From Anaerolineales bacterium (GTDB lineage Bacteria; Chloroflexota; Anaerolineae; Anaerolineales; Villigracilaceae), in the NCBI GenBank assembly GCA_014379595.1, contig JACMLM010000066.1:1-64000 (forward strand): a stretch of 64,000 nucleotides of DNA. The letters run 5' to 3'. The translations under genes and the position numbers were made by a program. Position 1 is the stretch's first letter, and each line of letters opens with the position of its first letter. The notes beneath the pieces were generated by a model. The model was not told where the DNA came from. It did no database searches and saw only the letters and a list, made by a program, of their open reading frames with translations. Positions 1 to 64,000 of this stretch are shown piece after piece.

Positions 1-242
1 ACTGTTTTATCTTGTGAAAGTTCTACTGGACGCAGAAACGGCGCCTCTGCTCCCCACTCACGGGCAATAGCCGCAATCTCTTCATCATCTGTAGATACAA
101 CGATGCGGGTCACCAACTCCGATTGTTTCGCTGCGGCAATGCTCCAGGCGATTAATGGATAGCCAGCAAAACTGCGGATATTTTTTCGCGGAATACCTTT
201 TGATCCGCCACGTGCGGGGATGAGTGCAAGTATTTCAGTCAT
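1..242 (-). CDS. neuA: CMP-nonulosonate (acylneuraminate) cytidylyltransferase, 3' end cut by window edge
   Basis: Only the first 80 codons are in the window; the gene runs off the left edge. The protein begins [20 protein letters not shown], the nucleotide-binding loop typical of CMP-sialic acid/CMP-legionaminic acid synthetases (NeuA/PtmB/PseF). It continues with a Rossmann-like segment ending in the STDDEEIA motif common in the family. The enzyme would activate a nonulosonic acid with CTP in the cytoplasm, giving the donor for a sialyltransferase-like enzyme. It follows a PtmA-like SDR, recalling the ptmB-ptmA pair of Campylobacter. The ATG is at 240-242; no strong ribosome binding site is visible. 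Whether the substrate is Neu5Ac, Leg or Pse cannot be told from this fragment. Confidence 0.85.
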
Positions 243-252
243 TTTAGATATC

Positions 253-319
253 AGAGAATAGAGAGCAGAGAGCAGGAAGGAAGAAAACTACTTTCTGTTT
301 CCTAATTATCTGTTCTCTC
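253..319. repeat. Heptamer run plus hairpin repeat (copy A)
   Basis: The spacer between neuA and the SDR gene carries three consecutive heptamers, agagaat, agagagc, agagagc (253-273). It ends in taattatctgttctct (304-319). The same two elements recur in reverse orientation at 27202-27262, so this is a dispersed intergenic repeat, not a unique regulatory site. Confidence 0.6.
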
Positions 320-323
320 GTTT

Positions 324-1157
324 TTACCATGCCGTCCAGCCGCCATCTACAATAAGATTATTACCTGTCATATAGGATGAAGCATCAGAAGCAAGGAATA
401 ACAATGCGCCGTTCATTTCATCTTTCTTTGCCATGCGACCTAGGATTGTCTTAGCAGAATAGTTTTTTACAAAATATTCTTCATGATTATTGTACACACC
501 GCCTGGCGTTAATGCATTCACGCGAATCTCGGTCTCGGCATAATAAGCGGCGAGATATTTGGTGAAACCCATCACCCCTGCTTTGGTTGTTGTGTAATAG
601 ACGGGTTTATATGCAACACGTTTGCCATCTTTGATATAGATACGTTGATCAGGGCCGTTAAGTCCATAAGTCGAGCAGATATTGATGATACTGCCTTTTT
701 TACCTTGTGCGATCATAGGCTTGACACAAGCCTGAGTGACGAGAAACATGCCAGTGAGATTAACATTCAATGCGGCATTCCAGTCACTGAGAGGATAATC
801 TTCAAATGCTCCCGGGGCAATTCCTTTCGCGCTGCGGGCAGCATCTGGGTCGAATTTTGGATCAAGGGCCGCCGAATTTACCAGAACATCGAGCCTGCCA
901 AAAGTCGAAAGAACCGCGTCAACCATTGAGTTAACTGATTCAGGTTTAGTAATGTCGACTGCGATTCCTGTGGCTTTGTATCCTTCTTTGATGAGTCCAT
1001 CTGCGATTTTATTTGCGGTTTCGCCATTCAAATCCACAACTGCAACTGCCGCGCCTGCTTCAGCCAGAGTTTTACAAAACTCCATGCCCAGCATACCTAC
1101 GCCGCCTGTGACAACTGCCACATGATCTTTCAAATTGAATTTATCGAAAATCGTCAT
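324..1157 (-). CDS. SDR-family oxidoreductase, PtmA-like
   Basis: A 277-residue classical short-chain dehydrogenase. TGGVGMLG at 17-24 is the nucleotide loop, in the GGxGxLG form of PtmA-like SDRs and not the usual TGxxxGxG. NSAA lies at 94-97, the catalytic Ser is about 162 (CSTYG), and YTTTK at 188-192 supplies Tyr188/Lys192. It would reduce or oxidise a sugar or sugar nucleotide with NAD(P). It sits directly before neuA; in Campylobacter jejuni the equivalent pair ptmA/ptmB belongs to the legionaminic acid pathway. AAAGG lies just upstream of the ATG, 9 nt after the stop of the previous gene, consistent with one transcript. The SDR assignment is secure; the PtmA role is inferred from motif form and context. 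Confidence 0.8.
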   Translation of the reverse strand: MTIFDKFNLKDHVAVVTGGVGMLGMEFCKTLAEAGAAVAVVDLNGETANKIADGLIKEGYKATGIAVDITKPESVNSMVDAVLSTFGRLDVLVNSAALDPKFDPDAARSAKGIAPGAFEDYPLSDWNAALNVNLTGMFLVTQACVKPMIAQGKKGSIINICSTYGLNGPDQRIYIKDGKRVAYKPVYYTTTKAGVMGFTKYLAAYYAETEIRVNALTPGGVYNNHEEYFVKNYSAKTILGRMAKKDEMNGALLFLASDASSYMTGNNLIVDGGWTAW

Positions 1158-1166
1158 GGTAACCTT

Positions 1167-2708
1167 TTATGGATAAGCCGAGTATATCTTGTCACCGTGT
1201 GTATCATGCGCAAGGAAGAGGCCGTCTGATAATTGAATGTAAATCGTTTGCACATCTTCTGATTCTGCACCAAACTTGAACAGTGCAAGAACAGCGTTGC
1301 CTGAAAGCACTTCTTCATGAAGCACAGCCACGCCTTTTTCATAACCTTCGCGAGGCAAACCAGTAACAGGGTCGATCAGATCAGGCAGAACATAACTGGG
1401 ACGATCCGTGTAAAGATATACAGGGCCAGGTTGATTGGTATAAATGCGAGTGTCTTTTGGTAGTGCACTTAGGAAATCCATCGCTTCTGAATCATACCAT
1501 TGGAAGGATGCATATCCCCGCCCACCTTTGCGAAGTTGGGCTACTGTATCGTTCATTCCATATACTGAAAGTGAAAATGCGCAAATGATTATAAAAATTG
1601 TTATATGTTTTTGTTTATTCCAAAGCCAATACAAGAAATAAACAAATATAATGAGCAAACTCATGTAAACTGGCGAGAGAATACGAAGTTGAAATTTTGT
1701 ACTAGCGTCAAAAAACGTCATCGATAAAATAACAGAGGATATATAACCAAAAATATAAAGAGTGCTTACGAAGGATAATAATTCTGGAGTCTCTGTTTGT
1801 GGTTTCAAGAATTTTCTAAGTGCTTTATTTACAAGCCAAATAAGTAATGGCACAACAATTATAGAAGTTATTATGCTTAGCAATGGCGTAGTTCTAATAA
1901 AAAAACGTTGCCATGTTTCAATTGGCATTAAAAAAATAGAAATGTTATAAAACAAAATATCAATATTTTCAGTTGTGATGGGATGATATATAAGTGTTCG
2001 GTTGGTAGCATTATCTGTCAATAAACGATTGCGAATGCTCCAAGCAAGAATCCATGGAATGGTAGATGCGATAAAAATTGCAGAACGAGAGAGCCGCCGT
2101 TGCCAAGTTTCTTTGAGCAAAATCAAAGTAACCAAGAAAGTAGAAAATAATGCCAAGCCAGCATAGCGTGTCAGATATGCCATACCAACTAAACAGCCTG
2201 TCAAAATTAGCCAACGTTTTTGCTTGTATTGAAAATAAAAGTAAAATGTCAAAAATGAAGCAAGCGTGAAAAATATATACAAAGGCTCGCTCATTGCAAC
2301 TGAATGGACACGAAATAAAGAATAATTAACTAACAATAAAGTTGCTGAAACAATTCCTGCAATCTTTGATTGGGTCATACGCCAAGCGATAAGACCTGTC
2401 AAAAATATATTCGCACCGAACAATAGAGAATTAACAAAACGTGTGCCACGTAAGGGATCAAGTCCACTTACGCCGATCAATGCCAATATGGATGAAAACC
2501 CTGGAGGGAAATGTGTGACGGGGCCATTACTTGCGAGCCATGCTTCTCGATAACCTTCCCCACTGAGAATACGGCGCGCGCCTGCAATATATGCAATTGA
2601 GTCGTCTGAAAGGCCGAGGCCTTGCGGAGTCGCATACAGGACGAGAAATGTCCCTAGTGCGGCAATCAGGCCTAAGATTAAGAAAAGAGCGGCGTGGGGT
2701 TTGGTCAT
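1167..2708 (-). CDS. GT39-like polytopic membrane glycosyltransferase
   Basis: 513 residues with about 11-12 hydrophobic segments and an N-terminal Asp-Asp (35-36, in LSDDSIAY) in the first extracytoplasmic loop, the hallmark of GT-C enzymes of the ArnT/protein-mannosyltransferase type. Family members use polyprenyl-phosphate-linked sugars on the outer face of the membrane. The C-terminal 100 residues are soluble and contain Tyr/Pro-rich text (TNQPGPVYLYTDRPSYV) seen in many bacterial GT39 proteins. Neither donor nor acceptor can be deduced. It lies between the PAPS synthase and the PtmA-like SDR on the same strand. Confidence 0.75.
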   Translation of the reverse strand: MTKPHAALFLILGLIAALGTFLVLYATPQGLGLSDDSIAYIAGARRILSGEGYREAWLASNGPVTHFPPGFSSILALIGVSGLDPLRGTRFVNSLLFGANIFLTGLIAWRMTQSKIAGIVSATLLLVNYSLFRVHSVAMSEPLYIFFTLASFLTFYFYFQYKQKRWLILTGCLVGMAYLTRYAGLALFSTFLVTLILLKETWQRRLSRSAIFIASTIPWILAWSIRNRLLTDNATNRTLIYHPITTENIDILFYNISIFLMPIETWQRFFIRTTPLLSIITSIIVVPLLIWLVNKALRKFLKPQTETPELLSFVSTLYIFGYISSVILSMTFFDASTKFQLRILSPVYMSLLIIFVYFLYWLWNKQKHITIFIIICAFSLSVYGMNDTVAQLRKGGRGYASFQWYDSEAMDFLSALPKDTRIYTNQPGPVYLYTDRPSYVLPDLIDPVTGLPREGYEKGVAVLHEEVLSGNAVLALFKFGAESEDVQTIYIQLSDGLFLAHDTHGDKIYSAYP

Positions 2709-2717
2709 AAAGCAAAC

Positions 2718-2750
2718 AAGTGACAGTCACCTTTAAGGTGACTGTCACTT
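2718..2750. repeat. Perfect 16-bp inverted repeat made of two nested palindromes
   Basis: Arms 2718-2733 and 2735-2750 are exact reverse complements around a single T. Each arm also contains its own palindrome (gtgacagtcac, gtgactgtcac). It fills the gap between the PAPS synthase gene and the GT39 gene. There is no T-tract on the transcribed side, so it is not a typical intrinsic terminator. It may act as an mRNA hairpin or belong to a dispersed repeat family. Confidence 0.7.
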
Positions 2751-2761
2751 TATCAACAAAA

Positions 2762-4489
2762 TTATTTTACAGGCAGAATATAGCCCTGATCTTCAAGATA
2801 TTTAATGATGATACGAGCATTATCTTCAGCAGAAGAACCAAAGCCTTTGAGAGTGATCTCAGGTTCGATCGGAGGCTCATAAGGATCATCAACACCAGTG
2901 AAGCCCATAGGCTTGCCATCTTCCACAGCCTGACGGGCCTTGGCATACAAACCTTTCACATCACGTTGCTCGCAGACCTCAACGGGGGTATCCATGTAAA
3001 TTTCGATGAAATTCTCGCCAACCATCTTGCGCGCTTCTGCACGTGTGGCACGGTATGGACTGATCGCTGCACAAATCACAGCGCCGCCGGCATGGACGAT
3101 TTCACCAGCCACAAATCCGATACGGATTATATTAGTGTCACGATCTTCTTTGCTGAAGCCAAGTCCTTTGGAAAGATGCGTGCGGACAACGTCACCATCA
3201 AGGATGGCAATCTCACGTCCGCGTTCGAGCAGGAGAGTTGTAAGTACTTCAGTGGTCGCGCTTTTGCCTGAACCACTTAAGCCAGTGAACCAAATTCCAA
3301 ATCCCTGCTTGTGACGTGCCGGATGCACCTCGCGCAGAATTTCGGCGGTTTCAGGTCGCGTGAACCATTCAGGTAACAACTTACCCTTGGCAAGATATTC
3401 ATCACGGACTTGTGTGCCAGAGATATTAGCTGTCTTCGCGCCCTTGGGTACATCCTTCTCTTCCACATATCGATTTTCATCAGGAAGATAAACAAGCATC
3501 TCAAACGGGATCATTTTGACGCCGATTTCGGATTCGTACTTCTTCATGTATTCCTGCGCATCATATGGACCGTAGAATGGCTTGCCCGAAGAATCATTTC
3601 CCGGCCCTGCGTGATCTCTGCCTACAACAAAATGATTGGCGCCATGATTACGGCGAATGATGGCATGCAGCAAAGCTTCCTTTGGGCCAGCCATGCGCAT
3701 GGCAAGAGGCAGCAAACTGAGCATCGTATTGTTTTTATCGTAATGATTATCAACTAATGCCTTGTAAGTACGGACGCGGGTGTAATGATCCACATCGCCG
3801 GGTTTTGTCATACCAACAACAGGATGAATGATCAACGAGCCTTTAACTTCTGCAGCGGCGCGTTTGGTTAATTCTTCATGGATACGATGTAAAGGGTTGC
3901 GAGTTTGAAAAGCGACTACGTTATCATGCCCCATTTTTTCGAGCATTTCACGTACCTGTGCAGGTGTGTGTCGTAAATTTATAAAATCATAATATTTGGG
4001 AAGGTTGACAACTTTCAATGGACCAGAGATGCATACTTTGTTCCAACGTGCCATCTCGGAAACCATCGGATGTTTTGAATCTGTTGTGCCATAGCCATGG
4101 GCAGCTTCAGTCTCTGCATCCCAATGATAGACCTCGTCGAGCGTAATGACTGCGATCAGATCAAAGTTTACGCTGCGCAATGCCAAATCTTCGCCCACTG
4201 TTGGTAGTTCTTTCGGATCAACTGTCAGGGTGATTGGAAGCGGGAAGAGAGTTCCATCCGCGAGGCGCATTTCCCTGAGCACGCGGTCATAATCTGCCTT
4301 GCCCATGAAAGTCGTCAGCGGAGAAAACCCGCCGGTAGCGATCAATTCAAGGTCACAAAGATTACGATTAGTGATTTTTATGGAAGGAAGCTGTGCAGCG
4401 TGCGCGATCAATTCTTCACGCTCTTTGCCTTCAACAACCAAATTGACCAATTTTCCACCATAAGGCGGAATAAGTTTTGCTTTTGCCAT
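2762..4489 (-). CDS. Bifunctional sulfate adenylyltransferase / adenylylsulfate kinase (PAPS synthase)
   Basis: 575 residues. Residues 1-385 form an ATP sulfurylase with the QTRNP and HRIH motifs at 195-204 and the GRDHAGPGND segment at 290-299. Residues 392-575 form an APS kinase with P-loop GLSGSGKS at 403-410, DGD at 431-433 and SPYR at 477-480. The fused protein makes APS from sulfate and ATP, then phosphorylates it to PAPS, the universal sulfuryl donor. Two genes downstream of a PAPS-dependent sulfotransferase, its likely job is donor supply for glycan sulfation, although assimilation cannot be excluded. A GGAG lies before the ATG. It appears to have its own promoter: TATAAT at 4550-4555 on this strand beside a palindromic operator candidate. 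Confidence 0.93.
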   Translation of the reverse strand: MAKAKLIPPYGGKLVNLVVEGKEREELIAHAAQLPSIKITNRNLCDLELIATGGFSPLTTFMGKADYDRVLREMRLADGTLFPLPITLTVDPKELPTVGEDLALRSVNFDLIAVITLDEVYHWDAETEAAHGYGTTDSKHPMVSEMARWNKVCISGPLKVVNLPKYYDFINLRHTPAQVREMLEKMGHDNVVAFQTRNPLHRIHEELTKRAAAEVKGSLIIHPVVGMTKPGDVDHYTRVRTYKALVDNHYDKNNTMLSLLPLAMRMAGPKEALLHAIIRRNHGANHFVVGRDHAGPGNDSSGKPFYGPYDAQEYMKKYESEIGVKMIPFEMLVYLPDENRYVEEKDVPKGAKTANISGTQVRDEYLAKGKLLPEWFTRPETAEILREVHPARHKQGFGIWFTGLSGSGKSATTEVLTTLLLERGREIAILDGDVVRTHLSKGLGFSKEDRDTNIIRIGFVAGEIVHAGGAVICAAISPYRATRAEARKMVGENFIEIYMDTPVEVCEQRDVKGLYAKARQAVEDGKPMGFTGVDDPYEPPIEPEITLKGFGSSAEDNARIIIKYLEDQGYILPVK

Positions 4490-4549
4490 AGTTAGTTACT
4501 CCATAGTTTGTGCAGCAATTTGTCACTGCAGAATTTAAGACAAGCGCAA

Positions 4550-4555
4550 ATTATA
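4550..4555 (-). promoter_or_regulatory. Putative -10 box of the PAPS synthase promoter
   Basis: The minus strand reads TATAAT here, about 60 nt upstream of the ATG at 4489 and inside a 121-bp gap, long for this operon. No clear -35 box is visible because the palindrome 4558-4582 occupies that region, which would suit control by a DNA-binding protein. Confidence 0.45.
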
Positions 4556-4557
4556 CT

Positions 4558-4582
4558 CCAAAATTCAGTCGGTGAATTTTGG
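4558..4582. promoter_or_regulatory. Perfect 10-bp inverted repeat, candidate operator
   Basis: ccaaaattca (4558-4567) and tgaattttgg (4573-4582) are exact reverse complements around gtcgg. The left 13 nt, tccaaaattcagt, are identical to the left side of the palindrome at 29724-29740 in front of the winged-helix regulator gene. Both have TTCA-N5-TGAA spacing. It lies upstream of and next to a TATAAT box. There is no T-run, so a terminator is less likely than an operator. Confidence 0.5.
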
Positions 4583-4610
4583 AATTTTGGTTGCCTTCAA
4601 AACATAAATC

Positions 4611-5612
4611 TTATAAACCTATTTTAAAATCAACTACACGCTGCGTTGCATTAGATTCATAGACGGCTTGCACAAGTCGCTGTACACGAATACCATCATC
4701 AATGGTACAAGATGGTTCTGTCTCACCTTTTATCACAGCAATGAAATGTTTCGTCTGTTCCATAAACATGACGTTTCGTTCCCACCCCGCCGCAAGTGGA
4801 TACACTTCCCAGTCTTTTTTCTCAGCCCTATAAATTCGTGTCCCTCCATCGGAAAGGTTCCACTGCAATGAACCTTTTGTTCCAATAATTTCAAAATAGT
4901 GTGCGGGCGGCTGTTGGTTGTAATCAAGATGCAGGCTCCCTAATGCGCCGCCCTCAAAGCGCAAAGCGATCTTGGCTGTATCATCTGTATCTACTTCGAG
5001 ATCACTTAATTTCGCAACAAATCCCGATACAGATTCAACTTTCCCAAGCAGCCAGGGTAGATAATCCAATGAATGGCACTGTGTCAGTACCACACCGCCG
5101 CCCATGTCTGCACGTGCTGCATAACCTTTTCGATAGTCCTCCCAAGGATGCCAAGCAGGCAGGTATTCTCCAAAATGAACATGCGCCGAAACAATCCGCC
5201 CGATCTCTCCATCAGAGATCAACCGCTTCGCGCGAACAAGCCCAGGATGAAAACGGAATTGAAATCCAACCAACACTTTCGAGCCGCTTTTATTTATAGC
5301 GGCTTGCAAAATATCCAATCGATCCATTGAATGTGAAACTGGCTTTTCCAACAGAATAGCACACCCTGCTTCTGCAGCAGGGATGGCAACATCCAGGTGA
5401 TATGCCGTTGGGTTCGCCACAATCACAGCATCAGGTTTATGTTTTGTCAACGCTTTATCTAAATTAGTTTCAACAGGAAATCCAGCCAACTCTTCATCAG
5501 ACAGTGTCGCTTTACGGGTACGGTAAAGAACAATATCTTTTTCGCCCAATACAATCAAATTACGCATATGGCGTCGTCCAATGGAGCCAAGTCCTGCAAC
5601 CAAGAATTTCAT
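4611..5612 (-). CDS. Gfo/Idh/MocA-family oxidoreductase
   Basis: 333 residues. The N-terminal Rossmann fold starts with GLGSIGRRH (7-15), and the family signature EKP is at 89-91. The C-terminal half has the alpha/beta domain with a GSLHLDY segment typical of the family. Such enzymes oxidise or reduce sugar hydroxyls with NAD(P). Its ATG overlaps the stop of the sulfotransferase gene by 4 nt (ATGA), so the two are translationally coupled. PtmF of the Campylobacter legionaminic acid cluster is, to my recollection, in the same superfamily, giving a possible but unproven parallel. Confidence 0.8.
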   Translation of the reverse strand: MKFLVAGLGSIGRRHMRNLIVLGEKDIVLYRTRKATLSDEELAGFPVETNLDKALTKHKPDAVIVANPTAYHLDVAIPAAEAGCAILLEKPVSHSMDRLDILQAAINKSGSKVLVGFQFRFHPGLVRAKRLISDGEIGRIVSAHVHFGEYLPAWHPWEDYRKGYAARADMGGGVVLTQCHSLDYLPWLLGKVESVSGFVAKLSDLEVDTDDTAKIALRFEGGALGSLHLDYNQQPPAHYFEIIGTKGSLQWNLSDGGTRIYRAEKKDWEVYPLAAGWERNVMFMEQTKHFIAVIKGETEPSCTIDDGIRVQRLVQAVYESNATQRVVDFKIGL

Positions 5613-6646
5613 GACCAGTTCAAGTCTTTCTCATAATTCCATTTGACCAACATATCGCCTGCAACTTCCTTAAAGATGGATTGGTCCTTCGGCGTGAAGA
5701 GATGCCTCCAAGCGCCAACTTGTCCTTTTGGGAGAAAAGATGCAATTCCTTCATTCCTTTTGGCTTGCCACTCCTCATCCGGGTTGGACACCATTTCTGC
5801 TTTAATCATATTAGCCAGAGGTTTGTCAATTTTTTTTACACCCAGGAACTTCCAAAATTTGCTCATTTCATCAAAAGGGGCAGTCAATAAATTTTCATAT
5901 CGAATACTAAAATATTTTTGAGGAAATAGTCTGTGGGCCTCATCTTCTATTTCTTTAACATTCGTTGCCCAACCTTTTGCCGTACGGCGAATAAAGCCTT
6001 CGGTGAATATCGAGCGTCGGCCCTCTGTAAACGAAGCGGGATCAGTTTGCAGGTCTGCAATGATACGCTTATCTTGTGCATTTAGGAATTTAGACTCTTC
6101 CACAAAATTACGGAAGCGTTCCGAAATCAAAACATCGCGACCATCGCGGACAATGTAAATCAGTTTTGCATCGGGATAGACTGCGTGCATATCGCGTACA
6201 GCTTGGCCGTGAATATTTGATGATGGGCTTTTATCACCAACTATCCTTTTGCCTTCTTTTACAGCATCGCGTTCCATGATGAAATCTGCGGTGGCACGTA
6301 ATACAAGAGGGGATAAATCTTTGTCATCATTCCAGCGGTTGGACTTGCGAGTGAGCCATTCTTCAACCTCTGCTGAATTAACCAGTGACTTCAACAATGG
6401 CTTGCGTGTGAAGAAGTGCGCCTGATAATTGCAATGCACTTCGGGATGCAAACGGGCAAGGCGCATGAAAAGCGTTGTCCCTGAACGGGCATGACCAAGG
6501 ATAAAGAACTTCTCGCGCGGAAAGAATAGTTTAATTTCAGCAATTTCTTCTTTAGTAATAGAAGGAATTGGACTGCGTTTACTTTTTACAGGTTCGCCTT
6601 TGATGAGGATGCGGGCAGCGAATTTGATACGGGAAATCAAAGTCAT
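5609..6646 (-). CDS. PAPS-dependent sulfotransferase
   Basis: 345 residues. The 5'-phosphosulfate-binding loop is at 49-60 (ILGHARSGTTLF) and the 3'-phosphate-binding motif at 163-178 (IYIVRDGRDVLI). A GDKSP segment at 137-141 is often seen in Sulfotransfer_3-type enzymes. It transfers sulfate from PAPS to a carbohydrate or lipid hydroxyl. The PAPS synthase lies two genes downstream on the same transcript, so donor and transferase are encoded together. No signal peptide is visible, implying cytoplasmic action on a lipid-linked or nucleotide-linked intermediate before ABC export. The acceptor is unknown. Confidence 0.88.
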   Translation of the reverse strand: MTLISRIKFAARILIKGEPVKSKRSPIPSITKEEIAEIKLFFPREKFFILGHARSGTTLFMRLARLHPEVHCNYQAHFFTRKPLLKSLVNSAEVEEWLTRKSNRWNDDKDLSPLVLRATADFIMERDAVKEGKRIVGDKSPSSNIHGQAVRDMHAVYPDAKLIYIVRDGRDVLISERFRNFVEESKFLNAQDKRIIADLQTDPASFTEGRRSIFTEGFIRRTAKGWATNVKEIEDEAHRLFPQKYFSIRYENLLTAPFDEMSKFWKFLGVKKIDKPLANMIKAEMVSNPDEEWQAKRNEGIASFLPKGQVGAWRHLFTPKDQSIFKEVAGDMLVKWNYEKDLNWS

Positions 6647-6994
6647 TTATCTGTATTCTCCAATCACTTCAATCAACCCTACAATATTATCGTTGAGTTC
6701 CTCTAAATCTTCAGCAGGAACCCACCACTCAGTATGGAGTTGGCTGCCAACTTTATAAATTTCGTATCGATCCATAAAATTCTTTTTCACCTGAAATCTG
6801 GTTACATATCCGACACTACTAGCCGGAATGTTCCACTTGATTGCAATTTCTTTTGCATATTCTTCATTTGTAACAGGATAAAAAATTGGCTGTTCAGGTA
6901 AACGTGGAGGCCAGCGCCGATATTCATTAGCAACAACCAATTCCAATTCTTTCGGCCCAGTTGGACGATAGAGAATAGCAACTTCTTCCGCCAT
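6647..6994 (-). CDS. Small conserved protein of unknown function
   Basis: 115 residues, soluble, with no signal peptide. The text (YRPTGPKELE near the start, RWPPRLPEQPIFYPVTNEEY, and TEWWVPAEDLEELNDNIVG near the end) resembles a widespread small bacterial family. From memory, that family sometimes carries the label ADP-ribosylation/crystallin J1, which looks like a transferred annotation with no mechanistic support. Its stop abuts the ATG of the sulfotransferase (TAAATG) and its ATG abuts the stop of the EamA-like gene, so it is cotranscribed. No function is assigned. Confidence 0.75.
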   Translation of the reverse strand: MAEEVAILYRPTGPKELELVVANEYRRWPPRLPEQPIFYPVTNEEYAKEIAIKWNIPASSVGYVTRFQVKKNFMDRYEIYKVGSQLHTEWWVPAEDLEELNDNIVGLIEVIGEYR

Positions 6995-7444
6995 CTATCT
7001 CTTCCAATTCAACATGACCAGCCCCGCTAAACAAACGAGAATTCCCAAAATATTAATCCACGAAATCTTATCTTTGAAAACAAATATCGCCACAGGGACG
7101 AGAATCAACGAAGCAACTACATTGGTCAGCACCGCGGCGATTCCCAAATTCCAGCCAGAACGATAGACAAGCAGGAACCCAAATTCAATACCGACAATAG
7201 CGATAGCAAGCCCAATACTTGCCCAGTTAAGTTGTTTAAGCTCTGCTACGATTCCATTTGTGGCAGGGAAGAAAAAGAATCCAAGAAGAGTCACTATAAA
7301 GGCTACAGCATACGTCACCAAAAGAGAAACTGCGAAGTTCACATTTGACGGTGTGCTCTTCGCAACAAAGTGATAGAGCGCGCTGGAACAGATGGCGAGG
7401 GTAATGGAGAAGTAGAAGAGGAACATGGGCTGGGCTTTGTTCAT
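6995..7444 (-). CDS. Half-size EamA/DMT-type membrane protein
   Basis: 149 residues with about five hydrophobic helices (roughly 8-28, 37-59, 74-93, 101-121, 127-145). It ends in the ILGILVCLAGLVMLNWKR pattern typical of the last helix of EamA domains. Full DMT exporters have two such domains (about 300 residues), so this half-size protein would work as a dimer, as small multidrug resistance proteins do. The substrate is unknown. In a glycan locus, a flippase-like role for a lipid-linked sugar is conceivable. It is packed without gap against the gene at 6647-6994. Confidence 0.7.
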   Translation of the reverse strand: MNKAQPMFLFYFSITLAICSSALYHFVAKSTPSNVNFAVSLLVTYAVAFIVTLLGFFFFPATNGIVAELKQLNWASIGLAIAIVGIEFGFLLVYRSGWNLGIAAVLTNVVASLILVPVAIFVFKDKISWINILGILVCLAGLVMLNWKR

Positions 7445-7451
7445 TGAAAAA

Positions 7452-8051
7452 TTACTTGAAATTTATAGATTCTTTTGTAATCTCAATATGATAAGTAACA
7501 TTTGGGTCTTTCATACACAAAATTACTGAACCACTCCTCGCCACAGAGGGTTTATCACCTGTTATCCAGCCATACCCCCAATAGCAACCACCTAATATTT
7601 TGGCCGCTGTATTACTTGCTTTACCAAGCACATAAGAATAAGTAACACATTCCTTTTTTGCATTTGGGCTGTTCATTCCAAAAGCAAGGTTGACAATTCC
7701 TTCAGAGTGATTTTCAAATTCGACGTTGATCAACTCTCCTAATGGCTGCGCAGGGGGAGGCTGGTCACACTCACCTTGTGTGGCTGCAACAACAGCAGCA
7801 GGTGTAAGAGTCGGGAGGATGGGCTGGGTGGGCACAAATGTAAAAGTTGGTTGAGGTGTAAATGTAAGTGTAGGTGGAACGGGTGTGTTTGTCGGCATGG
7901 CGGCTTGAGTTTGCGTGATGGAAACCCATGCATTTGCAATAGCTGTATTGGAAATATCATCAGCGCTCATGGTTGGTTCGGCACTGCCGCCACAGGCAGA
8001 AAGAGTGGCGATAATTAAGATAGAAATTACAAGTAGAAATTTTTGTTTCAT
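7452..8051 (-). CDS. Lipoprotein with Thr/Pro-rich stalk
   Basis: 199 residues from the ATG at 8049-8051, chosen because GGAGAACAA precedes it and because it gives a clean signal peptide; an in-frame start 14 codons further up lacks this. MKQKFLLVISILI followed by LSAC is a lipobox, predicting a lipid-anchored exported protein. A Thr/Pro-rich stalk of about 45 residues follows (repeats like PTNTPVPPTLTFTPQP), a style common in Anaerolineae lipoproteins. The C-terminal 90 residues carry four cysteines and look like a small beta-rich domain (GECDQPP to ESINFK). No enzymatic motif is visible. Its role in the locus is unknown. Confidence 0.75.
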   Translation of the reverse strand: MKQKFLLVISILIIATLSACGGSAEPTMSADDISNTAIANAWVSITQTQAAMPTNTPVPPTLTFTPQPTFTFVPTQPILPTLTPAAVVAATQGECDQPPPAQPLGELINVEFENHSEGIVNLAFGMNSPNAKKECVTYSYVLGKASNTAAKILGGCYWGYGWITGDKPSVARSGSVILCMKDPNVTYHIEITKESINFK

Positions 8052-8084
8052 TTGTTCTCCAGTCCCTATTTTTACCATGAAAAT

Positions 8085-8130
8085 GTAGGTCATGCTTTTA
8101 GCGTGAAGTCACGTTGCAAACGTGACCTAC
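8085..8130. repeat. 46-bp palindromic repeat supplying a stop codon
   Basis: The outer arms gtaggtca (8085-8092) and tgacctac (8123-8130) are exact reverse complements, with further hairpins inside (for example gtcacgtt/aacgtgac at 8108-8126). The right end contains the TAG stop of the gene at 8127-9572. Its right half, gtcacgttgcaaacgtgac plus ctacg, recurs exactly inside the coding region at 11886-11909, marking it as a dispersed REP-like element. Confidence 0.7.
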
Positions 8131-9572
8131 GAATTCAGCACCTTCAAAATAAACTCTGCCGTTCGCTTTCCTGCACCTGCATCAGTAAATGTAATTTCGT
8201 TTTCGATAAACTTTCTGCGTTCAGCCGAATCTACAGTTTTATCTTTCAAATACATATTTAACATATCACGCAACTCAGTTTCATTGCTTGCTACGCGTCC
8301 CGCCTTGGCTTCGCGGAAGCGTTTATGCGTAGGCCAGTCACCGATCTCTTTCAGAGATAAAGAGAATTTCTTTGCTTTGTTCCATCCGCCAGGGGTATCA
8401 ATCGTTGCGGCGATCATAGGGGTATCGTGGACAGCGGTCTCGACCAGCATGGTGGAGTAGACCGTCACAACTACATCGGAATACGCCATCATGGATGATT
8501 TCTCGTCCATGTCTTCGCCGCCGTAGTAGCCGAGTGACCCACCCAATGCCACAGGCTGAACAACATGCACATTGGGATATTTCTTCTCCAACTCGAAAAC
8601 TTGTGCGCGTTCATCTGCAAAGATTTTCGGCTTATCTTGAAAGTGACTGGGATGCAATCGGATCAACAACTGCGAAGGTTCTGCCAGTGAATCAGATGAA
8701 ATCAATTTCGCCAGCGCTTCGATGTTCGGATAGTTCGGCGCGAAGTGGACAAAACTGCTAGCGTACGAGATTAACTTGCGCTTCGGGTCGAGTCCATGTA
8801 ATTTGAAATATTCGTCATGCGGCATTAACCATTGCTTGCGGAAATATCCGTCGTACGATGGGATACCACCAATATGCACATGCTCGGGATTCCAATCTGA
8901 ACCTTTGACAAGTTCCTCTTTTTGCAATTCAGACCAACAAGTCGCCCACTGCACATCAGCGCCTGATACGTTGTACGAAGATGAATTATCCCAGCCGACG
9001 ATGACGGTCATGTTTGGGATTCCACGCTTGGCGGATTCGCGCAGGAGATAACGGTCCATGCGCCAGCCTGGAGTCGAAGCGATGACCATGTCGGGTTGAT
9101 ATTTGTCGAAGAGGTTAGTGTACAGGCCTGGGGTAGGCGTGAAGCGGTTTTGCATCCGAATCAAAAGTTTGCGGGCGAAGGAAAAATTCCGCAGGAGGAG
9201 AATCATCAGCGCGGAGGGAATCCAAATGCCCAAACGAAATTTCCAGCCGTTCTCCGCCCAGACTTCCCAGATGTGGCTGTCCATGGCTTCGGTGTTGATG
9301 CGGCGCGAGCCGCCGACGCGGCGCAGGTAGGCGAGCAGCCATTGAAGGCGCGGTTGGATTTTTTTTGCATACTCATTGGCTTGCTTTAAGCGTAAGCCTT
9401 CAAAGATGAGACCGTGCTGCGTGAAACGTGATGCGATTTTTTCTTTGGTGTCGTCGTCGGTGAGGACGATGATCTCAACGCCCGCAGCAAGCAGAGTCGG
9501 GACGACGTTGCTTTGCAGGAAGTAGATGATTGCCATGCCATGGTCGGCGGAGATGAAGATACGTTTGGTCAC
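8127..9572 (-). CDS. GT-B glycosyltransferase of the CDP-glycerol/capsule transferase type
   Basis: 481 residues from a GTG start. The N-terminal lobe begins with FISADHGMAIIYFLQS. The C-terminal lobe holds LISYASSFVHF, LLIRLHPSHF and the DVVVTVYSTMLVETAVHDTP segment, matching the nucleotide-sugar-binding helix of CDP-glycerol glycerophosphotransferases and capsule transferases. It probably adds a sugar or polyol-phosphate unit in the cytoplasm. The stop codon lies within a dispersed palindrome, so the last one or two residues may derive from the repeat. The specific donor is unknown. Confidence 0.65.
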   Translation of the reverse strand: MTKRIFISADHGMAIIYFLQSNVVPTLLAAGVEIIVLTDDDTKEKIASRFTQHGLIFEGLRLKQANEYAKKIQPRLQWLLAYLRRVGGSRRINTEAMDSHIWEVWAENGWKFRLGIWIPSALMILLLRNFSFARKLLIRMQNRFTPTPGLYTNLFDKYQPDMVIASTPGWRMDRYLLRESAKRGIPNMTVIVGWDNSSSYNVSGADVQWATCWSELQKEELVKGSDWNPEHVHIGGIPSYDGYFRKQWLMPHDEYFKLHGLDPKRKLISYASSFVHFAPNYPNIEALAKLISSDSLAEPSQLLIRLHPSHFQDKPKIFADERAQVFELEKKYPNVHVVQPVALGGSLGYYGGEDMDEKSSMMAYSDVVVTVYSTMLVETAVHDTPMIAATIDTPGGWNKAKKFSLSLKEIGDWPTHKRFREAKAGRVASNETELRDMLNMYLKDKTVDSAERRKFIENEITFTDAGAGKRTAEFILKVLNS

Positions 9573-9638
9573 TGCGCTTCTTTCTTAACTGGGAATTGAT
9601 TCTGTTTCAGGAGGTTTTTATCTTGTCTTTTGGAATGA

Positions 9639-10289
9639 TTAATAATCTGCATAAGGATATCCACCCCATGGTTCATAACCAGCAAAACCAAAAGCTAAAT
9701 GCACATACTCCCACAAATCTATTTGCCTGGCTCTTAGTTCATCTAAAAGTGAAAATACGTCTTTCATTTCATTTCTTCTAAATTTCTCGATAATAAAAAC
9801 TATGAGCATATCTTTTACACTATTTCTTGTCGTAATTCTCTTTAGAGTTTCTTGTGCAGTAACGAAATCTCCAAGAACAATCTGTGTTGCGGCAATATCC
9901 TCAAGTGCAAGGTCATTGGCTGCATGTTTAAGTGCTTCATCATATTGAGCATCTAGACAAAGTGTAATATGGGGTTCATTTCTTATAAGTTTCACGTGAT
10001 AAGGCAATGAATCTTTCGGATATTGTTTTACAAAGCGAAGAGACTTTTCAATAGGGTCAGTGGCACCTAATCCTCCTTTAGGTTCCTCCGATTTTCCAAA
10101 TCGTTTGACAGCATCATCCCACAAACGAGCTACTCGCGGTGTAAGATCCTCCCGATCCAACAATCGAGATAGTGTAACAATATGCTGCATACAATACCAA
10201 TTGAAATAATTGTTGGATGCCGCAATTTCGAATGCATAAATGGCTTCATCCAAGAACTTACTTTCAAAATCTGTAGACGAATTGACCAT
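9639..10289 (-). CDS. Hypothetical helical protein
   Basis: 216 residues, no signal peptide, no membrane segment, no motif that I recognise. The text suggests pairs of amphipathic helices of the TPR kind (EAIYAFEIAASNNYFNW; LALEDIAATQIVLGDFVTAQ). The C-terminus is unusual in being Tyr/Gly/Pro-rich (FAGYEPWGGYPYADY). It sits 5 nt downstream of a GT2 gene, so it is cotranscribed with it and could be an accessory or scaffold subunit, but that is only inference. Confidence 0.55.
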   Translation of the reverse strand: MVNSSTDFESKFLDEAIYAFEIAASNNYFNWYCMQHIVTLSRLLDREDLTPRVARLWDDAVKRFGKSEEPKGGLGATDPIEKSLRFVKQYPKDSLPYHVKLIRNEPHITLCLDAQYDEALKHAANDLALEDIAATQIVLGDFVTAQETLKRITTRNSVKDMLIVFIIEKFRRNEMKDVFSLLDELRARQIDLWEYVHLAFGFAGYEPWGGYPYADY

Positions 10290-10294
10290 AGAGT

Positions 10295-11248
10295 TTATTC
10301 ATAATACATTTTAAAAATTTTGTTATATATTGTCAACAACATCTTCTTGATAAAACCCAATTCCAGTATGCGCTTTCCAAAACTTTCTTTCTTCTTTCCT
10401 CTTTCTTTTTGATTCCCCAACTCCCCGCGCAAATACCCAAGCGTATTGGACATATTCATCGCCAGCGGGTCGGAGACCATCAGGCGCAGCAAGCCTGCGT
10501 CGTTCATGCGCTTGTCCAACTGGCGGACTTGTCCCATGGGCTTGTCCATGTCAAAGGGCAGAAATTGCCCCAGCGTGGATTTGTACGCTGTGAACTGCCA
10601 GTGCGATGCACCTGCCAACGCAGTCACACCTTTATAAGCTATTCTCCAGTCTCTTGTCTCTGCATACACTTTTTTATTCTCTTCTTCAGTTTGCCCCAAT
10701 GAAAGATTGAATTCCAAAAAAGTTTCCCACGGAATGAACTGACCTTCATCAAGTTTCGCATTTTCCTTCGCCCACTTCAAGGTCGATTCGTAAAACTCGG
10801 GCGGTGTGCGGAAGGGGCGTGCAGTCACCATACCAACGTTGGGGAAGGATTCGAGAATTTCCACAGAACGCGTAAGCCAGTTCGGGGAAAATAAAACGTC
10901 CGCATCGGTGTAGGTGATGATCTCACCAGGCGCGCCTGCCAGCATCACATTCCATGCACCACCCTTGCCCATGTTCTTCTCGGCGAGAATCAAATATTGG
11001 ATTCGTCCTTCTTCCTTTTCTTTCACGAGGAAGTCACGAACTTCTTCGCATGAGCCGTTGTCGAAGACCATCAGGTCAAATGGCAAGCCAGCATCTTTGT
11101 GCATTGATTCCAAACTAACTTTTAACACATCCAATGTCTCAGCATAGAATCCGCTTAAGAACGGGATGTAATTTAATAATGCAACAGTCACCCGTTCTGG
11201 GCGGGCTACATCTTTGACGAACTTGGCAGGGTTTTGACCTTTACGCAT
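10295..11248 (-). CDS. GT2-family glycosyltransferase
   Basis: 317 residues, GT-A fold. The N-terminal strand VTVALLNYIPFL leads to DNGS (63-66), and the metal/nucleotide site TDAD is at 114-117. No membrane segments are obvious apart from a short hydrophobic stretch near the C-terminus, so it is probably a cytoplasmic or membrane-associated transferase. AAGGA precedes the ATG. A GC-rich palindromic repeat lies between it and the upstream gene at 11316. Donor and linkage are unknown. Confidence 0.8.
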   Translation of the reverse strand: MRKGQNPAKFVKDVARPERVTVALLNYIPFLSGFYAETLDVLKVSLESMHKDAGLPFDLMVFDNGSCEEVRDFLVKEKEEGRIQYLILAEKNMGKGGAWNVMLAGAPGEIITYTDADVLFSPNWLTRSVEILESFPNVGMVTARPFRTPPEFYESTLKWAKENAKLDEGQFIPWETFLEFNLSLGQTEEENKKVYAETRDWRIAYKGVTALAGASHWQFTAYKSTLGQFLPFDMDKPMGQVRQLDKRMNDAGLLRLMVSDPLAMNMSNTLGYLRGELGNQKERGKKKESFGKRILELGFIKKMLLTIYNKIFKMYYE

Positions 11249-11259
11249 TTACATTCCTT

Positions 11260-11313
11260 GTAGGGGCGGCGCTGCGAAGCGTGCCGCCCAGGGCAGGGGG
11301 GCCTCGCCCCCAC
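11260..11313. repeat. GC-rich palindromic repeat
   Basis: Begins gtaggggcggcgctgcgaag and ends in ctcgcccccac, with complementary GC-rich arms able to form a strong hairpin. It shares gtaggggcggcg and the gcccag/gccctggg core with the element at 23291-23337, so the two are copies of one REP-like family. It is far richer in GC than its surroundings. Confidence 0.7.
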
Positions 11314-11315
11314 GT

Positions 11316-12221
11316 TTATTTAAATAATTTTTGAATTCGCTTCTTCCATCGTTTTGGGCGGGCAATATTCTCAATCATATTTTCAGGTAAAAAGAAAAAG
11401 ATTGTCCGCAAGAACAATTCCAACTTACGGGTAAGTTGCAGCGACGTCATCTTTGGGCGGGCAAGTTTACCATTGATGAGTTGATGTGTTGAATCCAAAA
11501 TCGTGTAGCGAATATTGGCCTGTCCACCTGCGAGGCGGATATTTTCATTCGAGTCAGGGTGGTCATAATGAGGTTTTGAATCAGGCAAATGACTATAGTC
11601 ATGATTTTGATGCACGATCACCATAGATGGTGTGCAATCAATCACAGGCCAGCCTCCCTTACGAGCTTTGTATATCATCCAATTGTCCCAGCCTGCGCGG
11701 CCAATTGTAAAATCGGGGATGTCTGTGTAACAGGATTTGGGGAAGAGGAAAAAATCGCTTCCTGCGGGACGGTGAAGTTGGCCTTGACTATGGACTGTGG
11801 ACTGTAGACGGTGTTCCCAGCCTTCAGTGAAATCAATCGGAGAGGTGATGTCATAGTCCCAGCGCTGACCGAGCAACACAAATTCGTCACGTTGCAAACG
11901 TGACCTACGTGCTGCTTCGACAAAATCAGGCATGAGGATCATGTCCGTGTTGATAATGCAGAGTAATTCACTGTTAGCATTTTCCCGTGCCAATTGAAAC
12001 ATGGATGAAATTAACGGTGTACCACTTTCATTGACTTTCACATCAGGTAAATGTTTAACACTCAGTTCTTTTGAAATTTTGGCAAGACCAACTTCATCCC
12101 CCAGCAAAATGACTTCGACATCAGGGAGCAGAGTCCATGACTTGATCGCATTGCGCTGGATAATCGCGATATGTGGATTAGTGAAGGGTTTGGGCGCGGA
12201 GAAGAGAGTGATTAAAGGCAT
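11316..12221 (-). CDS. Putative GT-A glycosyltransferase carrying repeat-derived insertions
   Basis: 301 residues. It starts MPLITLFSAPKPF. It has NTDM at 91-94, a DxD-like metal site following SELLCII, and later SDFFLFPKSCY and GRAGWDNW segments. This suggests a sugar transferase or nucleotide-diphospho-sugar transferase, but not one of the best-known families. Residues 105-112 (RRSRLQRD) are encoded by an exact copy of the dispersed palindrome, and residues about 137-148 by a heptamer run. The frame is kept through both. The C-terminus is basic (KRWKKRIQKLFK). A functional protein is likely, but a decaying gene is possible. Confidence 0.6.
   Translation of the reverse strand: MPLITLFSAPKPFTNPHIAIIQRNAIKSWTLLPDVEVILLGDEVGLAKISKELSVKHLPDVKVNESGTPLISSMFQLARENANSELLCIINTDMILMPDFVEAARRSRLQRDEFVLLGQRWDYDITSPIDFTEGWEHRLQSTVHSQGQLHRPAGSDFFLFPKSCYTDIPDFTIGRAGWDNWMIYKARKGGWPVIDCTPSMVIVHQNHDYSHLPDSKPHYDHPDSNENIRLAGGQANIRYTILDSTHQLINGKLARPKMTSLQLTRKLELFLRTIFFFLPENMIENIARPKRWKKRIQKLFK
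11786..11809. repeat. Heptamer tandem repeat inside a coding region
   Basis: Consecutive units gactatg, gactgtg, gactgta, gac. They encode part of the HRLQSTVHSQGQ stretch of the glycosyltransferase at 11316-12221. A one-unit change would shift the reading frame. Confidence 0.6.
11886..11909. repeat. In-frame copy of the dispersed palindrome
   Basis: A 24-nt sequence identical to the right half of the element ending at 8131 (gtcacgttgcaaacgtgac followed by ctacg). It lies within codons 105-112 of the glycosyltransferase at 11316-12221, without disrupting the frame. Confidence 0.75.
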
Positions 12222-12222
12222 T

Positions 12223-12248
12223 AGTGAATAGGGAATAGTAATAGGTGA
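12223..12248. repeat. Degenerate heptamer run between genes
   Basis: The spacer between the GT gene and the cytidylyltransferase gene reads agtgaat, agggaat, agtaata, ggtgatt: four degenerate 7-nt units. The same 7-nt period is seen in the runs at 253-273, 11786-11809, 24515-24547 and 27235-27262. Confidence 0.4.
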
Positions 12249-13064
12249 TTACTTTTTAGTCGCACGAGTATCAATATCTTTGAGTGTCTTGTGTTGAACA
12301 CCCGCGTTGATCTCCATCAATTTAGGTTCATCATGGACTAAATCCAACACTTCCTTCCACAAGAAATTATCACGTCCATTAAAGCGAGAATAAACTTGTC
12401 GCATGAATTCTAAATCTTCGGGAGTGTCTACCGTCCAGCGGTAATCGCCGAAGTCTGTGGTGTGATGAAGCAGGGCGATATTAAATCCACGTTGAGAAGT
12501 TCCAATTTCAAGCGTTCGGCTTTGACGAGACAACTGCACTCCTTCATAGAAATAAGGCATGGCATGTTCGCGGTGCTGCGGCTCTTTGGCTTCCTTCCAT
12601 GCTTTCTTTAGAACTTTGAAAGTACAGGCTTCCACATCCAAGCCAATGGGATAGGTGCGAGTCCATGGTGGAGGCAGGCGATTGCAGACAAAGTCATATT
12701 CATCTTTGAGCAGAGTGTTCACAACATTATCAATTAACTCAGGATCAATGACAGGACAATCTGCCGTGATGCGGACGACCACATCTGCTTTGGCTTGTAG
12801 TGCTGTTTGATAATAACGGTCAAGCACATCGAACTGACTGCCTCGGGTGAAGGGAATGCCGCTAAAGTCGCAGTATTCAGCTACGGGGTCGTCAGAGGGA
12901 TCAGTTGTCGTGGCGAAAATCGTTTCGGTAACTGAAGCAGAGCGTGAGGTCCGAATGAAGACGCGTTGCAACATGGGCTGACCTGCAATATCTGCGAATA
13001 TTTTTCCAGGCAAACGGGATGAAGACATGCGTCCCTGAATGATAGCTACTACTTTTGGTTTCAT
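12249..13064 (-). CDS. SpsF/NeuA-like cytidylyltransferase family protein
   Basis: 271 residues. It starts with the nucleotide-binding loop AIIQGRMSSSRLPGK (7-21). It continues with ADVVVRITADCPVIDPELID and the RWTVDTPEDLEFM segment, typical of SpsF-type proteins (CMP-KDO/NeuA synthetase fold). Such proteins are common in flagellin-glycan and spore-coat polysaccharide loci and are thought to activate an acidic sugar or polyol with CTP, or to act as sugar-phosphate nucleotidyltransferases. Here it lies a few genes from neuB. It could provide a second CMP- or CDP-activated donor. The family assignment is strong; the substrate is unknown. Confidence 0.78.
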   Translation of the reverse strand: MKPKVVAIIQGRMSSSRLPGKIFADIAGQPMLQRVFIRTSRSASVTETIFATTTDPSDDPVAEYCDFSGIPFTRGSQFDVLDRYYQTALQAKADVVVRITADCPVIDPELIDNVVNTLLKDEYDFVCNRLPPPWTRTYPIGLDVEACTFKVLKKAWKEAKEPQHREHAMPYFYEGVQLSRQSRTLEIGTSQRGFNIALLHHTTDFGDYRWTVDTPEDLEFMRQVYSRFNGRDNFLWKEVLDLVHDEPKLMEINAGVQHKTLKDIDTRATKK

Positions 13065-13075
13065 AAAATTGTTTA

Positions 13076-13103
13076 TAGAGGCGGACGGCCAACTGCCCCT
13101 ACG
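13076..13103. repeat. Palindromic repeat supplying a stop codon
   Basis: tagaggcggacggccaactg followed by cccctacg; the ends are near-complementary (one mismatch). The stop TAG of the gene at 13099-14424 (minus strand) falls in the gcccctac end. It is similar in its gtaggggc end to the GC-rich elements at 11260 and 23291. Confidence 0.5.
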
Positions 13104-14424
13104 CGTTTTGTGCCTCGGATGGAATTGGAAGTGGAGTCACAAACCCTTTGGCTCTAAATTTTTCAACATAATCATGCACCATCCAATAATCAAGCCCCAC
13201 TTGATCTGCAATATCGAAGACACTGTGCTGACCTTCAAAGCGCATCATAATCTTTTCAATGGCTCGATTAAGAGCAAAGTTTTCATGCCAATCGACCCAA
13301 AGACCATTGCCGCTGAGAAACACAGGACCACGGAAAGTGCGCTTTGGAATATAGTTTGTAGCGAAGATACGCACAATTTGTTCAGCGGTCTCTGCCGCAC
13401 CACTTAACATATCATCGTGAATGATATCCAAGTTATCGTCCGTGGTGTGATATTCATCGTAGGGCCAGCGATTGATTGAGATACTGGGAACATTGACACC
13501 CGGCCCATTTATCACACGTTCGTCGTTGGGCGGATAATCTGCAAATGATCTTTCATCGTGCTGAATATTTTTTACAACCGAAGCGGCAATTCGATCTAAC
13601 ACATGCGTATGCTGACGCGTATGATGCCAGGCAATTTTATTTTTGTTGCCTGTCATCTCCATGAAAATACTACCGCGCATATTTTGAATGAGATGTTCAT
13701 TATGAGAAAGCCAGACAATCGTACCAATGGTCTCAGGTCCAAACCAAAAGCGGACACTCATTGAGCCGGGGGGCAAAGGTTTTTCAGCAAGTCTTCTTGC
13801 AAGGTCAATTGCGCTAACCACACCCGCACCATCGTCATTGGCCTGCATGGGATGGCATGTATGGGCCTGAATGACTATCTCTCCAGCTTCTGGATTCGCT
13901 CCGCCTTCAGGATGAATCACAGCCGTCGCAATTTTGAAGCCTTGCTTCGGGTCAGTTACAAACTCGGATTTAATGACTGCACGATACTTTTTATCTCGCG
14001 GAAGCTTATCAAATATATTCTTTGATAAACAGAATCCCCAGACACGGTCATAATATTTAAACACCCACGGAATCGTATGCGGACGTTTTTCATTGAAATG
14101 CAAATGAGGTTGAAGCTCTTCAAAAGTAAATGTTCCATCTATAGGTAGTGAATAGGAAACAATATGAAGCGGATTGTTTTTGAAATCAACAATCCGTTCG
14201 CCGCCTTCAATTTCAAGATATGCTTCGTGAACTACATATCTTTCGGGCACTTTCCATGTCCATGCTTGTTCGAGGGGAGTGTAAGTCTCGATTGTGTAAT
14301 TAGAAGAATCAGGCATGTAGGAGCCTATGATTTCAAGCGTTTTGTCTTGATCATCAGAGGCGAGAGTTCGATGAAGTGGATAAAACTCAGAGAGAATGGA
14401 TTTGAGAGATGTATAAGGTTTCAT
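13099..14424 (-). CDS. DUF4910/DUF2172 M28-like hydrolase (Cj1295-like)
   Basis: 441 residues from the ATG at 14422-14424. An in-frame start 23 codons further upstream lies inside a dispersed repeat and is rejected. HTCHP at 188-192 and NDDG at 196-199 are zinc-aminopeptidase-like metal sites, followed by FWFGPETIGT with the likely general-base Glu. The C-terminal 60 residues form a winged-helix-like domain (IEKIMMRFEGQHSVFDIADQ). This is the architecture of DUF4910 proteins. In Campylobacter jejuni, Cj1295 of this family is needed to place a di-O-methylglyceric acid group on pseudaminic acid. Together with the adjacent AAC(3)-like gene it suggests acyl modification of a nonulosonic acid. Confidence 0.78.
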   Translation of the reverse strand: MKPYTSLKSILSEFYPLHRTLASDDQDKTLEIIGSYMPDSSNYTIETYTPLEQAWTWKVPERYVVHEAYLEIEGGERIVDFKNNPLHIVSYSLPIDGTFTFEELQPHLHFNEKRPHTIPWVFKYYDRVWGFCLSKNIFDKLPRDKKYRAVIKSEFVTDPKQGFKIATAVIHPEGGANPEAGEIVIQAHTCHPMQANDDGAGVVSAIDLARRLAEKPLPPGSMSVRFWFGPETIGTIVWLSHNEHLIQNMRGSIFMEMTGNKNKIAWHHTRQHTHVLDRIAASVVKNIQHDERSFADYPPNDERVINGPGVNVPSISINRWPYDEYHTTDDNLDIIHDDMLSGAAETAEQIVRIFATNYIPKRTFRGPVFLSGNGLWVDWHENFALNRAIEKIMMRFEGQHSVFDIADQVGLDYWMVHDYVEKFRAKGFVTPLPIPSEAQNA

Positions 14425-14445
14425 GTTCTGCCTTTTATAAAATTC

Positions 14446-14563
14446 GGTGGTCGAGTAAGGCGAGTGATTTTCTCGCCTGTATCGAGACCACAAATTTCGA
14501 GTTTACTTTAAATTGCTGGTTTCGATACAGCGGCAAAGAGCATACCACCTACTCAACCAGCGG
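14446..14563. repeat. Composite inverted repeat upstream of the DUF4910 gene
   Basis: Contains ggtggtcgagta (14446), a ggcgag/ctcgcc hairpin (14459-14464 with 14472-14477), then ctggtttcgatacagcgg (14516) and cctactcaaccagcgg (14548). gctggtt (14515-14521) pairs with aaccagc (14555-14561). It looks like two REP-type units in opposite orientation filling the gap between the AAC(3)-like and DUF4910 genes. Confidence 0.55.
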
Positions 14564-14572
14564 AGTTTTTAT

Positions 14573-15331
14573 TTAATATTTCGGCTCTTCAATATAATGC
14601 AATTTCTCAGGGTGGTCGCGCACAATGACAGACATATTATCAAAGAATTCATTTGCCGTCAGGTAATGGACTTTTGCGCCACCTACTTGAACTTCCTTAA
14701 TAATTCCTGCATGTAGTAAATCGTTCATGCCTGGCACAATATAAGTTTTCACGCGGTCATTCAAACGCACAAACATTGAGTACTTTTTTGTCTGCGGCAC
14801 ACGATCATAGCCCATATAAATGCCAGCAAATTCTTTTGTGCGCCGATAATCACAACCGACGTTATATTCAATATAATGATGCATTGAAAACGAGTTATTG
14901 AAATCAAGCCCGATGCTAATTATGGTTGCGTTTAATTTATGAAATAATGCGAATGCAGAGTTCGGTCCATAGGCTTCCACATCTTCAGTTTTTGAGAATT
15001 CGTCGGCACGGGCTCCTAAAGCGGAGAAACTGTAGATCGGATGCGGAGTCCGCTTTGCGTTAGGTCTGAGGCGTGCTTGCTCGGTGATCATGCCCATTTT
15101 CGAAGGCGTTTCCATTACGTCAAAATAATGCGTCTCCGTCCACGATTGAAAATTAAATGCTGGGAAAAGCACAGTTCCATTTTTCCCCGCTAACTCCTGC
15201 ATCACATCGATTACGGTGTCTACACCACCATCTACGCCGCCCAAAGATTTATAAGATGTATGCACAACGATGGTATCGCTTTGGATTTTTATTTTTCCAA
15301 AACCATCCAGCAGCTCTTTTTTATTGAGCAT
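14573..15331 (-). CDS. AAC(3)-family (aminoglycoside 3-N-acetyltransferase-like) acyltransferase
   Basis: 252 residues from the ATG at 15329-15331, preceded by GGGGGG. Family text is clear: VHTSYKSLGGVDGGVDTVID near the N-terminus, NGTVLFPAFNF, KRTPHPIYSFSALG and SMHHYIEY. Despite the name, members in glycan loci (for example Cj1296/Cj1297 of C. jejuni) are acyl-CoA-dependent N- or O-acyltransferases, not drug resistance enzymes. Its start overlaps the end of the upstream GT4 gene by 11 nt (ATGCTCAATAA), implying coupled translation. Paired with the DUF4910 gene it probably modifies an amino sugar of the glycan. Confidence 0.85.
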   Translation of the reverse strand: MLNKKELLDGFGKIKIQSDTIVVHTSYKSLGGVDGGVDTVIDVMQELAGKNGTVLFPAFNFQSWTETHYFDVMETPSKMGMITEQARLRPNAKRTPHPIYSFSALGARADEFSKTEDVEAYGPNSAFALFHKLNATIISIGLDFNNSFSMHHYIEYNVGCDYRRTKEFAGIYMGYDRVPQTKKYSMFVRLNDRVKTYIVPGMNDLLHAGIIKEVQVGGAKVHYLTANEFFDNMSVIVRDHPEKLHYIEEPKY

Positions 15332-16424
15332 TTTTTCCCCCCAAACTTCGATAAACATTCATCAACGTTTCGGCATTCTTTTTCCAATCTGCACGCATCT
15401 CTGCGGACCTTCGGCTTGCTGCGCCAATCCCCGAAAGTTTATCCTTTTGAGCAATTGCTGTGAGAATCTTACCAACAAGTTCATTCTCATCGCCGTCATG
15501 AAACAACCAGCCATTTTCATTTTCAGTGATCCATTCCTTATTAGCAGGAATATCTGAAACCAAACAAGGCAAACCGCAGGCCAACGCTTCCATTAGCGAA
15601 ACGGACGAACCATCTATATGTGAAGGCGAAATATAAAGATCAGCTACCTGATACCAGCGCGGTAAATCGGTTTGTGAGATCTGCCCTCCAAATGTGACTC
15701 GATCTGACACGCCGCCAACCTGCAAGATGTGACGTATATGATTTCCCAGAGAGCCATCGCCGAGCAATATCAAATCTGCATTTCCACTTTGTTTAGCTAA
15801 TTTGACAAATGCACGTGCAAGTAAATCTACGCCGTAACGTGTTTCCCATGAGCGGTTGCAGAATAAAGTGAAGTGACTTGTATTCACTACCCAGTGATCA
15901 GGGTTTGGCTTGAATTGTTCCAAGTCAACACCCCAGGGAAATACCACTGTTTTTTCGGGGCTGACTCCATATTTTATAGCCAGATCACGCGTTACCTTTG
16001 CATCACTGGTAAAGAATGAGGAACGCTTTAATGTGTAGCGCGTTACCCATTCCATCCATTTACTTTTATGTACATCCTCCATCAGATCAAATCCCCAGGA
16101 CATGGTAAGCACGGTGCGAAATCCACTTAATATAGCAATGAATGCACAGGTTTGAATCGGACCTGCATGGATCAGGTCAGGCTTGATTTTTTTCACCAAA
16201 CGCCGAAAGTCTAAAACCAACTTCACGAGGTTCCCCCAGCGAAACGGCTCACGCCCGCCCTTCCAGGTGACTTGATTCACATTTTCAGGAATAGGACGAT
16301 CTTCCACTTGTCGTTGATTTCCTTCCAGTTGGACAAAGAACGCCTCATGCCCGCCCTCAACAATGGATTTGAGGAAGCGATAATCGTGGGTGGTATAGCC
16401 GAGGGAGAAATAGATAAGTTTCAT
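15321..16424 (-). CDS. GT4-family glycosyltransferase
   Basis: 367 residues, GT-B fold. The N-lobe starts MKLIYFSLGYTTHDYRFLKS. The C-lobe contains FTLFCNRSWETRYGVD, the VADLYISPSHIDGSSVSLMEALACGLPCLVSD segment with the conserved E-x7-E, and NGWLFHDGDENEL. It is a retaining transferase using a nucleotide sugar in the cytoplasm. It overlaps the downstream AAC(3)-like gene by 11 nt. A 95-bp hairpin repeat separates it from neuB. The donor is unknown. Confidence 0.88.
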   Translation of the reverse strand: MKLIYFSLGYTTHDYRFLKSIVEGGHEAFFVQLEGNQRQVEDRPIPENVNQVTWKGGREPFRWGNLVKLVLDFRRLVKKIKPDLIHAGPIQTCAFIAILSGFRTVLTMSWGFDLMEDVHKSKWMEWVTRYTLKRSSFFTSDAKVTRDLAIKYGVSPEKTVVFPWGVDLEQFKPNPDHWVVNTSHFTLFCNRSWETRYGVDLLARAFVKLAKQSGNADLILLGDGSLGNHIRHILQVGGVSDRVTFGGQISQTDLPRWYQVADLYISPSHIDGSSVSLMEALACGLPCLVSDIPANKEWITENENGWLFHDGDENELVGKILTAIAQKDKLSGIGAASRRSAEMRADWKKNAETLMNVYRSLGGKNAQ

Positions 16425-16437
16425 GTTTCATGTCCGC

Positions 16438-16532
16438 GTCATTGCGAGGAGTGCTATTTTTCTTTACTACGAAGCAATCTCTTTCAAAGTTGAGGATTGC
16501 TTCGTCGGGAAAAGCACCCTCCTCGCAATGAC
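16438..16532. repeat. 95-bp hairpin repeat (copy 1)
   Basis: Ends gtcattgcgagga and tcctcgcaatgac are exact reverse complements. Inner arms gaagcaatctc and gaggattgcttc also pair, with a one-base bulge. The element at 26247-26341 has the same length, ends and inner arms. It belongs to a REP-like family common in diverse bacteria and occupies the gap between neuB and the GT4 gene. Confidence 0.8.
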
Positions 16533-16542
16533 ATATGATTTT

Positions 16543-17613
16543 CTACATGCCCAATTCCGTCCAGCGGAGTTCTTTGCCAAGTGGCATATCGCTCAATGCT
16601 TTTGTGCCAATTATATTTTGAATCTGGTCAGGTTTGATGGCGCCAGGTGTGGCGGGACGAAGTACGTCGATCATATCACGCGTAAAAATTTCGCCTGCTT
16701 TAATTTCGCGCGCGGCGCGCAGACAACGGCGCTGGACAATTTGAGTCTCTTGTTCATTATCAGCAATGAACTTATCAGAACTTCCCAATGAACGTTCCAG
16801 CAGACGAGTCTCTTCGACCATCTTTGCCCAATTTTCAGGATTCATCGCAAACTTATGATCTGGGCCTTCGCGGTCATTGCTGTCTGTAAAGTGACGCTCG
16901 ATCACACGCGCACCTAATGTTACCGCACCGAGAACAGGTGCAACAGAATGAGTATGATCTGACAATCCTAAAATTACGTCAGGGAACATGGTTGCAAATG
17001 TTTTCAAAACATTCAAATGTAAATGGTCGTAATTATTCGGGCTAGCTGTGTAATTTGTATTGCATTGCATCAACACCAATTGTTTATTAATTTTCATAAT
17101 GGCATGAACTGCTTTTTGTACTTCCCCTATTGTAGATGCACCTGTGGCGACAAAGAACGGTTTGCCTTTAGCCGCCATTCTCTCCAAGGCTTCGATCCAG
17201 TCAATTTCACCCGAGCCAGCTTTGTAAACTTCCACATATTGATCAAGGAAATCAATCGCTTCAAAATCATACGGCGAGGAGAAGTAGTCAATGCCTACTT
17301 CGTTACATTCCTCAACTAATGTCATAGACCATTCAAACGGAATAGATGCGCCTTTGTATACTTCAAACACGGATTTCTTCCATGAGGCTTGGTGACTCAC
17401 TTGTCCACCATTCATGGATTTGAAACCGTAATCCGAGACGATCTTCGGCGCATCAAAATTCTGGAATTTGGCTGCATCCGCGCCTGCTTCTTTCGCCAAT
17501 CGGATTAATTGCTTCGCACGTTCCATGTCACCATCGTGATTGGCAGCGATGTCAGCAATGAAATAAGTAGGGTGGTTTAAGCCGATGGTTCGTTTTCCAA
17601 ATTTAATTTCCAT
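16543..17613 (-). CDS. neuB: Nonulosonate synthase (NeuB/LegI/PseI family)
   Basis: 356 residues. The TIM-barrel part contains NH at 25-26, KFQ at 49-51, KAGSGEIDW at 131-139, GLSDHTHS at 216-223 and ERHFTDS at 239-245. The C-terminal SAF (antifreeze-like) domain covers about 296-356. It condenses phosphoenolpyruvate with a 6-carbon amino sugar to give a 9-carbon sialic-acid-like sugar. NANHDG in place of the usual E-x-G-x-NHNG type start is a small departure. A strong GGAGG precedes the ATG, and the ATG overlaps the GDPD gene by 11 nt. Leg, Pse and Neu synthases cannot be separated reliably by eye. Confidence 0.92.
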   Translation of the reverse strand: MEIKFGKRTIGLNHPTYFIADIAANHDGDMERAKQLIRLAKEAGADAAKFQNFDAPKIVSDYGFKSMNGGQVSHQASWKKSVFEVYKGASIPFEWSMTLVEECNEVGIDYFSSPYDFEAIDFLDQYVEVYKAGSGEIDWIEALERMAAKGKPFFVATGASTIGEVQKAVHAIMKINKQLVLMQCNTNYTASPNNYDHLHLNVLKTFATMFPDVILGLSDHTHSVAPVLGAVTLGARVIERHFTDSNDREGPDHKFAMNPENWAKMVEETRLLERSLGSSDKFIADNEQETQIVQRRCLRAAREIKAGEIFTRDMIDVLRPATPGAIKPDQIQNIIGTKALSDMPLGKELRWTELGM

Positions 17614-18352
17614 AAGTTCCTCCGAAATTATGCCATTGATGATTCAAAATTTTTCTGGCATCCATAGGATTACCAACTGAAAGTACATCAATATCATATT
17701 TCTGAAACAAATCATTACTTTGATTCCAATACTCGACTAGAACCAGTGAGACGTTTATTGAATGGATTTGGTCAATATCTTCGGGACAAAACAGTCCATA
17801 GGAAACACTGACACAATCTGCTTTGATCTTCTGAAGATACTCAGCATAATTCAAAAGTCTACCAGTGAGCAAAGCACGGACAGTCAATTCAGGATAAGCA
17901 AGTTTTGTTTGAAGTAATTCCTTATGATCGAAAAACAATAACAGTACGTTATCTTTTGTATTTGTCCGCTCTATCAAGGGTAGCACTTCCTTCATTAAAT
18001 TTCCTTCTGGTTTGAAGAAAGTTTTCATATCTAAGGAGAAATGTACACCTGTATCTCGCGCCCAGACTAGTACATCTTCCAATTTTGGCAAATGCTCGCC
18101 ATCAATTTTGAATTCCTTTAACTCATTCCAAGGTATATCGTGACACCATCGTCCATCAGGCAATTGATAGTTATGGCGCAAAAATGGGATGCCATCCTGA
18201 CTCATTTGAACATCCACTTCGATCAAGTCGGCACCTAATTCATGCCCCAGCTTAATTGCCGCCCATGAATTTTCAGGCACATCCCCTTCAACGCCACGAT
18301 GGGATTCAATCAAAGTTCGTCCTGTTTTGGATTTTAGAAGTTCAAGAGTCAT
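17603..18352 (-). CDS. GDPD-family phosphodiesterase
   Basis: 249 residues, TIM-barrel family. The catalytic signature is intact: HRG at 18-20, PEN at 26-28, IEVDV at 44-48 and DG followed by H60. Relatives hydrolyse glycerophosphodiesters to glycerol 3-phosphate and an alcohol. There is no signal peptide, so it is cytoplasmic. It overlaps neuB (11 nt, ATGGAAATTAA) and the ADA-family gene (11 nt, ATGACTCTTGA), so the three are translated as a coupled set. Such a phosphodiesterase in a neuB cassette is unusual. It may process a glycerophosphate-linked or phosphodiester-linked sugar, but this is speculation. Confidence 0.85.
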   Translation of the reverse strand: MTLELLKSKTGRTLIESHRGVEGDVPENSWAAIKLGHELGADLIEVDVQMSQDGIPFLRHNYQLPDGRWCHDIPWNELKEFKIDGEHLPKLEDVLVWARDTGVHFSLDMKTFFKPEGNLMKEVLPLIERTNTKDNVLLLFFDHKELLQTKLAYPELTVRALLTGRLLNYAEYLQKIKADCVSVSYGLFCPEDIDQIHSINVSLVLVEYWNQSNDLFQKYDIDVLSVGNPMDARKILNHQWHNFGGTYGN

Positions 18353-19445
18353 AGGTCACTTCTTGGAATGCCGTAGTTTGCTGCGTATTAGTTAGATAAG
18401 ATTTCTCCCATTGAGAGATTTCCGAAAGATATTTAGTCTTTGATTCAGTTGTTGCATAAGATACTTGGATTGAGTTCTTGGCAAAACGTACAAGGTCATT
18501 TATCGTATACTCAAATTCCTTGGCCACAGCAATGTATTCATCACACAAAGAACTTCCAATAATTGAAGGGTCATCACTATTAATTGTGACAATTATGCCT
18601 AATTTATCTAACTTCTGAAACGGGTGTTGACTCATTGTTGGATAGATATTGAGGCGAATGTTACTTGTTGGGCATATATCCAAGGGAATTTGACGCTCAA
18701 CTAGTTCTTTAACTACATTCATGTCCTCAATTGAACGAACGCCATGACAAATACGATCCGCTTGCAACTCCTTGATTGCGCCCCAAACGCTATTCGCTCC
18801 ATCAGTTTCTCCAGCGTGTGGAATACTCCGCAAGCCCATTTGTTTTGCTTGCTGAAACACATTTCTAAATGGGTCTGGAGGAGCATCGCTTTCATTCCCT
18901 CCAAGTCCGATCCCAATTACGCCATATTCTCGTCCTTGAAGGGCATAATCTAAAACGTTAGTTGCTATTGTGGGGTCAAAAATTCTAGGATTGCGACCAC
19001 TGAAATGTCGATTGCGAGGGATGCCAAATATCCATTGCATTTCTACATCAAAATCATCACGTGCTTTCTGACAGCCCATAAGTAGTCCATCAAAAACATC
19101 CTGAAGATGCAAATTCTTTTCCCATATATGCAGGTGCTGGTAAATGGAAATGTACATTTCGCGATAACGGATGTTCTGATTCATCATATCGCGTCCACAC
19201 TCATATACCACAAGGGCAAAATCATCTGTGGAACGCATCAATTGCATACATATCTGATAATAAGAATGAAAATCTTCAAAACTTTGGAATATAATCGATT
19301 CTTGTAATAATTCAACTTTTTCAACAACCCCTAGATGCTGATATTTATGAGCCAACTTAAGAGCCACCGTTGGAGCAATAGCACCTTCCAAATGAACGTG
19401 AAGTTCAGCTTTGGGCAAAGTTTTGACAAGTTTATCCAGTTTCAT
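18342..19445 (-). CDS. Adenosine deaminase-family metallohydrolase
   Basis: 367 residues. All catalytic features of the ADA family are present: HVH at 16-18, HAGE at 210-213, CHG at 233-235 and the metal-binding SDDP at 290-293. It would deaminate adenosine or a related aminopurine or amino-sugar-like compound. A housekeeping purine enzyme is possible. However, it is the first gene of the 11-nt-overlap set ada-gdpd-neuB inside a glycan locus, which hints at a dedicated substrate. GGAAG precedes the ATG. The family is sure; the substrate is open. Confidence 0.82.
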   Translation of the reverse strand: MKLDKLVKTLPKAELHVHLEGAIAPTVALKLAHKYQHLGVVEKVELLQESIIFQSFEDFHSYYQICMQLMRSTDDFALVVYECGRDMMNQNIRYREMYISIYQHLHIWEKNLHLQDVFDGLLMGCQKARDDFDVEMQWIFGIPRNRHFSGRNPRIFDPTIATNVLDYALQGREYGVIGIGLGGNESDAPPDPFRNVFQQAKQMGLRSIPHAGETDGANSVWGAIKELQADRICHGVRSIEDMNVVKELVERQIPLDICPTSNIRLNIYPTMSQHPFQKLDKLGIIVTINSDDPSIIGSSLCDEYIAVAKEFEYTINDLVRFAKNSIQVSYATTESKTKYLSEISQWEKSYLTNTQQTTAFQEVTYDS

Positions 19446-19460
19446 AAGTTACTTCCAATC

Positions 19461-19538
19461 CTACCCAAATGTGTGTCCTGAAATGAAGTAGGTGAGGTGA
19501 TTCAAGCCAATCGTTCGATTTCCAAACTTGATTTCCAT
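19461..19538 (-). pseudogene. Truncated neuB 5' end (remnant)
   Basis: The minus strand here reads a ribosome binding site (GGAGAAATT) and ATG, then MEIKFGNRTIGLNHLTYFI before diverging and stopping at codon 26. The intact neuB starts MEIKFGKRTIGLNHPTYFI: 17 of 19 residues match, with several synonymous base changes. The similarity ends abruptly just before the conserved NH motif. This is a duplicated or displaced neuB start left next to the ada-gdpd-neuB cassette. It is too short to be an enzyme. It could still be translated as a leader peptide. Confidence 0.75.
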
Positions 19539-19552
19539 AATTTCTCCGATTC

Positions 19553-19831
19553 TGTGGAAAAAGGTGAGTAAAGGCTGTGGATAACTAGGTACAAACTGTG
19601 GATAACTCTCCAGAAAATTCAATAATTCCGGAATAAAATGCGTAATTCTTGTGGAAAAATCTCGTGTTTTTTAGGCAAAACTGTGACTCAGAGTGGATAA
19701 AATCTGCTTTTATTGTTGATAACTTCGGATTTTCTGTGGATAACCATCCTGATATTGTGTGTAAAACTCATCCAAACCTGTGGAGAATTGGGGGAGAGAT
19801 TCGCCTAAATCTGTGGATAACTTGTGGATGG
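19553..19831 (-). promoter_or_regulatory. Cluster of DnaA-box-like sequences, all in one orientation
   Basis: Four exact TTATCCACA boxes (minus strand) lie at 19576-19584, 19597-19605, 19735-19743 and 19812-19820. All four share the 11-mer CTGTGGATAAC on the plus strand. One-mismatch to two-mismatch relatives are at 19553, 19650, 19692, 19714, 19779 and 19823, all in the same orientation. The first two boxes are 21 bp apart, about two helical turns. The group covers the 264-bp gap after rmlD and the last codons of rmlD. It could bind DnaA (titration, regulation or an origin-like role) or be an iteron-like array. Confidence 0.55.
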
Positions 19832-20627
19832 ATAAACATAAATTATGAGCACGCGGAGCAGCCAGACCCGAAGAGAGTATAGACTTCGGAGAAATCTCAC
19901 TTTCTTTTAGACTAAATTCACGGGCAACCTCCACCCCAAACTGATATTTGCTCATGGCATCTCTGCCAACCAGATGATACAGACCACTGAGCTTCTTCTC
20001 CAGCATTTTCACCAGGATACGGGCTGTGTCATTAACCAGCATTGGGCAAAAAACCACGTCTGTGAATCCGCTGATACTTTTATTATCACTAAGATTATAG
20101 AAGAAAAATTCTGCCAGGCTTCGTCTTCCCCCCAGGCTCCAGCCATAAAAATTAACGCGTGCAACGATGTTATTTGAATTTTCACTGAGCACAGCGCGCT
20201 CGCCATCTAGTTTTGTTTTTGAATAAACGCCAAGCGGATTGGGCAAATCATCTTCAGTATAAAAACCGTCTTTTTTACCATCAAAGACAGCGTCGGTTGA
20301 AATGTGAACGAATGAAACCCCCCGTGCCTTACAAGCCTTTGCCATTTGCGCGGGCAGGTCAGTGTTCAAGCGGCGGGCAAGGTCTGGGTCCGCCTCGCAG
20401 GCATCCAGGTTCGCTAGAGCCGCGCAGTTGATCAGCCATTCGGGCTGGGCATCGTCGAGGATAGAGTCCACTGCGTCAGACTCTAATAAATCCATTTTCA
20501 AAATCTTAAAAGGCGGATTAACCAATTTGCTGCGATCCACACCGATAATGTCATGTTCATTCATCGTCTCATGTGCGAGATTAATTCCAAGTAAACCGCT
20601 GACTCCTGTAATGAGAATACGCGCCAC
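19710..20627 (-). CDS. RmlD-like dTDP-4-dehydrorhamnose reductase family protein
   Basis: 305 residues from a GTG start preceded by AAGGA. The Rossmann loop is GVSGLLG (8-14). HISTDAVFDG and the Tyr-x3-Lys site VYSKTK follow. The C-terminal APRAHNLCLSIHKL segment matches RmlD, where it precedes the end of the fold. It would reduce a 4-keto-6-deoxy sugar nucleotide. Next to PseB, it may act on the PseB product or on a related keto sugar, and not necessarily on dTDP-rhamnose. The last 30 codons contain two DnaA-box-like 11-mers, so the tail (DGYPQKIRSYQQ) may be shaped by that repeat. Confidence 0.78.
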   Translation of the reverse strand: MARILITGVSGLLGINLAHETMNEHDIIGVDRSKLVNPPFKILKMDLLESDAVDSILDDAQPEWLINCAALANLDACEADPDLARRLNTDLPAQMAKACKARGVSFVHISTDAVFDGKKDGFYTEDDLPNPLGVYSKTKLDGERAVLSENSNNIVARVNFYGWSLGGRRSLAEFFFYNLSDNKSISGFTDVVFCPMLVNDTARILVKMLEKKLSGLYHLVGRDAMSKYQFGVEVAREFSLKESEISPKSILSSGLAAPRAHNLCLSIHKLSTDLGESLPQFSTGLDEFYTQYQDGYPQKIRSYQQ

Positions 20628-20632
20628 GAATA

Positions 20633-21643
20633 TTATCCTTCGAGCTTGCCTTGTGTGAATAACTCTTCAAAGGGCGCAATATATTTTTTGATGCCATCCA
20701 CATCAAGCCATTGTGAATTGTTATCGCTGGAATAATAGTAGCCCTCTTTTAAAGATTTACCTTTGTCTTTCCACGAATAGCCGAACCACGTGGCTTCGGC
20801 AGGCTGCACAACAAACATCGCATCAAGTTCAATCGTGTGACGCGCTTCATCTTCTGAGATCAACATCTCATGCAATTTCTCACCAGGACGAATACCAATG
20901 ATATTGATTTCAGCATTGGGTGCAATCGCCTTTGCAAGATCAACAACTTTTGTGCTGGGAATCTTGGGAACAAAAACTTCGCCGCCTTCCATTTGCTCAA
21001 TGCAGGTAATCACAAAACGCACACCCTGATCAAGCGAAAGCCAGAAGCGCGTCATGCGGTCATCTGTGACTGTGATCTTGCCACCTGCACGCTGGTTTAG
21101 AAATAATGGAACGATGGAGCCACGCGAGCCGACGACATTCCCGTATCGCACGCACGAAAATCTGGTTGCTGACCCACCGGCATATGCGTTGCTTTGAATG
21201 GTTAACTTCTCTGCGGCAAGTTTTGTAGCTCCGTAAAGATTCGCCGGGCTGACGGCTTTATCGGTGCTGACCATTAAAACTTTTTTTACACCAGCATCCA
21301 GCGCGGCTTCGACGACATTCGCCGTGCCCATGATATTCGTCTTAATCGCTTCCATCGGATTGTATTCGCAAGCAGGAACTTGTTTCAAAGCGGCTGCATG
21401 AACAACAATATCCACACCGTGCATAGCACGCAACATACGTTCGCGGTCACGAATATCGCCAATGAAATAACGCAGGCTTTCATGGTTATAGCCACATACC
21501 TGCATTTCATGCTGTTTCAACTCGTCACGGCTGAAGATAATGATCTTCTTCGGCTGATGTTCTTCTAATAAAATTTTGGTAAATTTCTTGCCGAATGACC
21601 CTGTTCCGCCAGTGACAAGGACTACTTGATCTTTCCAATCCAT
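20633..21643 (-). CDS. pseB: UDP-GlcNAc 4,6-dehydratase (inverting), PseB type
   Basis: 336 residues. TGGTGSFG at 11-18 binds NADP. HAAALKQVPACEYNP at 82-96 and STDKAVSPANLYGATK at 126-141 supply the catalytic Asp128, Lys129, Tyr137 and Lys141 characteristic of PseB/FlaA1. The product, UDP-2-acetamido-2,6-dideoxy-beta-L-arabino-hexos-4-ulose, starts pseudaminic acid synthesis. It is also a precursor for L-FucNAc/L-QuiNAc via a reductase such as the RmlD-like protein 5 nt downstream. No PseC aminotransferase is visible in the window, so the L-sugar branch is at least as likely as pseudaminate. AGGAG lies before the ATG. Confidence 0.88.
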   Translation of the reverse strand: MDWKDQVVLVTGGTGSFGKKFTKILLEEHQPKKIIIFSRDELKQHEMQVCGYNHESLRYFIGDIRDRERMLRAMHGVDIVVHAAALKQVPACEYNPMEAIKTNIMGTANVVEAALDAGVKKVLMVSTDKAVSPANLYGATKLAAEKLTIQSNAYAGGSATRFSCVRYGNVVGSRGSIVPLFLNQRAGGKITVTDDRMTRFWLSLDQGVRFVITCIEQMEGGEVFVPKIPSTKVVDLAKAIAPNAEINIIGIRPGEKLHEMLISEDEARHTIELDAMFVVQPAEATWFGYSWKDKGKSLKEGYYYSSDNNSQWLDVDGIKKYIAPFEELFTQGKLEG

Positions 21644-21654
21644 AATAAGTTCTC

Positions 21655-22455
21655 CTATTTTATAGCTTCGAACAAGCCAGAGTCTTTTGTGATCAAAATT
21701 TTGCCTTCTTTTTCAAGAATTGAAGTTAACTCTTTTTCAATAATTTCAAGACTCTCTTGTGACAAATCTGCCCCCCGAATCGCGGAGCGGATGTAAGCCA
21801 TTACAGGCTCGACTTCAGTCACACACAAATGGTCATCATAACGAGAGAGATCAACCTTTGAAAAGAATGGTTTTAATTCTTCCAGTCCATTTTCAAGAGT
21901 GAATAACAAGGAAAACATACTTGTCTGTTTATGGTTACTAGTGTGCGTTAACCAATCATTCATCTCTTTCATATGGTTTTCGCCGATCGTCGTTGCAATC
22001 AAATGGCCGCCATTCTTCAGGACTCTTTTTATTTCTGCAAGTGCTTTGGGACGATCTGGAACATGATGGAGGACATGATTCGCAATGACAATATCAAATG
22101 TCTCATCCTTGTATGGGATGGACTGGGCATCAATCTGTTCAAATTTAAAATTCCTACCAGTTACAACCAAATTACGCCAGGCTGCATCCAACATTCCTTG
22201 GGACAGGTCACTCAAAGTAATGTGCCAGTTAGCAGGGATTCTATCGGCAATATTTGTCCACAAAGCACCAGAGCCAGAACCCAGTTCCAAAACATTTGCA
22301 TCTTTGGGTAGTTTGGCGAGCGTGTCAAAAATCCAATTGAACCAGCCATATGGATTTGTACTAAAGCGTGGATGAATTGCCAGTCGAGCTTCCAAGTTCC
22401 TCGCATCTTTATACTGATTGGTGGTGAGATATTGCTGGTCTGTGAATTTGGACAT
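21655..22455 (-). CDS. Class I SAM-dependent methyltransferase
   Basis: 266 residues. SAM-binding motif I is VLELGSGSG (55-63), motif II region FEQIDAQSIPYKDETFDIVIANHVLHHV, then RVLKNGGHLIATTIG. This is the Methyltransf_11/UbiE-like layout. Lying directly after another methyltransferase gene (1-nt gap) in the glycan operon, it probably O-methylates a sugar. The acceptor is unknown. Confidence 0.8.
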   Translation of the reverse strand: MSKFTDQQYLTTNQYKDARNLEARLAIHPRFSTNPYGWFNWIFDTLAKLPKDANVLELGSGSGALWTNIADRIPANWHITLSDLSQGMLDAAWRNLVVTGRNFKFEQIDAQSIPYKDETFDIVIANHVLHHVPDRPKALAEIKRVLKNGGHLIATTIGENHMKEMNDWLTHTSNHKQTSMFSLLFTLENGLEELKPFFSKVDLSRYDDHLCVTEVEPVMAYIRSAIRGADLSQESLEIIEKELTSILEKEGKILITKDSGLFEAIK

Positions 22456-22456
22456 A

Positions 22457-23278
22457 TTATTTCCTGATCACGATCAAAGGATATTGTCCATTTTCAGCGA
22501 AGAACTTTGGAAAGACACCTTCCAACCAGAAGATGAATTTCAAAAAGGCTCTTCCACCAAACGGGCGGACAAACCATCTTAAGATCCTCGTACTCATGCT
22601 GCGCCAGGGTTTGATTTCAATTGTCATTTTTGAGCCGATCTCTCGCTTGAGCCATTCGGGAGTCATCTTTTGGACGAATGTCCCTGTAGCATCTTCTTCG
22701 TTCAACCATTCTTTTTTCTTTTTCTGAGAACGGCCCGATAATTTCCGCATCAAACCGATCAAGGGTTCTGCCATCCTCATTAAAAGTGGTTCATGCCAAC
22801 CGTTGACGATGGCTGCGGTACGTCCAACTGCAAGCACACGATGAATCTCTGCGTATGCACGAGGATGTTCTGTCAACGCAAGGTGGTGAATGGCGTGCAT
22901 GGAAACAGCACCGTCAAAAGATTCTTTTTTGAAAGGCAGATTCGCGAGGTCACCTACGACAAACAATCCATGATCACCGATTCTCTCACGTGCTTCACGC
23001 AATGCCTGCATGGAAATATCCAAACACACACGCTTTTGGTATCCCTGCGAATACACTTTATACTCTTCATACTGTACAGGACCAGAACCTGCATCTAACA
23101 TAAATTTACCAGTCGGGGCGAGGCCATTCATCACTCGTAGGCGGGTCTTGTGGATGTATTCGCGTGAGACAGGGCGCAGGTCTTCATAGCGGGCATTTTG
23201 GTAATGTCCATCACCTTCCTGCTGCCAGCCGATCTCGTCATAGAATTCGCGGACTTTTTGTTTGGTTTCGTTTGTCAT
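22457..23278 (-). CDS. Class I SAM-dependent methyltransferase
   Basis: 273 residues. Motif I is MLDAGSGPVQY (60-70), followed by VCLDISMQALREARE and the SFDGAVSMHAIHHLALTEHP segment. The C-terminal third is basic and hydrophobic (SKMTIEIKPWRSMS; RPFGGRAFLKFIFWLEG) and may contact the membrane, which would suit a lipid-linked glycan acceptor. It precedes the methyltransferase at 21655 by one base. A GC-rich palindrome lies upstream. Confidence 0.8.
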   Translation of the reverse strand: MTNETKQKVREFYDEIGWQQEGDGHYQNARYEDLRPVSREYIHKTRLRVMNGLAPTGKFMLDAGSGPVQYEEYKVYSQGYQKRVCLDISMQALREARERIGDHGLFVVGDLANLPFKKESFDGAVSMHAIHHLALTEHPRAYAEIHRVLAVGRTAAIVNGWHEPLLMRMAEPLIGLMRKLSGRSQKKKKEWLNEEDATGTFVQKMTPEWLKREIGSKMTIEIKPWRSMSTRILRWFVRPFGGRAFLKFIFWLEGVFPKFFAENGQYPLIVIRK

Positions 23279-23290
23279 ATTTTCATTCCG

Positions 23291-23337
23291 TAGGGGCGGC
23301 GTCCTGCCGCCCTGGGCGGGGAGACCCCGCCCCTACA
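23291..23337. repeat. GC-rich palindromic repeat
   Basis: gtaggggcggcgtcctgccg at the left and ggagaccccgcccctac at the right are largely complementary. It shares gtaggggcggcg and the gccctgggc-like core with 11260-11313. It occupies most of the gap between the capsule-type transferase and methyltransferase genes. Confidence 0.75.
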
Positions 23338-23340
23338 AAT

Positions 23341-24939
23341 TTATTTCCACGTAAATGGTTTTCCAACCAGAAAATCAAAAGTATCTTTGAATTGAGTCCT
23401 ACCTTCTTCGCTTAATACTTTTTCGAGAGGCCATGTTTCCAGATCGTCCCAGAAATTCATCAAACGCCATGGGAATGGGCGCGGGTATTCAAAGAAGAAA
23501 CGATACGCATAGTTCCAGGCAAATTCGGTTTGTTTTTCACTCAACTTATAAGATGGGATATCTGCTAAAACTTTTTCGAGAACAGCATAATATTCATCCC
23601 ATGAATTAGGGTCGAGAGTGATTCCCCGTCCGCGATAATGGGTTTGTCCGCAAGAGATGACGGGGCGGCCATTCATGGCTGTTTCGAGTCCGACCGTAGT
23701 GGTATATGCTAAACCGACATCAGCAATTTCAATCAAGTCATAAGTATTAATTGAGTCCAATGCACCAATGATATGAATATGACTTGGCAATTCAGGCAAT
23801 GCCTCGCGCACAACTGTCCCCATAGACTTTGCTTGAGGCACAAGTTTCTCACCCGGGTGAGCACGAATCACCAATTGCACGTCAGTTCGTTTGGCAAAAT
23901 ACTGAACGGTCTTGGTGATCCATTCAGTCATTGAAGAAGCAAAGATGTCTCGCCCTAATGTGAGGCTGTCACCTAAAACATTTGCGGCGAGCATCACTAC
24001 GGGACGGTCATCCAAATTAAGTAATTTACGAGTCTCTTCTGCACCTTGTGAGGAGACATATTGCCATAATCTTTCTGATTTTCCCCACACACGTGCACCC
24101 CGGCGGGCATTTTCTAAGTCTGCAACGCGCTCGAACATCTCATCAGTAACTGGCAAATGACAACGCGCGTCAACCAGATAATCTGTATCCTGCTGCATGA
24201 TGGATGAATTTTGCGCCAGCCAAATTTGTTCGCGCTGGTCATTGAATTCATAAGTAACAGCTTCAATATCTAAATAGCGCGCCACACGAAATACAATTCC
24301 CATTTCGAGAATTAGTCCATTGGGGATCAAAACTACATCAGGATTGTTAGTTTGCATCCATTCCAATGCAGTTTTGGCAGCAAATGTATTTCTTTCGATT
24401 CTCAAATCATATAACGCGCGGTCAGATGCATCGTTCATGTCCACTTCTTCACGCATCAATGTGTATTGCGCGTCCCACAACGAAATCTCTTTGATATCAG
24501 CTTGAAGCGCAGTTGGAAGGTCAAAGGTTGAAGGTCGAAGGTCAAGCATGGAAGCGTGTTTGATTAATGGGGATAAAGATGACAAAGCGTCGCGTGTATG
24601 AAGCACACGTTGTCGTTGTGTAAATTTATCTTTTTCTTTATGCCATTCAGAATATGGCAAAGTCAATAATGTGACTTTGTGTCCAAGGCCTGCAAGCACC
24701 AATCCAAGGTAAGCAGATTGCTCGATCCAATAATGAAGTGTTGAAAAGAATAGAACCTTTTTTCCAGATGTCGCTTTTTCTGCAAAAGGTTTAACTACTT
24801 CTACTGCTACAGGTAAAGATTTTTGTAAACGATCCAAATTGAAATGGTCGCGGCGTGTTTGATTCTTCGAGCGTAATGCCCAATCAATTTCAACAGTAAA
24901 AGGCAGATCGCCTAAAATATTTTTAAGAGTTGAATTCAT
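23341..24939 (-). CDS. Capsule-type surface polysaccharide biosynthesis protein (GT-B)
   Basis: 532 residues. The C-lobe has VMLAANVLGDSL, LVIRAHPGEK, ADVGLAYTTTVGLETAMNGRPVISCGQTHYRGRG, matching Capsule_synth/KpsC-KpsS-like proteins. The N-lobe has VLFFSTLHYWIEQSAYLGLV. KpsC/S enzymes add Kdo linkers, and others in the fold transfer sugars or glycerol phosphate. A heptamer-like run at 24515-24547 encodes the LDLRPSTFDLPT stretch without breaking the frame. It is immediately downstream (3 nt) of the Wzt-like ATPase gene, fitting an export-linked role. Confidence 0.7.
   Translation of the reverse strand: MNSTLKNILGDLPFTVEIDWALRSKNQTRRDHFNLDRLQKSLPVAVEVVKPFAEKATSGKKVLFFSTLHYWIEQSAYLGLVLAGLGHKVTLLTLPYSEWHKEKDKFTQRQRVLHTRDALSSLSPLIKHASMLDLRPSTFDLPTALQADIKEISLWDAQYTLMREEVDMNDASDRALYDLRIERNTFAAKTALEWMQTNNPDVVLIPNGLILEMGIVFRVARYLDIEAVTYEFNDQREQIWLAQNSSIMQQDTDYLVDARCHLPVTDEMFERVADLENARRGARVWGKSERLWQYVSSQGAEETRKLLNLDDRPVVMLAANVLGDSLTLGRDIFASSMTEWITKTVQYFAKRTDVQLVIRAHPGEKLVPQAKSMGTVVREALPELPSHIHIIGALDSINTYDLIEIADVGLAYTTTVGLETAMNGRPVISCGQTHYRGRGITLDPNSWDEYYAVLEKVLADIPSYKLSEKQTEFAWNYAYRFFFEYPRPFPWRLMNFWDDLETWPLEKVLSEEGRTQFKDTFDFLVGKPFTWK
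24515..24547. repeat. Heptamer run inside a coding region
   Basis: Units gaaggtc, aaaggtt, gaaggtc, gaaggtc in series. They encode LDLRPSTFDLPT of the capsule-type transferase. It has the same 7-nt period as other runs in the left part of the window. 28 bp is not a multiple of three, so copy changes would shift the frame. Confidence 0.6.
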
Positions 24940-24942
24940 TTG

Positions 24943-26232
24943 CTAATCCAACTTTTCTATCTTCCAATTCAAGCGCGGACGTATCGGACCAACACGCGGT
25001 TCGCCCCATTGCGTACCAGGCGCGCCCGAAATATCCACGTTGAAAGCAAGTACATTTTCATCCATAAAATAACGACGCACGCCAAACGAACTCGCGTTGA
25101 CACCAACGGTATAACGACTTTCATTAAAAATATCCGCAGGGATTTCTGCGCGGCTGATATAACGGCCCGCATGGCGCGTGTCAAACTTATCGTACAGCGC
25201 GGTATCATCGGTATCAAACGACGTGAAAACATATTCACCGCGCGTGGTACTGATATATAAACCAACGCGCAAACCCGTGACAGATGAATCAAGTTTATAT
25301 TCAAATTCAAGTGTGACTGGTTCAGTGGAGCGGATTGTATCTACAATCTTTCCGCTTCTTTCTTTGACCTTCAAACTGATCGGCGTAAATGGAGCACTCG
25401 TCACTGGAATTTCATCTGCGTCCCAAAGACGTTCACCTGCCTGGGATTGTCCCGATGAAAGATAAAAATCAACGGCTTGCTGTGTGGGTCCGCGCATCAG
25501 CAATTGACCTTTGTTCAAAACAATTGCTTCCTGGGTCAATCGCAAAATCGCAGACATATTATGGCTGACAAATAAAACCGTGCGGCCTTGTTGCGCTACA
25601 TCACCCATCTTGCCCAAACATTTCTTTTGAAACTCAGCATCACCCACAGCCAACACTTCATCGACAACTAAAATTTCAGGTTCGAGATGTGCGGCGACTG
25701 CAAACGCAAGGCGAAGATACATGCCAGAAGAATAGCGCTTGACGGGTGTATCAATGTATTGTGTGACTTCAGAGAAATCAACGATCTCATCAAATTTAGA
25801 ATCAATCTCGGCACGTTTCATTCCAAGAATTGCGCCATTCATAAAAATATTTTCTCTACCTGTTAATTCAGGATGAAAACCCGTGCCTACTTCAAGGAGT
25901 GAACCAACTCGTCCACGAACTGAGACAGTTCCAGTGGTTGGTTCCGTGACACGAGAGAGAATTTTCAGCAGGGTGCTTTTCCCTGCACCATTACGCCCTA
26001 CAATGCCAAGGACTTTGCCTTCTTCGAGATCAAAGGAAACATCCTTCAACGCCCAAACGAAATTTTGATTTGCACGACGATCTGACCTGCCGATCATTGC
26101 TTTTGCCAAACGAATAGGTGCAGAGACCGTATCCACAATGACATCACGCAACATGTTATAGTGGAACTTCGTCTCCGCTGCGCCAATTTTGTATTGTTTG
26201 CCGATGTTTTTTACGCTGATTGCTGTTGTCAT
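24943..26232 (-). CDS. wzt: Polysaccharide ABC exporter ATPase with Wzt-type C-terminal domain
   Basis: 429 residues. Walker A GRNGAGKST is at 79-87, the ABC signature YSSGMYLRLA at 167-176, and Walker B EILVVDEVLAVGD at 186-198. The ATPase is of the Wzt/TagH/RfbE type with its extended N-terminus. Residues from about 260 to 429 form a beta-rich domain like the O-antigen-binding domain of Wzt proteins, which recognises the terminating cap of the chain. It pairs with the permease gene just upstream to export the finished undecaprenyl-linked glycan. A methyl or similar cap made by the local methyltransferases would be a logical ligand. Confidence 0.92.
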   Translation of the reverse strand: MTTAISVKNIGKQYKIGAAETKFHYNMLRDVIVDTVSAPIRLAKAMIGRSDRRANQNFVWALKDVSFDLEEGKVLGIVGRNGAGKSTLLKILSRVTEPTTGTVSVRGRVGSLLEVGTGFHPELTGRENIFMNGAILGMKRAEIDSKFDEIVDFSEVTQYIDTPVKRYSSGMYLRLAFAVAAHLEPEILVVDEVLAVGDAEFQKKCLGKMGDVAQQGRTVLFVSHNMSAILRLTQEAIVLNKGQLLMRGPTQQAVDFYLSSGQSQAGERLWDADEIPVTSAPFTPISLKVKERSGKIVDTIRSTEPVTLEFEYKLDSSVTGLRVGLYISTTRGEYVFTSFDTDDTALYDKFDTRHAGRYISRAEIPADIFNESRYTVGVNASSFGVRRYFMDENVLAFNVDISGAPGTQWGEPRVGPIRPRLNWKIEKLD

Positions 26233-26246
26233 AAATTCTCATTCAC

Positions 26247-26341
26247 GTCATTGCGAGGGCGATGTTCTTTCGCCCGAAGCAATCTCCAACTCAATTGGGG
26301 ATTGCTTCGTCGCAAAGGGCAAGTGCGCTCCTCGCAATGAC
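26247..26341. repeat. 95-bp hairpin repeat (copy 2)
   Basis: The ends gtcattgcgagg and cctcgcaatgac pair exactly. The inner arms gaagcaatctcc and ggggattgcttc also pair. It has the same length and architecture as 16438-16532 but a different loop and stem middle (gcgatgttctttcgcc). It lies between the permease and ATPase genes, where it could modulate their relative expression as an mRNA hairpin. Confidence 0.8.
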
Positions 26342-26346
26342 GAAGG

Positions 26347-27192
26347 TTATATGGTATCCGCGAAAGTCTTTTCCATGCTTCGAAAATAGAAAAGTCCGGA
26401 GATGAAAATCAAGATTGAAATGCCAACCGATACCCACAAAGTGATGTCAGGTCCGTTGCCTGTACCAAGCAATGCCCAACGAAAGCCGTTGACGACTCCC
26501 ACCATTGGATTAAGTGCATAAACGATCTGCCATTTTTCAGGAACGGCAGAGATAGAATAGGCAACGGGTGTGGCAAACAACCAAAATTGAGTCAAAAACG
26601 GAAGGGCTTGATTTACGTCACGATACTGAACATTGATCGCCGAAAGCCAAAGCGCAACGCCAAGTGCAGTGATAATAGCCAATAATAAAAACAGCGGAAG
26701 CGTCCAGAGTAAGTTCCATGCGGGTGTGACTTGATAGTAAAACATCAGGAGAACCAAAATAACGAAGGCAATCGCAAAATCCACCAGCCCAGAAAAGACT
26801 GAGGATATCGGCAGGATCAAGCGTGGGAAGTAGATCTTCGTCACCATGTTGTTATGCGCCACAAGAGAGCGACTCCCTTGATTGAGCGCCACGACAAACA
26901 GTCCCCATGGCAACAAAGCAGTAAATGAGAAAACAGGATAGGGAATTCCTTCAGTCTGTAGCTTTGCAACTTTATCGAACAAAAAGGTAAAAACCAGCAT
27001 GGTCATTACAGGTTGAATGACAGCCCACGCCATACCTAAAAGAGTTTGTTTGTATTTCACTTTTACATCACGCCAAACCATGAAGAAGATCAGTTCACGG
27101 TAAATCCAAAGGTCGCGTAGGTTTAATGCAGCAAGACCTTTGGAAGGTTTGATGTAAATAGTGTGAGGTTCGTGTTTGGTAAGTTCAGACAT
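26347..27192 (-). CDS. wzm: Polysaccharide ABC exporter permease (Wzm type)
   Basis: 281 residues with six hydrophobic helices. It begins with a cytoplasmic segment (LWIYRELIFFMVWRDVKVKYKQTLLGMAWAV), the start signature of ABC-2/Wzm/TagG permeases. AINVQYRDVNQALPFLTQFWLFATPVAYS is the other family hallmark. With the Wzt-like ATPase it forms the inner-membrane exporter of the glycan. A 95-bp hairpin repeat separates the two subunits. Confidence 0.9.
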   Translation of the reverse strand: MSELTKHEPHTIYIKPSKGLAALNLRDLWIYRELIFFMVWRDVKVKYKQTLLGMAWAVIQPVMTMLVFTFLFDKVAKLQTEGIPYPVFSFTALLPWGLFVVALNQGSRSLVAHNNMVTKIYFPRLILPISSVFSGLVDFAIAFVILVLLMFYYQVTPAWNLLWTLPLFLLLAIITALGVALWLSAINVQYRDVNQALPFLTQFWLFATPVAYSISAVPEKWQIVYALNPMVGVVNGFRWALLGTGNGPDITLWVSVGISILIFISGLFYFRSMEKTFADTI

Positions 27193-27201
27193 AAGATAAT
27201 T

Positions 27202-27262
27202 AGAGAACAGATGATTAGATAAACAGTAAACTGTTCTCTAGTCTCTGCTCTCTACTCTCTTT
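27202..27262. repeat. Heptamer run plus hairpin repeat (copy B), containing a stop codon
   Basis: tagagaacag (27201-27210) and ctgttctcta (27231-27240) form a perfect 10-bp inverted repeat. Four heptamers follow: tctctag, tctctgc, tctctac, tctcttt (27235-27262). The reverse complement matches copy A at 253-319 at both ends (taatcatctgttctct versus taattatctgttctct). The heptamers encode the last residues (KRVESRD) and the TAG stop of the epimerase gene at 27238-28218. Confidence 0.65.
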
Positions 27263-28218
27263 CGATTCTCTTTAAACCACTCAATCGTGCGACGCATTCC
27301 TTCTTCAAATGAAACTTGAGCACTCCAACCAAATAATTCTTTTGCACGAGATACATCAAGTCCGCGGCGAGGTTGACCGTTTGGCTTGTCAGTCTGCCAG
27401 GCAAGTTTGCCATTGAACTCAGTCATTTTCACGATTAGCTCGCTTAAATCTTTAATGGGGATTTCATAACCAGAGCCGAGGTTGACAGGTAAGTCACCAT
27501 TATATTTTTCGGCAGCTGTGATAATTCCATCGGCAGCATCTTCGACGTATAAAAATTCGCGAGTTGGTGAACCATCGCCCCACACTTGTAATTCTTTATC
27601 ACCGCGCTCACCTGCTTCGACCGCTTTGCGGATCAATGCTGGAATCACATGTGAAGTCTGTAAGTTAAAATTATCGCGCGGACCGTACAAATTGACAGGT
27701 AAAAGATAAATAGCATTGAAACCATATTGCTGACGATACGTTTGCGCCTGCACAAGCATCATCTTTTTTGCCAAGCCATACGGGGCATTGGTCTCTTCTG
27801 GATAACCATCCCAAATATCATCTTCCTTGAATGGGACAGGCGTAAATTTTGGATAAGCACATACAGTACCCGTTGCAACAAACTTGCCCACACCGCGTTT
27901 ATAAGCATGGTGCATTAATTCCACGCCCATGATCATGTTGTCATAGAAAAATTCCGCAGGATGTTCGCGGTTCGCACCAATGCCACCCACATTTGCAGCG
28001 AGATGAATTACTACGACATTCTTCGGGGCAACATTTTTCAACGCGTCATCATATAAACGTTCAATGGCTTCACGCTGAGTTAAGTCATAATCTTTTTTGC
28101 GGGGAATAAAAATATCGGCCGCACCGCGTTCTTTTAATTTTTCAACCACAAACGAGCCAAGAAATCCGCCGCCGCCCGTGACAATTACTCTTTTATTTTT
28201 CCAAAAACTTTCTGCCAT
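27238..28218 (-). CDS. GDP-L-fucose synthase-like NAD(P)-dependent epimerase/reductase
   Basis: 326 residues from the ATG at 28216-28218, chosen because GGAGATAAAC precedes it; another in-frame ATG four codons upstream lacks this. TGGGGFLG near the N-terminus binds [20 protein letters not shown] is the GDP-fucose synthase (WcaG/Fcl) signature. The catalytic set TVCAYP and YGLAKKM follows. It would epimerise and reduce GDP-4-keto-6-deoxymannose to GDP-L-fucose, or act on a related keto sugar. No Gmd is visible here. Its C-terminal residues are read from a heptamer repeat, so the natural end may have been replaced. Confidence 0.82.
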
Positions 28219-28230
28219 GTTTATCTCCAT

Positions 28231-29241
28231 TTATTGAACAATGAACTGAGCATTCCTATATTTATCATCTAACGGATCTTTGATGAGACCCGTTTTCAAT
28301 GCAAATAAAACTTCACGCACGCCATCATCCACATCAAGCGTCGTTTCAAAGCCAAGCACACGCTTGATCTTGTCAAATGAAACAGTGATATCGCGCATAT
28401 CACCGCCAAAAGACATATCTTTATATTCAACAACAGTTTCAGGCATACGTTTTAAGATCAGGCGCACAATATCATCTTTTGAATAATTGCCGTTTTCGGT
28501 TCCCAAGTTAAAAACTTGTCCGCGAATTTTCGATTGTTCAGCTTCCAACCCCATGATTACACCGCGCACCAAGTCACGGATATGCACAAATGAGCGCGAG
28601 TATCCGCGCTGATATATGATAAGCGAACGTTTTGTAAATGCATCTAATACAAATTGGTTGACGATCAAATCAAATCTTGTGCGGGGCGAGATGCCATATA
28701 AAGTTGCAAACCGGAATAATAACGGCGCGCAGGCAGAATCTTTTTGTGAAAGCAAAAACTCTTCGCTTGCAATCTTTGTCTCTGCATATAATGATTGCGG
28801 ATTTAAAGGAGACTCTTCGGTTACAGGCTTGCCATCAGTTGATAAGCCATAGTTGCTGTATGTGGAAGCAAATACGAATCTTTCGACGCCTAAATCTGCT
28901 GCCTGTCCAAAAACATTTTTAGTAGCTTCTACATTATATTTCCACGCCACTTGCTTCCCTACTGCCTGACAGGCTGGAAATCCCACAATCGCTGCCAGAT
29001 GAATAACGGCATCAGGTTTCTGCCAATCACTTTTGACAGCATCACGGACAGCACGTCCTTCAGTCACATCGGCTTTGATGAAATGGAAATTGGGGTGATG
29101 AAGAAACGGGACAATGCTCTCGCCGCCGAAGAGTAAGCTGTCCACGATGGTGACTCGATAATTTTGGCGCAGCAGTTCCGAGGTCAGGATCGAACCGATA
29201 TAGCCCGCACCACCTGTAATCAATACATGACATTCAGTCAT
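28231..29241 (-). CDS. NAD-dependent sugar-nucleotide epimerase/dehydratase (extended SDR)
   Basis: 336 residues. TGGAGYIGS binds NAD; HLAAIVGFPACQ, STYSNYG and SLYAETK (Tyr-x3-Lys) follow. FRFATLYGISPRTRFDLIVNQFV is typical of extended SDRs acting on NDP-hexoses. It ends with helices that fit the sugar-nucleotide binding domain. The start overlaps the regulator stop by 8 nt (ATGACTGA). It is the first enzyme of the long operon. Its substrate specificity cannot be read from sequence alone. Confidence 0.8.
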   Translation of the reverse strand: MTECHVLITGGAGYIGSILTSELLRQNYRVTIVDSLLFGGESIVPFLHHPNFHFIKADVTEGRAVRDAVKSDWQKPDAVIHLAAIVGFPACQAVGKQVAWKYNVEATKNVFGQAADLGVERFVFASTYSNYGLSTDGKPVTEESPLNPQSLYAETKIASEEFLLSQKDSACAPLLFRFATLYGISPRTRFDLIVNQFVLDAFTKRSLIIYQRGYSRSFVHIRDLVRGVIMGLEAEQSKIRGQVFNLGTENGNYSKDDIVRLILKRMPETVVEYKDMSFGGDMRDITVSFDKIKRVLGFETTLDVDDGVREVLFALKTGLIKDPLDDKYRNAQFIVQ

Positions 29242-29707
29242 TCAAACCTTCCAATCGCACTTTATATCCATCCAGAACTAAGGATGGAGCAGATTTATCA
29301 TTCACAACTGCAATACCCTGTTCAAGGCAAGTCAACTTACAAATATCAGCCACATCACCAGAACCAACGATTCGCACACGATCAAAGCCAGCACGACGAA
29401 TATCCTTCACATGATCTTTTACGCGTTGGCGTGTTCGGCGATAAACAGAAAAGGAACGCTCCACATAATCAATGGCAAGGCGGGCACGCAGGGCGAGACC
29501 TTCAGGCGTAATGATATAACGCAACTTTTTTCTTTCAGCACGAGAGACCTTCACTGCACCTTTTGCAATCAATCTTTTTAAATGCCAATTGACCGTTCCA
29601 ACAGCAACGCCTAATTGTGTAGCAAGTGTAGACTGATTTACATCAGGATCAGTCTCGATTTGTTCAAGCAGGGAAAGTTCGCGGATTTCGTCGTTTGTCG
29701 ATTCCAT
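29234..29707 (-). CDS. MarR-like winged-helix regulator of the glycan operon
   Basis: 157 residues from the ATG at 29705-29707; longer in-frame versions would run across the promoter region and are rejected. NQSTLATQLGVAVGTVNWHLKRLIAKGAVKV is a clear winged helix-turn-helix like EPS-associated MarR-type regulators. The C-terminal part (DRVRIVGSGDVADICKLTCLEQGIAVV) looks like a small Rossmann-type sensor fold, which might sense a nucleotide sugar. It heads the minus-strand operon and overlaps the next gene by 8 nt. A perfect palindrome lies on its own promoter, suggesting autoregulation. Confidence 0.78.
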   Translation of the reverse strand: MESTNDEIRELSLLEQIETDPDVNQSTLATQLGVAVGTVNWHLKRLIAKGAVKVSRAERKKLRYIITPEGLALRARLAIDYVERSFSVYRRTRQRVKDHVKDIRRAGFDRVRIVGSGDVADICKLTCLEQGIAVVNDKSAPSLVLDGYKVRLEGLND

Positions 29708-29723
29708 ATATTTTTTAATCCAA

Positions 29724-29740
29724 AATTCAGTGACTGAATT
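29724..29740. promoter_or_regulatory. 17-bp perfect palindrome at the regulator promoter, candidate operator
   Basis: aattcagt (29724-29731) and actgaatt (29733-29740) pair exactly around G. On the minus strand, TATAAT at 29738-29743 overlaps it and TTGGAC at 29762-29767 is an 18-bp-spaced -35 candidate. The palindrome would therefore cover the start of transcription of the regulator operon. The left flank tccaaaattcagt matches 13 nt of the palindrome upstream of the PAPS synthase gene. Confidence 0.55.
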
Positions 29741-29798
29741 ATAACCCCATTCAAAGGCCAAGTCCAATGTCATATAAAGCGAATTATCGGGTAACTTA

Positions 29799-29816
29799 TC
29801 AGGTAAAATCTGCAAC
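29799..29816 (+). promoter_or_regulatory. Promoter motif shared by the two plus-strand genes
   Basis: tcaggtaaaatctgcaac ends 1 nt before the ATG of the methyltransferase-GT2 gene. Nearly the same sequence (tcaggtaaaatctgtcaac) occurs upstream of the other plus-strand gene at 36986-37004. TAAAAT at 29804-29809 could be a -10 box. Transcription would then begin about at the ATG, giving a leaderless mRNA. No good -35 is visible. Confidence 0.4.
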
Positions 29817-29817
29817 T

Positions 29818-31251
29818 ATGAATATTACACAAGCGTTTGACGAAGCAGGCAATCTATATCAACAAAAGCGTATGGCGCATTGGAACGCAGTGGCTCAAAA
29901 GCGAGATAGCTGGCGCGGCATGGGCCGATGGTATCATCGCCGATTAATTGAAATCTATCGTTTCCTCGTTAGCCCCAACCAGCGCATCCTTGAAATTGGT
30001 TGCGGCACTGGTGACCTGCTTGCAAGCCTCCAGCCATCCTATGGCATTGGCATTGATTTCTCTATTGAAATGATCTCAAGAGCCAAACAACGTTATCCTG
30101 ACATTGAGTTTCATCAAAATGATGCTCACGACCTCTCCACTGTTGAAGGCACATATGACGTCATCATCCTATCTGATACTGTCAATGATCTATGGGATGT
30201 ACAACGTGCACTAGAGCAAATAAAAAGATTATGTATGCCTCATACGCGGCTTATCTTAAACTTCTATAGTCATGTCTGGCAGGTACCACTCACCATCGCA
30301 CAAAATTTTAATTTCGCTGCGCCTATGCTTGACCAAAACTGGTTAACTCATGAAGATCTGGATAATATGCTTCGCCTCGCGGATTTCGAGAGCATTCGAA
30401 GTTCACAGGAAATTTTATGGCCCCTTCCCCTTGGCAGTCTGGCAAACCGATATTTAGTCAAACTGTGGCCATTTCGAAGTTTCGCACTCTCTAATTTTGT
30501 GATCGCACGCCCTGCACCGCAACCAGTTCAAGAGAAAAGCGTTTCGGTCGTAATAGCGGCTCGTAATGAAGCAGGCAACATCAAATCCATTTTCGAGCGC
30601 GTTCCAAAGATGGGATCAAAAACCGAACTCATATTCGTTGAGGGACATTCACGCGATAACACTTATCAAACCATTGCAGATGAAATTCCGCTTCACCCTT
30701 TAACTCCCAGCCTGCTTCTACAACAACCTGGCATTGGCAAAGCTGACGCAATTCGCCTTGGCTTCGAGAAAGCCACCGGCGACATCCTAATGATTCTCGA
30801 TGCTGATTTAACTGTCCCACCCGAAGACCTGCCACGTTTTTATGATGCCATTGTTTCAGGCAAAGGTGAATTCATCAACGGTGTCAGGTTAGTATATCCA
30901 ATGGAAAAAGAAGCCATGCGAACTTTAAATTTCATTGGTAATAAGCTTTTCAGCATGGCATTCTCATGGCTGTTGGGTCAACCTATTAAAGATACACTGT
31001 GCGGAACAAAAGTAATGTGGCGAGAAGATTACGAAAAGATCGCTGCAAACCGTTTCTATTTTGGCGACTTTGATCCATTTGGTGATTTTGACCTAATATT
31101 TGGCGCTGCAAAACTGAACCGAAAAATTATAGACCTCCCCATCCGCTATCGTGAACGGACCTATGGCACAACCAATATCTCGCGTTGGAAGCATGGCATT
31201 TTATTATTTAGAATGGTTGCATTCGCCGCACGACGGATCAAGTTTGTGTAG
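29818..31251 (+). CDS. Fusion protein: SAM methyltransferase plus GT2 glycosyltransferase
   Basis: 477 residues from the ATG at 29818; an in-frame ATG 17 codons upstream would overlap the divergent promoter. Residues 1-235 form a class I methyltransferase with EIGCGTG at 59-65. Residues 242-477 form a GT2 domain starting VSVVIAARNEAGN, with LDADLTV (DAD at 328-330) and GTTNISRWKHGILLFR, as in dolichyl-phosphate-mannose-synthase-like enzymes. It may make a polyprenyl-phosphate sugar and methylate it or the nascent glycan. It faces away from the regulator and converges on the GT-C gene at 31280. Confidence 0.85.
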   Translation: MNITQAFDEAGNLYQQKRMAHWNAVAQKRDSWRGMGRWYHRRLIEIYRFLVSPNQRILEIGCGTGDLLASLQPSYGIGIDFSIEMISRAKQRYPDIEFHQNDAHDLSTVEGTYDVIILSDTVNDLWDVQRALEQIKRLCMPHTRLILNFYSHVWQVPLTIAQNFNFAAPMLDQNWLTHEDLDNMLRLADFESIRSSQEILWPLPLGSLANRYLVKLWPFRSFALSNFVIARPAPQPVQEKSVSVVIAARNEAGNIKSIFERVPKMGSKTELIFVEGHSRDNTYQTIADEIPLHPLTPSLLLQQPGIGKADAIRLGFEKATGDILMILDADLTVPPEDLPRFYDAIVSGKGEFINGVRLVYPMEKEAMRTLNFIGNKLFSMAFSWLLGQPIKDTLCGTKVMWREDYEKIAANRFYFGDFDPFGDFDLIFGAAKLNRKIIDLPIRYRERTYGTTNISRWKHGILLFRMVAFAARRIKFV

Positions 31252-31279
31252 AATTCGAACAGCCCATATTTCCAAAGCA

Positions 31280-32566
31280 TCAATCTAGTTGGAGATTTTC
31301 CTCACTCATGGGTTGAGACAAAGATCTTTTAGGAAACAGGTAAGGGAGTAATAAAAATGCAATTGAAACCGCCAAATATCCTGCCAATACATTATTTCCA
31401 CGTAAGTATGAACCCAAAAAATCAGGGAAGGATATTAACAATATAAAAGCAAAAAAAGCATATCGTATTACTTTGCCTAAGAAGTGCGAATGTTTTGTCC
31501 AATAAAACATCAATGGTATGAAGCAGAACAAGTTGGGAATATTATATTCAAATGCCACAGTAGGATAGGTGAGCAGAAGAATTCCAGAGCCTATCAAGTA
31601 TGGAACTAGATGACTAAAATTTTTATTGTTCCTTCGTAAATAAAAATAGCCAAGAAATATTAAAATGAGGGGCAATACCTTTACGATGCTTGCGGGCAAT
31701 AGTTGAGCCATGCTGATGCCCACAGGTATTTCGTGAAGCTCTTGGAGGTATAGTCCTGTAATAAAATGAATAAATTTACTTCTAAACAACAAGGATGGCA
31801 ACAAGATGATTAGAAGGTATATCAAAGATGTTCGAATGTTTTGAATGCCTTCCGTTCTGTCTTTTGAGCTTAGCAAATAAACAATAATGACCACAAACAA
31901 AAAGGGGAATGATGTCCATTTGACATATGCGAAGAAAGCAGATGCCAGAATAAGAACAGGCTTGTTCTTCAAAATACCCAATATCAACAAAAGATAACTA
32001 AGGGCCACATAAAGCGAGAACTGTCCCCGTTCAAACCATCCAAGGCCTGTGGGGGTTGCGAATAAAAGCATACTCACCAGCAACAAGCCAAACCATAAGT
32101 CAGATTCTATTTTCAGCATCTTAAAAGAAATAATAAAAAAGAGATAAAACAACAATATTTGAGTTAACATGTGCAAAAAACTTGCATACCCATAATCGAG
32201 TTTACAAAAAGAGACGGCGCACAGGTAATGGATAAAAGGCGCATATCTTGAGGACCTCCCCCACGGGTCAAGATACCCTAGATCGTAGTGTCTACTCAAG
32301 GATGAAAAATCTTGCGAAGGAAAATATACCTGGGCATAATCCACTGCCAATCGGTTTACGGCGTTATGTTCTATGGCATTTACTCTGTCTGGTATTCTCC
32401 AGAATCCAAAGAAAGGCTGTGGAATAATTTTCTCTCCAGACGAGTCTCCGTAGATCATATCTTTCGATAAAAGAAAAAAATTATTAAAGACCATAAGATA
32501 GCCCAGAATGGAAATGAGCACGAATAGTAATTTTCCGATAAACATTAATTTTTTGAAATTCTTCAT
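31280..32566 (-). CDS. Polytopic membrane protein, GT-C type (GT87-like)
   Basis: 428 residues with about 10 hydrophobic helices. The first extracytoplasmic loop contains DYAQVYFPSQDFSS and later YLDPWGRSSRYAPFIHYLC, consistent with a polyprenyl-phosphate-sugar-dependent transferase of the GT87 kind (DUF2029-like). It is convergent with the plus-strand fusion gene across 28 bp with no hairpin. Codon text is AT-rich. The GT-C fold is likely; any substrate is unknown. Confidence 0.6.
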   Translation of the reverse strand: MKNFKKLMFIGKLLFVLISILGYLMVFNNFFLLSKDMIYGDSSGEKIIPQPFFGFWRIPDRVNAIEHNAVNRLAVDYAQVYFPSQDFSSLSRHYDLGYLDPWGRSSRYAPFIHYLCAVSFCKLDYGYASFLHMLTQILLFYLFFIISFKMLKIESDLWFGLLLVSMLLFATPTGLGWFERGQFSLYVALSYLLLILGILKNKPVLILASAFFAYVKWTSFPFLFVVIIVYLLSSKDRTEGIQNIRTSLIYLLIILLPSLLFRSKFIHFITGLYLQELHEIPVGISMAQLLPASIVKVLPLILIFLGYFYLRRNNKNFSHLVPYLIGSGILLLTYPTVAFEYNIPNLFCFIPLMFYWTKHSHFLGKVIRYAFFAFILLISFPDFLGSYLRGNNVLAGYLAVSIAFLLLPYLFPKRSLSQPMSEENLQLD

Positions 32567-32687
32567 TGACTTCTGCTAAAAAACATATGGTCTTTTCTCT
32601 GCTACTTGTATATATTTTGTCACATTGATTTTCAATAAACCATTTTAATAATGCCAATTATCAGCTTACAAGCTCATTTTGAATGTT

Positions 32688-34250
32688 TTATCTTGTCCAA
32701 TATACATTGGGAGAATCCTCCAATAAATATAAACGGATGCCTTTATATTTCACATTTACATAATGCTCTGAGCCCCATATGTTTAAGTCTTGCGAACCCA
32801 CTTCAAACTCCTGCACATAGGTGGGGAGCAGCTCTTTAATTGAATAATTCAAGTCATATTTATTATGTCCAGGCACACTGTTCATACCCAACCAGCCCAT
32901 CTCCCCGGACAAGTCGGGCGGCAGATTGGCAATGTATGGATCTGACTTGCCCAAAAAATCTATTGCGACGCGGTCAGCATAGTATGGAATAGTTCCAGCC
33001 CAGAACACGCCAATGGTCGCATTTTCGTTTGTCAGCGCGTTGATAGCAATGGCGATATTCACATGCTTTTGTGCAGAGCCATTTTTGTACGGGTAATTCA
33101 AAAAAGACATTTCACGCAGGAAACGAAAATCCATAAGGAATTCGCCACCGAGGGTCAATGCAAAGAGCAATACGGTGAACGCCAACTCGTGCGAAACTTT
33201 AGGGAAGCGTTGCAAAACGTCAATACATCCCTTGAAAAACAGAATGAACAGAAACGGCATGGCGGGCGCCATGATGCGCCAATAATCCCATGGATCCCCG
33301 CCCACGTATATCTGATAGATGACCGAGACTAGAAAAAAACCGAATAGATAAAGTTTTTGCACGGAGAATTTTAGCAATAATCCAGCAACAGCAAACAGCA
33401 AAACAACGCTCGTCTCTTTCAAGAAAGGCTGGATGAATCCCCAGCCATTGTTGAGTCTTTCCATTAATGGCATCCCAACAAGTTTTAAAGTGTACGTATT
33501 TGGTACGATCTCACCATAATAGATGTAACGAAAAATTGTTTGCCCCATCACAAATAGACTGTACACAAGCCCAGCCGAGAGGAAGTTGTAAATATATTTC
33601 CGTCCGCTTTTCAGCGTTTGAGATAAAAATAAGAAAGCGAGCACAGCAAAGAGAAGCGAATCATTACGTGTGAGAAAAGCCAGCCCAAAGCATACAGACA
33701 TAAGCCAGAGATATTTTTCTTCCAGCTTTTTGACGTACAAAATTGAATAAAACGCCCCAGCGCTCAACAGGAAGGCCAGCATGCCTGTTTCCATTCCCAT
33801 CAATGACCAATAACTCAATGGATAATACAACAAGATCGCGCTGAAGAGTAAATAACGCGGAAAGACCCTATCCGAAATCTTTGAAATCTGAAATATCTTC
33901 AACGTAAAAAAGGCCGTACCCAGCATGAAGAAGATCCCTGTTAATTGGATTGCCAGAACAGCATAACGTTTTTCAAACAACAGGGTCGCAATTGACATCA
34001 TCAGGGTCATGAGCAGATTGGTATAGCCTTCCACACGCTCACCTACATTCCAGACCAACCCGTTCCCGTGAGAAAAATTCCATGCATAGCGCATGGAGAC
34101 CATGGCATCGTCGAATAAATTGAAATACAGCCGCCCATCAATTGCCACATAGGAGGAGTGATAAATGAATGCCAGCGCCCAGCCAACGAAGAGCGTGGAT
34201 AATAACAGAAGCACCCAATTCTGTTTTGTGTAAGCGCAAAGTTTTTCCAT
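32688..34250 (-). CDS. Polytopic membrane glycosyltransferase, GT39/arabinosyltransferase-like
   Basis: 520 residues, about 11 hydrophobic helices. The first large loop reads FDDAMVSMRYAWNFSHGNGLVWN followed by GERVEGYTNLL. This DDAxxSxRYAxNxxxGxGLVxNxGERVEGYTN pattern is common to a family of GT-C enzymes related to mycobacterial arabinosyl/mannosyltransferases. The paired Asp would be catalytic. The C-terminal 100 residues are extracytoplasmic. It probably uses a polyprenyl-phosphate sugar outside the membrane. Confidence 0.75.
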   Translation of the reverse strand: MEKLCAYTKQNWVLLLLSTLFVGWALAFIYHSSYVAIDGRLYFNLFDDAMVSMRYAWNFSHGNGLVWNVGERVEGYTNLLMTLMMSIATLLFEKRYAVLAIQLTGIFFMLGTAFFTLKIFQISKISDRVFPRYLLFSAILLYYPLSYWSLMGMETGMLAFLLSAGAFYSILYVKKLEEKYLWLMSVCFGLAFLTRNDSLLFAVLAFLFLSQTLKSGRKYIYNFLSAGLVYSLFVMGQTIFRYIYYGEIVPNTYTLKLVGMPLMERLNNGWGFIQPFLKETSVVLLFAVAGLLLKFSVQKLYLFGFFLVSVIYQIYVGGDPWDYWRIMAPAMPFLFILFFKGCIDVLQRFPKVSHELAFTVLLFALTLGGEFLMDFRFLREMSFLNYPYKNGSAQKHVNIAIAINALTNENATIGVFWAGTIPYYADRVAIDFLGKSDPYIANLPPDLSGEMGWLGMNSVPGHNKYDLNYSIKELLPTYVQEFEVGSQDLNIWGSEHYVNVKYKGIRLYLLEDSPNVYWTR

Positions 34251-34341
34251 ATTAATTTTCTAAAAGGGGAAGTTGCGACTATATTACCACAAAATATTTT
34301 TCAAACGTGAGCTGTGATTTGTGGAGCGAGAAGAGTATGAT

Positions 34342-34357
34342 ATTAACTCAAGTTAAT
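34342..34357. promoter_or_regulatory. Palindrome in the gap between two GT-C genes
   Basis: attaact and agttaat pair exactly around ca in the 119-bp gap between the genes at 32688 and 34370. It could be an operator for the downstream gene or a chance AT palindrome. No T-run follows it on the minus strand. Confidence 0.25.
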
Positions 34358-34369
34358 AATGCCTCGAGC

Positions 34370-36919
34370 TTATTGACAAACCGAGAGATCAAAAGATTCC
34401 GAAATATAAAACCTCTCATACTCGCCCTGTTTCACATGCACAAACCAAAACTCTCCGCTTTCAGATGAGATCAATGTGACGTCCGAAGCATGAGGAAAAA
34501 AATCGGGTGGGTAAGATGTTTTAAAAATATAACGCCTATTCACCTGCCCAACCAAATTAAATACCAGCCTGCCTTCGTCCACAACTTTATAACCAACTGA
34601 GTCGGTAAACCTTTCTCCATCACCCGCAGCATAATAACGAGGGTAAATGGCCCTGCCTTGTATAAGGCCTAATGCCTTAGAATCTGCCAACTTTTGCAAA
34701 CATGCAGAATTAAAACCTAGCTGATCCAGCGAAGAAGATGCCAGTAGTTCAGCTATCAACTCATTTTGCGGAAGAAGCGGGTATTTATCCGAAAAAATCC
34801 TTTCGCTTATGGGAAGAGAAAGTCCGATCCCAAAAAATATTAATCCAAACATTAAGTATTTTTGCCATTGCACAGTAATAGCAGGCGCAGGCATCACATG
34901 TGAGTTTTCTTTTACCCATTCGACCATCATCGAGCGGCCGCTCTCAAGCGCAAAGAGAAAGCCACTGAACAAAGTAAACAAGCCAATCATATAATATAAA
35001 TAGATGGACCAATCCATGGTAAGCATAAAACGCTGGCCCGATAGCAATGCAAGGGATGTCCATAAATTATAAATAAGATTGAGCGTCAGCGGCAAAAGCC
35101 CCAGCCAGCTATTGCGAATCCATGCAGTAGTTAATCCAAGTCCAAAAAGAAAAATATAAAATCCGATCAAAATGGATTGAGAAAAATTTGGAGTACCTTC
35201 CCACTTCTGCCAAAAAGCATTCGTTGGAATCCATAACTCATTGATGTTGTGCAATTCATTTCTTAATGGGAACAAAAGAATATTATTGACGCCATGGTTT
35301 AAGAACGTATTTGAAATTCCCCAAGCGGCTCCTAATGGATTAGATGTAATTGCATCTTTTGCAATCTGATTTAGGCGGGCATTATATTCTGCACTTGATT
35401 CGCCTGAAAGAGGTAATATTTCAACTTCAACACCGTTCAACCGACTATAACGTAAAGCAAGATTAGCGGTTTGAGATTCGGGACTGTCAAAAATGAACTC
35501 CCCTGTTAGGTTCCAATTGCGCCACAGCCAGGGAGTAATAACAAAAGCGGTTGTTACCAACATCAACAATATATTTTTAATTAAGGGCTTAATCTCTTTC
35601 GGCTGAAAAAGAAAGGCAAATAAAATAACCACCGGCAATGCCACAATGACTTGTGTACGAATCAACATGGCGCATCCCAAAATCCCTCCCAATAAAAAAC
35701 CTGAGAATATTGGGAGACCTGTTTTAATCCAACGAATGCCAATTAAGAGGAATAGAATCAATAAGATGGCTGTTGGAATTTCAGAAAGATAAAGCTTGGA
35801 ATAACTGAGATTACCTGTGAAAGGAGAAACGAAGTTGGAGGTGTAATCACGCAGGATGGCCAGCAAGGCAATTGAAATTCCAATCGGGCGGCTGAAAAAT
35901 TCCCTGCCAAATAAATAAAGCAAGACAGGAAATATCGCAAAAACCAGGGTTTGGAAAAATATTATATTGTTATAGTCCTGTCCGACCAACATGTGCGAGA
36001 AGATGAGGAAGACAATATAAAGGGGCCTCTGTGGAATTCGGTTATCGCCAAATCCATTTCCTACCAAAGCAGACTGCGCAAACTCATCATAAGTTTGCGC
36101 ATCATTAAATGGGTAAATCTCAAAATTTGGCTCATGCGGTTTAAGTGCCGATGCATTTGGAATCACGGGCTGACTTAACCAAAGCATGGATGCGCTCAAC
36201 CATATTACAATGCAAATCCATAGTTCCAAATGACGAATTTCAATAATCTTCTTTTTCGATTCAACAAGGAACATTACAAGACAAAAGATACAGGCTAAAA
36301 GTATTTGCCATTCAAGTAATGCAATAGCCGGCAAGCCGCGTTGCCAATCTCCTCTGTAGTTTGATAGAATGCCCAAACCTGTTATGGAAATAATAACGGT
36401 AATTACTCCCAATATGGCAAAAACAACAACTGCACTGAAGATAAATTTCTGAAATGCGTTTTTATATTCAAGGTATACATGAAAGTTAATAAAAAAGATC
36501 AGGATGATAATTTCAAGCGATATATATCCTGCCAAATCCAAAACAGGCCTCAGGAGAGAGAGATAGCCGCCAACCTGTTGAGTCAGCGGCTGGAAAAGTA
36601 ACCTTTGAAAAATCCACAAACAAACGCGAAGAAAAAACAAAGAAGATGCGCCAATCAAAAAACCATCTTTTGTTTTTGGTCTGACAAGAATATTCTGCAA
36701 TGTGAGCCACAATGAAGCATTTTTAGAAACAAGGATGATCAAAATAAAATTGATTATGATCCAGGCAAGTAAAAAAACACGCACAACAGAATAAGGTAGC
36801 GAGTTTTCATTTAAGGACACAGCCTGGAATTGAAAAAAAGTGGTTAGGCCATGCAAAATCCAGATGCTAAATAAAGCAATCCATTTTGTGTGGTTTGAGA
36901 TATTTTTTAAAAAGGTCAT
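34370..36919 (-). CDS. Large GT39-like membrane protein (paralogue 1)
   Basis: 849 residues from the ATG at 36917-36919; an in-frame TTG three codons upstream is less likely. About six hydrophobic helices come first (1-260). They are followed by a GT39-type core with EPNFEIYPFNDAQTYDEFAQ (Asp in the first loop) and RPLYIVFLIFSH, then more helices. A C-terminal extracytoplasmic part contains RAIYPRYYAAGDGE and FFPHASDVTLIS. The extra N-terminal helices are unusual for GT39 proteins. The gene at 39350-41881 encodes a paralogue of nearly the same length and layout. Confidence 0.75.
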   Translation of the reverse strand: MTFLKNISNHTKWIALFSIWILHGLTTFFQFQAVSLNENSLPYSVVRVFLLAWIIINFILIILVSKNASLWLTLQNILVRPKTKDGFLIGASSLFFLRVCLWIFQRLLFQPLTQQVGGYLSLLRPVLDLAGYISLEIIILIFFINFHVYLEYKNAFQKFIFSAVVVFAILGVITVIISITGLGILSNYRGDWQRGLPAIALLEWQILLACIFCLVMFLVESKKKIIEIRHLELWICIVIWLSASMLWLSQPVIPNASALKPHEPNFEIYPFNDAQTYDEFAQSALVGNGFGDNRIPQRPLYIVFLIFSHMLVGQDYNNIIFFQTLVFAIFPVLLYLFGREFFSRPIGISIALLAILRDYTSNFVSPFTGNLSYSKLYLSEIPTAILLILFLLIGIRWIKTGLPIFSGFLLGGILGCAMLIRTQVIVALPVVILFAFLFQPKEIKPLIKNILLMLVTTAFVITPWLWRNWNLTGEFIFDSPESQTANLALRYSRLNGVEVEILPLSGESSAEYNARLNQIAKDAITSNPLGAAWGISNTFLNHGVNNILLFPLRNELHNINELWIPTNAFWQKWEGTPNFSQSILIGFYIFLFGLGLTTAWIRNSWLGLLPLTLNLIYNLWTSLALLSGQRFMLTMDWSIYLYYMIGLFTLFSGFLFALESGRSMMVEWVKENSHVMPAPAITVQWQKYLMFGLIFFGIGLSLPISERIFSDKYPLLPQNELIAELLASSSLDQLGFNSACLQKLADSKALGLIQGRAIYPRYYAAGDGERFTDSVGYKVVDEGRLVFNLVGQVNRRYIFKTSYPPDFFPHASDVTLISSESGEFWFVHVKQGEYERFYISESFDLSVCQ

Positions 36920-36985
36920 TATACTCAAGTCATTTTAACAGGAAAAAGAATATTACGACATGGAACCTACATTAGGAGTTAATAT

Positions 36986-37004
36986 TCAGGTAAAATCTGT
37001 CAAC
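36986..37004 (+). promoter_or_regulatory. Second copy of the shared promoter motif
   Basis: tcaggtaaaatctgtcaac differs from the copy at 29799-29816 only by an inserted T. TAAAAT at 36991-36996 could serve as a -10 box. The gene start (ATG 37030) has its own AAAGGA, so this mRNA would have a short leader. Confidence 0.4.
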
Positions 37005-37029
37005 AAAATACTTTGATAAAGGAATATTT

Positions 37030-37671
37030 ATGCCTCCTAAGTTAAGACTTTTATCTGCCGATCAATATAAAGGCGTAAATCAATACGACCCGATCAAATA
37101 TTATTACTGGCCTATTTTTGGCCCTATGTACCGCCGTCGTGTGGAACTTGCACTGGGAGAATGCACGGGAGGAAATCGAGTACTTGAGGTGGGGTTTGGA
37201 ACAGGATTGGCATTCCCCAACCTACATGACACATATAAGGAAATTCACGGCATTGACTTAACAGCAGATATTGAGACTATCAAATCTGTTTTTGAGCGAA
37301 CGGGAATCCCATTGTTCCTTAAAAAGGGAGATGTGTTGAAAATGCCGTACAATGATAATTTTTTCGACACCGTGTTACTGGTCAGCATATTGGAACATCT
37401 AAAGCCTGTTGAGCTAGAGCAAGCTTTCGTCGAGGTGCGACGCGTGCTCAAACCTGGAGGGCAGATGGTTTACGGAACTCCTGTCGAAAAGCCATTTATG
37501 GTATTCATGTTCCGCATGCTTGGCCATAATATCCGAGATGAGCATTTTTCAACCGAAAAAGAGATTGCTACTGCGGCATATAAAGCATTTTCAAGTGGAA
37601 AGGTTATCCAAATGAAAAGTACGCCGCCTATTGCAGGAGCCGTATATACTGTAGGAAATTTCATCAAGTAA
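37030..37671 (+). CDS. Class I SAM-dependent methyltransferase
   Basis: 213 residues. Motif I is VLEVGFGTG (51-59), followed by HGIDLTADIE, DNFFDTVLLVSILEHLKP and RRVLKPGGQMVYG. It resembles PmtA-like phospholipid or small-molecule methyltransferases in size and layout, but the glycan context suggests a sugar or lipid carrier acceptor. AAAGGA precedes the ATG. It is a single-gene unit between a divergent promoter region and a strong terminator. Confidence 0.78.
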   Translation: MPPKLRLLSADQYKGVNQYDPIKYYYWPIFGPMYRRRVELALGECTGGNRVLEVGFGTGLAFPNLHDTYKEIHGIDLTADIETIKSVFERTGIPLFLKKGDVLKMPYNDNFFDTVLLVSILEHLKPVELEQAFVEVRRVLKPGGQMVYGTPVEKPFMVFMFRMLGHNIRDEHFSTEKEIATAAYKAFSSGKVIQMKSTPPIAGAVYTVGNFIK

Positions 37672-37705
37672 AAATTACGCCGCCCTTTCTGGCGGCGTAA
37701 TTTTT
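37670..37705. terminator. Bidirectional intrinsic terminator
   Basis: aaaaattacgccgcc (37670-37684) and ggcggcgtaattttt (37691-37705) pair over 15 bp around a 6-nt loop. A-tract and T-tract flanks make it work on both strands. It separates the convergent methyltransferase and GT39 genes and overlaps both stop codons. Confidence 0.95.
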
Positions 37706-39345
37706 TAAGGTATTCGTTCGTAAATTCTTATCTCAGGATTAACTGCCGAAATGGAAACATGGGGCAAATAAGGAGGAAGCGAATATTTAAATTCCTTGAT
37801 CAATCGAAAACTTGTTTCACCAGCTAAAAGTTTTTCAAAGAAATCACACTCTACCGGATTAGACTGACAAATATATTCATCTCTAAAACGAGAATAGGTT
37901 AATGTATCAATCACAAGATAATCCACTTCCCGCTCGATCAATCCCTGTTCACCCTGATTGTATTCGAACCTTCCGCCAGTGGGAACAACCTCGCCGGGAT
38001 ATTTGACAAAGTATATCGGATAATTGCGAGCCGCCCCATAAAACTGCTTCTTGTTTACGATTGGCGGGTACAAAGTGTACTCAACAGTTTTCTTATATCC
38101 GCGGAGATATGCAATATATTCACTTGCAGGTATACGTGCGTCGTTTACGAAAAGCAGGGAAATACTTACCAGGCGCAAGAGAGAATAGGAGATGCCTACC
38201 ACAAGCAAAATAGTTATGGCTGCAGGGATATATTTCCAATCCCTATCTTTTGCTAAATCAACTATCTCCTTTACGAATAACGCACCTAGAATGGAGAGAA
38301 ACGGCACGAATGGGATGAAATAACGGGGAATATAATTTACTGATACCAAAAAAGGTAGGTCAAAAATAAGTAAAGTGACAAGTAGAATCAAAATTGCTTC
38401 TGCATATTTCTGTTCCATTTGTGTTTTTCCAAGTACCTTTAGAACTAATCTAGCTATAAACCAAATAAAACATGTAATAAATAGGAAGTATGAGAATGTT
38501 CCTACTGCGCTTTTAAAAATATCCCACTGGCCATATAAACCAATAAGGCTGCTGGGGCGAAGTCCGTATTGCGTATAACGCTGTAAGGCCGGGATAACAT
38601 TTGTAAAATAATAAACTGGCGACAATAAAGCTTTAGGTGTCCCAACAACATATCCGCCAAAACTGAGCACACCGCCAAGCAATAATATTCCAAATGATTG
38701 AAGCCAATTTCTACGCAGGTCATTCCAACTCATAACAATGAGAACAAATAATGGCACAAGCAGAAGACTTCCACCAGTGTATTTACTTGAAGCTGCAAGC
38801 CCCACGGCAAAGAATGAAGCATAGATCCATAAACGTAATTTTGTAAATTGGTACTTTACGGCAAAATAAATACAGAGAATTGCAAAAAATTGCAGGTATA
38901 GATCATTATGTGCAAATCGTCCATTTGCAGCAGCTATGCCACTTGCAATATATAATAATCCTGCCAGAGAAGAGGTTGTTTGATTTGCCCCGATCATACG
39001 CGCCAAATAATAAATCAGAACACCACTGAATGCACCCAGTAAAGCTGAGAAACTACGAGCAGCTATAAAAAATATAGAGCTGGAATATCCCATCCCATAA
39101 ATAATCTTGCCTATTGCAAACATCACATATTTTGGTAGAGATGGGTAATTGAAATCAGGTTCCGTTTCATCAAACACCAATTCACCGCGCAAGGCACTAT
39201 CTGCACGCCATACCATTTCGTCGGGGTTCCAAAGCGCGGGTACACCCCAATTCACACCGGGCAAAGAAAACGCAAGAAAAAGAATAAATAATGAAAACGG
39301 GATAATTATTTCGTATCTTTCAAGAAAACGCAAAAACTTTTTCAA
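37705..39345 (-). CDS. GT39-family membrane glycosyltransferase
   Basis: 546 residues from a TTG start that has GGAG seven bases upstream. About 11-12 hydrophobic helices. The first loop has NWGVPALWNPDEMVW with the Asp-Glu pair (42-43) and FNYPSLPKYVM, hallmarks of GT39-like proteins. The last 130 residues are outside the membrane. It probably transfers a sugar from a polyprenyl-phosphate donor to the exported glycan or to a protein. Its start lies 4 nt after the stop of the paralogue gene at 39350. Confidence 0.78.
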   Translation of the reverse strand: MKKFLRFLERYEIIIPFSLFILFLAFSLPGVNWGVPALWNPDEMVWRADSALRGELVFDETEPDFNYPSLPKYVMFAIGKIIYGMGYSSSIFFIAARSFSALLGAFSGVLIYYLARMIGANQTTSSLAGLLYIASGIAAANGRFAHNDLYLQFFAILCIYFAVKYQFTKLRLWIYASFFAVGLAASSKYTGGSLLLVPLFVLIVMSWNDLRRNWLQSFGILLLGGVLSFGGYVVGTPKALLSPVYYFTNVIPALQRYTQYGLRPSSLIGLYGQWDIFKSAVGTFSYFLFITCFIWFIARLVLKVLGKTQMEQKYAEAILILLVTLLIFDLPFLVSVNYIPRYFIPFVPFLSILGALFVKEIVDLAKDRDWKYIPAAITILLVVGISYSLLRLVSISLLFVNDARIPASEYIAYLRGYKKTVEYTLYPPIVNKKQFYGAARNYPIYFVKYPGEVVPTGGRFEYNQGEQGLIEREVDYLVIDTLTYSRFRDEYICQSNPVECDFFEKLLAGETSFRLIKEFKYSLPPYLPHVSISAVNPEIRIYERIP

Positions 39346-39349
39346 AATC

Positions 39350-41881
39350 TTACTCCGCTATAGAACACGTTAATCCCCGCCAGGGAGATGCAATTATTAT
39401 ACGATCATTCACTTTGACTAATAATGCCCGCACACTACTATTTTGCATACAACCAATGATGAAAACATCCGAAGCATGTGGAAAGTATAATAGAGTTTCG
39501 GTTACAGGAAGAAAAATAAATAAAGTCCTTCCTGCTATTAAATAAAATTGCAAACGATCATATTGGCTGGCTTCCAGAAGGTTGGGACTCGACTCTCCCC
39601 AAAATTCACCCTGCTCATAATAGGCTGGATAAAGAGCGCGTCCTCGCATAACGATTGAACCTGCTTCTGTTTCGAGAAAAGATTCCAAGTCTGACGGACT
39701 GGTCCCTTTTCCATTCCCCAGCACAAATCCATCTGGCATGTGAAGTTGGATCAACTCACTATCACTTAATTTCGAATACCGTTCCGGAATGCCCCGTTCA
39801 ATCATTGGTAGTGAAACTCCAAAAATTGCAAATGTAGCCAGTACAGGAATGACCCATCTCCAATTGACAGGTTGATCAAGAATCTGTTCCTGAGGTTTTA
39901 CAAGCTGATATTCCTTCTTTTGAGAAAATAATGAAAAGACAAGCAGCGAGAGCTGAGTCAAACCGAGGCTAAAATATAAGATCGAGACCCAATCTACGGG
40001 TAGAATGAAGCGCCATCCAGATTGTTTAACTGGAACCACGCTCAAACTATATCCCAAATGAAAAAGAAGCGGCATAATGCCAATCCAACGATGACAGTGA
40101 AAAGCGGCACCAATTCCCGTTGCAATTATACAAAGGATGATAAACAGGGCTGGCAATGTTCTAAGCGGCATCTCTCCCAAGTAAGGTGCATCCCAAAACC
40201 CCTGTATATCTACATAATCATTAATATTATAAAACTGTGGTGACATTGGCAGGTAAGTTACACTTGTAATTTCATTATGCAAAAAGTAAGACGTATAAAA
40301 CCGCGCCACTTTCAAAGGGTTGTTAAGAATAAAATTAATAATCTGATCTTTCATTCTAGCATCATATTGTTCAGTGGTTTCAGAAGGGAGTCTATCAAAA
40401 TCGTTTGGAGAGGATGAATATGAACTAGCAATAAAACGTGTATAAAATCCCTGATACTCAACAACCATTCGTCCTGAAAGTTGATAATTTCTCCAAACCC
40501 ACGGGGCGACTACTACAAGAGCACTAAGCAAAAACACAAATGATTTTTGAGAGAAAGCTTTCCAGATAAATTTATGCGTAAGGATGAATCCTAATAAAGC
40601 AATGGGAACAAGTAATTGAGCCTGACTACGAATAAATACAGTAAGACCAAAGAAAGCTCCTGCCAATACGCCTATAACCAGCCTATTCTCGTTATTTTGC
40701 AGCCATTTCACATAAAAATAAATAAACAATAATATCAACAGCATGGTAGGCACATCAGACATTATCAATTTGACATGGGAAACCTCAATGATATTGGTAA
40801 GTGCAATGGAGTTTTTCTCCCGAAACATGAATAGTATTGCAGTAAGAGTTCCAGCAGGCCGTCCTCCAAGACTAGATGTTAGGAAATATCCAACAACAGG
40901 TATAAACGATAGAATTAAAACCTGCATGAACAAGACGTTGTGAAATCCATATCCACCCACCGCATGCAGTAAAGCCAAAAATAAAGAATATAAAGGGCGA
41001 TGTGTCACTCCTATTTGCCTGCTTGCGCCAATAAGAAGATTTTGAGCAAAGCCATCATATAATGCCGCATCTGAATACGGATAGTATTCAAAATTAGGAG
41101 GGGTAGGCTCCGGCGTAAAGTAACTTTCACGAAGCATCGGTTCCTGCAGCCAAACGAGGCATGTAATGAGCCAAAGAGAAATTCCAATGATCAAATCTAT
41201 TCTTTTATACTGATCCAGTTTCCCGCCTAATAAAATAAACACCAGCGCTATCACCCAGGCAAACAAAAGTTGCTGAGCCAAAATTGGCGTTCCAGGTGAT
41301 AACCAACCGCTTGGCTCACGTTTAATCCCAATGCTGCTCCATGCAATCCAGGACCATAACAAGATAAAACATGTCAGAACAACTGCAGAAATTAATAGCG
41401 GGTTTTTCCATTGAATTAGATGAAACCAATATATTTTTTTCTCTACCCATAAAAACCAGCCTAACAATATTTGCATTGAGATGAGCATTGCAAATATGAT
41501 GACGGGCAAGATTCTCTGGGCAAACGCTTCACCAAATCTTTCAGCAGGAGTAAGCAAAAACAACATTCCCAATCCGAAACAAAGAACAGATACAGTTATG
41601 AGAATAGTTTGCCTATTTGAATTTGAAAAAAAAATATCCAGATGCTCAACCATGTAACTTGAGTTTGAACTGGAGATAAAAAACAAAATGGAAAGAAATA
41701 ATGCGGTAAGAAAAACTCCAGCCGCACCACTCATCAGTAATAACCGTGATGATGAAAAACCAAGAAAGGCTATATTTTTTACATCAGAAGGAATGGATAC
41801 AAGAGAATATAAAGTAACTGCACTCTCTATAGTCACAAGAGATAGAAACAATATAATTAGGAACGCCTTATTCCTAAACAT
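39350..41881 (-). CDS. Large GT39-like membrane protein (paralogue 2)
   Basis: 843 residues from the ATG at 41879-41881; an in-frame TTG nine codons upstream is less likely because the ATG overlaps the preceding stop by 8 nt (ATGTTTAG). The layout is the same as in the protein at 34370-36919: extra N-terminal helices, PPNFEYYPYSDAALYDGFAQ, RPLYSLFLALLH, a second block of helices, and an extracytoplasmic end with RALYPAYYEQGE and YFPHASDVFIIG. The two genes are clear paralogues within 3 kb. Confidence 0.75.
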   Translation of the reverse strand: MFRNKAFLIILFLSLVTIESAVTLYSLVSIPSDVKNIAFLGFSSSRLLLMSGAAGVFLTALFLSILFFISSSNSSYMVEHLDIFFSNSNRQTILITVSVLCFGLGMLFLLTPAERFGEAFAQRILPVIIFAMLISMQILLGWFLWVEKKIYWFHLIQWKNPLLISAVVLTCFILLWSWIAWSSIGIKREPSGWLSPGTPILAQQLLFAWVIALVFILLGGKLDQYKRIDLIIGISLWLITCLVWLQEPMLRESYFTPEPTPPNFEYYPYSDAALYDGFAQNLLIGASRQIGVTHRPLYSLFLALLHAVGGYGFHNVLFMQVLILSFIPVVGYFLTSSLGGRPAGTLTAILFMFREKNSIALTNIIEVSHVKLIMSDVPTMLLILLFIYFYVKWLQNNENRLVIGVLAGAFFGLTVFIRSQAQLLVPIALLGFILTHKFIWKAFSQKSFVFLLSALVVVAPWVWRNYQLSGRMVVEYQGFYTRFIASSYSSSPNDFDRLPSETTEQYDARMKDQIINFILNNPLKVARFYTSYFLHNEITSVTYLPMSPQFYNINDYVDIQGFWDAPYLGEMPLRTLPALFIILCIIATGIGAAFHCHRWIGIMPLLFHLGYSLSVVPVKQSGWRFILPVDWVSILYFSLGLTQLSLLVFSLFSQKKEYQLVKPQEQILDQPVNWRWVIPVLATFAIFGVSLPMIERGIPERYSKLSDSELIQLHMPDGFVLGNGKGTSPSDLESFLETEAGSIVMRGRALYPAYYEQGEFWGESSPNLLEASQYDRLQFYLIAGRTLFIFLPVTETLLYFPHASDVFIIGCMQNSSVRALLVKVNDRIIIASPWRGLTCSIAE

Positions 41882-42710
41882 GGCTCTGTTTTTTAGGAGA
41901 TTCTGCAAACACAGAAATTAATGTCACAGAGTCAATAGAAGAATCCCCTGTAAGAAATTCAGGACGAATGCGGGAAGAAGCCTTATTAAATTCTGATATA
42001 TCTCGTTCCAAGGTAACAATCATATTTTTTTCGAAATAAGAATCAAAAACCTCACTGTAATCAGCCAGCCGAAAGCGGTTAAGGTTACTGGTTGGATTAA
42101 GGAAGTTGTTCCATATATAGTCTGAAAATGCAAGCATCGCAAAAGGATATTTGAAATAATGATCACGCAGGTCTACAAAATGCAACTGAATTCCATCAGG
42201 CGCCGTTAAATTTGCAAGGGCCCGCGTTATACCATTTACATCATCCAAATGCTCATAAACTGATGTGCTCAGGACATAATCCACCTCGGAAATTTGTTTC
42301 TGGATCAAATCATCACGAATGTCCCCGTGAAGCAAGGTAATGAATTCAGAACGAGGTTTTACATCATCTTTTTCGGCGATAAGATAATCTCCGTAATCAG
42401 ATAACAGCTCCAAATTACGTTCTTTGTCCGTTAATACAAAATGATCGCAAAGCACTACATGTGAAGCACCCTGACGAAGCAGTTCAACACCGACGGCAAA
42501 ACGTCCTCCATACCCAAAAACGAGTACACGTTTCCCTGTTATTGACTTTTCATAATTGGATAAAGTCTTAATATATTGCTCCACAGCTGCGGTAGGGTCA
42601 CTCGACTCCAAGCCAGGGTGAATGATCCACCTATGTTTCAAAAGAAAACGCGCTACTGCTTCAGGCATGAAGTGACGCACGAAGCGCAAAACAAGATACT
42701 TTATATTCAC
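41874..42710 (-). CDS. SAM methyltransferase-like protein
   Basis: 278 residues from a GTG start. VLVFGYGGRFAVGVELLRQGASHVVLCD is a Rossmann-type motif I with an unusual G-x-G-G form. YVLSTSVYEHLDDVNGITRALANLT is the usual post-motif region of Methyltransf_23-like proteins. The N-terminal 35 residues are basic and hydrophobic (FVRHFMPEAVARFLLKHRW), as in some glycan methyltransferases. It overlaps the downstream GT39 gene by 8 nt. Confidence 0.7.
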   Translation of the reverse strand: MNIKYLVLRFVRHFMPEAVARFLLKHRWIIHPGLESSDPTAAVEQYIKTLSNYEKSITGKRVLVFGYGGRFAVGVELLRQGASHVVLCDHFVLTDKERNLELLSDYGDYLIAEKDDVKPRSEFITLLHGDIRDDLIQKQISEVDYVLSTSVYEHLDDVNGITRALANLTAPDGIQLHFVDLRDHYFKYPFAMLAFSDYIWNNFLNPTSNLNRFRLADYSEVFDSYFEKNMIVTLERDISEFNKASSRIRPEFLTGDSSIDSVTLISVFAESPKKQSHV

Positions 42711-42719
42711 TAGGTTCTC

Positions 42720-44813
42720 TTAAGGTAAAGGTAATCGGGAAGAGCAATCTACTGGCTTGCTTTTAGGAACAAGTAATTGCACACCCACTTCTTTAATGGT
42801 TAATTTCGGCTCATAATAACATAGGATCGGATTGGCAACCCACTTCACCCAGGCGTTATTCTCCTCACCGAATTGAAACGAACTGTCCTTAATAGGAGTG
42901 CGCAATATCTCAGACACAATTAGAGTAAATCGATGTTCTGCAAGCTCATCATAAAAACCTTGAAAATAATTGGCGCGTGAGCCTAAAGCATTATTCATCA
43001 AAACTTTTTTTTCATATTCAGGAATAAGTGGAATGCTTGGAATATAACCAAAAGTTAACAATTGTCTCTGATCCATAAACAATACTTCTTCGCCCAGTGA
43101 CTTGGCGATGGCAACTTCTTCTCGAATAGCTGCAAGAGCAGAATTAGCAGTTTCATCAGATGGATACATATCTAAAGTATTGTTATCTGGTGCATCTGTG
43201 AGTATCCTAAGCCAGGATATATCTTCCATAAAACTAAACGACCTCATATCACCAAGAGCTTGAAGTCCAGGGAGGGCAAGAAGTAAGACAAGAACAACCT
43301 TGACCCAAGCTGGAGATAATTCAATATTTGTCAACCAATCCCAACCACCTTTTTGCCAGGCAATAACACCAGCGAACATAAGGCCGATCAAAAACATGTC
43401 CATATTATGTAAATCGCCCCCACCACCAATTTTGGTGCTGACAATTATTCCGACACCAAGAAATGCAAACAAAGGTCCGATTATACTTAAAGCCTGCCAT
43501 ATATTCAAAACCCATTTTTTACTCATAATCAAGTAAAGTAAGACAATGATCAAGGGCGCAGTAGCAATCAATAAACCTATTAAAATTCCGACGCCATAAG
43601 TTTCATTTGGAAGCAAGCGATACCACAATAGCGGCTGAGAAGGGGACGAAACTTGTGAAACTACACTATTTACAGAGGTTGCTGCACTCACCGTACTAAT
43701 AGCTGTTGCATTACCAGCCAAAAGTCCAGCAATTTTTTGGCCGAATTGTCCACCTGCCATCCCGGCAAGCCCCAATGAAATAGCACGAATCCATGAATTG
43801 CGGCTTAGCGCATTATTTTGTAAAGCAGCTCCAGCCAATTCCAGCATACCGATCCACATACCAGGCGCAAAGACCCAAGTAAAACGGCTTCCTTCAGCAA
43901 TATAGCCTGTGATAGCAATCAACGGAAGAGCAAGCCAAAGCGGTCTTCGCCAGAGAAAAGCTACAGCTACCGCACATAGAACAAGCGGAGGATGTATAGG
44001 GCCCTGCTTAAGAAAGATCAATACACATAATGTTGCCAGCAACCATATCTTTAAATCTTTGCGAACAAAATGAAATACTGCCAAACCAAGTAAAAGATAA
44101 GGAATAATAATAGTTAATGCAATCCAAAAACGTTCCATTCCAATAGTTAAGCCTGGAATTATGAAGGGCAAGCCCCCTACAAACTGTCTGCCAGTATCTA
44201 ATAGGACAACGATCTTTTGATCAGCAGGGTAATTATATAAGTCCTTGCCAAACATGATCGAGTAATCCCACATGCGATTTCCTTCAGACCAACCTAATGA
44301 AAACGGATAATCTGTAACATTCATAAATGGAACTGCAATTACAAACTCGCTTGATGTCAAAAGAACAGCTACAAGGATATTCGTCCAATTTACTAAAACA
44401 TTTCCTTTCGTGATAAAAAAGGAAAGTACAAGAACGATCAAACACCAAATCAAGATACGGATATAAATATCACTAAAGACCAACCCCCACGCAGTATATT
44501 GAAAAAACCATACCGGCGCAATAAAGACAATCAGAGCAAGGAACCAACGGACTATCCCTAATCGCTCACGAAACAGGATGGTTTTTTCAAATATCGGTTG
44601 AAATTTTTCTCTACGCCATAATAAAATGCCTGAAACAATAAATATAAATACACAAACTAAAATATAAAGAATATAAGCTATTCCCCATTTCAGAGAATAT
44701 TCGCCCCACCATACTCCTGTTCCCCAGGCAATGTTTTGGAATCCAAAACACGATTTAATAACCAGGTAAACAACTACCACTAAAAGAAAAAAATTGCCTA
44801 CGTGCTTTTTCAT
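42720..44813 (-). CDS. Large polytopic membrane protein, probably GT-C
   Basis: 697 residues with about 13 hydrophobic segments and a 150-residue extracytoplasmic tail. I do not recognise a named family. MNVTDYPFSLGWSEGNRMWDYSIM in the first large loop and a following Asp-rich turn are compatible with GT-C enzymes. A Ser/Ala/Thr-rich linker (TAISTVSAATSVNSVVS) splits the membrane part. It is likely a transferase or polymerase acting on the lipid-linked glycan. Neighbours are a methyltransferase and a GT4. Confidence 0.5.
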   Translation of the reverse strand: MKKHVGNFFLLVVVVYLVIKSCFGFQNIAWGTGVWWGEYSLKWGIAYILYILVCVFIFIVSGILLWRREKFQPIFEKTILFRERLGIVRWFLALIVFIAPVWFFQYTAWGLVFSDIYIRILIWCLIVLVLSFFITKGNVLVNWTNILVAVLLTSSEFVIAVPFMNVTDYPFSLGWSEGNRMWDYSIMFGKDLYNYPADQKIVVLLDTGRQFVGGLPFIIPGLTIGMERFWIALTIIIPYLLLGLAVFHFVRKDLKIWLLATLCVLIFLKQGPIHPPLVLCAVAVAFLWRRPLWLALPLIAITGYIAEGSRFTWVFAPGMWIGMLELAGAALQNNALSRNSWIRAISLGLAGMAGGQFGQKIAGLLAGNATAISTVSAATSVNSVVSQVSSPSQPLLWYRLLPNETYGVGILIGLLIATAPLIIVLLYLIMSKKWVLNIWQALSIIGPLFAFLGVGIIVSTKIGGGGDLHNMDMFLIGLMFAGVIAWQKGGWDWLTNIELSPAWVKVVLVLLLALPGLQALGDMRSFSFMEDISWLRILTDAPDNNTLDMYPSDETANSALAAIREEVAIAKSLGEEVLFMDQRQLLTFGYIPSIPLIPEYEKKVLMNNALGSRANYFQGFYDELAEHRFTLIVSEILRTPIKDSSFQFGEENNAWVKWVANPILCYYEPKLTIKEVGVQLLVPKSKPVDCSSRLPLP

Positions 44814-44834
44814 TAACTTGCTGCTCCAGAATTT

Positions 44835-45926
44835 CTATTTACTAGCATCTAACATTTCCTTAAAAAATGAAACTCGTTCCAGTTCTTTACTCGCCTGATC
44901 TAGGTTTATGATCTGTTTTCTCTCTACACGATGGCCACGCATTTGATAAGCGAAATCACGAATGGCATGAACATGTGTTTGGACATTATCTTCTCTATTT
45001 GGTATCTTCAGTAAAAAACTGCACTTTAGATCATTTAGATCTGTATCCTTATACGGCAAGACCATCGGCAAACCAAGAGCCAGACATTCTCGTGTTTTTA
45101 GTGGAGAAGACTCATTTAGCTGGATTCTATGCAATGCCAGAGAGCCAATTGCGCAATCCATTCCAGCCAAAACTTTTTTATATTCTTCAGTTTTTAGATA
45201 TCCATATAGTTTCATATTATCAGGTAGCGAATTAATGCCTTCTATTAAATCATATCCAATAACATGAACGCCAATATCGGGAGAAGTCTTAGCCAAAAAA
45301 TATAATTTATCCACGCCCTGCCATAGTGAACCGGGGGACCCAATAAATACTAATTGTGGATTCTGATTATTTGGAGCGGGAAGCGGTTGAATATTATTTA
45401 GATCTATTCCATCACCAATTACTTTTTTGGGCTTTTGAAAAATGGAATTGAATCGAGAGTTCGCTAATTCATTTGATAAGTAAACCACACCGCTTGTGTG
45501 GCGAATAATAATTCCACGTGTTAGGCGATTATAAAGGCTATGCACCAACCCCAATCCTTCGTGCTGGACAAGGTCATTCGTAGTAATTTCTTCTACTAGG
45601 GGTGCGATTTTTGCCAGGTGATGTATAGGGTAAACATACATTCCATAGCGGAGATAAATGATATCAGGGCAATATAATGTAACCGCGTCTAATAAATGAC
45701 GTGCTGCAATTACTCGATTCCACTCCCCAGCCAACCTACCACTTTCAGGGTAATAGAATACTTTACCTGGGATCAACGGCGCATCACTTTCGCGACGTAT
45801 ACTATGCATAAAAAGCTGCACTTCATGTCCAGCTGCAGTCCAAGCTCCAATTTGACGGACGATTTTCTTTCCAACGCCGCTGATAAGTGTTCTTGGCCAG
45901 TGGAGGCTAACATAAGCAATTCTCAT
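44835..45926 (-). CDS. GT4-family glycosyltransferase (paralogue of 47122)
   Basis: 363 residues, GT-B fold. It starts MRIAYVSLHWPRTLISGVGKK. It has DIIYLRYGMYVYPIHHLAKIAP, KVIGDGIDLNNI, LVFIGSPGSLWQGVDKL and the donor-site segment ESSPLKTRECLALGLPMVLPYKDTDL. Near-identical blocks occur in the protein at 47122-48237, so one arose from the other by duplication. Function: addition of one sugar to a lipid-linked chain in the cytoplasm. The donor is unknown. Confidence 0.82.
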   Translation of the reverse strand: MRIAYVSLHWPRTLISGVGKKIVRQIGAWTAAGHEVQLFMHSIRRESDAPLIPGKVFYYPESGRLAGEWNRVIAARHLLDAVTLYCPDIIYLRYGMYVYPIHHLAKIAPLVEEITTNDLVQHEGLGLVHSLYNRLTRGIIIRHTSGVVYLSNELANSRFNSIFQKPKKVIGDGIDLNNIQPLPAPNNQNPQLVFIGSPGSLWQGVDKLYFLAKTSPDIGVHVIGYDLIEGINSLPDNMKLYGYLKTEEYKKVLAGMDCAIGSLALHRIQLNESSPLKTRECLALGLPMVLPYKDTDLNDLKCSFLLKIPNREDNVQTHVHAIRDFAYQMRGHRVERKQIINLDQASKELERVSFFKEMLDASK

Positions 45927-45966
45927 AAATTATTTTTCAATCACCATTTGTGAATCAAGACCTGGG

Positions 45967-47085
45967 CTAGCCTTTCTTGTTGCCTGTACGCAGAAACTGA
46001 TCGTAAATTTGATTAACCAAATCAGCTTGGAAGTTAGAGTCTGCATATTTTTCCACATAATCGCGGCCCAATTTTTTTGCTCGATTTCGAATCTCCGGGT
46101 TTCGAGATATCCAAGAGATGGCATCTTTTAAAGAGTTTACATCACCCACCGAAACTAGGCGAGCTGTAACTCCTTCTTCCACTACACCGTTATATTGAGG
46201 CAGGTCGCCCAATATTAAAAAAGAACCACACGCGTAAGCTTCATATAGTGTTTGTGGTAATCCGTCAGAAGATGGAACAGAAATTGTTAAATCAGCTAAT
46301 ACATAGTAATCGGCTATTTCGCCATGCGGAATAGCACCCACAAATCGCACTTCTTGGGCTATCCCTAGCACAGAGACCTGTTGTCGTAATTTATCAAGAT
46401 AGACTGTATCTGGAAACGATTCGGCTACAAGTAAGGTTGCAGATGACCCACCTTCTCGCAAATATGATGCAAAGGCTTCAATAATAATATGCTTATTATA
46501 GAGAGGTCTTGCCAATCTAGCATCAAAAAACACAAAATCATTAGCTGGGATGTCCAATTTGGCGCGTAAGAATGTCACATCTCGATTTGGATGAAAGTGA
46601 TCCAAATCGACTCCCCAAGTAACTCGTCGAATTTTATGACGATAATTGCCAATTTTATCCAATGCTTTGTCCATAAAGTCTGATTTTGACGTAATACAAT
46701 CAGTATTTTCAAGAAGCATGCGTATAAAAAACGCTGGTATCCCATAGTAACCGCGTTCAGGAAGAATATCCCCACCCATCACAGTAACGATGAGAGGGTG
46801 AAAATTCATCAAGAGAAATACTGCGATGCCAGTTTGTGCGTAATGTACGTGTATGATATCTGGTTTAGTTTTCTTGATCGCTGCAAGTAAATATACTGGT
46901 CTTAAAATAGCCCGGATAACTGAATTTTTCTGCGCAAAAAGTGGCATAAAAAAATGTGTGACATCCGGCAAACTGGCACGTTGAACAGAAAACCAAAAAA
47001 TTTGGTGGCCAGCACGCTGTCCAAGTAAACCCCGCGCTCGTACAAGGGGATTTGTAGGGTCACCAATGATTAAGATTCTTGCCAT
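45967..47085 (-). CDS. GT4-family glycosyltransferase
   Basis: 372 residues, GT-B fold. The N-lobe is ILIIGDPTNPLVRARG and later IHVHYAQTG. The C-lobe has FFDARLARPLYNKHIIIEAFASYL, YVLADLTISVPSSDGLPQTLYEAYACGSFLILGD (E-x7-E). Sequence differs clearly from the two flanking GT4 proteins. It ends with NQIYDQFLRTGNKKG. The donor is unknown. Confidence 0.85.
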   Translation of the reverse strand: MARILIIGDPTNPLVRARGLLGQRAGHQIFWFSVQRASLPDVTHFFMPLFAQKNSVIRAILRPVYLLAAIKKTKPDIIHVHYAQTGIAVFLLMNFHPLIVTVMGGDILPERGYYGIPAFFIRMLLENTDCITSKSDFMDKALDKIGNYRHKIRRVTWGVDLDHFHPNRDVTFLRAKLDIPANDFVFFDARLARPLYNKHIIIEAFASYLREGGSSATLLVAESFPDTVYLDKLRQQVSVLGIAQEVRFVGAIPHGEIADYYVLADLTISVPSSDGLPQTLYEAYACGSFLILGDLPQYNGVVEEGVTARLVSVGDVNSLKDAISWISRNPEIRNRAKKLGRDYVEKYADSNFQADLVNQIYDQFLRTGNKKG

Positions 47086-47121
47086 GCTGTTATAGGATAA
47101 TCCACATCAGGTAATTTTATA

Positions 47122-48237
47122 TTAAATCTGATTTTTTTTCTTTTCAAGAATATCGGCAAAAAATTGAAGCCGAACTTCTTCCTTATGGATTTGATCCAGA
47201 CAAGCCCTAAAAGCTTCCCGGTCAAGCCGCCTCCCCATCATCTTATAAGCAAATGAACGTATCTCTTCAGCATAGGTTTTAACATTATCTTCAGTATTTG
47301 GGATGTTTAAGATGTATTCATTATTTATTTCTGATAAATCTGTATCATGGTAACCCAAAATTAATGGAATACCATAAGCTACAGCTTCACGGACTTTCAG
47401 AGGTGATGCTTCCTGCATATTTTTTCGGTGAAGTGCAAGGGTACCACATGCGACATCAGACAACATAAGAATATCCCTTACTTGATCTCTGGGCACAAAA
47501 CCAAGCATATGGATATTCAATGGAACAAGTCCATCCATGTTTTCCTGGCCGTCTCCAACAATATTAATTGTCAAATCTGGAAAACGTTTTGCCAGGTATA
47601 TAAGTTTGTCCACACCATGCCAAATTGCGCCGGCAGAAGCCACGATCGTAATTACTGGAGTAATGTTTTTCGGAGGGATAAGTGGTTGATTTTTCTCAAA
47701 ATCAATCCCATTTGCAATAACCCTTATAGGCTTGCCAAGTGCAGCATTTTCAGGAACTTTGGCAAGCTCATTGCTTAGCAAGACCAATCCGCTTGAATTT
47801 CTAAATGATATTCCCCGTGTAAAAAGGTTTGACCAATAAGACAACCATCCATAATGGCGATATTCAACCAGGTCATTTGAATTCAATTCTACTATGACTG
47901 GCGCCAGTTTGAAGATCTTATGTAGTGGAAATGCATATATTCCATAACGCAAATAAATCAAATCAGGATGATAATTTCTGAGCTCTTCAATTAAACGTGC
48001 CATTGCCGATGAGCGGGATATAAAACGAGTTATATTTTTCAATAAAGGTAATCTACTTAAAGGCCCATACTGAAAAGCTGTAGCTTTATCATGGTTCACT
48101 TCATCCGGGGTTAAAAAAAATAGATGCTCCTCATGCCCGAAATTTCGCCAGAATCCTCTTTGCGTATCAATTTTATTGCCAACTCCTCCTTTGAAATGAA
48201 ATTTATTAAGGCCTAAAGCCAAATAAGCAATTCTCAT
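47122..48237 (-). CDS. GT4-family glycosyltransferase (paralogue of 44835)
   Basis: 371 residues. MRIAYLALGLNKFHFKGGVG starts the N-lobe. DLIYLRYGIYAFPLHKIFKLAP, TRGISFRNSSGLVLLSNELA, KPIRVIANGIDFEKN and EASPLKVREAVAYGIPLILGYHDTDL match the protein at 44835-45926 block by block. It probably adds a similar sugar at a different position, or is a redundant copy. Confidence 0.82.
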   Translation of the reverse strand: MRIAYLALGLNKFHFKGGVGNKIDTQRGFWRNFGHEEHLFFLTPDEVNHDKATAFQYGPLSRLPLLKNITRFISRSSAMARLIEELRNYHPDLIYLRYGIYAFPLHKIFKLAPVIVELNSNDLVEYRHYGWLSYWSNLFTRGISFRNSSGLVLLSNELAKVPENAALGKPIRVIANGIDFEKNQPLIPPKNITPVITIVASAGAIWHGVDKLIYLAKRFPDLTINIVGDGQENMDGLVPLNIHMLGFVPRDQVRDILMLSDVACGTLALHRKNMQEASPLKVREAVAYGIPLILGYHDTDLSEINNEYILNIPNTEDNVKTYAEEIRSFAYKMMGRRLDREAFRACLDQIHKEEVRLQFFADILEKKKNQI

Positions 48238-48246
48238 GGATTTTAA

Positions 48247-49494
48247 TTAATCCCTATAATCTCGGGCTCGTATTTTAAAAAGGTGTTGTGTGAAAATCGA
48301 AAAGTTTTTACCAGCATTATATTGCTCCTGCCATATCATACGACTTGCAACACGCCTCTCACCTGGTGCCTCCCAATGCTGTAGCAGAGCGGCTGCTACT
48401 TCGTCCGCTGTTGGGTTGGCTGACAATATGTGTCCATTTCTCTCTGAGACGATTTCTGTATTCCCCCCCACTCCTGTAGCGATCACGGGTATCCCACAAC
48501 TGACTGCTTCCATTATAGCTACAGATGTACCTTCTGAGACGCTGACATTCATAAATACATCTACTGGGTTTTTGCGATAATAATTAAATAAATTGGATTG
48601 TGTGGAATACCCTGCAAAACGCACAATAACATTCTCAGGTAATTCCTTTAGTTTCATCTCAAGGTCAGCTTGCAATGGGCCGGTGCCAAAATGACACCAT
48701 TCGAATTTTTGAGAAGGCCGCCGTTTTGCTGCAGCTATTATTCCCTGCATGATCAGATCCAGTCTTTTCACTGGAACCATTCTAGAACACGAAACAATCC
48801 GATAAATTCCGTCTAAAGATGAGTTCGTGATTATACCTGAATCTAATATTCCCAATCGCGCTGTTTCAACACGCGAAATAAATTTGGGATATTTACCTTG
48901 TAAATAATCCGTCCCTGCATCAGAATCAGGAAAGAGAAAATCAACTGAGCTTAATGCAGCTTCGCGGCATGGCCAATAGGGAGGGGTGCGGCGCTCCTCG
49001 TAGATATCATAACCGTGAGCACGGGAAACAAGTTTAATATCTGGAAAGGATGTCTTTAAAAGCCCGATCCCCATTGTAGCCTGATCAAACCAATAGGTAT
49101 AGAAAAGGCAGTCATTTGTATTAATGTTTTGCTTCTTAATCCAAGCTGCAACCCATTTACGCGTCCTTTCCGCCTGGCTGGCAAAAAATAATAAACGTTC
49201 TAAATAGGCAGGTTTAATTAGGAGGGAAGGTCTGGAAATAATTTCCTTATAAACTAAATCTGAAAATCCGCCATTTAAAAGTGTGCTTATAGGAGTACGT
49301 GAAAGTAAATAATCGGAATAGCTATCATCGACCTCAATTTGCGGAAGGATATCTGACCTTTGACCATCGCGCCTTTCAGGAACGAGTATCACACGTTCAA
49401 AAGACTGGGCAAGGTGTTGTATCTCTACTTCAAGAAAATTTTGCTCAGCGCCAGTGACATAAGGATAAGAAGCTGTAAACAAAACCAGTATCAA
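48247..49494 (-). CDS. GT4-family glycosyltransferase
   Basis: 415 residues from a TTG start with AGGAG upstream. N-lobe: LVLFTASYPYVTGAEQNFLEVEI, a start typical of WcaL/colanic-type GT4 enzymes. C-lobe: RIVSCSRMVPVKRLDLIMQGI, WCHFGTGPLQADLEMKL, VDVFMNVSVSEGTSVAIMEAVSCGIPVIATGVGGNTEIV. It is the best-conserved GT4 of the window. It lies 12 nt after the nucleotidyltransferase gene. Confidence 0.88.
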   Translation of the reverse strand: MILVLFTASYPYVTGAEQNFLEVEIQHLAQSFERVILVPERRDGQRSDILPQIEVDDSYSDYLLSRTPISTLLNGGFSDLVYKEIISRPSLLIKPAYLERLLFFASQAERTRKWVAAWIKKQNINTNDCLFYTYWFDQATMGIGLLKTSFPDIKLVSRAHGYDIYEERRTPPYWPCREAALSSVDFLFPDSDAGTDYLQGKYPKFISRVETARLGILDSGIITNSSLDGIYRIVSCSRMVPVKRLDLIMQGIIAAAKRRPSQKFEWCHFGTGPLQADLEMKLKELPENVIVRFAGYSTQSNLFNYYRKNPVDVFMNVSVSEGTSVAIMEAVSCGIPVIATGVGGNTEIVSERNGHILSANPTADEVAAALLQHWEAPGERRVASRMIWQEQYNAGKNFSIFTQHLFKIRARDYRD

Positions 49495-49506
49495 AAAAAT
49501 CTCCTA

Positions 49507-50217
49507 TTATACAAGGGGTAAAAAGTCATCACGATGAGTTGAAAACTCAGCTATTGCCTGCTCATAATCATCGTGACGACCGATATCAAGCCAGTAGCCA
49601 TTAAAATTATAAACATTAACTTTCTTTCCTCCGTTAATCAGATTCAATATTAATTCAGGGAGATCAAGGTGTTGATTTTGAGCAATATAACCCAAGATTG
49701 ATGGTTCAAAAATATAAATTCCCATACTTACAGCATAGTGATAAGTTGGCTTTTCAATATAGTTTGCCACCCAGTTTTCAGAATCCACCTCAATCACGCC
49801 AAGATCAATTTTCACATCACGCTGATAGCAGGCAATTGTAGCTAGTGCTCCGCGTTCACGGTGATACTTAAGCATTGCATCGTAATCAATTGTTGTCAGT
49901 AGGTCACCGTTCATGACAAGAAAAGTTTCATTCAAGTTTCGAACCAGAGCAATTGGGCCTGCCGTTCCTAAGGGTTGCTCCTCGCGTGAATAATCAATTT
50001 TCACGTCAAACTTGCTTCCATCACCACAGTATGCTATTAATAATTCGGCCAGATGACCCACAGCAAGGGTCAGATCATTAAAACCATGACGCGCTAATTG
50101 ACGAATAACGATCTCCAAAATAGGCATATCCCCTACAGGCATTAATGGTTTTGGCAGAATGGTGGTATACGGGGCAAGGCGAGTTCCCTTACCTCCAGCT
50201 AAAATGACAGCTCGCAT
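49507..50217 (-). CDS. Sugar-1-phosphate nucleotidyltransferase (PtmE/GMP-like)
   Basis: 236 residues from the ATG at 50215-50217, with AAGGA upstream; a longer in-frame version overlapping the epimerase gene is rejected. MRAVILAGGKGTRLAPYTTI is the NTP-transferase loop, with LPKPLMPVGDMPI following and NGDLLTTIDY as the metal site. It lacks the C-terminal beta-helix, so it is a short nucleotidyltransferase like PtmE (GlcN-1-P guanylyltransferase) or RfbF-like enzymes. It is directly after the LegB-like gene, in keeping with supply of GDP- or UDP-activated GlcNAc for the legionaminate route. The base it uses is not decided by the sequence. Confidence 0.8.
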   Translation of the reverse strand: MRAVILAGGKGTRLAPYTTILPKPLMPVGDMPILEIVIRQLARHGFNDLTLAVGHLAELLIAYCGDGSKFDVKIDYSREEQPLGTAGPIALVRNLNETFLVMNGDLLTTIDYDAMLKYHRERGALATIACYQRDVKIDLGVIEVDSENWVANYIEKPTYHYAVSMGIYIFEPSILGYIAQNQHLDLPELILNLINGGKKVNVYNFNGYWLDIGRHDDYEQAIAEFSTHRDDFLPLV

Positions 50218-50225
50218 AATTTTCC

Positions 50226-51215
50226 TTAAACTGTATATTGGTCGGGTAGGTAGAGATCGATATGGGCTGAGATCCATTCAATGGTGGCTCGCAGGCCCTC
50301 GTCAAGAGAGATGCGAGGTTCCCATCCGATCAATTCACGAGCTTTTTGGTTCGAGGCCCACAGTTTCATCACTTCACTTTTGCCAGGTCGAACACGTTGC
50401 GAGTCGATAACTACTTTTGGCGTCTTGCCAATGATGGCAAATATTTTATCTACGAGATCACCGATACGGATAGTATTGTCATTACCAAGATTGATCTCTT
50501 GTCCAAGCACATTGTCAGCTTCCGCAACACGCATGAAACCATCTGCTGTATCTGTGACAAAAGTGAAATCGCGCGATGGATCAACGCTGCCTAGTTTTAC
50601 TTCATCACGTGTAAGCGCCTGCACAATAATAGTGGGAATTACGGCGCGCATAGATTGACGTGGACCATACGTATTGAAAGGCCGTAATGTAATAACAGGA
50701 ACTTCAAAGGAACGATAAAAACTTTCAGCAATTTTATCCGCGCCAATTTTACTGGCAGAATAAGGCGATTGCCCTTGAAGCGGATGAGCCTCATCAATTG
50801 GAACATACTGCGCTGTACCATACACTTCGCTGGTAGATGTATGAACCACGCGCCGCACCTTATGCTCACGCGCAGCCATCAACACATTCATCGTACCCAT
50901 AATATTTACATCGATCACTTCGCGCGGATTCATATACGAATATGGTATGGCGATCAACGCGCCAAGGTGAAAAATCGTGTCTACATCTCGCGCTGCGCTG
51001 CGCACTGCTTCCACATCACGCAAGTCGCCGCGAATGATCTCAAGCTTTGAAAACACATTAGGCGGTATCAACTTTAACATACCAACATCATTACGCGAGT
51101 TATAACGCGTAAATGCACGGACGTGCGCGCCATCGTTTACCAATCTTTCCACGAGATGACTGGCAATAAAACCGCCAGCGCCCGTTACAAGCACCTGTCT
51201 ATCCTTCCAATTCAT
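50226..51215 (-). CDS. legB: LegB-like NDP-GlcNAc 4,6-dehydratase (retaining)
   Basis: 329 residues, extended SDR. TGAGGFIASH binds NAD. HLGALIAIPYSYMNP, HTSTSEVYGTAQYVPIDE and SPYSASKIGADKIAESFYRSF carry the Thr/Asp/Glu-like and Tyr-x3-Lys catalytic residues. RPFNTYGPRQS is the sugar-nucleotide-binding turn. These blocks match LegB (Cj1319)-type enzymes that open the legionaminic acid pathway from GDP- or UDP-GlcNAc. Together with neuB and neuA in the same window, this supports a legionaminate-like product. LegC, LegH and LegG homologues are not visible here. Confidence 0.83.
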   Translation of the reverse strand: MNWKDRQVLVTGAGGFIASHLVERLVNDGAHVRAFTRYNSRNDVGMLKLIPPNVFSKLEIIRGDLRDVEAVRSAARDVDTIFHLGALIAIPYSYMNPREVIDVNIMGTMNVLMAAREHKVRRVVHTSTSEVYGTAQYVPIDEAHPLQGQSPYSASKIGADKIAESFYRSFEVPVITLRPFNTYGPRQSMRAVIPTIIVQALTRDEVKLGSVDPSRDFTFVTDTADGFMRVAEADNVLGQEINLGNDNTIRIGDLVDKIFAIIGKTPKVVIDSQRVRPGKSEVMKLWASNQKARELIGWEPRISLDEGLRATIEWISAHIDLYLPDQYTV

Positions 51216-51219
51216 AACT

Positions 51220-52146
51220 TTACTCCAACTCCGATTTTACACGTTGACGCCAATCATCCAACAGGTCTGATAATGATTGCTTAAAAGAAATTTGTGGACG
51301 CCATCCTGTAACACGACTTAACTTAAGTGAACTTCCTACTTGAATAGGGACATCATTCTTCTGAATCTTTTCCGCATCCACTCTAACCGCGAACTGGTGA
51401 GGGGACATGTCGATCATCCTGTCCAAACATGCTCTGATCGACACCACGCGTCCCGAGCACACATTATAGACCTGTCCGGCCTTCCCCCTTTCAGCAACCA
51501 ATTCAAAAGCGCGGACGGCATCGCGAACATCTACAAAGTCTCGGCGTGCATCCAAATTTCCAGTCACGATCTCAGTCTGCCCATTCAGTTCACCTAACGC
51601 GATCTGACGCGCAAAAGCAGAGCAGGCTAGGTCTGCTGGTTGTCCTGGTCCTAATAAATTGAACATACGTACAATTATCACTGGCAGATTAAAGGATTCA
51701 TAATAGCGCAAAGCCGCCAACTCTTGTGCTGCCTTGCTCACCGCATAATCAGTGAGCGGATGTAATTGTGTTCGCTCACTGATTGGCTTTGCACCAGATT
51801 TATGTCCATACACTGCGCTTGAACTTGCCACAATAACAATGGGGCGGCGGTCACTCTCCATGATTTGATCCAGCAACGCAACCGTACCTAGAAAATTGGC
51901 TTTATAAAGAATTTCCGATTGAGATGATTTAATAACTCCAGCAAGATGAAAAACTATATCAGGTTTTACATCCTCCAAAACCTGCTTGAGTTTATTTCGA
52001 TCTGTAAGTTCACCTTGATAGAAATTCTTATCCGAACTTGTGGCACGCAAATCAAAACCAAAGACTTCACCCCCCATAGATTTAAGATGGTAGGCAAGAT
52101 GAGATCCTACAAAACCGTGAACACCAGTAATTAATATGCGCGACAT
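51220..52146 (-). CDS. RMD-like GDP-4-keto-6-deoxymannose reductase family protein
   Basis: 308 residues. TGVHGFVGSH binds NADP. HLAGVIKSSQ, ASSSAVYGHKSG and YAVSKAAQE (Tyr-x3-Lys) follow. RMFNLLGPGQPADLACSAFARQIA and RRDFVDVRDAVRA are the RMD-type sugar-nucleotide signature. It would make GDP-D-rhamnose or a related 6-deoxy sugar from a 4-keto intermediate. There is no GMD in the window. It is 4 nt upstream of the LegB-like gene. Confidence 0.78.
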   Translation of the reverse strand: MSRILITGVHGFVGSHLAYHLKSMGGEVFGFDLRATSSDKNFYQGELTDRNKLKQVLEDVKPDIVFHLAGVIKSSQSEILYKANFLGTVALLDQIMESDRRPIVIVASSSAVYGHKSGAKPISERTQLHPLTDYAVSKAAQELAALRYYESFNLPVIIVRMFNLLGPGQPADLACSAFARQIALGELNGQTEIVTGNLDARRDFVDVRDAVRAFELVAERGKAGQVYNVCSGRVVSIRACLDRMIDMSPHQFAVRVDAEKIQKNDVPIQVGSSLKLSRVTGWRPQISFKQSLSDLLDDWRQRVKSELE

Positions 52147-52188
52147 TTTAGAGTATCAACCTGTATTTTTCCTCGATCCATTTACAAT

Positions 52189-53190
52189 TCATCTTTGATT
52201 TAAAGATGGGAATATGACTTTGATCTTGATCGTAAGAAATTGAATGAAAAGCAGGAAAAGACGTATCCATATGGGCCAGGTTATAGGAAATAAAACAAAT
52301 CGAACAATCTTTCTTACAGCCTTTACAAGCGCTTGCCTCACAATTAACACGCTAATATGACTTGCTACTCCCTTAATACAATAATGGCAATAATCCAAAA
52401 TGATATTACTTGCCATTGCTGCTGACTTAGCTGTTGTGCGCTTTCCTTTTATGTTATCGAGTACGCTTTCTGGAATATCTCTAGCCAGCAACATATCCAG
52501 ATATTTTTTCTTAATTTTTCTAGCAGAATCAACTTGCTCACCTTGGTGCTTGTTTGTAACACGCTCGCTGTGTTGTCTTAACAACAAGTGGATATCTTTT
52601 AAATTTCCAAGTCTGCCTGCAAAGCTTATTCGCCACCATAGATCATAGTCTTGGGCACGCCTTAATTGCGGGTCATAACCACCTATTTCATTGATTACAG
52701 AACGATGAAGCATCACACTTGGGTGGGAGATCGGATTAGAAAAAAGAAGATTCCACTTTAAAACCTCGGGATAAATTGAAAAAATATAGTCTTTTATATG
52801 ATTACCAACTTCATCAACTAATGTAAAACCAGTGCCTAAAGCAGCAACCCCCGGATGCTCATCAAGATATTTTATTTGTTCTTCAAACCGATACGGCAAG
52901 CTGATATCATCAGCATCCATACGTGCAATGTACTTACCTCGCGCCAGTTGAATACCAGCGTTTAAACAAATTGTTAGTCCTTGGTTTTGGACAAACTTTT
53001 TTATGTATATACGAGGGTCACGGTTTTGATATTCTTTCAACAAAGCAGGCGTTGAATCGGTTGAGCCATCATCAATGATGATAAATTCAAAATCCTTAAA
53101 TGTTTGCCTAAGAATACTATCAATCGCTTCGCAAATAAATTGTTCACCATTATGAACTGCCATAACTACTGAGATAAGTGGATTTACCAT
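52189..53190 (-). CDS. GT2-family glycosyltransferase
   Basis: 333 residues from the ATG at 53188-53190; a TTG five codons upstream is rejected. VVMAVHNGEQFICEAIDSILRQ, IIIDDGSTD and RMDADD mark a classic GT-A/GT2 enzyme of the EpsE/WbbL type. QRAQDYDLWWR near the middle is the acceptor-binding ED/QDYDLW motif. The C-terminal 40 residues are hydrophobic (FVLFPITWPIWIRLFLLFIQF) and may anchor it to the membrane. Confidence 0.88.
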   Translation of the reverse strand: MVNPLISVVMAVHNGEQFICEAIDSILRQTFKDFEFIIIDDGSTDSTPALLKEYQNRDPRIYIKKFVQNQGLTICLNAGIQLARGKYIARMDADDISLPYRFEEQIKYLDEHPGVAALGTGFTLVDEVGNHIKDYIFSIYPEVLKWNLLFSNPISHPSVMLHRSVINEIGGYDPQLRRAQDYDLWWRISFAGRLGNLKDIHLLLRQHSERVTNKHQGEQVDSARKIKKKYLDMLLARDIPESVLDNIKGKRTTAKSAAMASNIILDYCHYCIKGVASHISVLIVRQALVKAVRKIVRFVLFPITWPIWIRLFLLFIQFLTIKIKVIFPSLNQR

Positions 53191-53223
53191 TTCGACTTCT
53201 TGCAAATAAACTCCTAAAAAGAA

Positions 53224-53982
53224 CTACTCTGAAGGAAATAATTCAGCCCAAATTTCACCCCAGCGAACCTCAAGGTGTTTTACTGTCAAACCAGCTTCCT
53301 GCATTTCTGAAGCGAATGTCTCCAAAGTATATTCAATCTCATGTGTATCATCCAAGCGCCATTCTACTCCAACCTCTTTCTTGAGAGGAACACGCCAATC
53401 CCGTTCAAAGAGGGGAACACGTATCAGAAAGCGACTGGGTTGAGCAACTTCTTGTACACGCCGCAAAAAAGCTGGCCGTCCAGGGAGATGTTCGAGCACA
53501 TTTGATAGCATTACCAGGCTATATTTCTCGTTTGGCAAAGTCTTCAACGCATCACCCATACGAAACTCCAAACGGGGATGCTGATATCTTTCTTTAGCTG
53601 TCCTTATATTATCTGCGTTTATATCTATACCTAGTACCTGCGCTCCTGTATCTTTTGCCACATCATATGCAACTGCGCCAATTCCACAGCCAATATCTAA
53701 AACGCGGTCATTCTCTGTGATTCGCTGAATAAAAAAATCGTGATAATTCATTAGACGATGTTTGGGATGAATGCCGCGATCATAAACTATAGATATACGC
53801 CCCTGGAGATGATAAAGCATCGTATCTAACTTAAAAAGAAATTTCAAAGCCTCTGTCGCTGGTCGAGATTTTGCACGATGTGAAATAATATTAAAAACAA
53901 CCTGCACTATTTTTTCATCCGACAAGATGTCAAAAACGCTGTTTAGTAAACGAATTGGTAATTCTTTTAATTTTACTGTCAT
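53224..53982 (-). CDS. Class I SAM-dependent methyltransferase
   Basis: 252 residues. VLDIGCGIG (94-102) is motif I, LGIDINADNI is post-I, and YSLVMLSNVLEHLPGRPAFL is the motif IV region. The N-terminal 80 residues are helical. Its ATG overlaps the GT4 gene by 4 nt (ATGA), so it is coupled with that transferase and probably methylates the same glycan unit. Confidence 0.82.
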   Translation of the reverse strand: MTVKLKELPIRLLNSVFDILSDEKIVQVVFNIISHRAKSRPATEALKFLFKLDTMLYHLQGRISIVYDRGIHPKHRLMNYHDFFIQRITENDRVLDIGCGIGAVAYDVAKDTGAQVLGIDINADNIRTAKERYQHPRLEFRMGDALKTLPNEKYSLVMLSNVLEHLPGRPAFLRRVQEVAQPSRFLIRVPLFERDWRVPLKKEVGVEWRLDDTHEIEYTLETFASEMQEAGLTVKHLEVRWGEIWAELFPSE

Positions 53983-55091
53983 TCAATTTCTCCAGTTTTG
54001 ATATTTTGCAACATGGAAAATTCCATTTCTGCAATGTGATCTAATGAGTAATTTTCTTCAATGAATTTTCGTGCATTGGCACCGAGTTTCTGCCGAAGTT
54101 CTGGATGGGATAAAAGGTGCTGGATGCCAGCTCGAATGCTTTGCGAGTCGGTTCCGCACAGCCAACCGGTCTCACCATGAACAATCTGTTCGCGTATACC
54201 CGGGGAATCTGCTCCCAGCACTGTTGCGCCACAAGACATGGCTTCGAGCAGGGATTTGGGATGACCTTCATGAGGTGATACCAATACAAACACCGCAGAT
54301 TGGCGAATGAGGGAGGGTAATTGATCGTGCGGTAACACGCCATGTAAGATCAATTGCACATTCAATTCACTAGCTCTTTCCCGTAAGGATTCACGTAAAT
54401 GGCCTTCACCAATAAAATGTAATTCGACATTCAAATTTTCGCACGCTTCAATAAGGGAATATAAATTTTTATCCTCGCTTAATCGGCCAATAAAAGAGAT
54501 ATGATTTGAAGCAGGTAGTATTTCTTCGGGTGAGAAAATATCGGTTAACACATAATTCGGAATAACGCGGATACGCTCATTGGGCACATTGTAATTTTTG
54601 ATTACATAATCCTGCATGGATGGTGTAGTGACAACCACGACTTGCGCTTGGGTAAATACAGTGTACTCTATATCGCGTGCATGCTTTGCGGCATCAAGCC
54701 TACCCCTAGACTGCATCAGGCTTGACCACATGTAACCGCAGCGCGCAATGAATGGCTTGTGCCAAATATGTGCAGCACGCAACGCAACATCTGAACCATT
54801 AGTTTGGTTAGTTTTGATTACGTCTACATGGCGAAGCGCGCGTATATGCAAAAATGGTGCCAGACGTTCATACCATTTTTGTGGAAGCCCCCAATAATTA
54901 CACAAGATATGAATACCTTGCAAATCTTGCACATAATTTAAATCTTGCTTGCCACCATATGTCAAAAAAGTGACCTTTACACCTCTTTGTTGCAAGTACA
55001 AAAATAGTGCAATTTCGCGTTCCAGCGAACCATTTTGCACCCAGGTTTGCAAGGAGACACCGCGCGTGAAAAAGAGGCATAACGATATCAA
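53979..55091 (-). CDS. GT4-family glycosyltransferase
   Basis: 370 residues; a TTG start is assumed since no in-frame ATG precedes the conserved N-lobe (SLQTWVQNGSLEREIALFLYL). C-lobe: HISFIGRLSEDKNLYSLIEAC, LHFIGEGHLRESLRE, VLVSPHEGHPKSLLEAMSCGATVLGADSPGI (E-x7-E-like), GETGWLCGTD. Upstream SD is weak. It overlaps the methyltransferase at 53224 by 4 nt. Confidence 0.85.
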   Translation of the reverse strand: MISLCLFFTRGVSLQTWVQNGSLEREIALFLYLQQRGVKVTFLTYGGKQDLNYVQDLQGIHILCNYWGLPQKWYERLAPFLHIRALRHVDVIKTNQTNGSDVALRAAHIWHKPFIARCGYMWSSLMQSRGRLDAAKHARDIEYTVFTQAQVVVVTTPSMQDYVIKNYNVPNERIRVIPNYVLTDIFSPEEILPASNHISFIGRLSEDKNLYSLIEACENLNVELHFIGEGHLRESLRERASELNVQLILHGVLPHDQLPSLIRQSAVFVLVSPHEGHPKSLLEAMSCGATVLGADSPGIREQIVHGETGWLCGTDSQSIRAGIQHLLSHPELRQKLGANARKFIEENYSLDHIAEMEFSMLQNIKTGEIE

Positions 55092-55106
55092 AGGTTGTTT
55101 CTCAAT

Positions 55107-55904
55107 CTATTTTATCTTCTGCATAACAAGAAGTGCACTATGAGAAGCAAATGGCTTAAACAATCTTTCCAGACGACTACGCAAGTGCGTAGCACGTCTT
55201 CCCTCATAGACTTCCTGTAACCAAGGCTGTAATAACGAAACCTCATCTTTAAAACCTTTAAGCCCCGAATATGTGAGAAACTCTTTTAATTGAAAGCCTA
55301 ATGCTTCAAGGTCCGCCTGGAAACAGCTTGGAGAAAGCGCAAATTGATAAAAAGTATCAACCTGTCCATTCAATTCCTGTTTTTCTGCTATAGGGTAAAG
55401 TTTTAGAAAAACTTTTAGACGACGCAAAGGTGACATATAGGGGAACGATATAAACAAAAACCCACCCGGTCGGAGGGTACGTCTCATTTCGTTAATGATT
55501 GGAGTATATCCATCCCAAAAATGCTCGATTACACCGACAGAGATATAGCCATCCAACGAAGCATCAGGAATATCCAAAGCACGCACATCACCAAAGCGGA
55601 CATCTAATTCAGGCACTGCTTCATTGATGTTCTTAATAGTTTCGGATGCGAAATCTATACCGATAGCTTTATAACCTTGATACTGTAAAGCATGGACAAT
55701 ATGCCCCATGCCACAACCACCTTCCAACACCACGCTCTCTTTGGGCAAATGGCGTTTAACTGCGGGAATAAACAAACGATCATCTACAGAATTTCGCAAA
55801 ACCGTTTGCAGGTCTGTCGTGCTCCAGTGTTTATCCCAAAATTTGGAGGTAGCTTGCTGTTTATAAAAAGCTAATGCTTGCTTATCAGTGAGATAGACTT
55901 TCAT
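55107..55904 (-). CDS. Class I SAM-dependent methyltransferase
   Basis: 265 residues. Motif I is VVLEGGCGMG (58-67), with Gly in place of the more usual Asp/Ile-Gly pair. It is followed by IGIDFASETIKNI and DGYISVGVIEHFWDG. The end of the protein (YEGRRATHLRSRLERLFKPF) is strongly basic. It lies 15 nt before the GT4 gene. The acceptor is unknown. Confidence 0.8.
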   Translation of the reverse strand: MKVYLTDKQALAFYKQQATSKFWDKHWSTTDLQTVLRNSVDDRLFIPAVKRHLPKESVVLEGGCGMGHIVHALQYQGYKAIGIDFASETIKNINEAVPELDVRFGDVRALDIPDASLDGYISVGVIEHFWDGYTPIINEMRRTLRPGGFLFISFPYMSPLRRLKVFLKLYPIAEKQELNGQVDTFYQFALSPSCFQADLEALGFQLKEFLTYSGLKGFKDEVSLLQPWLQEVYEGRRATHLRSRLERLFKPFASHSALLVMQKIK

Positions 55905-56063
55905 ATTTTTAAATGTTTTATACAGGTTTTATGATGTTAATGAAACTTACTTATTCCAGCAGTTCCAGACATTTTTTGAAAACTTTGTAGAATCTTCCTA
56001 AAGGATTAGTTGAGCAGTAATACTTTTACTCTTTAAATTTAATACTGCTTGAGTGTCATATAT

Positions 56064-57959
56064 TTAGTTTTTCTTCTCAATAAATTTTCCCCACCACAAC
56101 ACCAATGTTAGTAAATTCCATATTTGATGGCTGTTTTCAGCTTTACCTTCCATATGATCTTGCAGAAGTTTTTGGGTTACGTTATTGTTCAGACCAATTC
56201 GATGCATATTCGCAGGTGAAAGGCTATCTAAAACAAAGGGTTTTAATTTACCTTTTATCCAAAGCGCATTGGGTATATTAAAACCTGCCTTCTTACGATA
56301 CAAGACTGAAGCAGGTAGTTTATCTTTCATCGCAGCTTTTAACAAATATTTCTTGTGTCGAAAGCCTTTTAATTTAAGTGAAGGTGGTGTTTTTGCAGCA
56401 AACTCTACCAGGCGATAATCTAGAAACGGTGTGCGAGCCTCCAGCCCATGTGCCATTGTCATTCGATCAATTTTGATCAGACTATCATTAGGAAGATAAA
56501 ATTTTGTGTCAACGTACAGCAATCGATTTAATGGATGGCGGGCATTGGTCCTCTTATAGAGTGATCGATAAAGTTCTATAAAGTCACTCTGGGCACCGGG
56601 CCTATCTATAATAGGAGATAGTAATTGATTACGCATTGACTGGTCAAAAATAACCCTCCAATAGGCGTGTGCCTCTTCCGCTGATTTTTCTGCTCCATTA
56701 ACAAAACGTTTCAGCTTTGCGTCTAGACTAACTTTACTATCTGATGAAGGTAAAGATAAAATTAAAGGAGCAATCACTCTTTTCCGCAACCAGGAAGGAA
56801 TTAAATGATATGCCTGATGTAAATAATACGCAGGGTAGGTCTCGTAACCTGCAAGAAGTTCATCAGCACCATCACCGCTCAGACTCATTGTGACCCATTC
56901 ACGGGTCATTTGAGCCAGATAATAAACAGCCACCATTGAAGAATTTGCTGTTGGCTCTTCTCCATGCCATACCAGTTTAGGCAGAAGTTCTTCCACATCT
57001 GCAGTTACAACCTTCTCATGGTGATCCGATCCAATATAATTGGCAAGCTGCCGAGCATAACTTAGCTCGCTAAACGTTTCTTCATCAAAACCGATACTAA
57101 ATGTTTTGACCGGCTCACTCATATTTTTAGACATCCAGTAAGCAATACTACTTGAGTCGGCACCACCACTTAAGAAAGACCCAAAAGGAACATCGCTAAC
57201 CAGGCGTACTCGTACCGCATCTTCCAGGAGAGCTTGAAATTCTTCAATATAAGCTTCTTCTGAACGATAATTATCTTCCTGATAGACAATATCCCAATAT
57301 TGTTCCATTTGAGTACTACCATCTGAATTTACTAACAAATAAGTTCCAGGCTCAAGTTGATGGATACCCTCAAATAATGTATTTGGTGCAGGTGTGTAAT
57401 TTAAAGCCAGATAATAAGACAGCGATTCATAATTTATAGAACGATCTACCGCTGGGTCAGAAAGAATAGCTTTAATCTCTGAGCCAAATAATATACGGTT
57501 TGGTAAAAGCATATAGAAGAGAGGTTTTACACCTAACCTGTCTCTTACCAGCCATAGGCGCTGTAAATTTGCATCCCATAAAGCAAAAGCAAACATACCG
57601 TTAAATCGCTCCAGGCATTTAACGCCCCATTGCTCATATGCATGCAAGACCGTCTCTGTATCTGTATTAGATTGAAAAATATGACCATGACTTTCTAATT
57701 CTTTGCGAATTTCTTTAAAGTTGAAAATCTCACCGTTATAAGTTATCCAAATCGTGCGGTTTTCATTGGTCATAGGTTGAATACCCGCGGAGGATAAGTC
57801 GATAATTGCTAGACGGCGATGGCCTAAGCCAACAATATTGTCAATGTATATATCTTCTCCATCTGGCCCTCGATGAGCTATTGAAGCAGTCATACGTCGG
57901 ACCATTTCAGCCATTACTGGTTTATTATTGAAATTTAATACTCCGGCAATTCCACACAT
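56064..57959 (-). CDS. asnB: Asparagine synthase-like glutamine amidotransferase
   Basis: 631 residues from the ATG at 57957-57959, which puts the catalytic Cys at position 2 (MCGIAG); three further upstream codons are rejected for that reason. The N-terminal class II glutaminase has YNGEIFNFKEIR and RDRLGVKPL. The C-terminal ATP-pyrophosphatase domain has SGGADSS at 264-270. In glycan loci such proteins usually amidate a carboxylate, for example on a uronic or nonulosonic acid, and not aspartate. With methyltransferases around it, this is the likely role here. An A/T-rich gap of 159 bp separates it from the downstream methyltransferase gene. Confidence 0.9.
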   Translation of the reverse strand: MCGIAGVLNFNNKPVMAEMVRRMTASIAHRGPDGEDIYIDNIVGLGHRRLAIIDLSSAGIQPMTNENRTIWITYNGEIFNFKEIRKELESHGHIFQSNTDTETVLHAYEQWGVKCLERFNGMFAFALWDANLQRLWLVRDRLGVKPLFYMLLPNRILFGSEIKAILSDPAVDRSINYESLSYYLALNYTPAPNTLFEGIHQLEPGTYLLVNSDGSTQMEQYWDIVYQEDNYRSEEAYIEEFQALLEDAVRVRLVSDVPFGSFLSGGADSSSIAYWMSKNMSEPVKTFSIGFDEETFSELSYARQLANYIGSDHHEKVVTADVEELLPKLVWHGEEPTANSSMVAVYYLAQMTREWVTMSLSGDGADELLAGYETYPAYYLHQAYHLIPSWLRKRVIAPLILSLPSSDSKVSLDAKLKRFVNGAEKSAEEAHAYWRVIFDQSMRNQLLSPIIDRPGAQSDFIELYRSLYKRTNARHPLNRLLYVDTKFYLPNDSLIKIDRMTMAHGLEARTPFLDYRLVEFAAKTPPSLKLKGFRHKKYLLKAAMKDKLPASVLYRKKAGFNIPNALWIKGKLKPFVLDSLSPANMHRIGLNNNVTQKLLQDHMEGKAENSHQIWNLLTLVLWWGKFIEKKN

Positions 57960-58069
57960 TATTGCCATTCTCGCTTTCTTACCATATAGTATTTTTTATT
58001 CAAACATATGAAACAAAAAAATAAATTGATGAGTCGCAAATTCTTAATTCCAGCATCAGCCAAACATTT

Positions 58070-59035
58070 CTAAGTTAATGGTTTTTGCGCTATCACTTGC
58101 ATATTAGAAGACTGCCTTGTCAGTTGGATCTGAATAAAATCGACCAAGCTGAAAATAAGCATAGGAATAAAGTTTTTAGCCGAAAACCAATTTGCAACCC
58201 ATTTTAGAGAGGAAATTTCAGATAAACTATGATGATAAGATTGGGCCCAAAAATTGGGAGAAAGAGTAGGAGTGATTTTGATATTATGATAACCCAGCTT
58301 ATCAAGATGAGCATGAATATTCTTACTATCATAAACTGTCCAGTGACGTGGAAAATGCCATCCACCCCAGTAACGTCTCGCAAATAATTGAGCATCCCAC
58401 CCAAGGGAATTTGGCGTTTCCATAATTAAATACCCTCCTGGCTTGAGAGCATTTATAGCAGTGGCCAGCAAAAGCCGTGGATTATCCAAATGTTCAATTA
58501 CATCCTTCATCCAAATAAGATCCCATTGCCCAATTTGAGGTGCTAAATCTTCGAAACGGCCCTGATGAAGCGGAATCTGATGCACACGTAAACGCTCAAC
58601 TGCACGATCACTGATATCTAAACCAGCTAATTCCCAAGTAGATGAGCCAAATTGTCTCAATAAAAGCAAGAGATCCCCATTACCACAACCAACATCTAAG
58701 ATACGAGCATGATCTTGAACTAATTTCGAAGTTAGAAACACACGGCCGCGCAAAAATAACTGCCGAGCGATTCGTGTTATCCATCCTAATTTGGTTTCAA
58801 AATGGTAGGGAATATAATTTGCAGGATAAATGATATCTAATTCACTGCTGTGAGGGCGAGGATTCAAATAAATCACCTGGCAATTCTGGCAACGAACCAT
58901 ATGAAAAGTTTCATCAGATGTATGATATTCAAAATCTAACCCTGCCCCTACCTCTATAAATTTATCTAACCCACAAGCTGGGCAAGCTACCTCAATCATT
59001 TTTAATTGCTTACTCACAGAAGATTTATCATTCAT
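58070..59035 (-). CDS. SAM methyltransferase with N-terminal zinc ribbon
   Basis: 321 residues. Cys18-x2-Cys21 and Cys49-x2-Cys52 form a zinc ribbon, followed by NPRPHSSELDIIYPANY. The class I methyltransferase domain has ILDVGCGNG at 112-120 and DLIWMKDVIEHLDNPR. This Zn-ribbon plus methyltransferase arrangement is common in O-antigen loci and resembles C-methyltransferases of deoxysugars. It overlaps the desaturase gene by 8 nt (ATGAATGA). Confidence 0.85.
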   Translation of the reverse strand: MNDKSSVSKQLKMIEVACPACGLDKFIEVGAGLDFEYHTSDETFHMVRCQNCQVIYLNPRPHSSELDIIYPANYIPYHFETKLGWITRIARQLFLRGRVFLTSKLVQDHARILDVGCGNGDLLLLLRQFGSSTWELAGLDISDRAVERLRVHQIPLHQGRFEDLAPQIGQWDLIWMKDVIEHLDNPRLLLATAINALKPGGYLIMETPNSLGWDAQLFARRYWGGWHFPRHWTVYDSKNIHAHLDKLGYHNIKITPTLSPNFWAQSYHHSLSEISSLKWVANWFSAKNFIPMLIFSLVDFIQIQLTRQSSNMQVIAQKPLT

Positions 59036-60005
59036 GAGACTTTAGTTCTACTTCCTTATAAAACCGTGTAAAAGTTGAATAAAATGATGTCACATTTACT
59101 TCAGCTTGCTCTGGGTCTGATAAAACTTCGGGATCCTTTTCCAGATACCATGTATGCAGTTCAGGTAATTTAGAGCTTGGAATTTGAGGGTATTTATGAT
59201 GCCAATAGTGATAATTAAAGTTTAATGGGCTAAGGATAGCTCGCTCTATAATACTGGTAAGAGTATTACGTCCACAATTTAATGGAGGATGATCATCAGC
59301 ATGTGGATCACCATGTTCTAAAAAAGTGCGCAAGCGGCTTAAAAATAATACAATACTCATAACAGGTAACATAACCAAACCAATATAATATATCGGTTGA
59401 GCAAATAGACGGCTTGTCCATAAGAAGAGAATACCTTGTATTAGACCAAGTAAAACAATCTCAACAACTGGTGTCTTCTTGGCTTGAGCGTTGCCACCTT
59501 TGGTTTCTTTATCAACAGTAGTCTTTCCTTGTTGTACATCCCGGAACTGCCATATCTTGATAAAAACACTATAACCAATTAGTGGTTGTAACAGAAACCA
59601 AACAAGGTCTTTTGTAGTTTTAGGGTGGACTTCGTAATCAGGCAATGATGGATCGTCTTCAGTACGGTAATAACGGTGATGTGCCATATGCCCTGACTGG
59701 AAGTTAGTAAATGTAGTAAACAACAAAGCAGCAGACACACGTCCTACCCACATATTCAATTGTTTACCTTTAAAAAGTGTTAGATGAATACAATCATGCA
59801 AAACGACCGAAAGTCGATATTGCATGATTCCAATAATGAAAAAACATATTGCTAATACTATCCAGTTTCGGCTTTGAATACCTATACCAGTTGCACCAAA
59901 AATTACAGCAAAACACATACCGCTTTGCAGGTACGCATAAATTGCATCAGGCTCCGAAAAGTTCTTTGGGAGATATTTTGTTGATAACAGCTTATTTGTT
60001 TCCAT
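59028..60005 (-). CDS. Membrane fatty-acid desaturase-type di-iron enzyme
   Basis: 325 residues with four or so hydrophobic helices. All three histidine boxes are present: HDCIH (70-74), HMAHH (106-110) and HYWHH (266-270); EHGD at 230-233 is an extra ligand-like site. Enzymes of this fold introduce double bonds or hydroxyls in acyl chains. In a glycan locus it could modify an acyl substituent or lipid anchor. It overlaps the zinc-ribbon methyltransferase by 8 nt, suggesting a shared task. Confidence 0.88.
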   Translation of the reverse strand: METNKLLSTKYLPKNFSEPDAIYAYLQSGMCFAVIFGATGIGIQSRNWIVLAICFFIIGIMQYRLSVVLHDCIHLTLFKGKQLNMWVGRVSAALLFTTFTNFQSGHMAHHRYYRTEDDPSLPDYEVHPKTTKDLVWFLLQPLIGYSVFIKIWQFRDVQQGKTTVDKETKGGNAQAKKTPVVEIVLLGLIQGILFLWTSRLFAQPIYYIGLVMLPVMSIVLFLSRLRTFLEHGDPHADDHPPLNCGRNTLTSIIERAILSPLNFNYHYWHHKYPQIPSSKLPELHTWYLEKDPEVLSDPEQAEVNVTSFYSTFTRFYKEVELKSHE

Positions 60006-60173
60006 ATTGCTACCTTTCGCTTTAAGTTGGAGAGTCTTCTTTCGGCCAATTTAGAGGTCTGAACAAATCAATTATTTCTCAATATTTGTTGAAAACTCAG
60101 CAGGATATCTATTAAATATTATACATTATCAATATATTTTGATTTCAATAAAAATAAAATACAATAATCGTAA

Positions 60174-60809
60174 TTAATTCTCATTTTGGGCGGATTGACT
60201 AAACATATAAAAATGATTCATTCCATAAACAAACCGGCGCTCTAAAGCTAGTTGAAAACCCTGAGCTTCACATAGCTTGATAATATCCTGTGTCCACATT
60301 CCTCCCACTTCTCCTTCAATCATACCTCCACGATGTTTATCCTCGCTATACCACCATATGGCATGGCCTATTCCACCAAGTATGGGGTCAATCATCGTGA
60401 TAATTATCTTGCCATCCGGTTTCAGTAATCGTCGCGCTTCTCCAAGTACCTTATCTCGATTAGGGATATGATTCAAACAAGCAATAAATGTGATTGTATC
60501 GAAACTTTCATTACCAAAGGGTAGTTTCGATGTATCTTGAACTACCTGTGCTCCTCCTCCCCAATCAAAAACATCAACACCTGTTCCTTTGCCATATCGT
60601 TTGACTAGTGTATTAAAACCTGCACCAATATCAAGCAAGTCTCCCTGAATATAAGGTAACACAAAATTCAGTCTTTCATCTTCAAGCGTGGTCCATCGAA
60701 AAAATGGAAGCCATGCTTGATCAAAAAGCACAAGTCGAAAAGGAATACCAATAAAATCCCAAATGGATTGCACAAATGTCTTCTTCATAAATCTAAAGTT
60801 CATCCTCAC
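60174..60809 (-). CDS. Class I SAM-dependent methyltransferase
   Basis: 211 residues if the GTG at 60809 is the start; in-frame ATGs at 60803 and 60788 are alternatives and none has a clear SD. LLDIGAGFNTLVKRYGKG is an atypical motif I, GVDVFDWGG follows, and then SFDTITFIACLNHIPNRDKVLGEA, RRLLKPDGKIIITMIDP. It is downstream of the methyltransferase at 60813, with 3 nt between them. Confidence 0.72.
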   Translation of the reverse strand: MRMNFRFMKKTFVQSIWDFIGIPFRLVLFDQAWLPFFRWTTLEDERLNFVLPYIQGDLLDIGAGFNTLVKRYGKGTGVDVFDWGGGAQVVQDTSKLPFGNESFDTITFIACLNHIPNRDKVLGEARRLLKPDGKIIITMIDPILGGIGHAIWWYSEDKHRGGMIEGEVGGMWTQDIIKLCEAQGFQLALERRFVYGMNHFYMFSQSAQNEN

Positions 60810-60812
60810 GTT

Positions 60813-61631
60813 TCATAGTTTTTCACCGATTACTGTCCAACTGTAATTTTGTCGTCGTTCAATCTTAATATTTTGGAAACCGCCGCTTTTCATTAATGCA
60901 ACAGCTTCATCTTGGGTATAGTATTTTGAATATGCTGGGTTTAGTTGGTCAAAGATAGCTAGAAAACGTGTCTTCCAATCTAACTTAATATAAACATTTC
61001 TCATATACTTGTGTAAAGGCAAAGGTATAAACAAGCAAAAAAACGCATAAATTGAAACACCAATATTTAAGATATGAGCTAATATTGATAAAATCGAATC
61101 GGGCAAACGCTGAGTAATTTTTCGCAAGGGCAGTACAAAAAAGAGGTAAAGTTCGTTACCTTCTTTGCCATAAACCCAAAATAAAAACTTGCCACCGAGC
61201 TTAAGACAATCATAAACTCTACGGACCACTGGAATCGGGTCTGGAATATGATGCAAAACGCCAATCGAAAAGGCAAAATCCAATTTCATATCTGGGAGTT
61301 GATCTCCGCGTAAATTAATATACTGAATCTGCTCTTCTCGGCCACGAGTATTTTCTTTCAAAACACTAAAAGCCATAGATGGTTCTACTGCAACTACATG
61401 GGCAGTTCCCACATCCAATAACATATTTACTATCCTGCCGCTCCCGCTTCCTACATCAAGTGTACGGGCACCTTTTATTTCATTTAATGACAACAATGTA
61501 CCAAATATATCTTGGAGTAGTTGAGAAGAAGCATAATAACCAGCATTATCAGTATACTTTACCCACTGAGCTCCAAAATCGGATATTACCTGATTGGTTT
61601 CGTCCTCTAAACTTTTCTCTAAATCACTCAT
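60813..61631 (-). CDS. Class I SAM-dependent methyltransferase
   Basis: 272 residues from the ATG at 61629-61631, which overlaps the GT2 stop by 8 nt (ATGAGTGA); an in-frame GTG eleven codons upstream would overlap further and is not preferred. TLDVGSGSGRIVNML is motif I, and LDFAFSIGVLHHIPDPIPVVRRV the motif IV region. It carries a central hydrophobic stretch (ILSILAHILNIGVSIYAFFCLFIPL), so it may be membrane-associated. It is one of two methyltransferases in a row. Confidence 0.78.
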   Translation of the reverse strand: MSDLEKSLEDETNQVISDFGAQWVKYTDNAGYYASSQLLQDIFGTLLSLNEIKGARTLDVGSGSGRIVNMLLDVGTAHVVAVEPSMAFSVLKENTRGREEQIQYINLRGDQLPDMKLDFAFSIGVLHHIPDPIPVVRRVYDCLKLGGKFLFWVYGKEGNELYLFFVLPLRKITQRLPDSILSILAHILNIGVSIYAFFCLFIPLPLHKYMRNVYIKLDWKTRFLAIFDQLNPAYSKYYTQDEAVALMKSGGFQNIKIERRQNYSWTVIGEKL

Positions 61632-62481
61632 ATCGTTCCAATCGTAATTGAGAAATCTGGTCACATACTAACCCAATGGAGAATAAAAGCAATGCAGTTA
61701 CGATTGCGAGTAAAGATCCCCCGCTGACTCCATTTCCTATCAAGGCATATCGAATGCCCCATCCCAAGCCAATCAGCCCAATAACAAGACTGGCAGGTAG
61801 AAAAACACGCAGTGGATCAATCAGAGATGCAATCCTTAACATGAGTATCAATGTATCCAATCCTGTGGAAATAGTGACTGTACTTTTTCCAACTCGTTTT
61901 TTAACGTTTATTGGTTCATAAGCAATGTCATACCCACGACTAAAAAGAACCATGGTAATAGTAGTCGATAGTGAAAAACCTGAAGGACAGATATGGAGAT
62001 ATTTCAAAACTACATCACGACGAAAAACCCGCAATCCTGAATTAAGATCTGGAATACGCCGCCTGGAGAGATAATTTGCGAGCCAGCCTAATGCCCACTT
62101 ACCGGGCATACGCCATAAGGGACTATGAACCAATCCCGTTCGCTGTCCTACGACCATATCTCTGCCCTGTGATTTTTCCAGAATTCGCTTTGCATCGTCA
62201 GCTTGGTGCTGTCCATCTGCATCCATGATCAGAACAAGTTCAGTAGTTGCATTTCGAATGCCCATCTTTAAAGATGCCCCATACCCCTTGTTAACTGAAT
62301 TTCTTATGACAACCGCTCCATTTTCTGCTGCTACAGTTCCTGTATCATCATTTGAACCATCATCAATAACAATCACTTGATATGGTATATCAGCAAAAAC
62401 CTTATGAATATCCTGAAGAACCGAAGCAATAGACTCTGCCTCATTGTGGGCAGGGATAATAATTGTAGTTTGTTCTTTCAT
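61624..62481 (-). CDS. GT2-family glycosyltransferase with C-terminal membrane helices
   Basis: 285 residues. TIIIPAHNEAESI, VIVIDDGSNDDTG and LIMDADGQHQADD are the GT2/DPM1-like sites, and LNSGLRVFRRDVV the acceptor motif. Two hydrophobic helices at the C-terminus (about 220-275) anchor it, as in polyprenyl-phosphate glycosyltransferases (DPMS type). It probably makes the lipid-linked sugar donors used by the GT-C proteins of this locus. Confidence 0.88.
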   Translation of the reverse strand: MKEQTTIIIPAHNEAESIASVLQDIHKVFADIPYQVIVIDDGSNDDTGTVAAENGAVVIRNSVNKGYGASLKMGIRNATTELVLIMDADGQHQADDAKRILEKSQGRDMVVGQRTGLVHSPLWRMPGKWALGWLANYLSRRRIPDLNSGLRVFRRDVVLKYLHICPSGFSLSTTITMVLFSRGYDIAYEPINVKKRVGKSTVTISTGLDTLILMLRIASLIDPLRVFLPASLVIGLIGLGWGIRYALIGNGVSGGSLLAIVTALLLFSIGLVCDQISQLRLERYE

Positions 62482-62492
62482 AGTCGCTTTCC

Positions 62493-64000
62493 TTACCTTA
62501 AAATTTCATAGAGCGTGCCATACATATTTCTGTAGACCAGCCTTAAACCCAAAATATTCTCATCTTTCGTATCCAGTGTTCCTTCATAAACCAAATAATC
62601 AGCTCCATACTTGCGGGCGAATTCTACATAAGCTTCTCGAGCCACAGGGTCATTTTTTATATTAGTAGATATTGCATTCAGTTCGCGAGTCTGGTTATAC
62701 CATTGGAGCAACGAATCATGATTTGCATATCCCAACGCGCCACCATCCTTACCCGTATAAGTTATGGGACGCAAAGAATAATAGCGTATGGCTAAATCTT
62801 GAAAAAAGATGGATGAGCCGGGCGGTGTAAGAACACGAATAGCATCCAGAAAATCAGCTCTTTCTATTGCTTCTGGTTTTGGGCATACAAGCATTTCTTG
62901 TTTCCAACAAGAATATGTCGAGGCCATATTTGTTCGCACCATAAATCGGTTTTGGTTTCCCCAGGCAACCATCATGCCTAAGCCAATTAATACAATAATC
63001 AACGACCATAATCCATTGCCAAGCTGATGGCTTTTTGAAGCCCATTCCATTCGCAAGCTGGAAATTTTTGATAAGCTCCAAAGGGATACTATCCATAATA
63101 ATGGGATTGTATAGCGCAAGCCACGAATCAGATCAAATTCCAAAGGCGTACGATGTAAAGCCCTTAATATCCCATGCTCAATCAAAGGTACAACAATAGA
63201 AATCATCAACAAGCCTACCCACCAAGAAGCAAGGATATAAGGTTGTCGATTTTGGTCCCAAATTTTTCTATGTAAGTAAACAACTACTACAAAACCTATG
63301 AGGGTCCATATCCAAAGCCCCTTATGTATCCAACTTGAGACTATCATCTGTTGGTAAAATGTTTGTAATGCAATGGATAGATCAAGAAATCCGGGCGCAA
63401 AACGATACGACAAAATTTCCATGACTTGATCATAATTTTTAGCTTGACTATGTGAAAAAGTTGTTAAATAGTTCAAGGCAAACGGGGCAATAACAAATAA
63501 AAATACAAAGCCCGATATAGCCATTGCTTTAAGTCTATGCCTAATTGGTATGGTGGGGATACTAAACCAAAGCCCTAATAACACTGCCACTCCCCAAGCG
63601 GGTGCACTCACCGGATGAACATATATTAATAACCCAACACATCCCATAATCCATGGCCAGAATTTTAATTGTCCTCCCCACTTAATAGCTGCTCCTAACA
63701 AAAAAGGCAGGAGTGCCTGAAAGAGAATACGAGGCAGAGGATCTATATAAAATCCCCAAAACTCTCCTAATGGGAGAACAACTGGTATTGCCGTTACAAG
63801 TGCCAGCAAAGTTGCCCAAAAACGGCTATTATATAAAATAACACCCAGGTAATAAAACCCTATTAACTGAACAAAGAGTGTAGGAAGCAATAATGCAACA
63901 AACGCCGTTCCATAATTTCCAAAAACATGATTTAACAATCGAATAAGAGGTACATGAATTGTAAAATAAAACGCAAAATTATCTGTGTTGCTTAATAAAG
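62493..64000 (-). CDS. GT-C membrane protein, 5' end beyond window edge
   Basis: The frame stays open from the stop at 62493 to the right edge: upstream of a possible TTG (63936-63938) the protein reads LLSNTDNFAFYFTIHVPLIRLLNHVFGN, so the true start lies outside. At least 500 residues, about 10 hydrophobic helices, with a soluble C-terminal part of about 130 residues (PPGSSIFFQDLAIRYY; DYLVYEGTLD). It is GT39/GT-C-like by overall layout, but the N-terminal Asp loop is not in the window. Confidence 0.65.
   Translation of the reverse strand, partial: LLSNTDNFAFYFTIHVPLIRLLNHVFGNYGTAFVALLLPTLFVQLIGFYYLGVILYNSRFWATLLALVTAIPVVLPLGEFWGFYIDPLPRILFQALLPFLLGAAIKWGGQLKFWPWIMGCVGLLIYVHPVSAPAWGVAVLLGLWFSIPTIPIRHRLKAMAISGFVFLFVIAPFALNYLTTFSHSQAKNYDQVMEILSYRFAPGFLDLSIALQTFYQQMIVSSWIHKGLWIWTLIGFVVVVYLHRKIWDQNRQPYILASWWVGLLMISIVVPLIEHGILRALHRTPLEFDLIRGLRYTIPLLWIVSLWSLSKISSLRMEWASKSHQLGNGLWSLIIVLIGLGMMVAWGNQNRFMVRTNMASTYSCWKQEMLVCPKPEAIERADFLDAIRVLTPPGSSIFFQDLAIRYYSLRPITYTGKDGGALGYANHDSLLQWYNQTRELNAISTNIKNDPVAREAYVEFARKYGADYLVYEGTLDTKDENILGLRLVYRNMYGTLYEILR

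Follow-up and report, generated by a model that had tools for sequence, protein, structure and literature searches.

An origin-proximal array of one-way, helically phased DnaA boxes at the 3' end of rmlD in Anaerolineales: a candidate element for limiting free DnaA

Clusters of DnaA boxes that lie near the origin and restrain initiation have been described in E. coli, B. subtilis, and S. coelicolor (PMC4585315, PMC5295017, and PMC5010248). In E. coli, datA contains several strong DnaA boxes outside oriC, occupies a conserved position relative to oriC, and exerts a negative control over initiation (PMC5295017, PMC4585315); it is also described as deletable at a limited cost in fitness (PMC4585315). 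The DBCs of B. subtilis are clusters situated outside yet near oriC, where they hold DnaA and restrain initiation (PMC5010248, PMC5295017, PMC13220808). In S. coelicolor, an origin-near cluster is able to repress untimely initiation (PMC4585315).

The locus considered here is an array of DnaA boxes at the 3' end of an rmlD-like gene. It resembles datA in being a cluster comparable to the latter's group of about five strong boxes outside oriC (nine boxes, four of them exact, in the window, that is, in the whole stretch of 64,000 nucleotides analysed) and in having a conserved origin-proximal position, which was found in all ten of the genomes with both sites on one contig. The two differ in that datA is described as non-coding and as needing IHF, whereas the rmlD array is partly protein-coding; moreover, the boxes of the rmlD array, unlike those of datA, can be described as one-way and helically phased. 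The datA type is further marked by its stimulation of DnaA-ATP hydrolysis and by the over-initiation that follows its loss. The array is not claimed as a member of the datA class and is likened to it on the basis of how it probably works. With the B. subtilis DBCs, it shares a location outside and near oriC; there are, however, six DBCs, with a strong phenotype only when all are removed, and only one conserved cluster here besides the probable oriC. Titration sites of the DBC type are marked by the binding of DnaA in cells and by earlier initiation upon their deletion. The S. coelicolor cluster, which is similarly origin-near, belongs to another phylum. An oriC is itself an array of DnaA boxes, and the difference is that the combination of a box and a trio tract is found in this group beside spoVS (see below) and not at rmlD. 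In the open-access literature, as far as its accessible text extends, we found no DnaA-box site of this kind in the Anaerolineae or Chloroflexota and no link between a DnaA box and rmlD. To our knowledge, there is no report of DBCs embedded in coding sequence and subject to codon selection.

The window is part of contig C10 of a draft genome of 4.47 Mb in 72 contigs. An earlier, sequence-only reading had claimed that four 11-mers lie here in the same orientation with no further exact copy in the window, and both claims hold: CTGTGGATAAC occurs at 19575, 19596, 19734, and 19811 in a single orientation, and the four exact copies of TTATCCACA in the 64 kb are all within these 11-mers. When one mismatch is allowed, nine boxes (four of them exact) are found at 19553-19820, all on the minus strand; the one-mismatch boxes at 19553, 19650, 19692, 19714, and 19779 lie between or beside the exact ones. 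The same reading was right that weaker relatives exist, although it counted six and there are five at one mismatch. It had also remarked that the array ignores the gene boundary, and indeed four boxes are in the last 36 codons of rmlD (including the exact ones at 19735 and 19812) and five are between the stop and the adenosine deaminase-like gene (including the exact ones at 19576 and 19597). The start-to-start spacings are 23, 21, 53, 42, 22, 21, 44, and 33 bp, which are approximately whole helical turns. The features are as follows:

18342..19445, minus strand: adenosine deaminase-like gene, next after the array
19553..19561, minus strand: DnaA box with one mismatch (TTTTCCACA), past the rmlD stop
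19576..19584, minus strand: exact DnaA box (TTATCCACA), past the rmlD stop
19597..19605, minus strand: exact DnaA box, in the gap, 21 bp from the 19576 box
19650..19658, minus strand: DnaA box with one mismatch (TTTTCCACA), in the gap past the rmlD stop
19692..19700, minus strand: DnaA box with one mismatch (TTATCCACT), directly past the rmlD stop
19710..20627, minus strand: rmlD-like gene (RmlD_sub_bind, Pfam PF04321, 215.5 bits), whose 3' end holds part of the array
19714..19722, minus strand: DnaA box with one mismatch (TTATCAACA), in the last rmlD codons (SYQQ), offset -10
19735..19743, minus strand: exact DnaA box, in the GYPQ codons of rmlD, offset -31
19779..19787, minus strand: DnaA box with one mismatch (TTCTCCACA), in the FSTG codons of rmlD, offset -75
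19812..19820, minus strand: exact DnaA box, in the LST codons of rmlD, offset -108

Such a concentration of boxes is rare in this genome. In the window, 36 boxes with at most one mismatch were found against 19.1 expected, and this number was reached in none of 100 shuffles. Exact TTATCCACA occurs 92 times in the 4.47 Mb, and the reversed control motif 26 times. Frequent clusters across the genome, which the sequence-only reading had named as evidence against a special role, were not found: exact pairs with 5-34 bases between them occur in two places only, the rmlD array and C13:38918-39100, the latter directly upstream of spoVS (PF04232), and the reversed control gave no such pair in the draft genome. 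Across eight genomes, namely the window's own and seven that have long contigs, the rmlD or the spoVS site accounts for 17 of the 18 pair matches, and the reversed control gave one pair match. The dnaA gene, said earlier to be absent from the window, is on contig C15, where the exact boxes listed are all more than 30 kb from it; the DnaA of this genome carries all three Pfam domains, helix-turn-helix included.

A first search for relatives gave 36 congeneric genomes, or 37 with the window's own, and the 3' end of rmlD was read from 33 of these; none was obtained from G002, G003, G010, and G014, which are 71-79% complete. Boxes were counted in 33 of the 35 rows, leaving out L053, which duplicates L171, and L054, which repeats G011 at the end of a contig. 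The array is present in all 33 genomes, the window's own included, so the loss of the boxes in close relatives that would have spoken against it did not occur. Each genome has 4-11 boxes (median 8, with a median of 4 exact). Between -130 and +260 of the stop, 242 boxes are in the sense of rmlD and 2 are antisense; mononucleotide shuffling predicts about 2.6 sense boxes, and the largest value in 200 shuffles was 8. Within the gene, the boxes recur at the same offsets: -108 is filled in 29 of the 33 genomes (exact in 18), -75 in 27, -52 in 7, -31 in 30 (exact in 27), and -10 in 29. At least three boxes lie past the stop in 28 of the 33, the exceptions being G016 with none, G022, G036, and G024 with one each (G024 being at a contig end), and G017 with two. 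In two loci, L172 (G017) and L175 (G015), the rmlD frame is interrupted and the boxes persist, which may be due to sequencing error.

The wider listing of the genus comprises 57 genomes, the window's own included, of which the 20 beyond the first set are known from coordinates alone. By these coordinates, an exact pair lies no more than about 220 bp from the 3' end of rmlD in at least 10 of the 20; as to the rest, four have no rmlD match at the threshold, four have rmlD and no exact pair, and in G431 the exact pairs sit on a contig other than that of rmlD. Outside the genus, 17 rmlD loci from eight sister genera (10 picked for an exact pair and 7 not) all have at least two boxes in the gene and at least three in total, and the boxes run past the stop in eight sister-genus loci (g25, g30, and g34) and in one g24 genome. 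Among 13 genomes of other families, rmlD contains one to four sense boxes in seven and none in six; three antisense boxes were found at rmlD in this set, and no sense box past the stop within the stretch read. As for the named records of rmlD relatives, 23 of 26 bear Chloroflexi, Anaerolineae, or Anaerolineales-type names, including the 11 closest (64-76% identity), and the other three are distant; these names suggest that the organism belongs to the Anaerolineales.

The positions of the boxes follow the turn of the helix. For the 120 boxes past the stop in the 33 genomes, the best period in a scan from 5 to 30 bp was 10.6 bp (R 0.87), and for the 41 unique positions among them, equally phased random sets occurred 0 times in 5000. 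The period was 10.9 bp for the in-gene boxes alone, 10.7 bp for all boxes, and 10.85 bp (R 0.77) for 27 boxes of the sister genera; shared ancestry inflates all of these statistics. Depending on the species, the exact pair lies at 107/128, 117/138, 85/106, or 65/86 past the stop. Read from the sequences compared, the shifts of the boxes between species are whole helical turns.

Inside rmlD, the excess match to the box was calculated per offset, given the amino acids of each protein and pooled codon usage. The set comprised 33 sequences, namely, 27 genus loci and six named records, of which L220 and maybe others seemingly belong to sister genera. Since the sequences are related, the z-scores are inflated, and the ranks among offsets are therefore the fairer measure. 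Offsets -108, -31, -10, and -75 rank 1, 3, 4, and 5 of 572; the offset in second place matches poorly (0.97 bases of 9) and is no box, and -52 comes 24th. For the eight more distant relatives compared, offsets -75, -31, and -43 rank 1 to 3; these are 8 of the 12 named loci L227-L238, from which L227 (cut off), L229 (the same isolate as L228), and L236 and L238 (without a C-terminal match) were dropped. The peptide pattern YQxGYPQ, in any codons, gave 61 matches in 60 of 400 genomes of the order, which may not all be rmlD, and in 52 of the 61 the Gly, Tyr, and Pro codons are the one set that gives exact TTATCCACA (25 of 30 in other families, 15 of 16 in sister genera, and 12 of 15 in the genus). 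Judged by these codons, the in-gene boxes are maintained by synonymous codon choice, and, on the comparative evidence as a whole, the rmlD array is under selection.

The other cluster of exact pairs has a different anatomy. A match to spoVS was found in 47 genomes, and the best 30 of these loci were read; all 30 have a box with a CTACTANTATTA-matching tract after it, beside AT-rich DNA. This tract is read as DnaA-trios, the element that defines the basal unwinding system of oriC (PMC8287927). At the rmlD arrays, a box with a trio tract was found in 0 of 33, the nearest being G016 with two mismatches to the core, and the mean lowest GC content over 50 bp is 0.31 at rmlD (about 350 bp) versus 0.21 at spoVS (460 bp). 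In three sister-genus genomes, the second cluster also adjoins spoVS (82-87% identity); the trio core is exact in one of these, and in the other two it seems to be present in variant form. The trio tract and the AT-rich DNA make the spoVS site a likely oriC, and the analysis thus names a probable oriC for the genome and the group, upstream of spoVS and not beside dnaA. By eye, the probable oriC region (C13:38918-39355; L014, ~8900-9360) comes after a dihydroorotase-like gene.

A GC-skew check, which the sequence-only reading had proposed, favoured spoVS over rmlD without pinpointing the origin. The skew was corrected for gene strand and taken from 20-kb samples rather than whole genomes. In two complete genomes, the log-likelihood of spoVS exceeded that of rmlD by 7.1 (G021) and 5.3 (G026). 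The signal is weak, with best-fit origins elsewhere (380 kb in G021, 220 kb in G026, and 1.22 Mb in G017), and in G017, rmlD and spoVS are, respectively, 1.26 and 1.76 log units below the best fit, the sign at rmlD being wrong for an origin. When the fit for G026 was left unconstrained, origin and terminus came out 140-160 kb from each other, around the glycan locus, and the terminus was therefore constrained in the skew fits. Skew along C10 and C13, both from the window's genome, gave no informative signal. The idea that the array is a real origin in an unusual place is opposed by the unwinding anatomy, present at 30 of 30 spoVS loci versus 0 of 33 rmlD arrays; an origin at the rmlD array was rejected on the absent trio tract together with the preference of the skew for spoVS.

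The array and spoVS are on one contig in 10 genomes, where they are 55-465 kb apart. Seven of these are among the 33 genus genomes, the window's own not being one of them, and the distances are 237 (G021), 355 (G026), 399 (G017), 331 (G032), 375 (G023), 55 (G009, based on the placement of the spoVS gene alone), and 465 kb (G027); in the three sister genomes checked, they are 155 (G251), 418 (G259), and 228 kb (G191). In the five genomes with contigs longer than 3 Mb, the range is 155-355 kb; short contigs favour short distances, and shared gene order makes the distances dependent on one another. Three more sister genomes, G275, G242, and G172, have a second cluster of some kind on the contig that carries rmlD, at a distance of 62-358 kb. 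In the ten placeable genomes, then, the array is within about 0.5 Mb of what is probably oriC, a proximity that may be inherited gene order, the genomes not being independent. If spoVS marks oriC, the array is co-directional with the fork in 8 of the 10 and head-on in G009 and G251. A fixed direction relative to the fork was rejected as a rule, given these two head-on genomes.

The explanation that we favour, with moderate confidence, is that the array is a conserved origin-proximal, non-origin DnaA-binding element that limits free DnaA. The binding of DnaA and any effect on initiation at the array are what we infer from the boxes and their arrangement. DnaA would bind the one-way, phased boxes head-to-tail to form one cooperative complex; head-to-tail assembly on same-orientation boxes is described for E. 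coli oriC (PMC10316083). Because an origin-near site is copied soon after initiation, its two copies could hold, or inactivate, enough DnaA, and this doubled sink would discourage re-initiation, a function of titration or inactivation. Early duplication doubling a DnaA sink is the logic given for datA, to which the B. subtilis clusters are a parallel (PMC5010248). Of the four options in the sequence-only reading, DnaA titration is the best supported and stops short of proof. If true, this would be an origin-near DnaA sink of the Chloroflexota, with a coding core kept in several families of the order. Selection for helical phase and one-way orientation is directly visible in the array, and the set of arrays constitutes comparative data for testing DnaA titration.

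The main rival to such a sink is that a DnaA complex at the rmlD end acts on transcription into the downstream glycan genes, as a regulator or a road-block, and in this way couples the synthesis of envelope sugars to the cell cycle. Much of the evidence suits a transcriptional role, given that the array is part of a glycan operon whose genes run in one direction: the genes on either side of it are co-directional, and in many genomes the array takes up most of the space between rmlD and the following ORF; all nine of the more distant loci with ORFs listed have neuB as the first or second ORF past rmlD; and DnaA is a transcription factor in B. subtilis (PMC4447404). However, the next gene is variable. 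In the 32 genus loci with ORFs listed, it is neuB in 14, an ORF of 116-119 aa in 11 (DUF4260 by Pfam in the one tested), and others in seven, and so it is the end of rmlD, rather than any one gene downstream, that the array accompanies. Moreover, there is no minus-strand promoter-like match at 19400-19900 of the window, and in the 13 genomes of other families the sense boxes are, within the stretch read, inside rmlD only or absent. We regard transcriptional control as unlikely, though worth keeping in mind. A dedicated promoter for the ada-gdpd-neuB cassette, suggested by the sequence-only reading, is unlikely because ada comes next in only 1 of these 32 loci (the window's own) while the array stays with rmlD, and an ada-specific promoter was dropped for this reason. 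Both roles might also be combined, the end of rmlD being enzyme code and helical DnaA scaffold at once, with its occupancy limiting re-initiation and gating transcription of the glycan operon; this is distinctly improbable as a whole and, if true, would couple the making of surface sugars to the cycle of replication in much of the Anaerolineales.

Other explanations of the array fare worse than a DnaA sink. A second or auxiliary origin would account for a density and spacing of boxes like those of the spoVS-side cluster, both having a 21-bp-spaced exact pair with similar flanks; it is very improbable given the lack of a box with a trio tract in the 33 arrays, DNA that is less AT-rich than at spoVS, and a skew that favours spoVS in G021 and G026 (G017 being uninformative). 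That the motif serves another DNA-binding protein, or that its in-gene part reflects protein constraint alone, is improbable to much the same extent: the in-gene boxes do spell the conserved residues LST, FSTG, GYPQ, and SYQQ, but codon choice at their offsets goes beyond the amino-acid expectation, the boxes continue in phase past the stop codon, and the motif is found again at the probable oriC. There is likewise little chance that the array is a site for chromosome organisation or segregation with DnaA boxes as an anchor near oriC, which its conservation and origin-proximal position would suit, since nothing was seen that points to a partner protein. The idea, also raised in the sequence-only reading, that the array is iteron-like and left over from an integrated plasmid or phage has direct repeats in a single orientation in its favour and is hardly credible because the array keeps its place at the 3' end of rmlD in all 33 congeneric genomes read; coding boxes are found in 17 of 17 sister-genus loci, the boxes are within a reading frame, and the three neighbours in the window are by Pfam a deaminase, a GDPD, and NeuB. 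A plasmid remnant was rejected, there being no patchy distribution and no initiator among these three Pfam-tested neighbours.

Several minor observations concern the surroundings of the array and the rest of the genomes. The stretch that separates rmlD from neuB resembles a spot for insertions (window 16543-19445; loci L029-L057, L171, L225, and L226): it contains ada and gdpd here and a DUF4260, PMT-like, or PQQ-repeat gene in relatives, and in the named records, ada also follows rmlD in L225 and gdpd in L226. At C37:157885-158850 (L012, L013), a 476-aa open frame weakly matches the DnaA ATPase family at two neighbouring places. Finally, extra tandem runs of TTATCCACA occur away from rmlD in individual genomes, at G431:C94:20497-20571 and G355:C473:1383-1433, in units of 11 bp or 14 bp.
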